Of a DNA stretch of 46,560 nucleotides, positions 1 through 46,560 are shown in pieces (position 1 is the stretch's first letter; every line of letters begins with the position of its first letter). This DNA comes from Rhizobacter sp. (lineage in GTDB: Bacteria > Pseudomonadota > Gammaproteobacteria > Burkholderiales > Burkholderiaceae_C), in NCBI GenBank assembly GCA_025361845.1, contig JANYJL010000355.1, forward strand, positions 1 through 46,560, in the 5' to 3' direction. Made by a program: the position numbers and the translations under genes. The notes under the pieces are model-generated. The model searched no databases, was not told where the DNA came from, and was given only the letters and a program-made list of their open reading frames with translations.

Positions 1-1
1 C

Positions 2-367
2 GAAGGTGGCTACGAAGACTGGAAGACGCAGCGCGCGCGCGCCGCGGGCTTGCGCTCGCAGGCCACGCGCGGCTCGGCTGCGGCAGCGCCGACGATGCCT
101 GCCGCTGCTGCGGCCAAGCCTGCGGCGGCGCCCGCCGCCAAGCCGCGCAAGCTGAGCTACAAGGACCAGCGTGAACTCGATGGCCTGCCGGCGCGCATCG
201 AGGCGATGGAGGTCGAGCAGAAGGAACTCTCGGCCCTGCTCGCCGACGCAGCGGTCTACGTCAAGGACCCGGCCCGCGCCGCGCAAGCGCAGGCTCGCCA
301 CGCGGCTCTCGACGCTGAATTGCTGGCCGCGCTGGAGCGCTGGGAGGCGCTGGGTTCGAAGGCCTGA
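2..367 (+). CDS. uup: ABC-F ATPase Uup, C-terminal fragment (5' end outside window)
   Basis: Only the last 121 codons are present; the frame is open from base 2. The first residues read EGGYEDWKTQR, which is the usual end of the second ATPase domain in Uup/ABC-F proteins. An Ala/Pro-rich linker follows (about residues 30-50), then a charged helical hairpin beginning RKLSYKDQRELDGLPARIE, typical of the Uup C-terminal coiled-coil DNA/ribosome-binding domain. ABC-F proteins of this class are cytosolic, soluble and act on ribosomes or nucleic acid rather than in transport. The gene converges on the UDP-glucose dehydrogenase gene. The Walker motifs lie upstream of the window, so the assignment rests on the tail only. 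Confidence 0.85.
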   Translation, partial: EGGYEDWKTQRARAAGLRSQATRGSAAAAPTMPAAAAAKPAAAPAAKPRKLSYKDQRELDGLPARIEAMEVEQKELSALLADAAVYVKDPARAAQAQARHAALDAELLAALERWEALGSKA

Positions 368-380
368 GCGGGATCGGCTG

Positions 381-404
381 CCGGTGAAGCAAGCGCTTCA
401 CCGG
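381..404. terminator. Perfect 10-bp hairpin between convergent genes
   Basis: Bases 381-390 (CCGGTGAAGC) pair perfectly with 395-404 around a 4-base loop. It sits between the stop of uup (367) and the stop of ugd on the other strand (418). There is no clear T tract on either side, so it may be a bidirectional terminator that works with Rho, or simply an mRNA 3'-end stabiliser. Confidence 0.6.
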
Positions 405-417
405 GGCCGGTCAATCG

Positions 418-1755
418 CTAAACGGGCGTCACGGAGCCGCGGCCGATGCCCATGTACTCGACGCCGAACTCACGCATGAGAGCCGGCTCGTAGAGGTTCC
501 GACCGTCGAAGATCACCGGCTGTTTCAGGGTGGCCTTGATGAGGTCGAAGTCCGGGTTACGGAACTCCTTCCACTCGGTCACGATGAGCAGCGCATCGGC
601 GCCCTGCAGTGCGGCGGTCTGGTTGTCGACCATGGCGATGCGGGGCACGCCCTCCAGCACCCGGCTCGCTTCCGGCATGGCCACCGGGTCGTAGGCCCTG
701 ATCGATGCGCCGCGCTTCACCAGTTCCTCGATGACGACACGGCTCGGCGCGTCGCGCATGTCGTCGGTGTTCGGCTTGAAGGCCAGGCCCCAGACGGCAA
801 ACGTGCGGCCGTGCAGGTCTTCGCCGAAGCGCGCAACGACGCGGCCGACCAGCAGGTGCTTCTGCCGCTCGTTCGCTGCCTCCACGGCTTGCAGCACGCC
901 GAGGCGCACGCCGTTTTCGGCGCCCGTGTGGATGAGCGCCTTCACGTCCTTCGGGAAACACGAGCCGCCGTAGCCCGTTCCGGCGTACAGGAATTGGGTT
1001 CCGATGCGCGGGTCGCTGCCGATGCCCTTGCGCACCCACTCGATGTCGGCGTCGACACTTTCGGCCAGCAAGGCCAGCTCGTTCATGAAGCTGATCCGCG
1101 TGGCCAGCATGGCATTGGCCGCGTACTTGGTGAACTCGGCGCTGCGCACGTCCATGACCAGCAACTTGTCGTGGTTGCGCATGAAGGGCGAGTAGATGGC
1201 ACGCATCAGCAGGGCCGCCCGGTCGTCGTCGCAGCCGACGATGATGCGGTCCGGCCGCATGAAGTCGTCGACGGCAGCACCTTCCTTCAGAAACTCCGGG
1301 TTGCTGCAAACGGCAAAGGGCAGATCGACGCCGCGCGCTCGCAGCGCCGCGGCCACTTTCGCGCGCACCTTGTCGGCCGTTCCGACGGGCACGGTGCTCT
1401 TGTCGATGATCACCTTGTAGTCGGTCATGTGCTGGCCGATGGCTCCGGCCGCCGCCAGCACGTACTTCAGATCGGCCGAACCGTCTTCGTCGGGGGGCGT
1501 GCCGACACCGATGAATTGCAGCGTTCCGTGGCCGACCGCTGCCGCCACGTCGGTGGTGAACTGCAAGCGCCCGGCCGCGGCGTTGCGCTGCACCACGGCG
1601 TCCAGGCCCGGCTCGTGGATCGGGATTTCGCCACGCTTGAGCATCTCGATCTTGCGCGGATCGACGTCCAGGCACACGACGTGGTTGCCCATCTCTGCCA
1701 GGCAGGCGCCGGTCACCAGACCCACATAGCCTGCGCCAACTACAGTGACTTTCAT
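418..1755 (-). CDS. ugd: UDP-glucose 6-dehydrogenase
   Basis: The 445-residue product oxidises UDP-glucose to UDP-glucuronate with two NAD+, supplying an acidic sugar nucleotide for EPS synthesis in the cytosol. The N-terminal Rossmann motif [12 protein letters not shown] is at residues 5-16. Lys210 and Asn214 lie in EFTKYAANA, and the catalytic Cys266 lies in [10 protein letters not shown]. The C-terminal UDP-binding part follows, and the length is normal. The start at 1755 gives the canonical [12 protein letters not shown] terminus with an AAGGG-like ribosome site just upstream; a longer reading to 1860 would add 35 unrelated residues. The gene is divergent from the priming transferase gene at 2000, which ties it to the polysaccharide locus. 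Confidence 0.96.
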
Positions 1756-1879
1756 GGTGCGAACCCTTTTCTTGAAGTTTTTTGAGGCGCCCGATTTTGC
1801 GCCAGCCCCATCCGCCCCTGGCGCGGTGGCGCAACAGGAGGCGGGGCCTATTGCCCACAAACGGATACCGGGCGCGACT

Positions 1880-1900
1880 CACCCCCGCGTCCGCGGGGTG
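1880..1900. other. GC-rich inverted repeat in the ugd/epsB divergent spacer
   Basis: CACCCCCGCG (1880-1889) pairs with CGCGGGGTG (1892-1900) with one bulged C and a 2-base loop. It lies midway between two divergent genes and could be an operator or a leader hairpin; its function is not known. Confidence 0.35.
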
Positions 1901-1939
1901 CATCGACAGGGGTCGTACCCGGACGGTTACGTGCCCGGC

Positions 1940-1968
1940 TTGATTCGCGCTTACCCTCAATCTTTATG
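1940..1968 (+). promoter_or_regulatory. Weak candidate sigma-70 promoter for epsB
   Basis: TTGATT (1940-1945) and TTTATG (1963-1968) are 17 bases apart and lie about 30 bases before the ATG at 2000. The -35 is good and the -10 is poor. This is inferred only from spacing. Confidence 0.3.
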
Positions 1969-1999
1969 TTGACGGCCTGAACTTCTCCGCGCCCAGAAA

Positions 2000-3397
2000 A
2001 TGCTCCAGAATCGCAGCAGTACCCGCCAATTCGTGAGCGCGCCGCCATCGGCCAGCAGCTACGTGGCCGCTTTCCTCGAGCCGGCGATATCGATCGCCTG
2101 CTTCGTCGTGATCGCGCTGCAACACCAGGCTGAGATCGACCGCCCCGCCACGGTCTTGTGTCTGCTCGTAGTCGCGCTCACCTACCCCGGCACGAACCGC
2201 TTTCGCGACCGCCCGCTCTACGCGGCGGTGGACGTGTGTGTTGCCTGGGCCACCTTGCTCACCATCCTGGGCTTGTGTGCTTTCGCGACGGACAGCGTTG
2301 CGCTGTTCAACCCGCGCGTGCTCATCATGTGGGCGCTTGCCACCCCGGTGGTGCATTGGGGCGTCGCCTTCACCGGCCGTGCCTACCTGCGCTGGAAGGC
2401 GACCCAGCCCGGCTCACGCCGCACCGCCGTCGTCATCGGCGGCGGGCCGCTCGGCACCAGGCTGGGCAAGGTACTCACGGGCCAGGGCGAGCGTGGGTGC
2501 CACTTCCTGGGCTATTTCGACGACCGCAGCGGTGACCGCCTTGATCCCGCCGCTGCCGCTTCTCCCCGCTTAGGCGCGCTGGCCGACATGGGTGGCTACC
2601 TCGCCCAGCACCAGGTGAACGAGGTCTACATCTCGCTGCCCTTGAGTTCCCAGCCGCGCATCGTCCAACTGCTGGCCAGCCTGCAAAACAGCACCGCTTC
2701 GGTGTACCTGGCGCCCGATGTGTTCGGCATCAGCATCATCCAGGGCCGCTTGCAGGATCTCGGCGGCGTGCCCGTGGTCGGCATGCTGGAGACGCCGTTC
2801 ACCGGCGCCAACGAGCTCGTCAAGCGCCTGAGCGACATCACCCTGGCGAGCCTCATTCTGGTGCTGGTGTCGCCACTGATGCTCCTGGTGGCTGCCGGCG
2901 TGAAGCTCAGCTCGCCCGGCCCGGTGATCTTTCGGCAGCGGCGCAACGGGCTCGACGGTGAAGAGATCACGGTCTACAAGTTCCGCTCCATGACGGCCAC
3001 CGACAACGGCGCGGTGGTGCCCCAGGCGCAGCGCGACGACCCCCGCATCACCCCGTTCGGCGCCTTCCTGCGCCGCAACTCGCTGGACGAACTGCCGCAG
3101 TTCATCAACGTGCTGCAAGGCAGCATGAGCATCGTCGGCCCGCGCCCGCACGCCGTGGCGCACAACGAGCAGTACCGCAGCCTCATCCAGGCCTACATGG
3201 TGCGTCACAAGGTGCGCCCCGGAATCACCGGCTGGGCCCAGGTGAACGGCCTGCGCGGCGAGACCGAAACGGTGGACAAGATGCAGGCGCGGGTCGAGTA
3301 CGACCTGGAGTACCTGCGGAACTGGTCCCTGGTCTTCGACCTGCGCATCATTGCCCGCACGCTGAAGCTGGTGTTGTTCGACCGCGGTGCGTATTGA
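2000..3397 (+). CDS. epsB: Undecaprenyl-phosphate glucose phosphotransferase (EPS priming enzyme)
   Basis: A 465-residue polyprenyl glycosylphosphotransferase. It transfers sugar-1-phosphate, usually glucose, from UDP-sugar to undecaprenyl phosphate at the inner membrane, the first step of repeat-unit assembly. Four hydrophobic segments occupy roughly residues 16-126. A Rossmann-like domain follows with AVVIGGGPLGTRLG (about 143-156). The C-terminal catalytic domain starts near residue 273 (KRLSDITLASLIL) and contains SPGPVIFRQ, YKFRSM, the substrate loop RRNSLDELPQ and GPRPHA. This architecture matches the WcaJ/EpsB class that is often linked to exosortase loci. The sugar specificity cannot be read from the sequence. 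It is followed by a 300-base non-coding stretch and then the PEP-CTERM gene. Confidence 0.93.
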   Translation: MLQNRSSTRQFVSAPPSASSYVAAFLEPAISIACFVVIALQHQAEIDRPATVLCLLVVALTYPGTNRFRDRPLYAAVDVCVAWATLLTILGLCAFATDSVALFNPRVLIMWALATPVVHWGVAFTGRAYLRWKATQPGSRRTAVVIGGGPLGTRLGKVLTGQGERGCHFLGYFDDRSGDRLDPAAAASPRLGALADMGGYLAQHQVNEVYISLPLSSQPRIVQLLASLQNSTASVYLAPDVFGISIIQGRLQDLGGVPVVGMLETPFTGANELVKRLSDITLASLILVLVSPLMLLVAAGVKLSSPGPVIFRQRRNGLDGEEITVYKFRSMTATDNGAVVPQAQRDDPRITPFGAFLRRNSLDELPQFINVLQGSMSIVGPRPHAVAHNEQYRSLIQAYMVRHKVRPGITGWAQVNGLRGETETVDKMQARVEYDLEYLRNWSLVFDLRIIARTLKLVLFDRGAY

Positions 3398-3699
3398 GCC
3401 CCCCAAGGAAATGCCTTCGACATTCCCGCCCCAGGGGTCAAGCAAAGTGGCAAAGCCGCATTTGCTTGAGACACGTCCGTTGGCTAGCGCACAGACGCGA
3501 GTTTCTGCAGCTTTTATTCTGGCGTGGTCCCGATCCTTGCCCTTGGCAGGCAACTTGCGTTCAGGAAACTTGAGGGTTTTTTTCGTGCAGCGGGTCACGA
3601 CCCCGTAAACGGGTGGTGCATCCCTTGGAAATCGTGGGTTACGCTGCATCGCAGAAGAACCTGGCTTTGCCCTTTGTTCGCTTCTCTGGAGTACCCGAA
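3398..3699 (+). other. Non-coding regulatory region before the PEP-CTERM gene
   Basis: No credible gene is visible in these 302 bases. The region is less GC-rich than its surroundings. It holds a sigma-54 promoter match (3544-3559), a T7 run near 3577-3583, and the short inverted repeat GGGTC-AC-GACCC near 3592-3603. The space upstream of the promoter is sufficient for enhancer-binding activator sites, but none can be assigned. Confidence 0.6.
3544..3559 (+). promoter_or_regulatory. Sigma-54 (RpoN) -24/-12 promoter
   Basis: TGGCAG at 3544-3549, a 5-base spacer, and TTGCG at 3555-3559 give GG at -24 and GC at -12 with the exact spacing of the TGGCAC-N5-TTGCW consensus. The predicted transcript start is near 3571, leaving a leader of about 130 bases before the ATG at 3700. 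Sigma-54 control of PEP-CTERM genes through a PrsK/PrsR-type two-component system is known in floc-forming betaproteobacteria. No such regulator gene is in this window. Confidence 0.7.
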
Positions 3700-4221
3700 A
3701 TGAACACCCTGAAGATGAAAAAAAGCTTGGCCGCCGCCGCCGCGCTGGTGGCACTGGGCCTGAGCCCGGTGGCGCAAGCCAAGGCTGTCGACTGTGAAGA
3801 TTTCGACGCCATGCTCGACGCCTGTTTCTCCGGCCTGATCATCCAGCCGGCCAAGAGCCCGTCGTTCAGCGACCTGAGCATCGGCAAGTTCACCTTGACC
3901 GGCCTGTCCGACCTGGTGGGTTACTTCATGACCCCGGGCCTGAGCTTCTCGGAGGTCAGCCTGTGGCAAAAGGGCAAGGAAGTGGCCTCCGACAGCACGA
4001 TGGCTGACGGCATCAGCTTCGCCAACATCAGCGCCGGCAAGTACAAGGTGCGCGTGACGGGCTTGGTCGATGGCCCGAAGGTTTCGGGCTACAAGATCGG
4101 TGGCTACGCAGGTGGCTTCAGCGTCACGGCGGTTCCGGAACCCGAAACCTATGCCTTGTTCGGCGCCGGCCTGTTGGCCGTGTTGTTCATGTCGCGTCGT
4201 CGGAACGACAACAACGCCTGA
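3700..4221 (+). CDS. PEP-CTERM sorting-domain protein (exosortase substrate)
   Basis: A 173-residue secreted protein. Residues 1-26 form a Sec signal peptide (MNTLKMKKS, then an Ala/Leu core ending SPVAQA). The mature part is a small beta-rich domain with FSDLSIGKFTL, resembling the FxDxF-type PEP-CTERM group. The C-terminus carries the complete sorting signal: VPEPETYALFG from residue 145, a hydrophobic helix, and an RRR cluster followed by NDNNA. Exosortase XrtB, encoded at 26248-27168, is the likely processing enzyme. The start at 3700 is chosen because a CTGGAG ribosome site precedes it and it gives a normal signal peptide. Two cysteines (about C28 and C36) could form a disulfide. The function is probably extracellular matrix or surface structure linked to the EPS; the exact role is unknown. 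Confidence 0.93.
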   Translation: MNTLKMKKSLAAAAALVALGLSPVAQAKAVDCEDFDAMLDACFSGLIIQPAKSPSFSDLSIGKFTLTGLSDLVGYFMTPGLSFSEVSLWQKGKEVASDSTMADGISFANISAGKYKVRVTGLVDGPKVSGYKIGGYAGGFSVTAVPEPETYALFGAGLLAVLFMSRRRNDNNA

Positions 4222-4233
4222 GCTGGCTCTCTT

Positions 4234-4262
4234 CTGCGGCGGCGGCACGGCCCCCGCCGCAG
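4234..4262 (+). terminator. Strong hairpin just after the PEP-CTERM gene
   Basis: CTGCGGCGG (4234-4242) pairs with CCGCCGCAG (4254-4262). No T run follows, so it may act as a partial terminator or a 3'-end stabiliser that lets the PEP-CTERM mRNA accumulate above the downstream glycosyltransferase mRNA. Confidence 0.5.
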
Positions 4263-4307
4263 ATGTTCGTTCGGCATCGCCACGATGCCGTGCGTGACAA
4301 TCTCTCC

Positions 4308-5081
4308 ATGACCCAGCTGACCCCGTATTCTGGGCGCCGCTGCGCCGACGTGCTCGGCAGCCCCATCGACGCGATCGACTGGGGCAACGCCCTGGACACG
4401 ATCTCGAACTGGGCCGAACGGCGCGAGTCGCGCTACGTCTGCATCTGCAATGCACACTCGGTCGTGACCGCGGCGCAAGACTCCGGCTTTCGCCAGGTCC
4501 TCGCCGACGCCGACATGGCCACGCCCGACGGTGCGCCGGTCGCGTGGGTGATGCGTCGCACCGGCCATCCCACCCAGGAGCGCATCAACGGCCCCGACCT
4601 GATGCAGAAGTTCTGCGAGCGTGCGGCAGCCGATGGCACGCCGATCTACCTGCTCGGCAGCACACCGCAGAGCCTGGCTGCGCTGCAACGGAACCTGCTC
4701 GTCGTGCTGCCCGCATTGACCATCGTCGGTGCGATGTCGCCTCCCTTTCGAGAACTGTCGGCACCTGAAGACGATGCGCTCGTCGCCGCAGTGAACGGCG
4801 CCAATCCGGGGGTCGTGTTCGTCAGCCTCGGCTGCCCGAAACAAGAGCGTTGGATGGCGGCACATCGCGGCCGCATCAACGCGGTGATGATCGGCGTGGG
4901 CGCGGCCTTCGACTTCCATGCGGGCACGGTCATGCGTGCGCCCGATTGGATGCGACGCCACGGCCTCGAATGGCTGCACCGTCTGATCAGTGAGCCACGC
5001 CGCCTGTGGCGGCGCTACCTGGTCAGCAACTCTGCATTCATCGTCGGCGCAGTCCGGCAACTGCTGCGTCGGGGCGGCTGA
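4308..5081 (+). CDS. WecB/TagA/CpsF family glycosyltransferase (GT26)
   Basis: A 257-residue cytosolic enzyme of the family that adds an N-acetylmannosaminuronic-type or other sugar to an undecaprenyl-linked acceptor. Visible family marks are NAHSVVTAAQ, ADMATPDGAPVAWVMR (the conserved D and PDG), YLLGS, VFVSLGCPKQERWM, GVGAAFDFHAG and the tail RAPDWMRRHGLEWLHRL followed by EPRRLWRRYL. The start at 4308 is preferred; a reading from 4263 would start inside the hairpin region and add 15 atypical residues. It lies downstream of the PEP-CTERM gene on the same strand and converges on the next gene with only 9 bases between stops. The donor sugar is not predictable. Confidence 0.9.
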   Translation: MTQLTPYSGRRCADVLGSPIDAIDWGNALDTISNWAERRESRYVCICNAHSVVTAAQDSGFRQVLADADMATPDGAPVAWVMRRTGHPTQERINGPDLMQKFCERAAADGTPIYLLGSTPQSLAALQRNLLVVLPALTIVGAMSPPFRELSAPEDDALVAAVNGANPGVVFVSLGCPKQERWMAAHRGRINAVMIGVGAAFDFHAGTVMRAPDWMRRHGLEWLHRLISEPRRLWRRYLVSNSAFIVGAVRQLLRRGG

Positions 5082-5090
5082 GGTCGGCGC

Positions 5091-6242
5091 TCATACGCGC
5101 CGTATCGGCGCGTTCAGGCAGGCCTGTACCCCGTCGGCAAAGTTGAGCGCCATGTTTTCCACCGTGTATTCCTGCGCCGAGGCGCGGCAGCCCTGTACCA
5201 GCGCGGCATGTTGCGCCGGGTCACGCAAGAGGTTGACGACACCGGCGACGTAGTCGTCGATCCGGTTCGGCGTCATCAGCCCGTTGCGGCCGTGCATGAG
5301 GTAGGCGATCTCCGGGCTGTGCAGCCCGCAATCGGTGGTGAGCATGGGCACACCGCACACGAAGCTGTCGAGAATGCCGAGCCCGACCAGGCCCGGGTTC
5401 AACATCACGCTGGCCAACACCAAGGCGTCGACCTTCTGTTGACCCTTCAACAGGCCGGCGTAGTGCGCCCACGGCCTGTCGCGGCAGAAGGCCTTGACCA
5501 ATCCCTGCTGAACCCCCGCGCCGACGATCACGAACTGGAAGCCCGGCTCCTGTTCGTGCACGCGTGATGCGGCGTCGAGCATGAATTCGATGCGTTTTTC
5601 TGAATAGATCGAGCCCAGGAAAATGCCCACCGGCCCCGGGCCCAGCCCCAATTGCGAACGCAAGGCCTCGGTCGTTGCCGGGGTGACACGCGCCCGCATG
5701 GCCGACATGTCCTGCGTGTCGACCGCGTTGTTGAGCACCGTGATGCGGTCCTGCGGAAACCCGCATTGCAGAATCAATGGCCGGCTGTACTCGGTGTAGG
5801 CCAGCCACCAATCGGCCCGCAAGGCCACGCGGCGTTTGAAGCGCTCACGCAGGCTGTTGGGGTCTCCCTGCAGGTTCGCCCCGTGCCCCCACAGCGCGAC
5901 CCGCGCGCGCCGTTCGAACAACTGCACATAGAGGTTGTAGAGCAGCTTGTTCTCTGCTGTCATGACCACCATGTCCGCCCGGGCGAGTTGCTCGCGGAAG
6001 GGCTGCCAGCAAACGCGCCCGCCCGCGTAGTAGCGTGTCACAGGGAGGCGGTCGCCCCATGCCAATTCGGCTTCATCCTGCTTGGCCGCTTCTTCCGGCG
6101 TGCCGTCGCCGTAAGCCAGGTCCAGCACGCAACCGCGATCGGCCAAGGTCTTGCGCAGGGCTTCGAAGAAGGCCAGACGATAGTGAGTCAGGTGTCGCTG
6201 AACGACAAGAATTCGCGGTCGATGTCGGACAGGCAAAGGCAT
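5091..6242 (-). CDS. Glycosyltransferase family 4 (GT-B fold)
   Basis: A 383-residue GT-B glycosyltransferase. The N-terminal acceptor half begins RPRILVVQRHLTHYRLAFFEAL. The C-terminal donor half contains VGIFLGSIYSEKRIEFMLDA, a typical GT4 nucleotide-sugar start. The usual E-x7-E region is replaced by the atypical NPGLVGLGILDSFVCGVPML. It is monocistronic on the minus strand, convergent with the WecB-type gene and divergent from the GMC oxidoreductase. A start at 6242 gives a sensible terminus; the ribosome site (GGTGG) is rather far upstream. It probably adds one sugar to the EPS repeat unit in the cytosol. The donor and linkage are unknown. Confidence 0.85.
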   Translation of the reverse strand: MPLPVRHRPRILVVQRHLTHYRLAFFEALRKTLADRGCVLDLAYGDGTPEEAAKQDEAELAWGDRLPVTRYYAGGRVCWQPFREQLARADMVVMTAENKLLYNLYVQLFERRARVALWGHGANLQGDPNSLRERFKRRVALRADWWLAYTEYSRPLILQCGFPQDRITVLNNAVDTQDMSAMRARVTPATTEALRSQLGLGPGPVGIFLGSIYSEKRIEFMLDAASRVHEQEPGFQFVIVGAGVQQGLVKAFCRDRPWAHYAGLLKGQQKVDALVLASVMLNPGLVGLGILDSFVCGVPMLTTDCGLHSPEIAYLMHGRNGLMTPNRIDDYVAGVVNLLRDPAQHAALVQGCRASAQEYTVENMALNFADGVQACLNAPIRRV

Positions 6243-6486
6243 GTTTCAAAAGGGCCACCGGGCACGAAGTATTGGAACATCGATTGAGGGTTTTTCAGTA
6301 GCTGCCAGGCTGGGCCGGGGAGGGTGAGCAAAGCCACAATCCGGGGCGTCGAGGGGCCAGTGGGAACATCCGTGCACCGTGTCATGAACCGCTGCGCCGC
6401 GTGTGACACCACTGTGAGGTTTTGATCACTGGCCGCCACAATTGACCACCGCCGACTTTCCGGCGCACAGCAACGACAGCGACCGG
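6243..6486. promoter_or_regulatory. Divergent spacer between a GT4 gene and a GMC oxidoreductase gene
   Basis: About 240 bases with no credible gene. It must hold promoters for both flanking genes, but no convincing -35/-10 or sigma-54 element could be picked out by eye. Confidence 0.4.
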
Positions 6487-8151
6487 ATGTTCATCGACGC
6501 GCGAACGATCGACCCAGGAGCGGCACTGCGCAGTACGGTCTGCATCATCGGTGGCGGCGTGGCCGGCATTGCCGCAGCGCTTGAATTCGAACGCCAGGGC
6601 GTCGACGCCATCCTGCTCGAAAGTGGCGGTTTCAAGGCCGATGAAGCCACCAGCGACCTCTACCGCGGCGACAACCTCGGCCTGCCCTACACCTTTGCCG
6701 ACAACTGCCGCACCCGCTTCCTCGGAGGCAGCAGCAATTGCTGGGGCGGCTGGTGCGCACCGCTGCATGCGCACGACCTGGAACAGCGCGACTGGGTGCC
6801 CGAAAGCGGCTGGCCGTACACCCGCGAGCACTTGCAGCCCTACTACGAGCGCGCCCACCCCTTCTTGCAACTCGGCCCGATGAACTACGACGTGGCGCAC
6901 TGGGCGGGCGCCATTGGCCGCCCCGATGTGCGCCGCATCCCCTTGCCCACCGGGCGTGTGCAAGACCACCTCGCGCAGTTCAGCTCGCCCTTGCGCCTGG
7001 GCAGCGTGTACCGCCGTGAACTGCATTCCGCCCGGCAGGTTCGCACGTTGCTGCATGCCAATGTGGTCGACATCGAGACAGCGCCCGAGTCCGACCGCGT
7101 GTCGCGTGTCCACGTGCAAACCCTGGCCGGGCGCCGCTTCACCGTCGAGGCCCGGCACTTCGTGCTGGCGTGTGGCGGCATCGAAAACGCACGCCTGCTG
7201 CTGGCCTCCAACAAGCAGCGACCGCAAGGCCTGGGCAATGCGCACGACCTGGTGGGGCGCTACTTCACCGACCACCCGCGGCTCACGCTCGGCAACGTCA
7301 AGCTGGCACCCCAATGGCGACGCAACAAGCTCTACGACGTGAAGTTCCATTACATGAACCGGGCGGTCGCCGCGGGTGGCACCTATGTCTCCGCGCAGTT
7401 CGGCCTCTCGCGCGAGGTGCAGCAGCAAGAAGGGCTGTTGAACTCCCTGCTGTGGTTCTCATCCGTGTTCACCGGTGAAGGCACGGCCGCGGCCGATGCG
7501 CTGATCCGCATGAAGCAGCGCTATCACGGCAAGGCCGACCCGTCCTACAGCCTGCTTGGCGACGTCGGGCGCATGGCCGCCGACCCGCTCAGCGTGGCCG
7601 CGTTCGGGGCCGCGCGCATCTTCCAGCCACGCGCGCTGATCAAAAAGGTGCAAGTGCAGATCGTCTGCGAACCGGCGCCCAACCGCGACAGCCGCGTCAG
7701 CCTGTCCGACACCGTCGACGCCCTCGGCATGCGCCGCGTGCAAGTGGACTGGCGCATCACTGATCAAGCCAAGCGAACCTACGACCGGAGCCTCGCGATC
7801 TTTGCGGACGAACTGCGGCGCAGCGGCGTGGCCGAGATCGAACTTCCCGAACCGCTCGAAGGCCGGCCCTGGCCCGTCACCCCGGCCCTGCCGTGGGACA
7901 ACCTCGGCACCTGGCACCACATGGGCACCACCCGCATGGACGACTCGCCGAGCCGGGGTGTGGTCGACCGCGACGGCAAGGTGCACGGGCTGGGCAATCT
8001 GTTCGTCGCCGGCAGTTCGGTGTTCCCGACCTTCGGTGCGAACTACCCGACCATCACCATCGCGGCACTCGCGTTCAAGCTGGCGGATCACATCGTCAAG
8101 ACTTTGCGTGCGCCGGTCGCAGATGTCGAAGTCATTGCTTCAGGCCGATAG
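6487..8151 (+). CDS. GMC-family FAD-dependent oxidoreductase
   Basis: A 554-residue flavoenzyme. The FAD-binding motif GGGVAG is at residues 22-27 followed by LLESGGF, and FLGGSSNCWGGW marks the region after it. The C-terminus has WHHMGTTRM (from residue 476) with the conserved histidine, then GNLFVAGSSVFPTFGANYPTIT, the usual end of the pyranose-oxidase-like branch of GMC enzymes. Family members oxidise sugar or alcohol hydroxyls. In an EPS locus the substrate may be a nucleotide sugar or a lipid-linked sugar, but this is inference. An alternative TTG start at 6442 would add 15 residues. The stop overlaps the stop of the opposing GT4 gene by 12 bases. A second GMC gene lies at 18710-20305. 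Confidence 0.9.
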   Translation: MFIDARTIDPGAALRSTVCIIGGGVAGIAAALEFERQGVDAILLESGGFKADEATSDLYRGDNLGLPYTFADNCRTRFLGGSSNCWGGWCAPLHAHDLEQRDWVPESGWPYTREHLQPYYERAHPFLQLGPMNYDVAHWAGAIGRPDVRRIPLPTGRVQDHLAQFSSPLRLGSVYRRELHSARQVRTLLHANVVDIETAPESDRVSRVHVQTLAGRRFTVEARHFVLACGGIENARLLLASNKQRPQGLGNAHDLVGRYFTDHPRLTLGNVKLAPQWRRNKLYDVKFHYMNRAVAAGGTYVSAQFGLSREVQQQEGLLNSLLWFSSVFTGEGTAAADALIRMKQRYHGKADPSYSLLGDVGRMAADPLSVAAFGAARIFQPRALIKKVQVQIVCEPAPNRDSRVSLSDTVDALGMRRVQVDWRITDQAKRTYDRSLAIFADELRRSGVAEIELPEPLEGRPWPVTPALPWDNLGTWHHMGTTRMDDSPSRGVVDRDGKVHGLGNLFVAGSSVFPTFGANYPTITIAALAFKLADHIVKTLRAPVADVEVIASGR

Positions 8152-9309
8152 GGAGCGCGCATCGGCGATGGCGTCCATGTAGATGCGCATCAGCTGGGTG
8201 TAGTTGGCGTCTGGCGTCAGCGATTCTTCGTAAGTCTGGCGAGCAGCCCTGCCCATGGCCGCGCACCGCTGCGGCTCTGCGGCCAGTGACGCCAGTGCCG
8301 CGGCCAGTGCCTCGCCGCTGCCCGCTTCGAACAGCACGCCGTCGTGCCCGTCTTTCACCAGGTGCGCCATCGCGCCCAGGCGGCTGGCCACCACCGGCAG
8401 GCCGCAGCCGAAGGCCTCGACCAGGGTGCGCGGAAAGTTTTCGTACCAGATGCTCGGCATCACCAGCATCTGCGCGCGGCGCATCAGGGCCATCACCTGC
8501 TCGCCGGGCAGCGCGCCATGCATCGTCACACCCGGCAGGCCGGCCAACAGATCGGCCTGCGGCCCGCTGCCCACCACGGCCAGCGGCACGCTTGCGCCGA
8601 GCCGCCGCATCGCATCGGCCAGCACACCGATGCCTTTTTCCTGCGACAGCCGTCCGACGTAAAGCACCCCTTGGCGTTCGGTCTCGGCCGGCGCTGGTCC
8701 GGCATCGACGAAGTTCGGTTTCACGACGATGCGCTCGGCCGGCAAGCCGCCCGCGATGAACTTCTGGCGGCAGAACTCGTTGAGCGCGATGTAGCGCGTG
8801 ACCTTGTCGCGCCAGGTGCCCAGGCCGCGGTGCATCGTCACCATCGCCGCCAGCACGCCGGTCTGCGCCTTCGAGCCGCGGTAGCAGCCGTGCACCACCC
8901 CGCGCCAGGGCACGTGGCCGACGCAGTCTTCGCAGGGAGCATCGTTGCGCAGCATCAATGCCTGCGGGCAGACGAGGCGGAAGTTGTGCAGCGTCTGCAC
9001 CACCGGTACGCGCGCCTTGGCAGCTGCCCAGTAAACCGAAGGCGAAATCAGTGGGAAGGTGTTGTGGACGTGCAGCACATCGATGCGCTGCGCGGCGATC
9101 AGTGCGCCGACCTCGCGCTCGGTCTGCTTCGACCAGAAGGTTTGCAGCGCGGCCTGCGCGCGGCCCATGCCGTTCAGAGCGTCGTTGCTGCGCCGGTATT
9201 CGGCCACCGCGTGGCCGCGCGAGCGCAGCAGTTCGATCTCGGCCTCGACGACGGCATCTTCGCCGCCGCGTTGCTGGTAGGCGTTGTGGACCACCAGGAC
9301 ATTTGTCAT
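8140..9309 (-). CDS. Glycosyltransferase family 4 (GT-B fold)
   Basis: A 389-residue GT4 enzyme. The start at 9309 gives MTNVLVVHNAYQQRGGEDAVVEAE, with the glycine-rich acceptor-side loop close to the N-terminus. VLYVGRLSQEKGIGVLADAM opens the donor domain, and SIWYENFPRTLVEAFGCGLPVVAS carries a good E-x7-E signature. A cysteine-containing stretch (CPQALMLRNDAPCEDCVGH) in the middle is common in one GT4 subgroup of EPS loci and may bind metal. It lies downstream of the beta-helix lipoprotein gene on the same strand (gap 82 bases) and ends inside the end of the opposing GMC gene. It likely builds the EPS repeat unit. Confidence 0.92.
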   Translation of the reverse strand: MTNVLVVHNAYQQRGGEDAVVEAEIELLRSRGHAVAEYRRSNDALNGMGRAQAALQTFWSKQTEREVGALIAAQRIDVLHVHNTFPLISPSVYWAAAKARVPVVQTLHNFRLVCPQALMLRNDAPCEDCVGHVPWRGVVHGCYRGSKAQTGVLAAMVTMHRGLGTWRDKVTRYIALNEFCRQKFIAGGLPAERIVVKPNFVDAGPAPAETERQGVLYVGRLSQEKGIGVLADAMRRLGASVPLAVVGSGPQADLLAGLPGVTMHGALPGEQVMALMRRAQMLVMPSIWYENFPRTLVEAFGCGLPVVASRLGAMAHLVKDGHDGVLFEAGSGEALAAALASLAAEPQRCAAMGRAARQTYEESLTPDANYTQLMRIYMDAIADARSLSA

Positions 9310-9391
9310 GTGCGCAGCATCAACATCGGGCCACGACCATACCTCAGGCGCAACGGCTCCTGCCGCTATACGCAATCGTCTGATCAGTCGG

Positions 9392-12148
9392 TCACTGCGC
9401 GCGCCAAGCCGAGTCGGAACGCAGGTACACCGCCGCTGTGCCTGCGGGCAGGCTCGTCGGCAACGGCACGGCGCGGCCGCTCAGGTCGGTCACGGTGCAG
9501 CCGGCGGGCCAGCCGAGCGTCGGGCAGTCGACCGTGGCGGCGGTCAGCGGACTGGCGTACGCATACGACACCCACTCCGGCACTTTCGCGAGCGTGTAGC
9601 CGAACACCTGGCGCAGCGAGACGTTGTCGAAGGCCACCTGTGTGCCGGCCGCGGCGCCGAGGGTCAGGTAGGCGGATTCGGATGAGCTGGCGGTGAAGTA
9701 CGTTTCCTGGCCGAGCACGCTGCCGGAGATGCCCTTCGACGCGCTGGTGCTGATGCGCGACGCCATGAAGGTGTCGTGCGGAAGCGCGGCACGGCCGATG
9801 CCGGGGCGACTGATCGTTCCGTCATTCGTGAACGCGGCCAAGTACGACAGGTAGTAGAGGCCGCCGGCGGCCATGTTGAATGGTGGGCTGTTGATGCTGT
9901 CGCTCACGCTGCCCGAAGCCATGATCGCGCAGGTCGCCGTGCAACCTGGGTGGGGACCAGCGACGATCGCGCCTCGCGGCGTGGCCGGGGCCGTGTAGGC
10001 GAACCACGTGCCGAGACCTGCATCGAAGCCACCTTGCGGAATCAGGTTGGGTCCCATATTCAATTGGCTTGTCGCGTACCGTGGCGTGGAGGCATTGACG
10101 CTGTCCAGCGGATTGCTGCGAATCCAGTCTTGCGCGGTCAGCAATGCTGCGGTGCCATTGCCGCGAACATCGATCGAAGGCACGGACGTACCGTTCGGCA
10201 GCACGAATTCGTTGTTCGTGAAGTAGTTCTTGCCGGCGCCGATGGCGGCGCTTCCGTGCAACGTATGCCAGAACATCACTGCGGGTGGCGCACTCGCCGT
10301 GGGCAGCGTCGGGAAGGTTCCGGACGAGGTGCCAGGCGACACCCATTGGTTGAAGCGGAAGACGTTGTTCGTCATGTAGTCCGCATCGGTATGGTCCATC
10401 GTGGCGAACAATGACGCCTTGCTGGCAAGCGCTACGCGGTTGTATTCCACGGTGATATTCGACGCGTTGTGCACCGTGATGCCCATGCCCGTGCCGACGA
10501 CCAAGTTGTTCCGCAGCGTAGCGCCGTTGGTGAACTCGTCGAGGTAGATGCCGGCAGCCCAGTCAGACGCGCCACCGACCGAGCCTTCGGCATTGCCGAG
10601 AACGCGGATGATCGTGTTGGCTTCGAGCAGCGACGCATGGTTGACCAAATTCTTGCTGCCGTTCCAGGTCATCATCCCGGCGCAGTCGGAAAAACGCAGG
10701 CAAGCATCCTCGACGAGATTGTTCATGACTCGCGTACCCCCAGTCCCCGAGAACCGGATGCCCGCCTGTGCCGAGCGCCTGATGGTGTTCTTCTCGGCGA
10801 AACCGGACGGGCCGATCACGATCGCGGCCTGGGCGTTTCCGGCGTTCGGTGGCATGCCCGTGTCGCTGAAGACGTTGCTCGACAACGTGATGTTCGAGAC
10901 ACTGCTCGCTTCGATGGCGTTCAATCCATTGCGCGAAAAGCTGCTGTTGCGGACCGTGGTGCCAGCCGCGCTCGGAAGGCTGGCACTGCTCGACGCCAGG
11001 CGCAGGCCGCGTGTCACGTTGTCGTCCACAGCAACGGTGTCGATCACGGCGTTCGGCGTGTCGACCAGCAACAGGCCGTCCGCCTTCGCACGCGTGAACG
11101 CCAGGTAGCGCACTTGCAGCCCGCTGCGCGAGCGCAGTTGGAGCCCGATGTCGCGGACCGAGCCTTCGACCTTCGAGGTGTTGAGGTTGAGTTGAGCCGC
11201 CGCGTCGGAGGGCCACAGGTACAGCATCCCCTTGGCCGTGTCGTGAAAGAACTGTCCGGCGCTGTTGAGCATCCAGAGCTTGTCTTGCAGGATGTAGCCG
11301 TCACCGCCTTCGATGCCGTAGGCGGTGGGCGCACCCAGGGTCAGGTTGCCTGCAGCGGTCGCGGCGGTCACCGCGCGCTGTTCCATGAGCCACGGCTCTG
11401 TTTTCACCAAGACGGTGGCGCCCACCAGGTCTTGAGTTGCGACCGCGGCCAAGTCGGTACTCGACACGGCGAGCACCGACGACGACTTGACCATGTCCGC
11501 ACGGGCCAGCGCGTATTCCTTGCCGATGCCGCCATGGTTGGGCCATTGCGCTGTGCGTTGCGGGATGCCGTTGACGAACAGGCGCGCAATCTTCGGCGTT
11601 AGCAGTGGCACGGGACGTTGCCAGATCGAACCCACTTTGATCCAGCCGGTAGAGAAGTCATCGGCCCCCGTGACGGTGGCTTTGGCTGTCGCGCAAGCGC
11701 CATAGCCCGATACGACGGCCCCGTCGGCCAACTGCGTGCCATTCAGGGTCACCGACTCGCGCCATGTTGCCCCGCAGTGCAGGTAGATGCCCTGCCCCGA
11801 GGACAGGCGGGCGGCCACCAACTTGCCCAGCGTTTTCCACGGCAACGCTTGCGTCCCCGGGTTGCTGTCGTTCCCGAGTGCCGAATCGACATAGACGCCA
11901 GGGCCGCCGGGTATGTCTGCGACGGCTGCGGTGACTGCAGCAGCGGCGCTGCCACTGCCGCCCCTGACCGCCAGATCCTGCGCCAAGCCGGGCGGGGCAT
12001 CCGCGGTCGTGGTTGTGGTCTGGGCAGGACCTTCCGCGTTGGTGGCGTCGGTGCTCGTGTCGTTGGCTCCTCCGCAGGCGGCCAGCAGCGCGGAGACAAG
12101 AAGCGCGAGCGCCTTGCCGAGGGGAGGGGACTGCCGGGTGTTGTTCAT
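9392..12148 (-). CDS. Large parallel beta-helix lipoprotein
   Basis: A 918-residue exported lipoprotein. The signal peptide ends with the lipobox LLAAC, so Cys25 should be lipidated. After a Thr/Ala-rich linker, GPGVYVDSALGNDSNPGTQ and LPWKTLGKL form the start typical of pectate-lyase-like right-handed beta-helix proteins. Repeats rich in NNL, NTI and NVF follow to about residue 600. From about 690 to 850, a galactose-binding/CBM-like jelly-roll is likely (NLIPQGGFDAGLGTWFAYT through VAFDNVSLRQV). The Cys pairs near the C-terminus may form disulfides. Such proteins act as polysaccharide lyases, epimerases or surface adhesins; catalytic residues cannot be assigned by eye. It is probably periplasmic or outer-membrane bound, acting on the EPS. 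A second beta-helix occurs as a fusion at 15750-17711. Confidence 0.82.
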   Translation of the reverse strand: MNNTRQSPPLGKALALLVSALLAACGGANDTSTDATNAEGPAQTTTTTADAPPGLAQDLAVRGGSGSAAAAVTAAVADIPGGPGVYVDSALGNDSNPGTQALPWKTLGKLVAARLSSGQGIYLHCGATWRESVTLNGTQLADGAVVSGYGACATAKATVTGADDFSTGWIKVGSIWQRPVPLLTPKIARLFVNGIPQRTAQWPNHGGIGKEYALARADMVKSSSVLAVSSTDLAAVATQDLVGATVLVKTEPWLMEQRAVTAATAAGNLTLGAPTAYGIEGGDGYILQDKLWMLNSAGQFFHDTAKGMLYLWPSDAAAQLNLNTSKVEGSVRDIGLQLRSRSGLQVRYLAFTRAKADGLLLVDTPNAVIDTVAVDDNVTRGLRLASSSASLPSAAGTTVRNSSFSRNGLNAIEASSVSNITLSSNVFSDTGMPPNAGNAQAAIVIGPSGFAEKNTIRRSAQAGIRFSGTGGTRVMNNLVEDACLRFSDCAGMMTWNGSKNLVNHASLLEANTIIRVLGNAEGSVGGASDWAAGIYLDEFTNGATLRNNLVVGTGMGITVHNASNITVEYNRVALASKASLFATMDHTDADYMTNNVFRFNQWVSPGTSSGTFPTLPTASAPPAVMFWHTLHGSAAIGAGKNYFTNNEFVLPNGTSVPSIDVRGNGTAALLTAQDWIRSNPLDSVNASTPRYATSQLNMGPNLIPQGGFDAGLGTWFAYTAPATPRGAIVAGPHPGCTATCAIMASGSVSDSINSPPFNMAAGGLYYLSYLAAFTNDGTISRPGIGRAALPHDTFMASRISTSASKGISGSVLGQETYFTASSSESAYLTLGAAAGTQVAFDNVSLRQVFGYTLAKVPEWVSYAYASPLTAATVDCPTLGWPAGCTVTDLSGRAVPLPTSLPAGTAAVYLRSDSAWRAQ

Positions 12149-12603
12149 GTCGAAAGATCGGATGTCGGTGTAGTCCAGGGGAACGGCGCCACGCGTTGTT
12201 CGGGCGAGGGCTGCTGGGGCATCGCAGAAACTGTCTCGTATCCGGTGCTTGAGCTACCGGGGACGCCTTGTTTTCGACGCAGTGCCGAAGGCCCTGCACT
12301 CGAAACCTGTAAGGCGAAACGCATTTGTGTGACGAGAACGTCGGGCTGCACCCCGAACTCAACGTGAGCGACGCCGGAGTATCTCTGCCCTGACTGGCTA
12401 TGTGGTGCGGCAGACAGACAAAAGCGTTGCAGCATGTAGGCCTGCGTGCATCAGTAACCGAACTGCCCTGCCAGTGGTTCGACTCGTTGCGTGAGGCCAC
12501 TGCGGCCAGCAGTCGTTTACAAGGTCGACAATTGTCGGTACGGGCGCTCGCTGCCAAGGCGCTGCATTGCGCAGGCCGGCGGGCGATGAGAGCGACGGCA
12601 GCC
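12149..12603. other. 455-base non-coding spacer with a 12-bp perfect palindrome
   Basis: No credible coding sequence is visible. The longest open readings lack a ribosome site and any recognisable protein character. The spacer is less GC-rich than the genes around it. It lies upstream of the beta-helix lipoprotein gene and downstream of a methyltransferase gene, so it should hold the lipoprotein promoter. CGACAATTGTCG at 12526-12537 is a perfect palindrome that could be an operator. Confidence 0.55.
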
Positions 12604-13563
12604 TCAGGAAGACGGCTTGTGCAGGTAGAACGCTGCTTGATCACCCTGCTCGGCGGCGTTCAGGCGAACGGCCTGTTCGGTGTAAGCGGCAATCTCGGCT
12701 GCGGTGAACACCGAGTTCGCCGGGTTCACCGCGTAGGAACGTTCGTGGTGCAAAGGGATGCCCCGGACATATTGTTCGCTGCCCCAGAACTGAAACGCGG
12801 TCGAGTCGTACCGCACTGCGGTGCACTCGAACCCGACACGCCGAGCCAGCAGCTTCAGGCTTGCAGCCGAATGCAGATAGAAGTGCCGGGGTGCGTCGAG
12901 TTGTACCCAGTTGACCCCATAGGTTTGCCACGCACGCGATGACACCAGCGGCACCCGGACGATGCAGTGACCACCCGGCACAAGAAGGTCGAAGGCCCGC
13001 TGCAGTGTGGTCATCTGCCCAGGCATGTGCTCGAACGAGTGGTGAAACATCACCAGATCGAACGGCCCGGTGACTTCATCGAGCGTTCCCTTCTGCACCA
13101 GGCGGTGACTCTCGACGAAGATGTCCTGCGCGATGAACGGGTCGATGCCTACCGCCTTGCGCAGCCCGGCCGAACGCAGGTTACGCAACAGGCCGCCGGC
13201 ACCGCAGCCAACATCCAGCACCTTCGAATCAAGGCTGATTGCGGCGCGGATCGGTTGCAGGAAATCGAACTGCCGCGTGGGATGCAGTCGGCTCAGCAGG
13301 CCGCCCAGCAGCCCTTGGCGAAGGGCCGCGTGGCGGTCACGGGCCGCAATGAGCCAGGCCTTGAGGCCGGTGCGGGCAGGTGCCCGGAACGAGTAATAGT
13401 CCGGGCCATAGTACCGGGCCATGTCGGGCGGGAAGTCCACGATCTGCAAGCATCCACAGCCCTTGCACTGGAAATATCGATGCTCTTCGCGCAGGCCGTA
13501 CATCATTTCACGAGCCGCGTGGACAGGATGATCCTGCTCGCTGGCGCAAATCCGACACAACAT
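12604..13563 (-). CDS. Class I SAM-dependent methyltransferase with N-terminal zinc-ribbon-like motif
   Basis: A 319-residue protein. The N-terminus has two CxxC pairs (Cys3/Cys6 and CKGCGC near residue 33), probably a structural zinc site, as seen in sugar C- or O-methyltransferases of secondary metabolism and LPS loci. SAM motif I is VLDVGCGAGGLLRNL, followed by VGIDPF and FDLVMFHHSFEHM, then LVPGGHCIVRVP. This is a complete class I fold. The start at 13563 is chosen because it places the first CxxC at the very N-terminus; a longer reading to 13644 adds 27 residues with no motif. Role in the locus: likely methylation of an EPS sugar (inference). It is divergent from the small methyltransferase at 13800. 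Confidence 0.88.
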   Translation of the reverse strand: MLCRICASEQDHPVHAAREMMYGLREEHRYFQCKGCGCLQIVDFPPDMARYYGPDYYSFRAPARTGLKAWLIAARDRHAALRQGLLGGLLSRLHPTRQFDFLQPIRAAISLDSKVLDVGCGAGGLLRNLRSAGLRKAVGIDPFIAQDIFVESHRLVQKGTLDEVTGPFDLVMFHHSFEHMPGQMTTLQRAFDLLVPGGHCIVRVPLVSSRAWQTYGVNWVQLDAPRHFYLHSAASLKLLARRVGFECTAVRYDSTAFQFWGSEQYVRGIPLHHERSYAVNPANSVFTAAEIAAYTEQAVRLNAAEQGDQAAFYLHKPSS

Positions 13564-13799
13564 TGCGGGGTCCTCGTGACGCACGATCACTTGCAACGGT
13601 GCAGGAAGCTTCGCATGATCGGGCTCGATCCTGCAAGCTGACATCTGGCTCGATTCCGGGGTTCGGCCCTGAAGCTGGCGCGATTCCGCTCGCCGGCTGG
13701 AGTGATCAATCAGGAACGGAACCTGCGGCTACCTGGCATCCGAGGCTGTGCTACAAGACCAGTGCGCATGGGGTGGATTGTTGGAAAGCCGGACCGACG

Positions 13800-14450
13800 A
13801 TGAACATCTTCTCGATCTATCGATTTTTCCAGCGTCGATTCCGCCCCAAGCGCATTCGGGCTCTCAAGCAGCAGTTTTCGCTGCTGGACGACCCCCGAGC
13901 CACGATCCTGGACGTGGGTGGCGTGGCCAGTTGGTGGACCGAGGTGAACCCCGCCTCGCGAGCCATCACCGTGATCAACATGGATGGCCAGCACCGGGAC
14001 ACCTGCATTGCAGCCGGGCTGTCCTTCATGGTCGCCGATGGTCGTGATCTGCAGTTTGCCGATCGGCAATTCGACTTGGCCTTCTCCAATTCCGTCATTG
14101 AGCATGTCGGAACGCTGGATGACCAGCGGCGATTCGCTGCAGAGCTGTTGCGCTGTGGCAAGAGCGTCTACATGCAGACACCGGCCCGTTGGTTCCCGGT
14201 GGAGCCGCACTTGATCACGGTCTTCATCCACTGGCTTCCGTTCAACGTCGAGAGGCTGCTGGTGCGGTGGTTTTCGGTCTGGGGTTGGATGTATCGACCC
14301 AGTCAGCCGGCGATCGATTCGTTTCTTCACAGCATACGGCTATTGAACCGCCGAGAGGTCATGACGCTGTTCCCCGGGTGCCAGATTCAGGATGAGAAGG
14401 TGCTTGGTTTGACGAAGTCGTTTGTCATTACTCGACAAGAATTATCCTGA
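13800..14450 (+). CDS. Small class I SAM-dependent methyltransferase
   Basis: A 216-residue protein starting MNIFSIYRFFQRRFRPKR, a basic and hydrophobic end that may touch the membrane. Motif I is ATILDVGGVASWW, with FMVADGRDLQFADRQFDLAFSNSVIEHV as motifs II and III, then AAELLRCGKSVYMQTPAR. It ends in a hydrophobic segment (LITVFIHWLPFNVERLLVRWFSVWGW), common in methyltransferases acting on glycolipids. The start at 13800 is preferred over a much longer open frame starting at 13380, whose extra 140 residues have no recognisable character and overlap the divergent gene. It is the only plus-strand gene between 8151 and 33062. The substrate is unknown, probably the EPS. Confidence 0.85.
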   Translation: MNIFSIYRFFQRRFRPKRIRALKQQFSLLDDPRATILDVGGVASWWTEVNPASRAITVINMDGQHRDTCIAAGLSFMVADGRDLQFADRQFDLAFSNSVIEHVGTLDDQRRFAAELLRCGKSVYMQTPARWFPVEPHLITVFIHWLPFNVERLLVRWFSVWGWMYRPSQPAIDSFLHSIRLLNRREVMTLFPGCQIQDEKVLGLTKSFVITRQELS

Positions 14451-14498
14451 CCAAGAACAGTTGCAAACTACAGCGGAGACCATCAGCCGTCCAGGCGC

Positions 14499-15595
14499 TC
14501 AGCGGGTCTCGCTTCCGGTTTGAATCGCTTGAAGCTGCGGCCGAGTTGCGTCAAGGTCGTCGCCAAGCAAACGACGCGCTTGGCGCACCACAAACCGTTC
14601 AATCGTCAAGTGAATTGCCACACCGGCGACGAGACATGCGGCCACGGCGATCAACGTCCCAGCAGCCACTGACGTCACGTGAATTCGTCGCAATATGCTG
14701 GCCGACATGGAAATCATGGCATCGTGGGTCAGATAGATTGCATACGAGGCTGACCCAATCAGTACGAGAGCTTTGCCCGCTGCTGTTGATACCTTTGCAC
14801 CTAGCGAGACAAGCAGAATGCCTCCGCAGATCGTCGCTACAGACAATGCCGAGGCAACAGGCGCAATCGATTGCATCTGCTTGGCCGTATACGCTGCGCC
14901 CAGCAAGAGCAGCGGTGACAACCCCAACAAAGCCGCTATCAGCGTTCTCGGCAAAGCCGGGGCACCCCATCTGCTGAAAGCATGGCCAACCATGAGGCCC
15001 ATACCGAATCCAAGATTCGACCTCAAGCTGAAAATCTCCGAAACCCAGCTCACTCCTTCAGTCGCCTGCGCTGAAGCGGGATCGAGAATTGCCCAGGCAA
15101 GCGGAATCACGAGGAACGCTGCCAGAATTATTGACAGCGTACGCCCCGCCAATGCAAAGGCGACGGCCGCATAGAAGAATGCTTCATGGCGAAGTGTCCA
15201 TATCTGCGAAGGGCTGACTATTCCGACTGGGTAGAGCGCGAAGGCGCGGCCATAGGGCGCAAAATGATATTTCCGACCGTGATCGCGCGAGCTCCGTAGT
15301 GCGTCAAGACGCACAGCCAGAGGAACGGCACGATTCTGCAGAAGCGACGCAACGCAAAGGACTTTGCAGACACCTTGTCGCGGTTGAGGCCTTCGGTGAC
15401 ATAGAAGATGATGAAGCCGCTGACGACGAAGAAAAGATCGACGCCAACGGTGCCAGCCGAAAGCAGACCGCCGGCCACGTGGGTTCCAAAATACTTGGGC
15501 ATGGCGAGCATTCCCTCGACATGGTCCAGCACCACCAGTAGCACTGCGATCGCTCGAAGGACTTGCACACCTTCGAGCTCGGCGCGATTGCTCAC
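14499..15595 (-). pseudogene. Acyltransferase 3 family O-acyltransferase, frameshifted
   Basis: Two overlapping frames together make one OafA-like membrane O-acyltransferase of about 365 residues. The first part (from 15595) reads LEGVQVLRAIAVLLVVLDH with the family histidine and several membrane helices (VGVDLFFVVSGFIIFY). The second part resumes as APYGRAFALYPVG then IWTLRHEAFFY and runs through about eight helices to ASYAIYLTHD. The switch is at the A4 run 15261-15264 (T4 on the coding strand): adding one T would join the frames as N-I-I-F-A-P-Y-G. No slippery heptamer for programmed frameshifting is present. If intact it would acetylate or acylate EPS sugars. It is either a recent loss of function or a sequencing error in a homopolymer. 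Confidence 0.85.
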
Positions 15596-15670
15596 CCTCT
15601 ACCCTCGAACGCGGAATGTTGCCGACGGCGGGTCGTCGGGCGTGCGCTGTGGTGCCCCCACGTCGAACCG

Positions 15671-15713
15671 GTGTTCAGCCAATCGAAGCCAAGACCTTGA
15701 TTGGCTTGAACAC
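15671..15713. repeat. Long inverted repeat between the fusion gene and the acyltransferase
   Basis: GTGTTCAGCCAATC (15671-15684) pairs with GATTGGCTTGAACAC (15699-15713) with a single bulged base, and the stem can extend outward through a G-U pair. The loop is 14 bases. It lies in the 154-base gap of the minus-strand run. No U tract follows on the minus strand, so it may be an attenuator, a processing site or an RNA stabiliser. Confidence 0.6.
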
Positions 15714-15749
15714 TGGCGCACCGTGTCAATTGGAACCTGAGACTTTCGA

Positions 15750-17711
15750 TCATTCGCAGTCGCGATAGGCTTCTTCGAAGATGGACGGCGTGAGGTGGGC
15801 TTGAACCCCAAATCTGTTGTTCTCCTCGATCAGCTTGTCGAATCTACGCGCCTTGTCGTGCAGCAAACCGTTCCCTGGTTGGCCATCATGGTTGAACGCC
15901 CAGAGCCGCCCGGTGCCGGCGTTATTTCGGAACACGATGTTCGTGCCGTGCGCGAAGGCGGCGGCGACAAAAGGCCAGCCGGTCATCGACGCCATGTCGT
16001 CACCGAGGTTCTCGACGCGATTTCTCTCGACCAAGATGTTGGAGCCTCCCGCGACGCCAATGCCTGTCCCGTTGACTCGAACAATCGTGTTGTCGTGCGC
16101 CCAGATCCAGCCCCCGGCGTCGAAGTCTCCCTTGGCGCCGCCCCCTGCCTTGCTGTCGCCGAGTTGCATTCCCGATCCGGATTCCGTGCCGCCTATCGTT
16201 GCACCACGGATCCGGTTGTAGGCGATCTCTATCGGATCGACCTCGGTGCCACTCGACGAGTAAATATTGATGTGGTCGCCGACGTAGTTCGGGCCAGCAA
16301 CTGGCGTGTCGATCCGGCCGTCATAGATGTTGCAGGTGATCTTCGAGCGGCCCGTTCCGCCACTCACATTGCTCAACTGCGCCATCTGACCGGCCCATGC
16401 CGGGCCGCGGATGTTGAAGACGAAATTGCGGTCGAAGACAATTGGGTGGTTCGCGCCTGCGGCGCCGAGGGCGCTGGAGGCATCGTGGATGACATTGCGC
16501 TGAACGGTGACGTCAGACGCGCCCGGCAACACAAAAACGCCGTAGTCCCGGATCGCCCGTGACTTCGCCCCGCACGGCCCGATCTCGCTGTTCCGGACGA
16601 TCACGCCGTGCACGCCCTGGGCCACCACGATGCACGGCCCGGAGTCGTTGGTCACGTGGACGTTCTCGATCACCTGGCCTGTGACCGCATTGATGCGACC
16701 GACCACCGGCAGTCCGCGGAGATCGGTGGGGCCGGGTGCGGGTTGCGCACGACCCGCAGAGGGAATCATCGAACCTGCCAATGCCGCAGCCACTAGCACG
16801 CAAAGGCTGGCCTGGCTCTTGGCGCTCGTCGCGTTGCTGGCGCGCTTGACGGCATCGTCGGTGACGTAGGGATTCCTGGGCAGCCGGTGGATCACGAAAC
16901 CAGCGCGCTTCAGTGCGTCCAGGCGGGCACCGGACGGTGTTCCCTTGAACACCACCACGCAGCCCAGCCCATAACCCAGCAGACCACATTTCGCGAGCAC
17001 GTCCTGGACCCGAATCCCGAGCTTCGTCATGACGCTTGCGAACCCGAACTTCGTCAACTTCTGTTCGACGAAGCTGCGGTGGAAAAAGTCGTTGATGCCA
17101 CGCCAGGCGACGACCTCACCGCCCATCGACAACATCAGCTTCTCGAGTTCCCGCAGCTTGAGGCGGTACAGGTAGTTGCCCGAGGGCTCGAACTCCTGGC
17201 TCACGTTGCCGCGCAGTGCCCGCTTGATCAGGCGCTTCATGCCGTCGAGCAAACGAACCTGATCGAGCGGTTCGATCATCACCACGGCCTGCCGGGCAAC
17301 GCGCAGCATCTCGTAAAGTGCGATCGGCGGGCGCGGGAAGTGGTGGTACGCCTCTTTGCAGAGAACGTAGTCGAACGCATCGGCTGCGGCGCTTATGGAC
17401 TCCGCATTTTCGGCTCGGTAGTCCTTGATGTAGCCGAGCTCCGCGGCTTTCTTGAGGCGCTCGGAGGTGAGGCTCGTAGCCGTCACTGTGATGCCATGGG
17501 CGTGCAGGTAGGCGGCGTCTGAACCGTAGCGCCCATCACCCACGGTCATCCAGGTGGCAGCGCGATCGTTTCCCCAGAGCACCTGCGTCAGGTCGAGCAT
17601 GCGGGTGTGGCGCCAGTTGTCGATCGACTCCGGGTTGCGGTAACGGGCAGGCATCTTCATCGCGTCTTCCGACGCTGCCTGAAGGTCGTATCGGTGCTGG
17701 ACGGATTCCAT
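15750..17711 (-). CDS. Fusion: SAM-dependent methyltransferase + exported right-handed beta-helix domain
   Basis: A 653-residue open frame with two unrelated halves. Residues about 1-285 are a class I methyltransferase (WMTVGDGRYGSDAAYLHAHG as motif I, then FDYVLCKEAYHHFPRPPIAL). About residues 300-321 are hydrophobic (SLCVLVAAALAGSMIPSAGRA) after a basic stretch and look like a Sec signal peptide with a cleavage site at GRA/QP. Residues 322-653 are a beta-helix with repeats such as IENVHVTND, VIVRNSEIG, VTVQRNVIHD and ILVERNRVEN. The start at 17711 has GAGGTG six bases upstream; the stop of the aldo/keto reductase lies 25 bases before. Topologically, the methyltransferase would stay cytosolic while the helix is exported, either tethered or cut off. 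No in-frame ATG, GTG or TTG with a ribosome site precedes the signal-like segment, so this is not two genes as the sequence stands. Confidence 0.8.
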   Translation of the reverse strand: MESVQHRYDLQAASEDAMKMPARYRNPESIDNWRHTRMLDLTQVLWGNDRAATWMTVGDGRYGSDAAYLHAHGITVTATSLTSERLKKAAELGYIKDYRAENAESISAAADAFDYVLCKEAYHHFPRPPIALYEMLRVARQAVVMIEPLDQVRLLDGMKRLIKRALRGNVSQEFEPSGNYLYRLKLRELEKLMLSMGGEVVAWRGINDFFHRSFVEQKLTKFGFASVMTKLGIRVQDVLAKCGLLGYGLGCVVVFKGTPSGARLDALKRAGFVIHRLPRNPYVTDDAVKRASNATSAKSQASLCVLVAAALAGSMIPSAGRAQPAPGPTDLRGLPVVGRINAVTGQVIENVHVTNDSGPCIVVAQGVHGVIVRNSEIGPCGAKSRAIRDYGVFVLPGASDVTVQRNVIHDASSALGAAGANHPIVFDRNFVFNIRGPAWAGQMAQLSNVSGGTGRSKITCNIYDGRIDTPVAGPNYVGDHINIYSSSGTEVDPIEIAYNRIRGATIGGTESGSGMQLGDSKAGGGAKGDFDAGGWIWAHDNTIVRVNGTGIGVAGGSNILVERNRVENLGDDMASMTGWPFVAAAFAHGTNIVFRNNAGTGRLWAFNHDGQPGNGLLHDKARRFDKLIEENNRFGVQAHLTPSIFEEAYRDCE

Positions 17712-17736
17712 GGGGTTCACCTCGGGAAACATTCGG

Positions 17737-18729
17737 TCAGCCGGGTGACGGGTGCAGAGTCTGCGCCACCCGGTCAAGGCAATCGTTCAACGCAGCGGCC
17801 AGCGGGGCCAGGTCGGTGCGGCGGGCCAGTGCAACGAAGGCCCTGGCGCGTTCGGGTTTCGAAGTCGACACGAGCACCATGCCGGCTTGTCGCATGCCCA
17901 GCGCCGCGGCCAGAAGCAGTTCGCCGGCGCGCTGTGGGTCCGCACACGCTGCCTGTAGTTCTCGCCGGTGTTCGTGCAACTCGACTTCACGGCGGAACGC
18001 CGGGTCGTCGAGCCAGGGCAGGCCGCTGCGTATGCATCGGTGCGTGACCAGGGTCCCGCCCGATGCCGGCAATGCAGCGGTCCGGGCGCCCCAGTAATGG
18101 TTGACCTGCAAGACCTGGAAGCGGTGCGGATGCAGCGCTGCGATCTGCACCGTGTGTTCGACCGTCGTACCGGTGCCCAGGGCATGGACCAGGCCCTGCT
18201 TGGCCATGCGATCCAGGGATTCGAGCAACTCCGGGGCGAGGTCGTGCGGGCTGACCTCATGCAGCAACAGCGCGTCCAGCGCATCGCAGCGCAGGCGGCG
18301 CAGCGATTCCGCCACCGACGCTTCGATCTGGGCCGGGCCGAAGCGTCCCGCGGGCGCCGTCATCGCCGCAGACTTGCGCGACGCGAGGCGCCAGACCGAG
18401 GGCGCCACATTCTTCAAGGGCGCGGCCAGCCGGCGCAGATGCCGCAGCGCGCCGCCGGCCACCGGGTGCCCGATGCCGGCCTTCGAGACGATGCTCACCT
18501 GCGAGCGCACCCCGGCGAGCACCGTGGCCAATGCCGCCTCGGCTTCGCCATGCCCGTAGGCGGGGGCCACATCGAAGTGCCGGAACCCGGCTTCGTAGGC
18601 CGCCTCGATGACCCGGCACTTGGCAGCGAACGCCTGAACGTCGCCCAGCGACGCACAGCCGAAACCCAGCCGAATGCCCCGCGGCGAACCGGAGACAAGC
18701 TCCCCTGTCTCAAGCGGACGCAGTTGCAT
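17737..18729 (-). CDS. Aldo/keto reductase
   Basis: A 330-residue NAD(P)H-dependent oxidoreductase of the (beta/alpha)8 AKR fold. The N-terminus has LGFGCASLGD. The catalytic tetrad is visible as Asp53 and Tyr58 in FDVAPAYGHGEAEAAL, Lys83 in VSIVSKAGI, and His157 in LLLHEVSP. The C-terminal cofactor-binding region contains MVLVSTSKPERARAF. The start at 18729 overlaps the end of the GMC oxidoreductase gene by 20 bases, so the two are probably translated together. A GMC oxidase and an AKR side by side suggest an oxidation/reduction pair that could epimerise or deoxygenate a sugar through a keto intermediate (inference). The substrate is unknown. Confidence 0.9.
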   Translation of the reverse strand: MQLRPLETGELVSGSPRGIRLGFGCASLGDVQAFAAKCRVIEAAYEAGFRHFDVAPAYGHGEAEAALATVLAGVRSQVSIVSKAGIGHPVAGGALRHLRRLAAPLKNVAPSVWRLASRKSAAMTAPAGRFGPAQIEASVAESLRRLRCDALDALLLHEVSPHDLAPELLESLDRMAKQGLVHALGTGTTVEHTVQIAALHPHRFQVLQVNHYWGARTAALPASGGTLVTHRCIRSGLPWLDDPAFRREVELHEHRRELQAACADPQRAGELLLAAALGMRQAGMVLVSTSKPERARAFVALARRTDLAPLAAALNDCLDRVAQTLHPSPG

Positions 18730-20305
18730 GGCGCGCCTCGACAGCAAGGTGGTCGGCCAGGCGCAATGCCAGGGCAATCGCAGTGAAGGTGGGATTGGCG
18801 AAGCCGGTGCTCGGGAAGACGGCGGCTCCGGCCAGGTACAGGTTGTCGGTGCCGAACACTTTGAGATTGGAGTCCACCACCCCATCGTCCGGGTGGTTCG
18901 CCATCCGCGCCGTGCCCATCTGGTGCACCGCGTCGTGCATGCGTTTGACGAACTTCGGGTCTTCGTCCAGCAGCGCGGGATCGATCTCCACTGTGGCCAG
19001 GCCACGCGCTGCGAGCGCTTCCTGGATGCGCAGTGCGAAGAACTTGATGCTCCTGATTTCGCGGCCGTCGATGTGCCAGTGCACACGCAGGCGGCGCATG
19101 CCCAAGGGGTCGAGCACGTCGCTCAACGCCAGCCGGCTCTCGGCGGTGGCCATCTGTTCGCAATAGAACGCCAGGCTGACCTCGGCATCGAGCGGCTTGA
19201 AGGAGCGCCGGTCCTTGAAGTAGCGAACCGCCAGCGGCAGTGCCGTTCGGGCCACCGCGGCGAGGTGCCGCGGCAGATGCGTCGCCGACACGGGTGCCGC
19301 ACCTTCCTTGATCGAGCGCAGGAACATCTTCAGGTAGTCGAGATGCTCGGAGAACCGCGTGCGGTACAGGAACTGGGAGGCCACGTCGACAAGCCCGTGG
19401 GTTCGCTGCGCTTGCGGCGACAGCCGCATGCGCGGGTAGTACTTGTGGCCCTTCAGGTAGACGTTGTCGAAGATGCGCCGCGCCGCGGGATGGTCGGTGA
19501 TGTGCACGCTGCCACCGATGCAGTCGAGGTGGTCGACGAGCGGGCGGCCCAGGTGCGACAGGCCGTGCCATGGCGCGGCCATCCCGTTGCCCAGCGGGTG
19601 CATCAGCAGCCGCGCCATTTCGAGTGTGCCGTTGGCCAGAACGAAGGAGCGCGCCTTGAATTCGAACGACTGGCCGGACAGGTTGCGCACCTGGACCGAA
19701 CGCACGGTGCGCCCATCGTCGTGAAGCTTGAGGCCACACACGTTGGCATGCAGAACCGTGGTCAACGTGTCGAGTTGTTTGAGCTCCTTCCTGAAGTGCA
19801 ACGCCAGGTTGCGGGTGCGAAGCCAGCGTGTGAAGAGGAAGTCGATGTCGGTGCCGAAGTCGGGTTCGGCCACCCCGATCGATTGCCAGATGGCTGCGTC
19901 GTCGAAGCAAGCCTCGCCTAGCCCGAGCAGGCCGTAGCTCCGCTCGAAGTAGCCATCGAGCTCGGCCGAGGCGATCGGCCACGCAGGGCAGCCCAGCCAG
20001 GGGCGCTCACCGCGCACGAAGTCGTCGAAGGGCAGCACCTGGCCGCCCCAGAACACCGTACTGCCACCAAGCACCCGGTAACGACCGACGCCGATGTTCT
20101 GGAACGGGTGGCCGCTGGATTCACCTTCTTGCAGTGCCTGGGCAGGTGTTTCAAGTGTCTGGCCACCCCCTTCGAGGAGCAGAACCTTCACGCCCTGTCG
20201 GGCCAGCGAAACCGCGAGGCAGAGCCCTGCCGCCCCGGCGCCAACCACACAGACCGCGTCCTGCGGCAGGCCGTCCGGCTGGCCGGCCTCAAGATCAAAC
20301 TGCAC
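18710..20305 (-). CDS. GMC-family FAD-dependent oxidoreductase
   Basis: A 531-residue flavoenzyme. The FAD motif GAGAAG is at residues 22-27, with VLLLEGGG as the ribose-binding acidic end. YRVLGGSTVFWGGQVLPFD is the conserved post-Rossmann region. The C-terminus has VHQMGTARM with the conserved His, then NLYLAGAAVFPSTGFANPTFTAIAL. It resembles the first GMC enzyme (6487-8151) in plan but is clearly divergent. It lies in the minus-strand EPS operon, 24 bases after a GT4 gene, and its end overlaps the start of the aldo/keto reductase gene. Likely role: oxidation of a sugar hydroxyl on an EPS precursor; this is inferred from position. Confidence 0.9.
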   Translation of the reverse strand: MQFDLEAGQPDGLPQDAVCVVGAGAAGLCLAVSLARQGVKVLLLEGGGQTLETPAQALQEGESSGHPFQNIGVGRYRVLGGSTVFWGGQVLPFDDFVRGERPWLGCPAWPIASAELDGYFERSYGLLGLGEACFDDAAIWQSIGVAEPDFGTDIDFLFTRWLRTRNLALHFRKELKQLDTLTTVLHANVCGLKLHDDGRTVRSVQVRNLSGQSFEFKARSFVLANGTLEMARLLMHPLGNGMAAPWHGLSHLGRPLVDHLDCIGGSVHITDHPAARRIFDNVYLKGHKYYPRMRLSPQAQRTHGLVDVASQFLYRTRFSEHLDYLKMFLRSIKEGAAPVSATHLPRHLAAVARTALPLAVRYFKDRRSFKPLDAEVSLAFYCEQMATAESRLALSDVLDPLGMRRLRVHWHIDGREIRSIKFFALRIQEALAARGLATVEIDPALLDEDPKFVKRMHDAVHQMGTARMANHPDDGVVDSNLKVFGTDNLYLAGAAVFPSTGFANPTFTAIALALRLADHLAVEARHATASA

Positions 20306-20329
20306 GGACTTGCTTTCGATGGATTCGGA

Positions 20330-21505
20330 TCATTCTTCGGAGATCGCCGTCGCCTGGGCCGAGCCCGCCAGGTGTTGCGGTGCCTCGCCGATGCGATAGA
20401 CCTCGCGCAAGGGCTCCACCGTTCGCGACCACTCGTAGCGCCTGGCAAGGGCCTGAATGTTGGCGCGTGACAGGTGATGCAAACGTGCCTGCAGGCGTTG
20501 CAACGCACCTCGAAGCGCCGGCACGTCGTTCGGGGCACAGACCTCGCCGATCTCGTCGGACACGTAGTCGGCGAGTGAGCCGACACGGGTTGCCACCACC
20601 GGAACACCGAAGCGCAGGGCCTGGAACAGGATGCCGCTCTGGTCGATGTGGCGATAGGGAAGCACCAGGATGTCGGCGCGCTCGAAGAGCCCGGCGATCT
20701 CCGCCTCCGGGACGAACGTGCCCTTCCAGTGGATGTGGTCGCGCTGTGGGTGGGCTGCGATCTGCGCGCGCAACTCGGTGCGAAGCGTGTCGTCCCAGAC
20801 GCCGCCGCCGATGGTCAGATCGAACGGCGTTGTGAAGTTCTCGAGTGCGGACAGCAGCAGGTCGACCCCCTTGTAACGCAGCACCTTGCCGAAAAAGAGA
20901 ATGTTCAGTCGTTCGGACGAAACCTTCGGCGGAAGGGCCGACCCTTGCGCACTCTGGTGCAGGCCGGTCCGAGGTTCGATACCGTGCTGCATCACCACGA
21001 TGCGCCGGGCCTCGATCCCGTACATCGAGATCAGCTGCTCCCGCATTCGAACCGTGTGCACGACCAGGCCATCGGCGGCCCGAAACGAAAGGCGACAGAC
21101 CAACGCGTTCCACCGGGTGTGGCTGTCATGGGGCAGCAGGTTGTGAACCGTCAGCACGTAGCGGCCGCACACCCAGCGGAACAACAGCCCCTCGACGACG
21201 CCGCACAGGAAGGCCGGGCTCAACTGCCCGAAGACATGCAAGCTGCGAGGCCGCCTGCGCAGCACGAAGGCCATCAGCCGCAGGTGATACCACAGCATGT
21301 TCAGCGCCTTGGTCAGGCGCGGACGATCCTCTTCCTGGCTGCCGCGCAGGTTGAGTGTCGCGGTCCCGGGCCGCAGGCCGGCGTAGTCGGTGCGGTCCGA
21401 GCTGATCAGCACAAAGGGGATGCCGTGGTCGGTCAGGCCATTGCAGAACCCGCGTTCGTAGATGTTCTCGTAGCCGTGCGAGACAAGCACCTGGTCGGGC
21501 TTCAT
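20330..21505 (-). CDS. Glycosyltransferase, GT4-like (GT-B fold)
   Basis: A 391-residue cytosolic glycosyltransferase. The N-terminus reads MKPDQVLVSHGYENIYERGF. The acceptor half has YVLTVHNLLPHD and GLVVHTVRMREQL, and the donor half has LNILFFGKVLRYKGVDLLLSAL. The phosphate-binding region reads HIDQSGILFQALRFGVPVVAT, with Gln in place of the second Glu of the classic E-x7-E; this Q-S-G form is seen in a GT4 branch found in EPS operons. The start at 21505 is fixed by an ATGA overlap with the GT2 gene upstream. It adds one sugar to the repeat unit; the donor is unknown. Confidence 0.9.
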   Translation of the reverse strand: MKPDQVLVSHGYENIYERGFCNGLTDHGIPFVLISSDRTDYAGLRPGTATLNLRGSQEEDRPRLTKALNMLWYHLRLMAFVLRRRPRSLHVFGQLSPAFLCGVVEGLLFRWVCGRYVLTVHNLLPHDSHTRWNALVCRLSFRAADGLVVHTVRMREQLISMYGIEARRIVVMQHGIEPRTGLHQSAQGSALPPKVSSERLNILFFGKVLRYKGVDLLLSALENFTTPFDLTIGGGVWDDTLRTELRAQIAAHPQRDHIHWKGTFVPEAEIAGLFERADILVLPYRHIDQSGILFQALRFGVPVVATRVGSLADYVSDEIGEVCAPNDVPALRGALQRLQARLHHLSRANIQALARRYEWSRTVEPLREVYRIGEAPQHLAGSAQATAISEE

Positions 21506-22560
21506 GCGCCCGGCTTCCATGGCGGTGCGGACGCCGCGAACGTATGGCTGCTGCGCAGCGTGCGGGCCACCACGCGCGCAGGCATCCATCGCCCCTTGAG
21601 CACATGCCGCAGCAGTTCGTACGCGAGCGAGCGTTTGAGTGCGGCCATGCGCTGCGGCATGAAGCGGCTGGCAAAGCGGATGCGGTTGCGGTAGAGCAGG
21701 TTCATGGAGAACTCGCCCATCTTCTTGGCGCTGCTCGCCCCGACCTTGTGGAAGACAAGGCTGCGCGGTGCATAGCCGATGCTGAACTTTCCCTCGCCAC
21801 GCACCGCCCAGTCGATCTCCTCGAAGTACAGGAAGTAGTCGTCGCACATCAGACCCACGCTGCGGACGTAGTGTGCCGTCACGAGCATGGATGCACCGAC
21901 GACGTAGGCGGTGCGCGCTTCGATCTCCCGGATGGCATCGGTTTCCAGCGGCACGTCGTCGGCAGCGATCGAAACGCCGATGTGCGATGTGAGCAGGGAC
22001 TGCTGGTCGAGCTGCCCGCCCCCCAAGGCCTGCACCCGCTGCGGATCGCCGTAATACAGCAAGGTCGAGCCAACCATCCCGACGCGGGTGTCTGCATCGG
22101 CGCGTTGCAGGAGTTGGTCGAGCGCGTCGTGGCGGATCACGGTGTCGGTGTTCAGCAGCCAGAAGTGCGAATACCGATCGGCCCCGGCGGCCAGGATGCC
22201 CGCGTTGTTGCCACCGGCAAATCCGAGGTTGCCGCCTGATTTCACTATGTTCAGGCGTATGCCCGGCAGCAGCGGCGCAGCGGCGCCAGTGGCTTGCCAG
22301 ATGCGAAACGGGATGGCGTCCGGCCCGACGTGGCGCACACCGTCGAACGGGCTGTAGTCGCCCACTGGAGCGGGGCGGGCGCACCACGCTGCAATGTGCT
22401 CGACCGAGCCGTCGTTGGAATCGTTATCGACGAGCCAGACATCGGCGACGCGCATCGCGTCGCTCGCGAAGACTGAACTGAGGCATTCGACCGTATCGCG
22501 CCAACCGTTCCAGTTGACCAGAACGATGGCAACTCGTGCGGGGGGGGCGGAAGTTGTCAT
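21502..22560 (-). CDS. Glycosyltransferase family 2 (GT-A fold, rhamnosyltransferase-like)
   Basis: A 352-residue enzyme. VAIVLVNWNGWRDTVECLSSV opens the GT-A domain, VDNDSNDGS is the nucleotide-binding Asp region, and WLLNTDTV supplies the DxD-like metal site. YFEEIDWAVR carries the conserved ED/W acceptor loop common to rhamnosyltransferase-like GT2 proteins. The C-terminal about 60 residues are basic and helical and may associate with the membrane. Both ends overlap neighbours by four bases (ATGA), placing it firmly in the operon. Role: transfer of one sugar to the undecaprenyl-linked repeat unit. Confidence 0.92.
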   Translation of the reverse strand: MTTSAPPARVAIVLVNWNGWRDTVECLSSVFASDAMRVADVWLVDNDSNDGSVEHIAAWCARPAPVGDYSPFDGVRHVGPDAIPFRIWQATGAAAPLLPGIRLNIVKSGGNLGFAGGNNAGILAAGADRYSHFWLLNTDTVIRHDALDQLLQRADADTRVGMVGSTLLYYGDPQRVQALGGGQLDQQSLLTSHIGVSIAADDVPLETDAIREIEARTAYVVGASMLVTAHYVRSVGLMCDDYFLYFEEIDWAVRGEGKFSIGYAPRSLVFHKVGASSAKKMGEFSMNLLYRNRIRFASRFMPQRMAALKRSLAYELLRHVLKGRWMPARVVARTLRSSHTFAASAPPWKPGA

Positions 22561-24032
22561 CTGGCTCGGGCCTCGGGGTGTGACGACGTGTCTGCCGCAC
22601 CTTTCAACGGGCCAAAACGCCGGTATAGGAGGGCCAGACCCATGAAGATGGCAAGAGCCGCAATGCCTTGCGGTGAGGACCATTCGGGCTGTGTGTATGA
22701 AGTGATCACCGGCACCATGAAGGCACCCGCAAGTGCTGCGACGAAGCCCCGGTCATTGGCATCTCGATGGCGTTGGGTGCCCTGCCGCATGCTCGCGGCG
22801 AACGCGCCGATGAATGCAAAGGGAACGAAGGTGGCCAGCAAGCCCATCTTCAGTGGGAAGTACAGGAAGCTGTTGTGGATGTAGATCGTCTCGAACCCGA
22901 AACTCGCCGATTGGCTGACGGTCTGCTTGTAGTCGCCGCCGAGCCCGACGCCGGTCCACGGATGGCGTTCGATGGCGCCGAAGGCGGCGCGGTTCTCGAG
23001 GCGCCGCCAGTTGAACGACCCGCCGGACTCGATTTCGGCGGTGAACCCCGCGGCTCGCTCGACCAGGGCCTCCGCCAGGCGCGGCTTGTACGCATAGGTC
23101 GCCATGAGCACGAGGCCGATGGTGATGCTGCCGGCAAGGGCGACACGCAGGATGCCCTTGATGCCGCTCTGCATGGCTGCGGAGACGAGAAGGCCGACGA
23201 CAGCCGCTGCCCAAACGCCGCGGCCGAATTGGACACCGATGCCGGCCACCAGCAGCAGCACCATGGGCAATGCGAGCAACCAACTCAGCCGTCGTTCGAA
23301 CGCGCGGTTGAGGACCAGGTAGAGGCTGAAGATCACGATGTAGATGCCGCCGCCGGCAATGCTGCGCGTGACGTCGCGGTTCACCCCGGTATCGAGTTGC
23401 TCGACACGCGCTCCGGTCATGATTCGAATATCGAACAAGGACTGCAAGGTCACGTACAGCGCGATCACCAGGCCGATGCACACGACGCCCATGACGAATT
23501 GGCGGAAGCGGCCGGCGTTGGCGGCGCCCATCACGATGATCGGTAGCACGAGCCACATGATGGCGGCGCGCCCTTCGCTGAGCATGTTCGCATTGGGAGC
23601 GTAGCCGCGAACGTAGAACGCCGAGGCCAGCATGCACGCTGCCAGGTAGTAAAGCGGCCAGCGCATCGGCCCGAGCTCCCGCAACGGCCGCTGCCGGTTG
23701 ACCAGCGCGCGCAGCAGCAGGACGCCGGCCAGCATGATCAGCAGCACGTCGTAAATCTCCAGCCCGCCGCCACCGATCGGCAGCTTGATGCCGGACTTCG
23801 GAATGGCCTCGAACACCAGCGCCATCACGGTCAGCAGCCCGATCACCGGGTTCGCCACCGAACCGATCACGACGATCGGCGCCACCACCACGCCGATGAC
23901 CATGTACCACGGCAGGAAGTTGATCAACAGACCCATGAACAGCGCGACGACGACCGCACCGATCACGAGGAGCGGCGCGGTGACGTTCAGGCCGCGGCCC
24001 GGCCGTGACGGCAACCGGCGGGCCGGCATCAT
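22557..24032 (-). CDS. O-antigen ligase-like polymerase (Wzy/EpsL type)
   Basis: A 491-residue polytopic membrane protein with about 11-12 hydrophobic segments. The Wzy_C-like signature region contains GVQFGRGVWAAAVVG, then a periplasmic loop with HPWTGVGLGGD and IHNSFLYFPLKMGLL, the H-N-S and Arg features of the O-antigen ligase/polymerase superfamily. In an EPS locus with a flippase beside it, a polymerase joining lipid-linked repeat units is more likely than a ligase. The start at 24032 is set by an ATGA overlap with the flippase stop. The following GT2 gene overlaps its stop in the same way. Confidence 0.9.
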   Translation of the reverse strand: MMPARRLPSRPGRGLNVTAPLLVIGAVVVALFMGLLINFLPWYMVIGVVVAPIVVIGSVANPVIGLLTVMALVFEAIPKSGIKLPIGGGGLEIYDVLLIMLAGVLLLRALVNRQRPLRELGPMRWPLYYLAACMLASAFYVRGYAPNANMLSEGRAAIMWLVLPIIVMGAANAGRFRQFVMGVVCIGLVIALYVTLQSLFDIRIMTGARVEQLDTGVNRDVTRSIAGGGIYIVIFSLYLVLNRAFERRLSWLLALPMVLLLVAGIGVQFGRGVWAAAVVGLLVSAAMQSGIKGILRVALAGSITIGLVLMATYAYKPRLAEALVERAAGFTAEIESGGSFNWRRLENRAAFGAIERHPWTGVGLGGDYKQTVSQSASFGFETIYIHNSFLYFPLKMGLLATFVPFAFIGAFAASMRQGTQRHRDANDRGFVAALAGAFMVPVITSYTQPEWSSPQGIAALAIFMGLALLYRRFGPLKGAADTSSHPEARAR

Positions 24033-25531
24033 GACCGCTGCCCTCGCACCAGGCCGAGCAGCCGCGTGCGTTCGGCCGGCTGCAGCAGGTGGGTCCAGGC
24101 GACTGCTGCGAAGACGCCGAGCCCGGGCACCAGCACGGCCAGGCCTTGCAGCCAGTTGCTCGCCCACACGCCGGCAGCGAACAGCGCGGCCGCCAGAGCG
24201 GCCGGCAAGACCACCCCGCGGCCGAGCGTGTGGCCGCGGGCCACGCCACGGCGGGCGAGTGTGAGCACGATCACCGCGTCGATGCTGTTGCGCAGCGCCG
24301 AGGCCGCCGCCGTGCCGACGATGCCGAAGTGCGTGGTCAGCAGCCACAGCAGGCCGACAAAGACAGGCAACTCGACGAGGTGCATCTTGGCCATCCATCG
24401 TGGCTCACCGGCGGCTTGGATCAACATCGCCGGGCCTTGCGCCAGCGCATTGAACAGGATGCCGATGGCCAGTATTTGCAGTACCGGCGCGCTGCGCTGC
24501 GCGAACTCGTCACCGAGCCACCAGCCCAGCGCCGGGCGCGCGAGGGCGACGAAGCTGAACAGCAACGGAAACATCAGGACGAACAATCGGCGCACGCTGT
24601 CGCTGAGCATCTGGCGCGCTGCTGCCGAGCCGGTCTCGACGGCCGATGCCCGCGGAAAGGCCGCGGCCATGATCGAGTACGGCAGGATCATGGCCTTGCT
24701 GATCAGATCGAAGGGCGTGGAATAGAACGCGACGGCGCGCATCGGCACCAGGGCGCCGAGCAGCAGGCGGTCGAGGTAGCTCAGCATCGGGCTGACCAGG
24801 TTGGACACTGCCATCCAGCCGCCCAGCGTGAACAGTTCGCGCGCGTACTCGGGCTGTGGCAGTGCGGCTTGCAGACGAAACCCGCAACGCCGGCTGCACG
24901 CCCACGCATGCGCGAGGGTGGCCAGCACCCGCATCATCAGCACGAAGCCGACGATCGCTTCGAGGCGGTTCACCCACAGCGCCACCGCCAGCGGCCCGAC
25001 GTAACTGGCGATGCCCATCACGATGCGGATGAGGTTGAGCTCCCTGAAATGCTGATGGGCGCTCAGGGTGCCGGCATAACCGGTGGTCAGCATGACCAGT
25101 GGCAGGGATGCGCCGAGCAGCACCATGGCCACGCGGGCCTCGCCCTGCAAATCCGGCGGCACCTTCATCACCGAGCCGATGAGCCAGGGGCCGGCCGCGG
25201 CCAGCACCCCACCGATGCACAGGCCGAACAAGCCCAGGTAGAACAGCCCGGCCTGCGCGCTCAGGCGTGCGCCGGTTTCGTTGCCCCGCGCCAGCTGCGC
25301 CGAGACGGTGCGGATGAGGGCGCGGCCGATACCGAAATCGAACACGCTCGCGTAACCGACCAGCACCCAGACAAGCGAGATGAAGCCGAAGCGGTCGAGG
25401 CCGACGGTGCGGATCAGCGCCGGCAGCGTGACCACGCCAACAATCAGTGGTACGACCTGGCCGGCGATGTTCCACACGGCGTTGGGGATGGCGCGGCGGC
25501 GCACACCAGGGTTCAGCACGGAGGTCGCCAC
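24029..25531 (-). CDS. Polysaccharide flippase (Wzx-like, MOP superfamily)
   Basis: A 500-residue membrane protein with about 12-14 helices. The N-terminus IPNAVWNIAGQVVPLIVGVVTLPALIRTVG is characteristic of the polysaccharide-transport part of the MOP superfamily. FGFISLVWVLVGYASVFDFGIGRALIR is the second-helix region of this family. It moves undecaprenyl-linked repeat units across the inner membrane. It lies 24 bases after epsI and overlaps the polymerase gene by four bases. Confidence 0.92.
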   Translation of the reverse strand: MATSVLNPGVRRRAIPNAVWNIAGQVVPLIVGVVTLPALIRTVGLDRFGFISLVWVLVGYASVFDFGIGRALIRTVSAQLARGNETGARLSAQAGLFYLGLFGLCIGGVLAAAGPWLIGSVMKVPPDLQGEARVAMVLLGASLPLVMLTTGYAGTLSAHQHFRELNLIRIVMGIASYVGPLAVALWVNRLEAIVGFVLMMRVLATLAHAWACSRRCGFRLQAALPQPEYARELFTLGGWMAVSNLVSPMLSYLDRLLLGALVPMRAVAFYSTPFDLISKAMILPYSIMAAAFPRASAVETGSAAARQMLSDSVRRLFVLMFPLLFSFVALARPALGWWLGDEFAQRSAPVLQILAIGILFNALAQGPAMLIQAAGEPRWMAKMHLVELPVFVGLLWLLTTHFGIVGTAAASALRNSIDAVIVLTLARRGVARGHTLGRGVVLPAALAAALFAAGVWASNWLQGLAVLVPGLGVFAAVAWTHLLQPAERTRLLGLVRGQRS

Positions 25532-25555
25532 TTGGAAGCTGAGATTGAGGCCAGC

Positions 25556-26251
25556 TCAGCTCACGCCGGCCAGCTGGCGGCGCAGGGGCAGAGGGAGCGC
25601 CCCGATCAGGTCAGAGACAAAGCTGTCTTGCAGCGTGAATTCGGCCTGGCTGTCGGCTCCGATGCTCGAGACACGAAACAGCACGCCGTCGGCGACGATG
25701 CCGTCCAGGCCGTAGCGCAACTCGGCGAGCCGGCGTTTCATGCCGCCCAGGGTGGCTTGATCGCCCAGCGTGGTCCAGTAGGTCAGGGGCTCGGGCCGAT
25801 TCGAGCCGAGCTTGGTTTCAAGGCGCTTCACCGGGATCGCACCGCCGGGCACCGCGAGCATGCCCACGCGCGACGACTTCAGCTCGAAGCCTTGTGCCGG
25901 GTAGCACACCTCCGGGTAGTGCATGGCGTTGCCGTCGCGCTGCCGCTGGTCTTCGCCGTAGACGATCGACAGCATGATGCGTCGGCCGGCGGTATTGACG
26001 TACGTGCGGGTGAGCTGCTGGGTGTAGAGCCGGTTCAACAGCGCTTCAGTTTCGGGGTTGACGATGCTGGCGTAGCGGACCGGGTCGATCCGCCAGTCGC
26101 CGAAGGCCGAGGGCACGTCGGCCTTCAGGTCCAGCCGCGTGGCGCGCAATTGCGCCAGGCGCTGGGTGGGTGTGAGCCACTGGCCTGCGCCGGCCCCGGC
26201 GGCCATCAGCAAGGCGGCCAGGGCCGCGCGGCGCGTCGTTCGGTTGGTCAT
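25556..26251 (-). CDS. epsI: Exosortase B-associated protein EpsI
   Basis: A 231-residue protein of the EpsI/DUF3485 family. The first about 23 residues are hydrophobic after an Arg-rich start (MTNRTTRRAALAALLMAAGAG), a signal anchor or signal peptide. Hallmarks are FGDWRIDP, TYVNTAGRRIMLSIVYGEDQ and the family signature MHYPEVCYPAQGF with its single Cys. EpsI is found either fused to or next to exosortases; its biochemical role is not settled. Here it is a separate gene overlapping xrtB by ATGA, as in the methanolan-type EPS loci. It is probably periplasmic and membrane-tethered. Confidence 0.93.
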   Translation of the reverse strand: MTNRTTRRAALAALLMAAGAGAGQWLTPTQRLAQLRATRLDLKADVPSAFGDWRIDPVRYASIVNPETEALLNRLYTQQLTRTYVNTAGRRIMLSIVYGEDQRQRDGNAMHYPEVCYPAQGFELKSSRVGMLAVPGGAIPVKRLETKLGSNRPEPLTYWTTLGDQATLGGMKRRLAELRYGLDGIVADGVLFRVSSIGADSQAEFTLQDSFVSDLIGALPLPLRRQLAGVS

Positions 26252-27168
26252 GCGGCGACGTTCCGGCGGCGCCCCCAGACTTGCTGCGCCAGGCGCAGCA
26301 GGCCGTCGATCCAGATCGTCAGCGCGAGCGCGCTCATGAACAGCACCATGCCTGCGAAGCCGTGCAGGAAGCCCTGACCCGCTTCGTCACCGAAGTACAG
26401 CGTGATGAGGCACAGCACGACGACGCGGATGACGTTCGCGCAGAAGCTGATCGGCACGATCAGGATCGCCAGCATGATGTTGCGGAAGGGGGAGCTGTGT
26501 CGAACGACGTTCAGGTACAGCAGGCCCAGCGCTTCGAGCACGAACAGCGTGTGCAGCCCGGCGCAGGCGTCGGCCACCATCAACTGGTACTGGCCGACTT
26601 GCAGCATCACGCCCGTGCGGCTGACCGGGTAACCGGCCGCGTGCATCAGGTTCTCGCTGGCCCAGGACACGGCGGCTTTCATCGGCTGGGTCATGCTGTC
26701 GACCAGTGCCCCCGGCAGCGGGATCATGAAGAGCATGAAGAACAGCGCGAACTTGATGGCGAACAGCTGCCGCGGCCCGCGCAGCAGCAGCACGCTGCCG
26801 GTCACCAGCACGATGAGCGAGCCCATCTCGAACAGCCAGATGCCTTGCGAGCGACCCAGCGCATACATCGCACTGCCCAACACCAGCAGCGGCCAGCCGA
26901 CCGCAGGCAGGGGCTGCGAGCTTTGCGTGCTGTCGAGCGCATGCCAGTCGCGCCACACCAGCCAGCAGGTGACCGCCAGCACGATGGGGCCATGGCCTTG
27001 CTGGTCGCCCGCCCACAACGTTCGCGACAGCTCGTAGAAAGTCGGGCCGAACATCGTGGCCAGTCCGAGCAGGATCAGCAGCCAGGCGCCATGCGCTTCG
27101 AGCAGGCGACGCGCCGAGACAGGTGCCTTTTCCACGGGTTGAGGGTCGGGTGGTGAGGCCGGCGTCAA
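26248..27168 (-). CDS. xrtB: Exosortase B (PEP-CTERM processing transpeptidase)
   Basis: A 306-residue polytopic protein with about eight membrane helices. The exosortase active-site triad is visible: Cys202 in VADACAGLHTLF, Arg248 in FCANVIRVV, and His269 in FLHGFAGMV. Exosortases cut at the PEP motif and probably transfer PEP-CTERM proteins to another molecule. Its position directly after epsG and before epsI is the arrangement of the XrtB/EpsH type. The start is taken as TTG at 27168, which forms a TTGA overlap with the epsG stop; a GTG at 27132 is the alternative. The PEP-CTERM gene at 3700-4221 is the substrate visible in this window. Confidence 0.94.
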   Translation of the reverse strand: MTPASPPDPQPVEKAPVSARRLLEAHGAWLLILLGLATMFGPTFYELSRTLWAGDQQGHGPIVLAVTCWLVWRDWHALDSTQSSQPLPAVGWPLLVLGSAMYALGRSQGIWLFEMGSLIVLVTGSVLLLRGPRQLFAIKFALFFMLFMIPLPGALVDSMTQPMKAAVSWASENLMHAAGYPVSRTGVMLQVGQYQLMVADACAGLHTLFVLEALGLLYLNVVRHSSPFRNIMLAILIVPISFCANVIRVVVLCLITLYFGDEAGQGFLHGFAGMVLFMSALALTIWIDGLLRLAQQVWGRRRNVAA

Positions 27169-28070
27169 AACTCGTTGACGATGACGCCCGCCACCTTGGC
27201 CGTGCTGGCGCCCAGGCTCGCCACCAGGTCTTGCAGCGAGCCGACGCGGCTGTTGTGCTGGCGGGCCACCACCAGGGCGGCGCCGCAGCGCGCGGCGATC
27301 ACGGCGCAATCGCTGCCGTAGATGGCCGCGGGGGTGTCGACGACGACGTGGTCGAACTTGGCGAGCAGTTCACGCACCAGCAGGCCGAAGGCCGGGCGCT
27401 CGACCAGTTCGAGCGGGTTCGGTGGCGTGATGCCGACCGGCAGGATGAACAGGCTGGGCATGCCGTTGACCTGCTGGATCACCTTGGGTTCGGCACGCCC
27501 GCTCAGGATGCCCGAGAGTCCGGCGCCGTTGTCGATGTTGAACACCTGATGCTGGCGCGGGCCGCGCATGTCGGCATCCACCAGCAGGGTGCGGCCGCCC
27601 AGTTGGGCCAGCGTGACGGCCAGGTTGGCCGAGAAGAAGGTCTTGCCGTCGCCGCTGTCGGGGCTGACGACGGCGATGGCACGGCGCTCTTCGCGGTCGC
27701 CGAACAGCCGCATCATGATCTGGCTGCGGATGGCGCGGAAGGCTTCGGCCTGGATGCCGAAGGGCTGGTTCATCGCCACCAGTTCGGGGCTGCCCTTGCG
27801 CTGCTCTTCGGGTGCGTAGGGGTAGTGGAACTGCTGGGCCAGAGCGAACAGCACGTCGTCGGCACTGGCGAAGCCGAGCGCGATGGCCGCTTCGCCGAAA
27901 CGGATGCCTTTTTCGCGCTGGTAGTCCAGCACCTTCTCGACCTGCTCGGCGCTGAGGTTGCGTGTCTCGGCAATGATGGAGCCGATGGAGCGGTCGGCCG
28001 GGATGGCGGCCAACTCTTCGGCGTTCACGGTGCCGATGCCCATCGAGGCGGAATCTCGGAACTTGGCCAT
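27165..28070 (-). CDS. epsG: EpsG: BY-kinase-like P-loop protein with N-terminal MshEN-like domain
   Basis: A 301-residue cytosolic protein of the chain-length-determinant tyrosine kinase type. Residues about 28-80 hold two 24-residue repeats, each ending in Q (28-51 and 57-80) with a 5-residue spacer, the layout of MshEN c-di-GMP-binding domains. The P-loop ATPase half has Walker A VVSPDSGDGKTFFSANLAV (Lys143) and Walker A' TLLVDADMRG (Asp165, Asp167), with FDHVVVDTPA as the Walker B region. The usual Tyr-rich C-terminal tail of bacterial tyrosine kinases is missing; the protein ends VAGVIVNEF. It works with EpsF to control chain length. ATG at 28070 follows the epsF stop as TGATG; a GTG one codon earlier is possible. 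Confidence 0.9.
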   Translation of the reverse strand: MAKFRDSASMGIGTVNAEELAAIPADRSIGSIIAETRNLSAEQVEKVLDYQREKGIRFGEAAIALGFASADDVLFALAQQFHYPYAPEEQRKGSPELVAMNQPFGIQAEAFRAIRSQIMMRLFGDREERRAIAVVSPDSGDGKTFFSANLAVTLAQLGGRTLLVDADMRGPRQHQVFNIDNGAGLSGILSGRAEPKVIQQVNGMPSLFILPVGITPPNPLELVERPAFGLLVRELLAKFDHVVVDTPAAIYGSDCAVIAARCGAALVVARQHNSRVGSLQDLVASLGASTAKVAGVIVNEF

Positions 28071-29497
28071 CACGCGCTCCTTTGCGGGGCCGGCAGGCCG
28101 ATCACGCGCTGCTTCAGTTCCAGCGCATGGCGGCGGCCCAGGAAGCGCTTCGAGCTCGGCTTGGGCAACAGGCCCAGCACAGGCAGGCCGAGTGCGGCCA
28201 CCACGTCTTCCGGGGCGCGCACGCGGCGGTCCATCATTTCGAGCGCCAAGGCCACCCCCACCCCGAGCAGTGAGCCGACGAAGATGGCCAGGGCCGTGTT
28301 GAGCACCAACCGGGGAGAAGAGTGCGTCACCGGCGGCAGCGCCACCGACAACACGCTGGCAAAACTCTGCGTCGTTTGCGATTCGAGCGAGGTCTGGTTG
28401 AAGCGCGCCACCAGCGTCTCGAAGGTGCGCTGCGCGTTCTCCACTTCGCGGATCAGCACCTGGCCTTCATCGCGCACGGCCTTCATGCGCAGCACCTTGG
28501 CGCGTTGCTCTTCGAGGCCGCGCTGCACCTGGCCGACCCGCGCGGTGTTGATGTTGTTGCTGACGCTCACGCCACCGGTCACGCGGCCGGTTTCGGCCTC
28601 GATGCGCTTGCGCACTTCGGCGATGTTGGCCTTCAGCTCCACCACCTGCGGGTGGTTGTCGCCGAGCCGCGAAGACAGCTCCTGCAGCCGCGCTTCGCCG
28701 CGGCTCAGGTCGGCTTTCAGGCCACCGATCAGCGGGTTGTTCAACACATCCTGAATGCGGTCGGCCGCGGCGCCCTGGGCCTGCGCCTGTCGGCTGGTTG
28801 ATTCGGCCGAGATGGCTTGCAGCTGAACCAGTTGCGAGGACAGCTCGTTCAGCCGCGCCGTTTCGACGTCGAGCCGCTCGTCGGTGGCGAGGATGCCGTT
28901 GGCGCGCTGGAATGCCGACACCTTCGACTGGGCGCGTTCGAGTGCCTCGCGGGCCTCCTTGGTCTGGGTGTCGAAGAAGTTGGTGAACTGCTTGGCCGGG
29001 TCCACGCGCAGCTGCAACGTGGTCGCGATGTAGGCCTGTGCGAAGGCGTTCGCCAGTGCGGCCGCGAACTTCGGGTCGGTGGCTTTGTAAGTCACCTGAA
29101 TGACATTGCTCTCACGCGAGGGTTTCACGTCGAGCTGCTTTTGCAGCAGGGCGATCAGCCACTGTTCGACCGTGCCCTTGCCTTCGCCTTGCGTGAGCCA
29201 TTGCTCGCGAATTTGCGGGCTGTCGGCCAGCTTCAGGTCGCGGATGACTTTCTGCGTCACGCGGTCACTTTGCAGGATGTCGACCTGGGTGGCCATGAAG
29301 CTCGGCATGGCCATCGTCGGGTAGGCCATCGGCGAGACCGGGTCGGGTTTGGCGTCGATCACGATCGAGGCGGTGCCGGTGTAGCTCTTCGGCAGCAGCA
29401 GGCTGATCCCCACGGCCGCAGCCACCACCGACATGAAGACCAGCAGGGCCGCCCACTTGCGGGCGCGCAGGATGGCAATGAATTGCGAAAACGTCAT
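28070..29497 (-). CDS. epsF: EpsF: chain-length determinant protein (Wzz/PCP family)
   Basis: A 475-residue inner-membrane polysaccharide co-polymerase. TM1 is at about residues 15-35 (KWAALLVFMSVVAAAVGISLLL). The large periplasmic part is mostly alpha-helical, with long Gln/Glu/Ala/Arg-rich coiled coil from about 170 to 370. TM2 lies at about 408-430 (LVLNTALAIFVGSLLGVGVALAL), ending in a cytosolic basic tail with PVLGLLPKP. It partners with EpsG and EpsE to set polymer length and link polymerisation to export. It ends one base into the epsG start and begins 28 bases after the epsE stop. Confidence 0.94.
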   Translation of the reverse strand: MTFSQFIAILRARKWAALLVFMSVVAAAVGISLLLPKSYTGTASIVIDAKPDPVSPMAYPTMAMPSFMATQVDILQSDRVTQKVIRDLKLADSPQIREQWLTQGEGKGTVEQWLIALLQKQLDVKPSRESNVIQVTYKATDPKFAAALANAFAQAYIATTLQLRVDPAKQFTNFFDTQTKEAREALERAQSKVSAFQRANGILATDERLDVETARLNELSSQLVQLQAISAESTSRQAQAQGAAADRIQDVLNNPLIGGLKADLSRGEARLQELSSRLGDNHPQVVELKANIAEVRKRIEAETGRVTGGVSVSNNINTARVGQVQRGLEEQRAKVLRMKAVRDEGQVLIREVENAQRTFETLVARFNQTSLESQTTQSFASVLSVALPPVTHSSPRLVLNTALAIFVGSLLGVGVALALEMMDRRVRAPEDVVAALGLPVLGLLPKPSSKRFLGRRHALELKQRVIGLPAPQRSA

Positions 29498-29525
29498 GGT
29501 CGTGTCCCCAGGGCGGTCAGGCAGG

Positions 29526-30425
29526 TCAGAACAGGCTTTCGCGCACGAAGTCCACGTCGCCGTCCAGCACCTTGTCGTCCATCGCGGGTTGCAGCACCTG
29601 CACCTTGCCGTCGGCCGACTTGCGGTGCAGGCGGATGCCCTTCTCGGTGCCGCGCTGCGTGAGCCCGCCGCTGGCGGCCAGGCCTTGCAGCACCGTCATG
29701 CCGCGTTCGATGCGCAGCGCGCCGGGGCGCTGCACTTCGCCGTAGACGTAGACCAGGGGCATGCGGTCGACGAAGACCACGTCGCCATTCAGCACCACCG
29801 GGTCGTTCGCGGTGTTGCTCGCGCTGAAGAGGCCGGGCAGGTCGATCTGCACGCGCATCGGCGCGCCGTTGCGCGTGCCGGTCAGGCTGACGACATCGCT
29901 GCCGCCTTGTGCGATGCCGCCCGCCAGCGCCACCAGCTCGCTCATGCGCATGCCGGTCACTTCGATCGGGTAGCGGCCCGGCCGGTTCACGAGACCGAGC
30001 ACCGAGGCCTGGTTGCTGCGCACCTGGACCACCAGGATGCCGACCTGCGGCTGCTTCACGAACTGGCCGTTGCGCAGGCCGTCGGCAATCGCCTTTTCGG
30101 CCTGCTGCACCGACAAGCCGCCCAGCTTCACCGAGCCGAGCAGCGGGTAGCTGATGCTGCCGCCTTCGGAGACACGCGCTTCGAGCGAGAGGTCGGCGTT
30201 CTGGAACACGCTGATGCGCACCACGTCGCCGGCGCCGAGCACGTAGTCGCGCTGGGTGTCGTTGGCGGCCGGTGCGGTTGCGGCCTGCGCTTCGGCGGGG
30301 GCGGGCAGGCCGCTGCCGAGCAGTGCCAGACCGAGCATGAAACTGCCGGCCAGGCGCGGCAGGGAGGGCAGGCGCCGCAGCGCCGTGCGTGCGCTGAGCA
30401 GGATCGAAACGAGGCGTTGGGTCAT
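29526..30425 (-). CDS. epsE: EpsE: polysaccharide export protein (Wza family)
   Basis: A 299-residue exported protein. The signal peptide is long (a basic n-region with RTALRRLPSLPRL, core FMLGLALLGSGL, end AEAQA). The poly-export (PES) domain starts at RDYVLGAGDVVRISVFQNADLS. SLBB-type repeats follow (QASVLGLVNRPGRYPIEV and VYVYGEVQRPGALRIE). There is no lipobox Cys, unlike E. coli Wza, and no long C-terminal amphipathic helix; it is the short EpsE type. It forms the outer-membrane export channel or its periplasmic ring. It is the first gene of the minus-strand EPS operon. The start at 30425 is preferred because the upstream 40 residues of the longer frame are not signal-like. Confidence 0.92.
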   Translation of the reverse strand: MTQRLVSILLSARTALRRLPSLPRLAGSFMLGLALLGSGLPAPAEAQAATAPAANDTQRDYVLGAGDVVRISVFQNADLSLEARVSEGGSISYPLLGSVKLGGLSVQQAEKAIADGLRNGQFVKQPQVGILVVQVRSNQASVLGLVNRPGRYPIEVTGMRMSELVALAGGIAQGGSDVVSLTGTRNGAPMRVQIDLPGLFSASNTANDPVVLNGDVVFVDRMPLVYVYGEVQRPGALRIERGMTVLQGLAASGGLTQRGTEKGIRLHRKSADGKVQVLQPAMDDKVLDGDVDFVRESLF

Positions 30426-30460
30426 GGGCCAATCACTACCGTGTAAACCCTGGAGTATGT

Positions 30461-30476
30461 TGCAAGACACCGGCCC
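30461..30476 (-). promoter_or_regulatory. Candidate sigma-54 promoter of the epsE operon
   Basis: On the minus strand GGGCCGG-TGTC-TTGCA has GGC at -24 and TTGCA at -12 with correct spacing, but the first T and two bases of the -24 block deviate. The predicted start is near 30450, about 25 bases before the epsE ATG. TTGCAA could instead be part of a weak sigma-70 -35 box, so the class is undecided. Confidence 0.4.
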
Positions 30477-30585
30477 GGTGGCGGGGCGTGTGGCGGTCTT
30501 CGCACTCAAAAAGGGCCTCATTCGCGGGGGCGCATGGGGCCGCAAGCAGCCGAAAGGCCGAATTCTTCACGCCGGGACAAAGGGC

Positions 30586-31374
30586 CTACCGACGCCGCAG
30601 CCGGAACCAGCCGTCGCCCAGGGCGTCCGGGTGCGAGCGGCTGACGATCAGCCCGGCCTGCAGGTACAGCGCGTTCAGCAGCCGCGCCGCGCGCTCGCGG
30701 TTCAGGCCGGGCCAGCCGGCCATGTCGCGCAGGTTGGTCGGCTCGCGGCGCAGGCGCAGCACGGCGGCGAGCAGGGCGCCCTTGGCCGGCAGGCCGTCGA
30801 CGTCGAGCCCGGGCGAGAGCCGGTAGATGGCCGGGCCGCCGATTTCGGGCAGCAGACCGGTGCGCTGGCCGCGCATCGCCAGCTCCCAGAGCAGCGGGGA
30901 GAGCGGGTGATGTTCGTGTTCGTTGGCCATGAGCGTCGGGTCGGCATCGCCGGGCGGGCGGCGCACGCCGGGTTCGATGTGCATCACGCGCAGATCGGGC
31001 AGGTGCTTTTCGACCAGCTCGTTCAGGTCCATCGGGCAATGCACCAGGCGTTCCTGCGGGAACACCGTCAGCGGTACCACCCGTTCACCGCAGCGCAACT
31101 GGATGGTCAGGCACTTGGCGTGGCGCACGCAGGCGGCCACCACTTCCAGCACCTCGGAGCTGCCGCCGTCTTGCTCGAAGCGCATCAGGTCGGCCTGCAC
31201 CGAGGGGCTGAGCGAGGACATGCGCGAGCTCGGCGCGCCATCCGCAACGTCGGCGTCCATCTCGTCGAGGTAGCGGTTGTAGGCACTGGCTCGCATCAGT
31301 TCGGGTTCACCGAACGGGATGGTCGAGTCGAAGAGGTCGCCGTGCTGCATCAGGCCGGTATTTTGACGCTGCAC
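30586..31374 (-). CDS. Conserved-looking hypothetical protein upstream of epsE
   Basis: A protein of 262 residues (254 if it starts at the second ATG, 31350). I do not recognise a family. It lacks a signal peptide and membrane helices, so it is probably cytosolic. The N-terminal third is acidic (YNRYLDEMDADVADGAPSS). A central alpha/beta region contains CVRHAKCLTIQLRCGERVVPLTVFPQERLVHCP, like a small sensor or roadblock fold. The C-terminal about 80 residues (LLAAVLRLRREPTNLRDMAGWPGLNRERAARLLNALYLQAGLIV) look like a winged-helix with an Arg-rich recognition part. Its place just before the EPS operon on the same strand suggests a regulator or assembly factor of EPS; that is a guess from position. 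Base composition matches the neighbours. Confidence 0.75.
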   Translation of the reverse strand: MQRQNTGLMQHGDLFDSTIPFGEPELMRASAYNRYLDEMDADVADGAPSSRMSSLSPSVQADLMRFEQDGGSSEVLEVVAACVRHAKCLTIQLRCGERVVPLTVFPQERLVHCPMDLNELVEKHLPDLRVMHIEPGVRRPPGDADPTLMANEHEHHPLSPLLWELAMRGQRTGLLPEIGGPAIYRLSPGLDVDGLPAKGALLAAVLRLRREPTNLRDMAGWPGLNRERAARLLNALYLQAGLIVSRSHPDALGDGWFRLRRR

Positions 31375-31514
31375 CGCAGCGCAGACCTACCGCTGGAAGA
31401 CCCCGCGAACAGGGGGTAGATCACGGGAGCCCCTCGCCGGGGGATATGGGCCGGCCACGGGGCACGAAGGGGCCCCTTCGCGGCCCCTGGCGGCCCGGCG
31501 CTCGGCCCACGTGG

Positions 31515-32945
31515 TCACAGGGCCGCCCGCGCACGGTCCAGCGCACGCCAGAAGCGTGCGTCCTGGGTGGTCGCGAAGTTGATGCGCATCAGCGTGGTCG
31601 GGCGCGGTGCGGCGTGGAACAGGGCGCCGGGGGCGAGCAGCCAGTCGTCCAGCATGGCACGTGCGAGTTGTTCGGTGTCCACGCCCACGTCGACCCAGCC
31701 GAACAGCCCGCGCGGCGCGGCGGCAAAACGGCAGCCATGCGCCTCGGCCAGCTTGACCGAGCGGGCGCGTGCCGCGTCGAGCTTTTGCACCACGCGCTCG
31801 GCGTGGCGCCGCAGCAGGCCGTGCTCCAGGCAATGCGCGAGCGCCTGTTCGGTCAGGCTCGGTGTGGTGAGCGTGGTGAGCAGCTTGGTGTCGATGAAAC
31901 GATCGACCAGTGACAGCGGCGCGGCAAGGTAACCGACGCGCCAGTTCGGCGCCAGGATCTTCGAGAAGCCCGAGACGTAGATCGTGCGCTCCAGTGCATC
32001 CAGCGCCGCCAGCCGTGGCAGGTGGGCCGGAGCCAGGTGCGAGTAGGTGTCGTCTTCGACGATGTGCAGGCCGTGCGCTTGCGCGAGCTGCAATACCCGG
32101 TGCGCCGACTGCAAGGACAGCGACGCACCCGTCGGGTTGTGCAGCACCGACACCGTCACGTACAGCAAGGGGTGGTGGGCCTGGATGAGCCGCTGCATCA
32201 CCGCCAGATCCGGCCCGTCGGCGCCGCGCGGCACCGGCAGCACGCGCATGCCCAGAGCCGCCAGGCGCGCGTATTCGACCGACCAACCGGGTTCGTCGAC
32301 CAGCACAGAGTCACCGGGTTTGAGCAGGGTGCGTGTGACCACGTCCAGCGCATGCGTGGCGCCGATGGTGGTGACGATCTGCTGCGGCGCGGCCTGCACG
32401 CCGTGCTCGGCCAGCCGGGTCGCCAGCGCGCGGCGCAGGCGCAGGTCGCCGGCCGGCTCGCCGTATTGCAGCGCGTGCGCGGCGAGCTGGGTGCCACTCG
32501 TCACCTTGCGCAATGCGCTGGCGAGCATCGGCAGATCGAGCCAGTCGACCGGCAGGGTGCCCAGGCCCGGCATCGGGTGGCTGCCCGGCAGCTGGAACAT
32601 GCCGCGGATGAGCGCCGTGGCGCTGTTGGGCATCGGCGTGCGCGGGCGCGTGGTATCGCTGCGCCCGGCCGGCGCGGCCAGTCGCACGTAGAAACCGCGC
32701 TGCTTGCGGGCTTCGACGAGGCCGGCCGCCAGCAACTGGTCGTAGGCGGCAACCACGGTGGTCGGGCTCACGCCGTGCAGGCGGGCGCACTCGCGCACCG
32801 AAGGCAGGCGAGCGCCCGGCGCCAGCAGGCGTTGGGTGATGCGCTCTGCAAAACGCGCCGCCAGTTGTTCGGTGAGAGTGCGGTCGCCCAGGCGCGCGAG
32901 CGTGGGGTCGGCGGCAGGGTCGGGCTGCGAGGTGGCGTGGAGCAT
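31515..32945 (-). CDS. MocR-type transcriptional regulator (GntR winged helix + aminotransferase-like domain)
   Basis: A 476-residue PLP-binding regulator. Residues about 22-90 are a GntR winged helix (LTEQLAARFAERITQRLLAPGARLPSVRECARLHGVSPTTVVAAYDQL). A linker follows, then a type I aminotransferase fold. Lys329 in YVSGFSKILAPNWRVGYL is the PLP lysine, IVEDDTYSHL holds the pyridine-binding Asp, and MRINFATTQ is near the end. MocR proteins sense amino acids or vitamin B6 through PLP and usually control a divergent operon and themselves. Here the divergent genes are two exporters and three amino-acid enzymes. Four copies of a 9-bp motif fill the spacer. It is a true regulator fusion, not the enzyme encoded at 34612. 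Confidence 0.93.
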   Translation of the reverse strand: MLHATSQPDPAADPTLARLGDRTLTEQLAARFAERITQRLLAPGARLPSVRECARLHGVSPTTVVAAYDQLLAAGLVEARKQRGFYVRLAAPAGRSDTTRPRTPMPNSATALIRGMFQLPGSHPMPGLGTLPVDWLDLPMLASALRKVTSGTQLAAHALQYGEPAGDLRLRRALATRLAEHGVQAAPQQIVTTIGATHALDVVTRTLLKPGDSVLVDEPGWSVEYARLAALGMRVLPVPRGADGPDLAVMQRLIQAHHPLLYVTVSVLHNPTGASLSLQSAHRVLQLAQAHGLHIVEDDTYSHLAPAHLPRLAALDALERTIYVSGFSKILAPNWRVGYLAAPLSLVDRFIDTKLLTTLTTPSLTEQALAHCLEHGLLRRHAERVVQKLDAARARSVKLAEAHGCRFAAAPRGLFGWVDVGVDTEQLARAMLDDWLLAPGALFHAAPRPTTLMRINFATTQDARFWRALDRARAAL

Positions 32946-32973
32946 CGTGTTCAGCGGGTGCGCGGACAGGAGA

Positions 32974-33040
32974 TGTGCTGGTATCAGGATCAGTACAGAA
33001 AATGCACGCTGCGGCGGAAGTGTACTGGTTCTGTGCTGGT
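32974..33040. promoter_or_regulatory. Probable MocR operator: four copies of TGTRCTGRT
   Basis: Copies are at 32974-32982 (TGTGCTGGT, plus), 32989-32997 (TGTACTGAT, minus), 33021-33029 (TGTACTGGT, plus) and 33032-33040 (TGTGCTGGT, plus). The last two are direct repeats 11 bp apart, one helical turn, as usual for GntR/MocR sites. The first two lie 29-52 bases before the regulator start and could mediate autoregulation. Confidence 0.65.
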
Positions 33041-33048
33041 CGCCGGCT

Positions 33049-33054
33049 TAGACT
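33049..33054 (+). promoter_or_regulatory. Candidate -10 box for the lysE-like operon
   Basis: TAGACT ends eight bases before the ATG at 33062. The position where a -35 box would sit overlaps the paired MocR motifs. If real, the transcript would begin at or next to the start codon, giving a leaderless message; no ribosome site is visible before this ATG. Confidence 0.35.
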
Positions 33055-33061
33055 GCCTCGC

Positions 33062-33676
33062 ATGTCCGAACAGGAATTTGTCGCCTTGCTGAGCCTGGCC
33101 ACCGCGATGAGCTTCACGCCGGGGCCGAACACCGCCTTGTCGACCGCGCTGGCGGCCAACTTCGGCCTGCGCGGGGCGTTGCGTTTCATCCTCGCCGTGC
33201 CGATTGGCTGGACCTTGATGATGCTGGCCTGCGGCCTCGGCCTGGGCGCGCTGATGCTCGCGGTGCCCGGCCTGCGCGTGGCGGTGAAGGGCGCGGGCGT
33301 GGCCTACCTGCTCTGGCTGGCCTGGAAGCTGATGCGTGCGCGCCGCTTGGCCGAGACCGATGCTGCCGGTTTGCAGGTGGGCTTCTGGCAGGGCGTGGGC
33401 CTGCAGTTTGTCAACATCAAGGCCTGGGTGCTGGCGCTCGCGCTCGCCGCCGGCTGGGTGGCCAGCGCCGCCGGGCAGCCGGCCACCAACCCAGGCGAGC
33501 GGCTCGCCATCGTCTGCGCGGTGATGGCCGTGTTCGCGCTCACCAGCAACCTGGCTTATGCGCTGATGGGCTCGCTCTTGCGCGGCTGGCTGGTGCACGG
33601 TGAGCGCTTGCTGTGGTTCAACCGCGCGATGGCGGCCTTGCTGGTCGCGACCGCGGCGTGGATGGTGACGGCATGA
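33062..33676 (+). CDS. LysE/RhtB-family amino-acid exporter
   Basis: A 204-residue inner-membrane protein with about six helices. The N-terminus FVALLSLATAMSFTPGPNTALSTALAANFG is the signature of the LysE/RhtB family (the FTPGPN motif). LQFVNIKAWVLALALAAGWV is the conserved mid-part. The family exports lysine, homoserine, threonine or related amino acids. It is the first gene of a five-gene plus-strand cassette divergent from the MocR regulator. Its stop overlaps the start of the next exporter as ATGA. The actual amino acid cannot be deduced. Confidence 0.93.
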   Translation: MSEQEFVALLSLATAMSFTPGPNTALSTALAANFGLRGALRFILAVPIGWTLMMLACGLGLGALMLAVPGLRVAVKGAGVAYLLWLAWKLMRARRLAETDAAGLQVGFWQGVGLQFVNIKAWVLALALAAGWVASAAGQPATNPGERLAIVCAVMAVFALTSNLAYALMGSLLRGWLVHGERLLWFNRAMAALLVATAAWMVTA

Positions 33677-34599
33677 CATCGCCGACGACCACGACAAGCC
33701 CAGCCCGGCAGCGCGACGAAACGCGCGGCCTGTGGCTCGGCCTGCTGGGTGTCGTCATCTTCGCGATGACCCTGCCGATGACACGCCTGGCCGTCGGCCC
33801 GGCGAGCGACCCGCAGTTGCCGCCCTTGTTCGTCACCGCCGGCCGCGCCGCGCTGGCCGGTGTGTTGAGTGTGTTCTACCTGCTGGCCACCCGCGCGCCA
33901 CGCCCGCAGGCGCAGCAACTGCCGACGCTCGCGCTGTGTGCACTCGGCACCGTGCTCGGCTTCCCGCTGTTCCTGAGCCTGGCGCTGCGCCAGGTGGATG
34001 CGATGCACGCCGCCGTCGTCACCGGCGTGCTGCCGCTGGCGACCGCGGTGGCCGCGGCCATCGCCTTCCGGCAGCGCCCGTCGACCGGCTTCTGGGCCTG
34101 CGCGGTGCTCGGCTGCGCGCTGGTGCTCGGTTTCGCCGCGCACCAGGGCAGCGGGCGCCTGAGTGCGGCCGATGGCCTGCTGTTGCTGGCCGTGCTGAGT
34201 GCCGCCACCGGCTACGTGGCCGGCGCGCGCCTGTCCGCGGCCATGCCGGCCGAGCAGGTGATCTGCTGGGTGCTGGTGATCGCCTTGCCCTTCACGCTGC
34301 CCGCAATGCTGGCCACTTGGCCGGTGCAGCCGGCACGCCTCTCCGCCTGGGGCGGCTTCGCCTATGTGACCCTGTTCTCGATGTGGCTCGGCTTTTTCGC
34401 CTGGTACCGCGGCTTGGCACTCGGCGGCACGGTGCGTGTCAGCCAGGTGCAGCTGCTGCAACCCTTCCTGGCCCTGCTGTTCGCGGTGCCCGTGCTCGGC
34501 GAGCGGCTCGAACCCATGACCGTGCTGTTCTCGCTGGCCGTGATCGCCACCGTGTTCATCGGCAAGAAGATGCCGGCCCATCGACCCGCTCCGGCCTGA
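33673..34599 (+). CDS. EamA/DMT-family transporter
   Basis: A 308-residue protein with about ten membrane helices in two EamA repeats. The first repeat has GLWLGLLGVVIFAMTLPMTRLAVG, and the second includes LLLLAVLSAATGYVAGARLSA. The conserved end of repeat two is VRVSQVQLLQPFLALLFAVPVLGERL. DMT permeases of this type often export amino acids or other metabolites. The start at 33673 is fixed by the 4-base overlap with the LysE-like gene. Having two different exporters in one operon suggests removal of a toxic or excess amino-acid-like compound (inference). Confidence 0.93.
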   Translation: MTSPTTTTSPARQRDETRGLWLGLLGVVIFAMTLPMTRLAVGPASDPQLPPLFVTAGRAALAGVLSVFYLLATRAPRPQAQQLPTLALCALGTVLGFPLFLSLALRQVDAMHAAVVTGVLPLATAVAAAIAFRQRPSTGFWACAVLGCALVLGFAAHQGSGRLSAADGLLLLAVLSAATGYVAGARLSAAMPAEQVICWVLVIALPFTLPAMLATWPVQPARLSAWGGFAYVTLFSMWLGFFAWYRGLALGGTVRVSQVQLLQPFLALLFAVPVLGERLEPMTVLFSLAVIATVFIGKKMPAHRPAPA

Positions 34600-34611
34600 A
34601 AGGAAGCTCCC

Positions 34612-35793
34612 ATGACCTCGTCCAACCCACTCTGGCGGATGGCCCGGCGCGCCGCGCGCATGAACCCTTCGGTGATCCGCGAGATCTTGAAGGTGACCGA
34701 AAAACCCGGCATCGTCTCCCTCGCCGGCGGTCTGCCGTCGCCCGATACCTTCCCGATCGAAGCGATGCGCGAGGCCACCGCACGTGTGCTGCAAGACGCC
34801 CCGCGCGAGGCGCTGCAATACGCCGCCAGCGAGGGCTACGCGCCGCTGCGCGAGTGGGTCGCCGAGCATCTGACCGCGCAGGGCGCGCAGGTCGATGCGG
34901 CGCAGGTGCTCATCACCACCGGCTCGCAGCAGGGGCTCGATCTGGTCGGCAAGGTGCTGCTCGATGCGGGCAGTTCTGTCGCGGTCGAAGCGCCGACCTA
35001 CCTCGGCGCGCTGCAAGCTTTCGCGCCGTATGAGCCCGACGTGATCACCGTGCCTTGCGACGACGACGGCCCGCTGCCGGATGGTTTGCACGTGGCGCGT
35101 GGCGCGCGTTTCCTCTACGCGCTGCCCAACTTCCAGAACCCGAGCGGGCGCTGCATGAGCGAGCCGCGCCGCGCGGCGCTGGTGAGCGCGGCACAGGCGC
35201 TCGGCCTGCCGCTGGTCGAAGACAACCCCTACGGCGAGCTCTGGTACGACGCGCCGCCGCCGCCCTCGCTCGCCTCGCGCTGGCGCGAAGGCACGGTCTA
35301 CCTGGGCTCGTTCTCGAAGGTGCTCGCCCCCGGCCTGCGGCTCGGCTACGTGGTCGCACCGCCCGTGCTCGCGCCCAAGCTGTTGCAGGCCAAGCAGGCC
35401 GCGGACCTGCACACGCCGGGCTTCAACCAGCGGGTGGTGCACGAGGTGATCCGCAACGGCTTCCTGCGCGAGCACGTGCCGACCATCCGCGCCCGCTACA
35501 AGACGCACCGCGATGCCATGCAGGCCGCGCTCGTGGCCCACATGCCGCCTGGCTGCCGCTGGAACACGCCGAACGGCGGCATGTTCTTCTGGGTCGAGCT
35601 GCCGGCCGGCGTCGATGCCACCGCGCTGCTGCCGCGTGCCGTCGAACACGGCATGGCCTATGTGCCGGGCGCGCCATTCTTTGCCGATCACCCGAAGCTC
35701 AACTCCCTGCGCCTGTCCTTCGTCACGGTCGCACCGGACCGGATCGAACGTGGCATCGCCATGCTGGCCGCGGCGCTGAAGGAGATCCTCTGA
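34612..35793 (+). CDS. PLP-dependent aminotransferase (class I, AAT fold; LysN/2-aminoadipate-like)
   Basis: A 393-residue cytosolic enzyme without an HTH domain. MTSSNPLWRMARRAARMNPSVIREILK followed by IVSLAGGLPSPDTFP is the start common to 2-aminoadipate/valine-pyruvate-type transaminases. YALPNFQNPSGRCMS and LVEDNPYGEL surround the active site, with Lys236 in YLGSFSKVLAPGLRLGYV as the Schiff-base lysine. RLSFVTVAPDRIERGI holds the carboxylate-binding Arg. It transfers amino groups between an amino acid and a 2-oxo acid. It begins 12 bases after the EamA gene, with AAGGAAG as ribosome site, and its stop overlaps the next start (TGATG). Confidence 0.93.
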   Translation: MTSSNPLWRMARRAARMNPSVIREILKVTEKPGIVSLAGGLPSPDTFPIEAMREATARVLQDAPREALQYAASEGYAPLREWVAEHLTAQGAQVDAAQVLITTGSQQGLDLVGKVLLDAGSSVAVEAPTYLGALQAFAPYEPDVITVPCDDDGPLPDGLHVARGARFLYALPNFQNPSGRCMSEPRRAALVSAAQALGLPLVEDNPYGELWYDAPPPPSLASRWREGTVYLGSFSKVLAPGLRLGYVVAPPVLAPKLLQAKQAADLHTPGFNQRVVHEVIRNGFLREHVPTIRARYKTHRDAMQAALVAHMPPGCRWNTPNGGMFFWVELPAGVDATALLPRAVEHGMAYVPGAPFFADHPKLNSLRLSFVTVAPDRIERGIAMLAAALKEIL

Positions 35794-36635
35794 TGCCGTT
35801 CAACTTCAACCAGGTGGATGTGTTCACCACCACGCCCCTGCTCGGCAACCCGCTCGCCGTGGTGCATGACGCCGATGCCCTGAGCGAAGCGCAGATGCAG
35901 GCCCTGGCGCGCTGGACGAACCTGAGCGAAACCAGCTTCCTGCTGAAGCCCGCCGATGCGCGCGCCGACTACCGCCTGCGCATCTTCACGCCCGAGCGCG
36001 AGTTGCCCTTTGCGGGCCACCCGACGCTCGGCAGTTGCCATGCCTGGCTCGCGGCCGGCGGGAAAGCGCAGGGCGAACAGGTGGTGCAGGAATGCGGCGC
36101 GGGCCTGGTTCGCATCCGCCGCGACGGCACGCGTCTGGCGTTCGCTGCGCCGCCTCTGCGACGCACTGGCGCGTTGGCGCCCGAGCTGCTGGCGCAGATC
36201 GCGCGTGGCTTGCGTTTGCCGGTGTCCGCAATCCGGGCTTCGCAATGGGTCGACAACGGGCCGGGCTGGGTCGCGGTGATGCTCGGCGCGCGCGAAGCGC
36301 TGCTCGCTATCGACCCCGACTACGCGGTGATGCAAGGCTTGGTTCTGGGCGTGGTCGCGCCCTGGGAAGACGGTGACGCGCAGTTCGAAGTGCGTGCCTT
36401 GATCCCCACGCCGACCGGCGGCTACGAAGACCCGGTGACGGGCAGCTTGAACGCGGGCCTGGCGCAGTGGTTGATCGGCGCCCGGCTCGCACCAACGCAC
36501 TACGTGGCCAGCCAGGGCACGCGTCTCGGCCGCGCCGGGCGCGTGCATGTGGACCAGGACGGCGCCGACATCTGGATCGGCGGCGATTCGATCACCTGCA
36601 TCAGCGGCACGTTGTCGCTGCCTCTGTCGCTGTAG
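35793..36635 (+). CDS. PhzF-family isomerase/epimerase-like protein
   Basis: A 280-residue protein of the PhzF/diaminopimelate-epimerase fold. The N-terminus FNQVDVFTTTPLLGNPLAVV is diagnostic. The catalytic Glu46 lies in WTNLSETSFLL. RIFTPERELPFAGHPTLGS is the second signature and EDPVTGSLNAGLAQWL the third. The family isomerises double bonds or epimerises small acids; most members have no known substrate. Start ATG at 35793 shares a base with the aminotransferase stop. Its role in the cassette is unclear; it may act on the product of the aminotransferase or dehydratase. Confidence 0.92.
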   Translation: MPFNFNQVDVFTTTPLLGNPLAVVHDADALSEAQMQALARWTNLSETSFLLKPADARADYRLRIFTPERELPFAGHPTLGSCHAWLAAGGKAQGEQVVQECGAGLVRIRRDGTRLAFAAPPLRRTGALAPELLAQIARGLRLPVSAIRASQWVDNGPGWVAVMLGAREALLAIDPDYAVMQGLVLGVVAPWEDGDAQFEVRALIPTPTGGYEDPVTGSLNAGLAQWLIGARLAPTHYVASQGTRLGRAGRVHVDQDGADIWIGGDSITCISGTLSLPLSL

Positions 36636-36660
36636 CTTCGCAGCTCAAGAAAGGCCCCGC

Positions 36661-37614
36661 ATGTTCAGCCGTGATTCGATCGAATCGGCCCTGCGCGTCG
36701 TGAGCGAGGCGATGCCGCCCACGCCACAACAGCGCTGGCCGCTGCTCGACCAGCGCGTGGGCGCGCAGGTGTGGGTGAAACACGAGAACCACACGCCGGT
36801 CGGTGCGTTCAAGGTGCGTGGCGGTCTGACCTACTTCGACGCACTGCGCCGGCGCGAACCCCAGGTTCGCGGCGTTATCAGCGCCACCCGCGGCAACCAT
36901 GGCCAGTCGGTCGGCTACGCGGCGCGGCGCCACGGCATGGTGGCCACCATCGTCGTGCCACACGGCAACTCGGTCGAGAAGAACGCGGCGATGCGCGCCT
37001 TGGGTGTCGAGCTGATCGAACACGGCGACGACTTCCAGGCCGCGCGCGAACACGCCTTGCAACTCTCGCAAGAGCGCGGTCTGCACATGATCCCCTCGTA
37101 CCACGACGACCTGGTGCGCGGCGTGGCGACGTACTGGATCGAGCTGTTCGAGTCGGTGCAACCCGACACCGTGTTCGTGCCGATCGGCCAGGGTTCGGGC
37201 ATCTGCGCCTGCGCCGCGGCACGTGCCTACACGGGTGTGCGCACGCGCATCGTCGGCGTGATCTCGGCGCATGCCACGGCTTATCAGCAGTCGTTTCGCG
37301 AAGGGCGTGTGGTCGAAGCGCCGGCCACCACGCAACTCGCCGACGGCATGGCCTGCCGTGTGCCCGACGCGCAGGCGCTGGAGGTGATCCGCCGCGAGGT
37401 GGACGACGTGGTCGCCGTCAGCGACGACGAGGTCGCCGCGGCGATGCGCGCACTCTTCGCCGACACGCACAACGTGGCCGAAGGCGCCGGTGCGGCCGCA
37501 CTGGCCGCGGTGCTGGCGCAGCGCGAGCGCCTGGCGGGCCGCAGCGTGGCCATCACGCTGAGCGGTGGCAATGTCGACAGCGCGGTGTTCGCGCGGGTGC
37601 TGGCGGGCGGCTGA
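36661..37614 (+). CDS. PLP-dependent threonine/serine dehydratase-like enzyme (fold type II)
   Basis: A 317-residue enzyme. The PLP lysine is Lys51 in TPVGAFKVRGGL. SATRGNHGQSVGYAARRHG is the substrate and phosphate loop, GQGSGICACAAARAY stands where the family has the GGGGL phosphate-binding loop (altered here to GQGSGI), and ITLSGGNVDSAVFARVL is the C-terminal Ser/Gly motif. There is no ACT regulatory domain. It resembles biodegradative threonine dehydratase and hydroxyaspartate dehydratase/racemase types, which deaminate beta-hydroxy amino acids. It starts 25 bases after the PhzF gene with AAAGG as ribosome site. The divergent glycine loop may mean a different substrate. Confidence 0.9.
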   Translation: MFSRDSIESALRVVSEAMPPTPQQRWPLLDQRVGAQVWVKHENHTPVGAFKVRGGLTYFDALRRREPQVRGVISATRGNHGQSVGYAARRHGMVATIVVPHGNSVEKNAAMRALGVELIEHGDDFQAAREHALQLSQERGLHMIPSYHDDLVRGVATYWIELFESVQPDTVFVPIGQGSGICACAAARAYTGVRTRIVGVISAHATAYQQSFREGRVVEAPATTQLADGMACRVPDAQALEVIRREVDDVVAVSDDEVAAAMRALFADTHNVAEGAGAAALAAVLAQRERLAGRSVAITLSGGNVDSAVFARVLAGG

Positions 37615-37641
37615 TCAGCCGCGCAGCTGATCAGCCGCGCA
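37610..37641. repeat. Tandem 16-bp repeat spanning two convergent stop codons
   Basis: The unit GCTGATCAGCCGCGCA occurs at 37610-37625 and again at 37626-37641 without change. The palindromic TGATCA core supplies the TGA of the dehydratase gene in copy one (37612-37614) and, on the other strand, the TGA of the Wzz gene in copy two (37631-37633). GCGGCTGATCAGCCGC (37607-37622) can also form a hairpin. Confidence 0.75.
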
Positions 37642-38860
37642 GGCGCCAGGCTTTGGAGACGGCCGCCCAGGCGAGTTCGCGTTCCGGGTCGTTCGCGGCA
37701 CTGAAGGCCGTGTAGCCGCGCCGGATCGCCACCGCCACCGCGATGATCAGGGCCAGCAGGGTGCTTCCCAACACGATCATCCCGCGCGAGGGTTTGGACT
37801 TGTAGTCCGGCGGCAGCGCCACGTCCACCTGCTGAAGCACCGGGCCTTCCTTGGCCTCGTCGAGCTTGGCGATCTCGTACTGGCGGATCATGCCTTCGAG
37901 CAGTGTTTCCTGAAGCTTCAGCTCGCGCCGTGCGCGCACGTAGTCGATCGCCGCGCCGGGGATCTTGCTGACCGGCATGTCCACCGTGCTGCCGGCCGCA
38001 CCACCCCGCGAGGATTCCATGCGCGCGAGTTCGCTGCGCAGTGCGCCCAACTCGGAGGTGAGGCGCTGCACATCGGGGTTCTGCTCGGTGGCCGAACCGC
38101 GCAGCACCTTCAACTGCACCTCGCGCTCGGCGATCTGCGCGCGCACCATCGCAGCACCTGCAATGAGCGCCTCGGCCTGCTTGTCGAGCACGATGACGCC
38201 GGACTTTTCCTGCACGCGGCGCAGGTCCTGTTCGGCCTTGATGAGGTTCTCTTTCGTCTCCTTGAGCTGCTGCTCGAAGAACACGCGGCGCAACTGCGCT
38301 TCCGACACCGCCAGCCGCCCGAGCACCTTGGTGATCTCGCCGGCGTGGGCGTTCGCCAGCTCGGCGGCGAACTTCGGATCCTTGTCGTCGACCTCGACGG
38401 TGATGATGCCGGTCTTCTTGTCCGAGGCGACGCGAATGTAGGTCGGCATCGCCTTGCGCAGGCTCTCGTAGTTCTTCACCTCGTAGCGTTCCATCAGCGC
38501 AAAACGCTCGGCCAGCGAGCGCTGCACGCTGTCGCTCTTGAGCAGGGCCACGTACAGCTCATCGGGCGTCTTGCCGCCCAGCCCGCCGGCCAAGCCACCG
38601 AGCGAACCGAGGGCCGCCAGCGCCGCTGCCGAACTGCTTTGCTGCTGCGAGCCCGGCGGCAGCAAGGTGGTGCGCGCGGTGTAGATCGGGTCGCGTGTCA
38701 AAGCGAAAGCCAGTGAGGCCGCGATGGCGAGCAGGGTCACCGTTGCGATCATGCGTTTGGACTCGCCGATCCAGGTCAACAGGTCGGTCAGGCCGATGCC
38801 CGGACCCTCGTCTTCGTACTCTGCTTCGGGGGCAGCCAGGTGCTGCGTATCGATCTTCAT
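37631..38860 (-). CDS. Wzz/chain-length determinant family protein
   Basis: A 409-residue inner-membrane co-polymerase. After a cytosolic acidic start, TM1 is near residues 36-56 (MIATVTLLAIAASLAFAL) and IYTARTTLLPPGSQQQSS begins the periplasmic Wzz domain. A Gly/Ala-rich loop (LGSLGGLAGGLGGKTPDELYV) and a long coiled coil follow. TM2 is near 362-384 (GMIVLGSTLLALIIAVAVAI) after the PxxP-like LPPDYKSKPSRG. It lacks a kinase domain. It lies 10 bases after the large SLBB export gene on the same strand, making a two-gene unit separate from epsEFG. It probably serves a second surface polysaccharide whose synthesis genes are elsewhere. Confidence 0.92.
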   Translation of the reverse strand: MKIDTQHLAAPEAEYEDEGPGIGLTDLLTWIGESKRMIATVTLLAIAASLAFALTRDPIYTARTTLLPPGSQQQSSSAAALAALGSLGGLAGGLGGKTPDELYVALLKSDSVQRSLAERFALMERYEVKNYESLRKAMPTYIRVASDKKTGIITVEVDDKDPKFAAELANAHAGEITKVLGRLAVSEAQLRRVFFEQQLKETKENLIKAEQDLRRVQEKSGVIVLDKQAEALIAGAAMVRAQIAEREVQLKVLRGSATEQNPDVQRLTSELGALRSELARMESSRGGAAGSTVDMPVSKIPGAAIDYVRARRELKLQETLLEGMIRQYEIAKLDEAKEGPVLQQVDVALPPDYKSKPSRGMIVLGSTLLALIIAVAVAIRRGYTAFSAANDPERELAWAAVSKAWRLRG

Positions 38861-38870
38861 GCGAGCTGGT

Positions 38871-41258
38871 TCAGTTGCGCAGCGTCTTGATCGCCGCGGC
38901 GCCGAGGCCGAACTGCGAAAAGATCTGCGACCAGTCCTTCAGGTTGCGCACCAGGGCGCGGCCCCAGGTTTCGAAGTCGAGCTGATTGGGCACGATGAGC
39001 GCGTCGCCCGGTTCGAGCTTCTGGCTGCCGAGCTTGTTGTTGCCGAAGAATCCGCGCTGGTCACCGGCGTGAGCGACGGTGCCGTCGGCCCGCAGGATGA
39101 ACATGTTCGACGGGTCGGCCGCTTCGTCGGTGCCGGCCAGGCGCAGGTAGTCGCCCGCGGTGCGGCCCGGTTTCCAGACGAAGGCATTGCTGTTGACCAC
39201 CGCGCCGGCCACCGTCACGAAGCCCGGGCGCGAAGGCACGACGATGCGGTCGGCATGTTCCAGCGGCAGGTCGGGCAGGGCGTCGATCGTGCTGACCTGG
39301 GCATCGAGTTCGAGCGCGATGCGGCCGTTCGGCTGCAAGCGTGAAAGCCGCGCCAGTTGCGCCTGTGTGGCGGCGTTGCTGACTGCCGCGGCCGAGCTGG
39401 GCGAAGTGTCGTCGCGCCGGTTCGCCGCGTCGCGTGCGGCCTGCGTGGCCGAGAGCGATTCCAGCCGCACCATCGCCGCGGCGAGGTTCTCGCGCTGCCG
39501 CACACGCGTCTCTTCGCGGCTGAATTCAAGCCCGTACACATAGGCTTGCGGCGTGAAGCCACCGGCCCGCGTCAACAGCCCCTTGAGCGTTTCACCGGGC
39601 AGCAACTGGTACACGCCGGGCGCGCCCACTTCGCCTTCGACGGCGACCAGGCGGGTCTGCCGCGCCATCGGCACGCGCACGTCTTTCTGGCTGTAGACCG
39701 TGACGACGTCGCCGGCCTTGAGTTCGATGTTCTGCGAGGCGTCGCCCTGCAACACCGCCTTGCCGAGGTTGAAGGGGATGACCTCGGTGCTCAGGTCGGC
39801 CTCGTTGAGGCGCTCGACCACGGCGTAGTCCCAGTTCAGTTCGTCGAACAGCGCGGCCGGCGCCGTCTTGGCGCGCAGGGCAGCGGCGCGGTTCTCGGTG
39901 GCCTGGCGGTCGAGCGGGCGGCCTTGTTCGTCCAGGTCGAGGGCCTGCACCAGCAGGTTCTTGCGGCGGTAGAAGTCGGGCGAGACAAGGGCTTCCGCGT
40001 CCGGGATCAGGTCGCGGACGCGCATGCCCGGCCGCCAGGGGCTGCGCAGCGGCTGGGCCACGTGGCCCTTGAGTGTCACGGCATTGCCGAACTGAGGCGA
40101 GATCGCCAGCAGCGTCAGCAGGTCGCCGTCGCGCAGCGGCTGTTGCAGGCCGGCCGCGTCGAGCCGGAATTCCTCGACGAAACGCGCCGCCTTGGGCTGG
40201 CTGGCATCGACCCGCTCCAGCACCACGCGGTTCGGGTTCGCCAGCAGCGGCGTGCCGCCGGCATAACGCAGCAGCTCGCGCACCGGCTCCTGGGGTGTTT
40301 TCAGTTCGAAGATGGCCGGCGTGTCGAGTGCGCCGGTGAGCGCCACGCGCGCCCCGGCCGGCTGGAACACCACCACGTCGCCCGCGGCGAGCTGCATGTC
40401 TTTCGACTTGTCGCCTTGCACCAGGAACTCGTAGACGTCGAGTTCCGACACGACCTTGTTGTCGCGGCGCAGCAGCACCTTGCGCATCGAGCCATTCGGC
40501 GCCGGCCCGCCCGCCGCGACGAGGGCCGAGAGCAGGGTCGACTGGCTCGCCAGCGTGTACACCCCCGGCCGCTGCGCAGGGCCGACGACGAACACCTTGA
40601 CGGCCCGCAACTGGCCGAGTGCCACACTCAGGTTGAAGTTGGTGTAGAGCCGCCCGATCTGCGCGCGCAGGTACTTCTCCAACTCCGAGGCCTTCACGCC
40701 GACGACATTGAAGCTGCCGACCTTGGGCAGATTCAGCAGGCCGTTGCGGTCGACGGTGCTGCGGTAGTCGACATCGATCGAGCCCCAGGCGCGCAGCACG
40801 ATCTCGTCGCCCGGGCCGACGGTGTAGTCGGCCGAGACCGGCACGTTATCGACCGGGCCGAAGCTGTCGGCCGCGTCGGCAAAGAAGCTCGCGCCGAAGA
40901 TCGGCAGCAGGCGGCCGGTGGCGGCATCGACGAATTTCTGGAATTCGCTCGGCTTCGGCGGCAGCGGCTCGGGACGGCGCGGCGGTGTTTCCGGGGTGGC
41001 GGGCGGCAAGGTCGCGGTGCCCGGCAACGCCGCACCCGGCACTGTGCCCAGAGCCGGCCGGTTCACATTGCCTGCCGTGGGCGAACCTGAGGTGGTGGCG
41101 CCGCCCTGACCACTGGCGCGTGCCGGGGCCACCGGGTAACCGGGGGTGTTGAAGGTGCCGCCCGAGGCGGGCTCGTCGGCAGCCAGCGCGGGCTGCGCGC
41201 CGATCAGCAAGAACGCAGCGGCGAAGATCGATGAAGCGCGTGAGACGAAAGCTGTCAT
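38871..41258 (-). CDS. Large SLBB-domain polysaccharide export protein
   Basis: A 795-residue exported protein, much longer than Wza (about 380) and EpsE. The signal peptide is residues 1-26 (SIFAAAFLLIGAQPALA). A Pro/Thr-rich segment (about 60-105) follows. The poly-export domain begins at VSADYTVGPGDEIVLRAWGSIDVDYR (about 141-215), and several SLBB domains follow (KVFVVGPAQRPGVYTL, RVALTGALDTPAIFEL, LVAVEGEVGAPGVYQL, FVTVAGAVVNSNAFVWKPG). It is probably an outer-membrane-spanning or periplasmic channel for capsule or EPS. The start at 41258 gives a proper signal peptide; a longer reading to 41309 does not. No lipobox is present. Confidence 0.93.
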   Translation of the reverse strand: MTAFVSRASSIFAAAFLLIGAQPALAADEPASGGTFNTPGYPVAPARASGQGGATTSGSPTAGNVNRPALGTVPGAALPGTATLPPATPETPPRRPEPLPPKPSEFQKFVDAATGRLLPIFGASFFADAADSFGPVDNVPVSADYTVGPGDEIVLRAWGSIDVDYRSTVDRNGLLNLPKVGSFNVVGVKASELEKYLRAQIGRLYTNFNLSVALGQLRAVKVFVVGPAQRPGVYTLASQSTLLSALVAAGGPAPNGSMRKVLLRRDNKVVSELDVYEFLVQGDKSKDMQLAAGDVVVFQPAGARVALTGALDTPAIFELKTPQEPVRELLRYAGGTPLLANPNRVVLERVDASQPKAARFVEEFRLDAAGLQQPLRDGDLLTLLAISPQFGNAVTLKGHVAQPLRSPWRPGMRVRDLIPDAEALVSPDFYRRKNLLVQALDLDEQGRPLDRQATENRAAALRAKTAPAALFDELNWDYAVVERLNEADLSTEVIPFNLGKAVLQGDASQNIELKAGDVVTVYSQKDVRVPMARQTRLVAVEGEVGAPGVYQLLPGETLKGLLTRAGGFTPQAYVYGLEFSREETRVRQRENLAAAMVRLESLSATQAARDAANRRDDTSPSSAAAVSNAATQAQLARLSRLQPNGRIALELDAQVSTIDALPDLPLEHADRIVVPSRPGFVTVAGAVVNSNAFVWKPGRTAGDYLRLAGTDEAADPSNMFILRADGTVAHAGDQRGFFGNNKLGSQKLEPGDALIVPNQLDFETWGRALVRNLKDWSQIFSQFGLGAAAIKTLRN

Positions 41259-41356
41259 GAGGGGGCCGGCCGCGGTGTCGGACCCGACGCGGGGGCACCG
41301 CGCGGGCATGTCGTCAGACCGGTTGAAAGGTCAGCCGCCGATGGTACCGGATGGTA

Positions 41357-41376
41357 GCCGGCGGCCGGCCGGCGCC
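41357..41376 (-). terminator. GC-rich hairpin after the cytochrome c' gene
   Basis: The GCCGGCGGCCGGCCGGCGCC segment is close to a palindrome and lies 8 bases past the cytochrome c' stop on the minus strand. It lacks a U tract. It may separate cytochrome c' transcription from the SLBB gene. Confidence 0.35.
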
Positions 41377-41384
41377 CCCGATGC

Positions 41385-41849
41385 TCACTCTTTCCGGTAG
41401 GTGTCGTGGCAGCCCTTGCACTGCTTGCCCGTCTCACCGACCGCGACCTTGATCGCGTCCAGGTTGCCCGCCTTCGCCGCCACGTTGAGCTTGGCCATCT
41501 CTTCCTGCATCTTGGCGGCGGCGGTCTTGAACTTGTCGGATTCGGTCCAGATCTCCGGCTTCGCCTTGGTGTCGCCCTTGTCGGTGCCTTCGATGAAGCC
41601 GGCGTAGGGCAGCTTGGACAGCATGGCCGCGGTCTCGGCGTTGTCCGCGGCGACCTTGGCGTCGAACGGGATCTTGCCGGCGGCCATGCCGGCCACTCGC
41701 CCGAAGTGGGTGGCCATCATGCTCATGCCGGCCTTGCGGTACTTGATCGCATCCTCGGGTTTGGCGAACTGGGCTGCGGCGGGCAGCGCGGTGCACACGC
41801 CCGCGCACACGGCAGCGGCCATCAACATCGACCGGAACATTCGTTTCAT
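41385..41849 (-). CDS. Cytochrome c' (class II c-type cytochrome)
   Basis: A 154-residue periplasmic haem protein. The signal peptide is residues 1-26 (MKRMFRSMLMAAAVCAGVCTALPAAA). The mature protein is a four-helix bundle by composition (AKPEDAIKYRKAGMSMMATHFGRVAGM). The haem-binding CKGCH is at the C-terminus (Cys144, Cys147, His148), the class II arrangement. Cytochromes c' bind NO or act in electron transfer. The start at 41849 is preferred over one 8 codons upstream. It is divergent from a cytochrome b561 gene, a common pairing that suggests a shared redox role. Confidence 0.94.
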   Translation of the reverse strand: MKRMFRSMLMAAAVCAGVCTALPAAAQFAKPEDAIKYRKAGMSMMATHFGRVAGMAAGKIPFDAKVAADNAETAAMLSKLPYAGFIEGTDKGDTKAKPEIWTESDKFKTAAAKMQEEMAKLNVAAKAGNLDAIKVAVGETGKQCKGCHDTYRKE

Positions 41850-42040
41850 GCGGTTTCTCCAGATTTGAAGCAAAGGGGGCTGGCGCTGCCATCACGAGCC
41901 GGGCTCGTTGCTCCACGGCGCCAGTGAGTGTACGAAGCGCCCTGGCTGGCTATTCCGTCGCATCGGGAATATCCCCGAGGCCGTCGGGCAGGCCCGCGCG
42001 CAGCGGTTATCGTGGCGGCATCGCCACCACCAAGACTGCC

Positions 42041-42721
42041 ATGGATCAAGCCTTGCCATCGGTTCGCGTCTGGGATCTGCCGACGCGCACCTTCCACTGG
42101 CTGCTGGCAGCCTGCGTGATCGGCTCGGTCATCAGCGCCAAGATCGGCGGCAATGCGATGCTGTGGCACTTCCGGCTCGGCTACGTCGTCTTCACGCTGA
42201 TCCTGTTCCGGCTGATCTGGGGCGTGGTGGGTGGGCGCTGGTCGCGTTTTGCCAGCTTCCTCTACGCGCCGGCCACGACGCTGCGCTACCTGCGCGGGCA
42301 GGGTCGCCCGGGCGAACACCTCGACGTGGGCCACAACCCGCTGGGAGCCTTGTCGGTTTTCGGCCTGCTGGCCGTGCTGGCGGCGCAGGTGGGCAGCGGG
42401 CTGTTCGCGGAAGACGATGTCTCCAACATCGGGCCTCTGAACAAGTTCGTCTCGGGGGCGACGAGCGAGTGGCTGACCCACTGGCACCGACGCTATGGCC
42501 AGTGGCTGGTGATCACGCTGGTGCTGCTGCACGTCGCAGCGATCGTGTTCTACCTGGTGCGCAAGAGGCAAAACCTGGTGCGGCCGATGTTGACGGGCGA
42601 CAAGCCCCTGGGCCACGGCGTGCCCGCGTCGGCCGACGGCGCCGCCAACCGCGTGCTGGCCGCGCTGCTGGTGGCGGGCTGCGCGGCGCTGGTGACCTGG
42701 CTCGTGAGCCTGGGCGGCTGA
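42041..42721 (+). CDS. Cytochrome b561-family membrane protein
   Basis: A 226-residue inner-membrane di-haem cytochrome with four or five helices. Candidate haem ligands are His in TRTFHWLLAA, His in MLWHFRLGY, and His in LLHVAAIVFYLVRKR; HWHRRYGQW lies at a membrane edge. The N-terminal VRVWDLPTRTFHW is the hallmark of this b561/HupC-like family. It likely passes electrons between quinone and a periplasmic c-type cytochrome, such as the divergent cytochrome c'. The start at 42041 is chosen from the family N-terminus. The 190-base spacer upstream should hold both promoters, but none is clear. Confidence 0.93.
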   Translation: MDQALPSVRVWDLPTRTFHWLLAACVIGSVISAKIGGNAMLWHFRLGYVVFTLILFRLIWGVVGGRWSRFASFLYAPATTLRYLRGQGRPGEHLDVGHNPLGALSVFGLLAVLAAQVGSGLFAEDDVSNIGPLNKFVSGATSEWLTHWHRRYGQWLVITLVLLHVAAIVFYLVRKRQNLVRPMLTGDKPLGHGVPASADGAANRVLAALLVAGCAALVTWLVSLGG

Positions 42722-42737
42722 GCCGCACGAACACCGC

Positions 42738-43250
42738 ATGAACGCGCCCGACATCACGCTGCTGTGCCCGGCCTTGCCCGAGCAGCTGGACGCCACCCGC
42801 GCCATCTTCCGCGAGTACGCGGCCAGCCTGGGCATCGACCTGTGCTTCCAGAATTTCGACGCCGAGCTGGCGGCCCTGCCGGGTGAATACGACGCGCCGA
42901 ACGGCCACCTGCTGCTGGCGATGGTCGACGGCGCACTGGCCGGCTGCGGCGCGCTGCGGGCGCTGGCCGACGTCGACTACGCAAACGCCTGCGAGATGAA
43001 GCGCCTGTACGTGCGGCCGGCATTCCGGCGCTTCGGCCTGGGTCGCATCCTCGCGCAGGCGCTGCTGGACGAAGCGCGCCGCATCGGCTATTCGGCCATG
43101 CTGCTCGACACGCTCGACGACATGGAAGCGGCGCGCGAGCTGTACGCCTCGCTCGGTTTCGAGAGCGTGCCGCCCTACTACTTCAACCCGATTCCCGGCG
43201 CGCACTACCTGAAGGCCGATCTCGATTGGGTCCGGCCTTCGCAGAGGTAG
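42738..43250 (+). CDS. GNAT-family N-acetyltransferase
   Basis: A 170-residue cytosolic acetyltransferase. The acetyl-CoA loop is in MKRLYVRPAFRRFGLGRILAQALLDEARRIG, followed by MLLDTLDDMEAARELYASLGFESVPPYYFNP, the standard motif B of GNAT proteins. The substrate is unknown; similar proteins acetylate small molecules or amino groups of proteins. It lies 16 bases after cytochrome b561 on the same strand, perhaps co-transcribed. Confidence 0.92.
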   Translation: MNAPDITLLCPALPEQLDATRAIFREYAASLGIDLCFQNFDAELAALPGEYDAPNGHLLLAMVDGALAGCGALRALADVDYANACEMKRLYVRPAFRRFGLGRILAQALLDEARRIGYSAMLLDTLDDMEAARELYASLGFESVPPYYFNPIPGAHYLKADLDWVRPSQR

Positions 43251-43319
43251 GATGAGTCGCTGGGTCCATGCCAGCGACGCCCACGATCACCACGCGCATC
43301 ACCCAACACCGGGACGGCC

Positions 43320-44180
43320 ATGACCGAGTCTTCGACACCTTCCTTCGAACTGCATGCCGGGGCCTTGCGCCTGGCGCTGCGGCCTGACCTCGGTGGTTGC
43401 ATCGCCGGCCTCTGGCACCGCGACACGCCGATCCTGCGCAGTTGCGAGCCGCCTGCGCTGACGGCGCCGCGCTCGTCGGGCTGCTTCGCGCTGCTGCCTT
43501 ATTCCAACCGGCTCGGCCACTGCCACTTCCGCTGGAAGGGCCACGACTACACCACGCAGCGCAACTTCGGCGATTCGCCGCATTCGGTGCATGGCGTGGG
43601 CTGGACGCAGCCTTGGGAAATCACCTCGTCGAGCGCCGTCGAGGTGGTGCTGCGGCTGCGCCATGCCGCCGGTGAAGCCTGGCCCTTCTCCTTCGAGGCG
43701 AGCCAGTACTTCACGCTCACGCCGGAGTCGATGCGGGTGCAACTCGTGTTCACCAACACCGCCGCCGTGGCGCAGCCGGTGGGCTTGGGTTGGCACCCGT
43801 ACTTTCCGAAACGCGAGCGCAGCCGTTTGCACATCGAGCTGGGCGAACGCTGGGAATCGGACGCCACCGGGCTGCCCACGCGCCGAGTCGCCCAACCCGG
43901 CATCGACAGCGATGTCTCGCACCTCGACTTCGACCATTGCTTCGACGGTTTCCGCGGGCCGGCGCGCATCCGCGACGAGAAGTTTTCGCTCCAGCTCAGC
44001 TCGTCGCTGAACCATCTTGTCGTGTTCACGCCGCAGGACAAGGACTTCTTCTGCGTCGAGCCGGTCAGCCACGTCAACAACGCCATCCACATGGCTGACC
44101 CGCTGGCGCATGGCCTGCAAAGTGTGGCCCCGGGCGAAAGCATCGAGGCGTGGATGAAGCTCGATATCGCGGTCGTTTGA
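43320..44180 (+). CDS. Aldose 1-epimerase family protein
   Basis: A 286-residue mutarotase-fold protein. LRPDLGGCIAGLWH opens the beta-sandwich, LLPYSNRLGHCHFRW contains the substrate-binding Asn-Arg, SPHSVHGVGW has the conserved His, GLGWHPYFP the second His, and FFCVEPVSHVNNAIHM the catalytic Glu. It interconverts alpha and beta anomers of a free sugar. It is followed after 15 bases by an SMP-30 lactonase, which together suggest sugar or aldonate catabolism. Short of the full 340-residue GalM, it matches the shorter epimerase branch. Confidence 0.92.
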   Translation: MTESSTPSFELHAGALRLALRPDLGGCIAGLWHRDTPILRSCEPPALTAPRSSGCFALLPYSNRLGHCHFRWKGHDYTTQRNFGDSPHSVHGVGWTQPWEITSSSAVEVVLRLRHAAGEAWPFSFEASQYFTLTPESMRVQLVFTNTAAVAQPVGLGWHPYFPKRERSRLHIELGERWESDATGLPTRRVAQPGIDSDVSHLDFDHCFDGFRGPARIRDEKFSLQLSSSLNHLVVFTPQDKDFFCVEPVSHVNNAIHMADPLAHGLQSVAPGESIEAWMKLDIAVV

Positions 44181-44195
44181 GCCGGAGGGCCGATC

Positions 44196-45101
44196 GTGCA
44201 GGACGCTGATCCGGATGTGCGCGTGGCGGTCGCATCGGCCGCCTTGCTGGGCGAGTCGCCGATGTGGCATCCACAGCAGCAGCGGCTGTACTACTGCGAC
44301 ATTCCGGGGCGCAAGCTGCACCGCTTCGACCCCGCCACCCAAGCGCTCGAACACTGGGATTTCGACACCGAAGTCGCGAGCATCGCGCCGATGCAGGGCG
44401 GCGCACTGCTGCTGGCCGCACGCGATGGCCTGTGGCGTTTCGACCCGGCCACCGGTGCGCGCACGGTGCTCGCCGAGCCGCCTTACGAGCCGTCGAAGGA
44501 ACGTTTCAACGACGGCAAATGCGACCCGCAGGGCCGCTTCTGGGTCGGCACGATCTACGAACCGCGCGACCCACCACTCGCCTCGCTGCACCGCTACACC
44601 GCCGGCAAGTTGCAGCGCATGGCCGACGGCATCACGGTCAGCAACGGCTTGGCCTGGAGCCCGAACGGTCGCACCATGTACTGGAGCGACACCAAGGCGC
44701 ACACCATCTACGCGCTCGACTTCGATCCGGCGAGCGGCGAGCTGGCCAATCGGCGTGTCTTCGCGAGCTTCCCGGTCAAGCAGGCCGGTCAATCGCTCGA
44801 CGCCTACGGCGGCCGCCCCGATGGCGCGGCGGTGGATGCCGAAGGTTGCTACTGGAGCGCGCTCTTCGAAGGCCAGCGCCTGCTGCGCCTGTCGCCCGAA
44901 GGCGAAGTGTTGCGCGAGGTGCGCCTGCCCGTGCGGTGCGCCACCATGCCGTGTTTCGGCGGGCCGCATTTGAAGACGATCTACATCACCACCGCGCGCG
45001 AAAACCGGCCCGCAGCCGAGCTGCTCGAGCAGCCGCTCGCGGGCTGCGTGCTGGCGCTGGATGTCGATGTGCCGGGCCTCCCGGCCAACGTGTTCGGCTG
45101 A
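44196..45101 (+). CDS. SMP-30/gluconolactonase family lactonase
   Basis: A 301-residue six-bladed beta-propeller. LLGESPMWHPQQQRLYYCDIPGRKLHR holds the metal-binding Glu. KERFNDGKCDPQGRFWVGT has the Asn/Asp ligands, and SNGLAWSPNGRTMYWSDT the next blade and further ligand. RPDGAAVDAEGCYWSALF gives the last Asp. It hydrolyses a sugar lactone using a divalent metal. The start is GTG at 44196, supported by GGAGG eight bases before. It is probably co-transcribed with the aldose epimerase. Confidence 0.93.
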   Translation: MQDADPDVRVAVASAALLGESPMWHPQQQRLYYCDIPGRKLHRFDPATQALEHWDFDTEVASIAPMQGGALLLAARDGLWRFDPATGARTVLAEPPYEPSKERFNDGKCDPQGRFWVGTIYEPRDPPLASLHRYTAGKLQRMADGITVSNGLAWSPNGRTMYWSDTKAHTIYALDFDPASGELANRRVFASFPVKQAGQSLDAYGGRPDGAAVDAEGCYWSALFEGQRLLRLSPEGEVLREVRLPVRCATMPCFGGPHLKTIYITTARENRPAAELLEQPLAGCVLALDVDVPGLPANVFG

Positions 45102-45201
45102 CTGCCAAGGACGACCCGAAGCGCTTGGACGCGTGGTGTTGCTTGGGCTTCACAAACCCGAAACGACCTCGGCGATGGGTCGAACAGATTGGGTTTCCAC
45201 G

Positions 45202-45207
45202 TATACT
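45202..45207 (+). promoter_or_regulatory. Candidate -10 box of the atp operon
   Basis: TATACT is 36 bases before the atpI ATG at 45244, in the only non-coding gap before the ATP synthase genes (45102-45243). The corresponding -35 (near 45179-45185, GTCGAAC) is weak, so the call is tentative. Confidence 0.45.
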
Positions 45208-45243
45208 TCCGCGGCTTTGCTGCATGCCTCTGTGACACGCGCC

Positions 45244-45750
45244 ATGAATGATTCGTCGGCCCATGGTGCCACCCGCGGAAGCTTCGAAGATGAGGTGCCA
45301 GAAGCACCTTTCAAGACCCTGACGCGTGAGGAAGCGCAGGCCTTGAGGGCAAAGATTCCGTCAGTGTCACCCTGGCGGGTCGTCGCGGCACAAACCGTGG
45401 CGGGGCTGGTGTGCGGCGCCATCGTCTGGGGCTTCACGCAGCGTGGTGGCGCGGCGCTGTCGGCCCTTTATGGTGCGGCCGCCGTGGTGATTCCAGGCGC
45501 CTTGCTGGCGCGCGGAATGACCAGACAGACCAGCCCGGACCCGGGTGCCTTGATGTTCGGGTTCATGCTGTGGGAGGCGGTAAAAATCGGTGTTGCAGTG
45601 GCCATGTTGGTGGCCGCTGCCAAGGTGGTCCCCGATCTGAGTTGGCCGGCCCTGCTGGTGACGATGATCGTGTGCATGAAAGTGAACTGGCTGGCGCTGC
45701 TCTGGTGGCGCCGGCCGGCGGTGATACAGAACCAACAACAGAGAGTCTGA
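45244..45750 (+). CDS. atpI: ATP synthase subunit I
   Basis: A 168-residue membrane protein with about four helices in the C-terminal two thirds and a charged cytosolic N-terminus (TREEAQALRAKIPSVSPWRVVAAQ). VKIGVAVAMLVAAAKVV and LVTMIVCMKVNWLALLW are typical of AtpI in betaproteobacteria. It helps assemble the c-ring of F1Fo ATP synthase. It lies seven bases before atpB. The ATG at 45244 is chosen because a longer frame from 45061 overlaps the lactonase gene. Confidence 0.9.
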   Translation: MNDSSAHGATRGSFEDEVPEAPFKTLTREEAQALRAKIPSVSPWRVVAAQTVAGLVCGAIVWGFTQRGGAALSALYGAAAVVIPGALLARGMTRQTSPDPGALMFGFMLWEAVKIGVAVAMLVAAAKVVPDLSWPALLVTMIVCMKVNWLALLWWRRPAVIQNQQQRV

Positions 45751-45756
45751 TTCGAC

Positions 45757-46560
45757 ATGGCTGCCGAAGCTCACGCTGCTGAAGAACAAGGCAAGACTGC
45801 CGGTGAATACATCGGCCACCACTTGACCCATCTGCGATCGAGCGAACAGATCGGCCCGTTCGACCTGTCGGTCGCGCACCCGATCTTCAATTACGACACC
45901 CTGTTCTGGTCGATCCTGCTCGGCGCGCTGGGCATGTTCGTGATGTGGCGTGTCGCCAAGCGCGTGACTTCGGGTGTTCCGGGGCGCCTGCAAGCTGCGG
46001 TCGAAATCCTGCTCGAAATGGTCGACAACCAGGCCAAGTCGATTGTCCACAACGCCCAGTCGCGCAAGTTCGTCGGGCCGCTGGCGTTGACGGTGTTCGT
46101 CTGGATCTTCCTGCAAAACGCGATGGACTTCCTGCCGCTGGACGTGATCCCGCGCATCTGGGAATGGGTCTACGAACTGGCAGGCCACGAGCCGCATCAC
46201 GCCTACATGCGCGTCGTGCCGACGGCCGATTTGTCGGCCACGCTCGGCATGTCGATCAGCGTGTTGCTCGTCTGTATTTTCTACAACATCAAGATCAAGG
46301 GCCTGGGCGGCTGGGTGCATGAGTTGTTCACTGCGCCGTTCGGCAACCACTGGGCGCTGTACCCGTTCAACTTCCTGATGCAGATGATCGAGTTCACCGC
46401 CAAGACCGTCTCGCACGGCATGCGGCTGTTCGGCAACATGTACGCCGGCGAGCTCATCTTCCTGCTGATCGCCCTGCTCGGCGGCGCCTTCACGCTCTCG
46501 ATCGGCGGCGTGGCGCTGGCGCTGCTGCACATCGGTGCTGGCTGGGCCTGGGCCGTCTTC
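45757..46560 (+). CDS. atpB: ATP synthase Fo subunit a, N-terminal 268 residues (runs off window)
   Basis: The open frame from ATG 45757 continues to the last base. MAAEAHAAEEQGKTAGEYIGHHL is the betaproteobacterial N-terminus, followed by HPIFNYDTLFWSILLG. LQNAMDFLPLDVIP and ISVLLVCIFYNIKIKGLGG are conserved subunit a regions. The essential proton-channel Arg is Arg223 in SHGMRLFGNMYAGELI, equivalent to E. coli Arg210. It forms the proton half-channels beside the c-ring. Only about the last 20 residues of the protein are missing. Confidence 0.97.
   Translation, partial: MAAEAHAAEEQGKTAGEYIGHHLTHLRSSEQIGPFDLSVAHPIFNYDTLFWSILLGALGMFVMWRVAKRVTSGVPGRLQAAVEILLEMVDNQAKSIVHNAQSRKFVGPLALTVFVWIFLQNAMDFLPLDVIPRIWEWVYELAGHEPHHAYMRVVPTADLSATLGMSISVLLVCIFYNIKIKGLGGWVHELFTAPFGNHWALYPFNFLMQMIEFTAKTVSHGMRLFGNMYAGELIFLLIALLGGAFTLSIGGVALALLHIGAGWAWAVF

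Follow-up and report, generated by a model that had tools for sequence, protein, structure and literature searches.

Does the chain-length ATPase of an exosortase-type exopolysaccharide (EPS) operon carry its own sensor of c-di-GMP? The question is raised by epsG in a 46,560-nucleotide stretch of Rhizobacter sp. DNA (the window), where an earlier sequence-only reading had recognized the layout of an MshEN-like, c-di-GMP-binding domain at the N terminus of the gene product. The reading that we favor, with a probability of about 0.7, is that the MshEN_N bundle of EpsG (residues 29-81) would bind one c-di-GMP and that EpsG would act as a two-domain regulator together with EpsF. This two-domain view is based on homology, the predicted fold, conservation of the site, the operon, and the absence of a tyrosine tail, and from these we infer binding, affinity, an allosteric route, and its direction.

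The window protein scored 276.5 bits (E 2e-82) against the EpsG model TIGR03029, covering nearly the full model and falling below its equivalog cut-off of 313.8, a cut-off that was passed in just 16 of 200 genomes of the same family. It scored above the cut-off of TIGR01007 (polysaccharide tyrosine autokinase; 124.5 bits). We call it EpsG because of its place in the operon and its clade; in the strict sense it is EpsG-like. Its closest relatives are from Rubrivivax pictus and an Aquabacterium MAG (81%). The genes lie on a single strand in the order epsE, epsF, epsG, xrtB, epsI (Table 1), and only EpsG is below the cut-off of its own family. Among 80 named loci, some of them cut by contig ends, EpsF was found in 80, EpsE in 67, XrtB in 56, and EpsI in 53, and the exact E-F-G-XrtB-I order was present in 40. 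Residue numbers are counted from the GTG start, whereas the sequence-only reading counted from the next codon (ATG), so that its residues 28-51 and 57-80 are residues 29-52 and 58-81 here.

Table 1. The eps-xrtB genes of the window and the elements of EpsG (window positions; residues of EpsG counted from GTG)
Feature	Position	Strand	Remarks
epsI, B type	25556-26251	minus	NF045609 259.4 bits, above cut-off
xrtB, exosortase B	26248-27309	minus	TIGR03113 368.5 bits, above cut-off
epsG	27165-28073	minus	302 aa from GTG; MshEN N-terminal domain and BY-kinase-like ATPase domain
Walker A region	27639-27665	minus	residues 137-145, SPDSGDGKT
E-x2-R-x2-R	27726-27746	minus	residues 110-116; conserved, on modelled helix 107-123
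MshEN-type module, 53 residues	27831-27989	minus	repeat I 29-52, spacer 53-57, repeat II 58-81
Repeat II	27831-27902	minus	residues 58-81; key positions R58 F59 G60 V74 L78 Q81
Repeat I	27918-27989	minus	residues 29-52; key positions S29 I30 G31 V45 L49 Q52
epsF, Wzz-like membrane partner	28070-29497	minus	TIGR03017 542.4 bits, above cut-off
epsE, outer-membrane polysaccharide export protein	29526-30545	minus	TIGR03028 315.2 bits, above cut-off

Other frames on the minus strand of the window were noted in passing. Just upstream of epsE, a 262-aa frame (30589-31374) has no Pfam match at E <= 1e-5 and is possibly a regulator of the operon, which is a guess. Apart from epsE and epsF, the region 37634-41309 encodes another Wzz-like protein and a large protein of the SLBB/Poly_export type. 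Inside the polysaccharide cluster, two large frames (9395-12148 and 15753-17777) have right-handed beta-helix matches, the latter with a methyltransferase match too.

The 24-5-24 layout was confirmed in the sequence, as SIGSIIAETRNLSAEQVEKVLDYQ (repeat I), the spacer REKGI, and RFGEAAIALGFASADDVLFALAQQ (repeat II). Every residue previously listed for the two repeats is correct, including Ser at position 1 and Arg at position 10 of repeat I (I-1 and I-10 hereafter); the Phe at II-2, where MshE has Leu, was absent from that list. The repeats do lie within the span first given, 27825-27995, but this span is two codons too wide on each side. The window EpsG fits 11 of 12 key positions, and 20,000 shuffles of the protein reached at most 9 of 12, in 17 shuffles, with a score that accepted hydrophobic substitutes. 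When L2, G3, L17, L21, and Q24 were checked in both repeats, again with hydrophobic substitutes allowed, the window protein had 10 of 10, and the fraction of EpsG proteins that fit was 0.70-1.00 per position. At R1, in its extended form (R/K/L), the Arg of repeat II fits and the Ser of repeat I in the window protein does not. As R1 is a feature of the binding motif rather than of the fold, the EpsG domain is filed as MshEN by its fold.

Profile searches gave a divided answer to the check that the sequence-only reading had proposed. The NCBIfam model NF053729 ('c-di-GMP_motif', 53 positions; 'cyclic di-GMP-binding domain-containing protein, MshE-related') matched residues 30-81 of the whole window protein with E 1.2e-8 and 34.6 bits, below its 38-bit cut-off, and in a six-frame search of the genome the same protein scored 38.1 bits, just above it. 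This model also matched all 64 members of an alignment of the window EpsG and 63 relatives (A2) at E <= 0.001. In contrast, the Pfam MshEN model PF05157 (90 positions) did not match the window EpsG at E <= 1 and found none of the 64 A2 proteins at E <= 0.01. PF05157 seems to lean on the region behind the repeats, because its matches on C312 and C144 of the same genome fall just behind those of NF053729. Among solved structures, a phmmer search with EpsG alone found Vibrio cholerae MshE (5htl; E 1.1e-4, residues 28-87 on 8-67), and a profile of 30 EpsG domains found Thermus thermophilus PilF (E 1.7e-10) and V. cholerae MshE (E 3.9e-8).

The predicted fold is consistent with these matches. The full-length AlphaFold2 model of EpsG (mean pLDDT 86; residues 1-26 below 50) has helices at residues 30-37, 42-55, 59-65, and 71-81, followed by the ATPase domain. 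When modelled alone and ligand-free, the domain (pLDDT 93) had as its top matches c-di-GMP-bound MshE (5htl; Foldseek probability 1.00, TMq 0.85; VIA Z 9.4, 60 residues at rmsd 1.6 A) and the likewise c-di-GMP-bound PilF GSPII-B (Z 8.2-8.9 among crystal forms), and lower matches were Xanthomonas PilB (Z 7.1), several fumarases (Z 6.5), and XpsE (Z 6.1). Since Foldseek E-values are weak for 60 residues (best 0.019) and a Z below ~13 on a helical bundle is not decisive alone, the MshEN assignment is carried by the sequence evidence. For the ATPase domain, the nearest solved structure by sequence search was CapAB (E 7.6e-29, residues 91-301), and the best Foldseek matches were two CapAB chimaeras (1.9e-18 and 2.5e-17). 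Together, sequence profiles, conservation, and predicted fold make a good case that the chain-length ATPase of this XrtB EPS operon has an MshEN-type domain.

Conservation was analyzed in 191 EpsG proteins reduced to 170 at 90% identity, of which 165 are gap-free in the domain and none has an insertion within residues 28-82. The motif is retained across these orthologues, as the sequence-only reading had required. In repeat I, Gly is found at residue 31 in 167/168 and Gln at residue 52 in 154/170 (a residue other than Gln at I-24 in 16/170), and I-2 is hydrophobic in 168/168. In repeat II, the conserved residues are R58 (139/170), F59 (166/170), G60 (167/170), L78 (164/170), and Q81 (168/170). 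Other positions of repeat I vary: I-1 is Ser in 106 of 165 proteins, followed by Pro (12), Arg (10), Thr (8), Ala (7), Leu (6), and Lys (6), with R/K/L in 22; I-10 is Gly in 74 and Arg in 54 of 169; and I-17 is Val in 85, Ala in 42, Ile in 26, and Leu in 5 of 169. Conservation is higher at the 12 contact positions than at the remaining 41 of the domain (Mann-Whitney p 2.5e-4 in the 170 EpsG, an optimistic value, as the sequences are related and kinship was left uncorrected).

By analogy with MshE, these residues would form a site in which guanine 2 lies between R58 and the I30/V74/L78 cluster and guanine 1 lies on F59/V45/L49, with Ser29 replacing the usual Arg. The backbone amides of G31-S32 and G60-E61 would read the Hoogsteen edges, and Q52 and Q81 would hold ribose and phosphate. 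In MshE, two Gln hold ribose and phosphate, amides at two Gly read the guanine edges, and the isolated MshEN_N binds with 0.35 uM (PMC5013675). Binding of c-di-GMP by EpsG is likely, with a chance of about three in four and an affinity that we guess to be low micromolar.

By the same analogy, Ser29 is the weak point of the site. Ser29 and Phe59 would face one guanine, because Arg9 and Leu39 of MshE both touch Gua1 (PMC5013675), and Phe59 may partly make up for Ser29. The published extended consensus at position 1 is R/K/L, with Ser outside it (PMC11731258). That Arg is dispensable in PilF GSPII-B is seen from its Lys and Leu at position 1 and its KD of 6 nM, and GSPII-C has Pro at position 1 of repeat II yet binds c-di-GMP (PMC11731258). 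Changes of Arg9, Asp12, or Gln32 in MshE seemingly caused at most a fivefold loss in earlier work cited in PMC5013675, and Ile for Leu at positions 17 and 21 of PilF GSPII-A cost 2.4-fold (PMC12002112). At the start of repeat II of an engineered GSPII-A, Arg to Ser removed measurable binding, in a background already weakened by Ala for Gly (19 uM; PMC12002112). A further idea, that Phe at II-2 is compensated by a small residue at I-17, was rejected as just a difference between families (Phe with Val, Ala, or Ile in EpsG; mostly Leu with Leu in other MshEN). No coupling of II-2 and I-17 is shown, because the one row outside EpsG in which II-2 is Phe carries Leu at I-17.

An alternative that we consider unlikely is that the bundle is a retained MshEN fold that has lost c-di-GMP binding and serves as a docking or oligomerization module, for instance for EpsF. 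The N-domain of XpsE binds XpsL. Such a role would agree with Ser being the commonest residue at I-1, with the Xanthomonas PilB bound to PilZ that shares the fold (the Z 7.1 match; PDB titles), and with PilF GSPII-A, a near-consensus domain that fails to bind. Two blocks to binding are reported for GSPII-A, one being an additional, capped turn of helix 1 and the other contacts with the C-terminal subdomain (PMC12002112); neither block is seen in EpsG, where the modelled helix 1 begins at residue 30 and the ATPase domain replaces the C-terminal subdomain. The conservation of the site argues against lost binding. As a negative control, 30 type IVa PilB proteins, which share the layout, retained a mean of 3.7 of 12 key residues, compared with 10.4 of 12 in 165 EpsG; one PilB row with five stops inside the match (L323) aligned badly, was scored 0, and is still counted in the 30. 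In these PilB proteins, both Gln24 are at 0% and Gly3 at 0-3%, whereas the same positions are near-invariant in EpsG (93-99%), and by conservation both Gln rank in the top three polar positions of the EpsG domain. The 41 'MshEN' comparison rows (the gap-free ones of 70) were picked by the c-di-GMP profile, so they score high by construction and are not independent support. GspE (TIGR02533; 30 loci) had been tried as a negative control and was dropped: the frames looked, by eye, to begin at the C-terminal subdomain without the four-helix part, several loci yielded the wrong frame, and type IVa PilB was used in place of GspE.

It is much less likely still that the ligand of the EpsG site is a different cyclic dinucleotide (cGAMP or c-di-AMP, for example). 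Base preference could be shifted by the changes on the guanine-1 side (Ser29, Phe59), and MshEN binds cGAMP weakly (KD 3.3e-4 M); against this, MshEN does not bind c-di-AMP (PMC5013675), and the guanine-selecting amides (Gly3 and the next residue) are kept in both halves of EpsG (G31 and G60, counts above). That a helical stretch resembles the repeats by chance has a negligible probability; the lack of a Pfam MshEN match and the frequency of helical bundles might be cited for it, but it is refuted by the E-values of the EpsG-domain profile against PilF and MshE and of phmmer against MshE, by NF053729 in every member of A2, by the shuffles, and by the conserved, insertion-free layout.

In favor of c-di-GMP binding by EpsG, the reading that we prefer, the nucleotide is very likely made in this genome, which has 33 places with GGDEF matches, a few of which are pieces of one frame. 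Against it, no GGDEF or EAL match was found in 26 frames of the window (EpsG and 20 others searched by Pfam, five neighbors by NCBIfam only). NF053729 matched at five places in the genome: a 576-aa frame (80.8 bits), two sites in an 861-aa frame, a second EpsG on C385, and the window EpsG. The 861-aa frame (G000:C144:37703-38041) carries MshEN-type modules twice in succession and is also matched by Pfam MshEN. The second epsG (G000:C385:29400-30218; L091:4401-5219) encodes a protein 36% identical to the window EpsG, with an NF053729 score of 42.1 bits, a canonical RLG start in repeat I, and adjoining EpsE, EpsF, XrtB, and EpsI matches; it offers an internal comparison for the Ser29 question.

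The sequence-only reading had called EpsG chain-length kinase-like; this label is right, but 'kinase' itself needs care, as EpsG is without the tyrosine tail. BY-kinases have a tyrosine-rich C-terminal tail, the phosphorylation of which breaks the octamer (PMC12220298). The last 35 residues of the window EpsG, which ends VNEF, contain no Tyr. Tails were counted in the 130 EpsG with their own stop that remained when 59 bare-match fetches and one frame running off its locus (L124) were removed from 190. There was no Tyr in the last 35 residues of 97 of these, one in 28, two in 5, and three or more in none, with the reservation that one of the 130 extends 110 residues beyond the usual end, so its last 35 are not a comparable tail. 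Of the same 130, 106 terminate two residues past the residue aligned to N300. In comparison, XrtA-type kinases have 3-11 Tyr in the tail (30/30) and Wzc-type kinases 4-10 (18/19). Because this tail is absent, we call EpsG BY-kinase-like rather than a canonical BY-kinase.

The ATPase domain has changes of its own. BY-kinase motifs are Walker A GX5GKS/T, A' with four hydrophobic residues and DXDXR, and B with four hydrophobic residues and DX2P (PMC12220298). In the window protein these sites are in place, though not to the letter (SPDSGDGKT has Ser instead of the first Gly, TLLVDADMR has Thr instead of the first hydrophobic residue, and DTPA has Ala instead of Pro). At residue 144, the Walker A lysine, 89 of 170 EpsG have Lys, 64 have Arg, and 17 have another residue, and this sequence variation suggests that some members of the family hydrolyze ATP differently or not at all. 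Other positions of the domain are conserved (D166 in 169/170, D246 in 165/170), as is E-x2-R-x2-R (E110 167/170, R113 167/170, R116 169/170), the helix of which is the one that forms the ring interface of known BY-kinases.

The MshEN domain was found in 188 of 190 EpsG ORFs, with a profile built partly from them and a sampling that favored full-length EpsG; one second frame (L156), at a locus end and without an N-terminal part, was excluded. It was found in none of 30 XrtA-type kinase loci, which were fetched with flanks and among which L379, at least, is truncated by the start of its contig; the same test of Wzc-type kinases is void, as those loci start at the kinase part. A quick tree of 52 EpsG, 30 XrtA-type, and 20 Wzc-type sequences has a branch (SH-aLRT 99) that sets EpsG apart, together with the single tail-less 'Wzc-type' sequence, itself on a long branch (L339). 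The contrast of tail and sensor counts as a single evolutionary event rather than several. That the sensor strictly replaces the tail was rejected as a rule: no MshEN match at E <= 10 was obtained for the tail-less relatives L383 (the same as L339), L384, and L386, and of two epsG copies a few kb apart in one locus (L385; G180:C1:740000-748500), one has an intact MshEN and the other has no match. Tail loss marks the EpsG clade and the sensor is present in nearly all that were sampled, and the two need not coincide.

Based on these observations, a mechanism can be proposed. A short linker would join the MshEN_N bundle to the BY-kinase-like ATPase domain, which would work with the membrane co-polymerase EpsF. 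Binding of c-di-GMP would rearrange the bundle, and residues 82-106 would pass the change to the E-x2-R-x2-R helix (107-123). The shift of this helix would change how EpsG, on EpsF, assembles into a ring or turns over ATP and, as a result, would affect EPS polymerization. High c-di-GMP would most likely turn polymerization on, as for NfrB. More tentatively, in the EpsG clade a c-di-GMP sensor may have replaced the phosphorylated tail of Wzc, CapB, and XrtA-type kinases as the ring switch, with Phe59 stacking on guanine 1; the co-polymerase ring would then open and close in response to c-di-GMP instead of tyrosine autophosphorylation.

If this were true, a Wzx/Wzy-type exopolysaccharide machine would be directly c-di-GMP-gated at the chain-length step, and Phe59 on guanine 1 in place of the missing Arg would be a new stacking arrangement. 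Direct control of exopolysaccharides by c-di-GMP has been described for the synthase-type glycosyltransferases BcsA (PMC12220298) and NfrB (PMC8669469). A sensor on the co-polymerase ATPase would place such control in the exosortase EPS operons found in Burkholderiales and related bacteria. In Rubrivivax gelatinosus, the same aggregating mutant was reverted by insertions in a GGDEF gene and in a large polysaccharide cluster that includes another kinase, epsB (PMC3684757); this cluster may differ from the EpsG operon found there (L127).

The idea of a c-di-GMP sensor on EpsG is not new, because Wang et al. (2016) list a Methylobacillus protein and the NCBIfam model finds the family; what is new is that EpsG lacks the tyrosine tail and often has Arg for the Walker A Lys. 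The EpsG of Methylobacillus sp. 12S (methanolan), around which TIGR03029 was presumably built, is by name of the same family as the window EpsG. Wang et al. placed exopolysaccharide biosynthesis of Methylobacillus sp. among MshEN proteins, citing the methanolan paper, and the name EpsG has no occurrence in the main text (PMC5013675); their entry is probably EpsG. In the open-licence PMC literature, we found no experimental link of EpsG to c-di-GMP and none between the sensor and the missing tail.

Comparison with known systems shows what EpsG shares and where it departs. With V. cholerae MshE (5htl) it shares the 24-5-24 layout, four helices, both Gly3 and Gln24, and the hydrophobic clusters, at 35-36% identity over 58-60 residues. 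It differs at I-1 (Ser instead of Arg), II-2 (Phe instead of Leu), and I-17 (Val, Ala, or Ile instead of Leu), in lacking the MshEN_C subdomain, and in the BY-kinase-like domain that is fused in place of a secretion ATPase. Like EpsG, PilF GSPII-B and GSPII-C do not have Arg at position 1 throughout (Lys and Leu in B; Pro in repeat II of C), although PilF is a pilus ATPase and its binding domains have no Ser there (PMC11731258). The CapAB and Wzc BY-kinases (3bfv, 3la6) have the ATPase fold in common with EpsG, in which the tyrosine tail is absent and the Walker A Lys is often Arg. In Escherichia coli NfrB, a glycosyltransferase, MshEN is C-terminal, whereas in EpsG, a co-polymerase ATPase, it is N-terminal (PMC8669469). 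By analogy, NfrB is the nearest precedent for the mechanism that we propose for EpsG.
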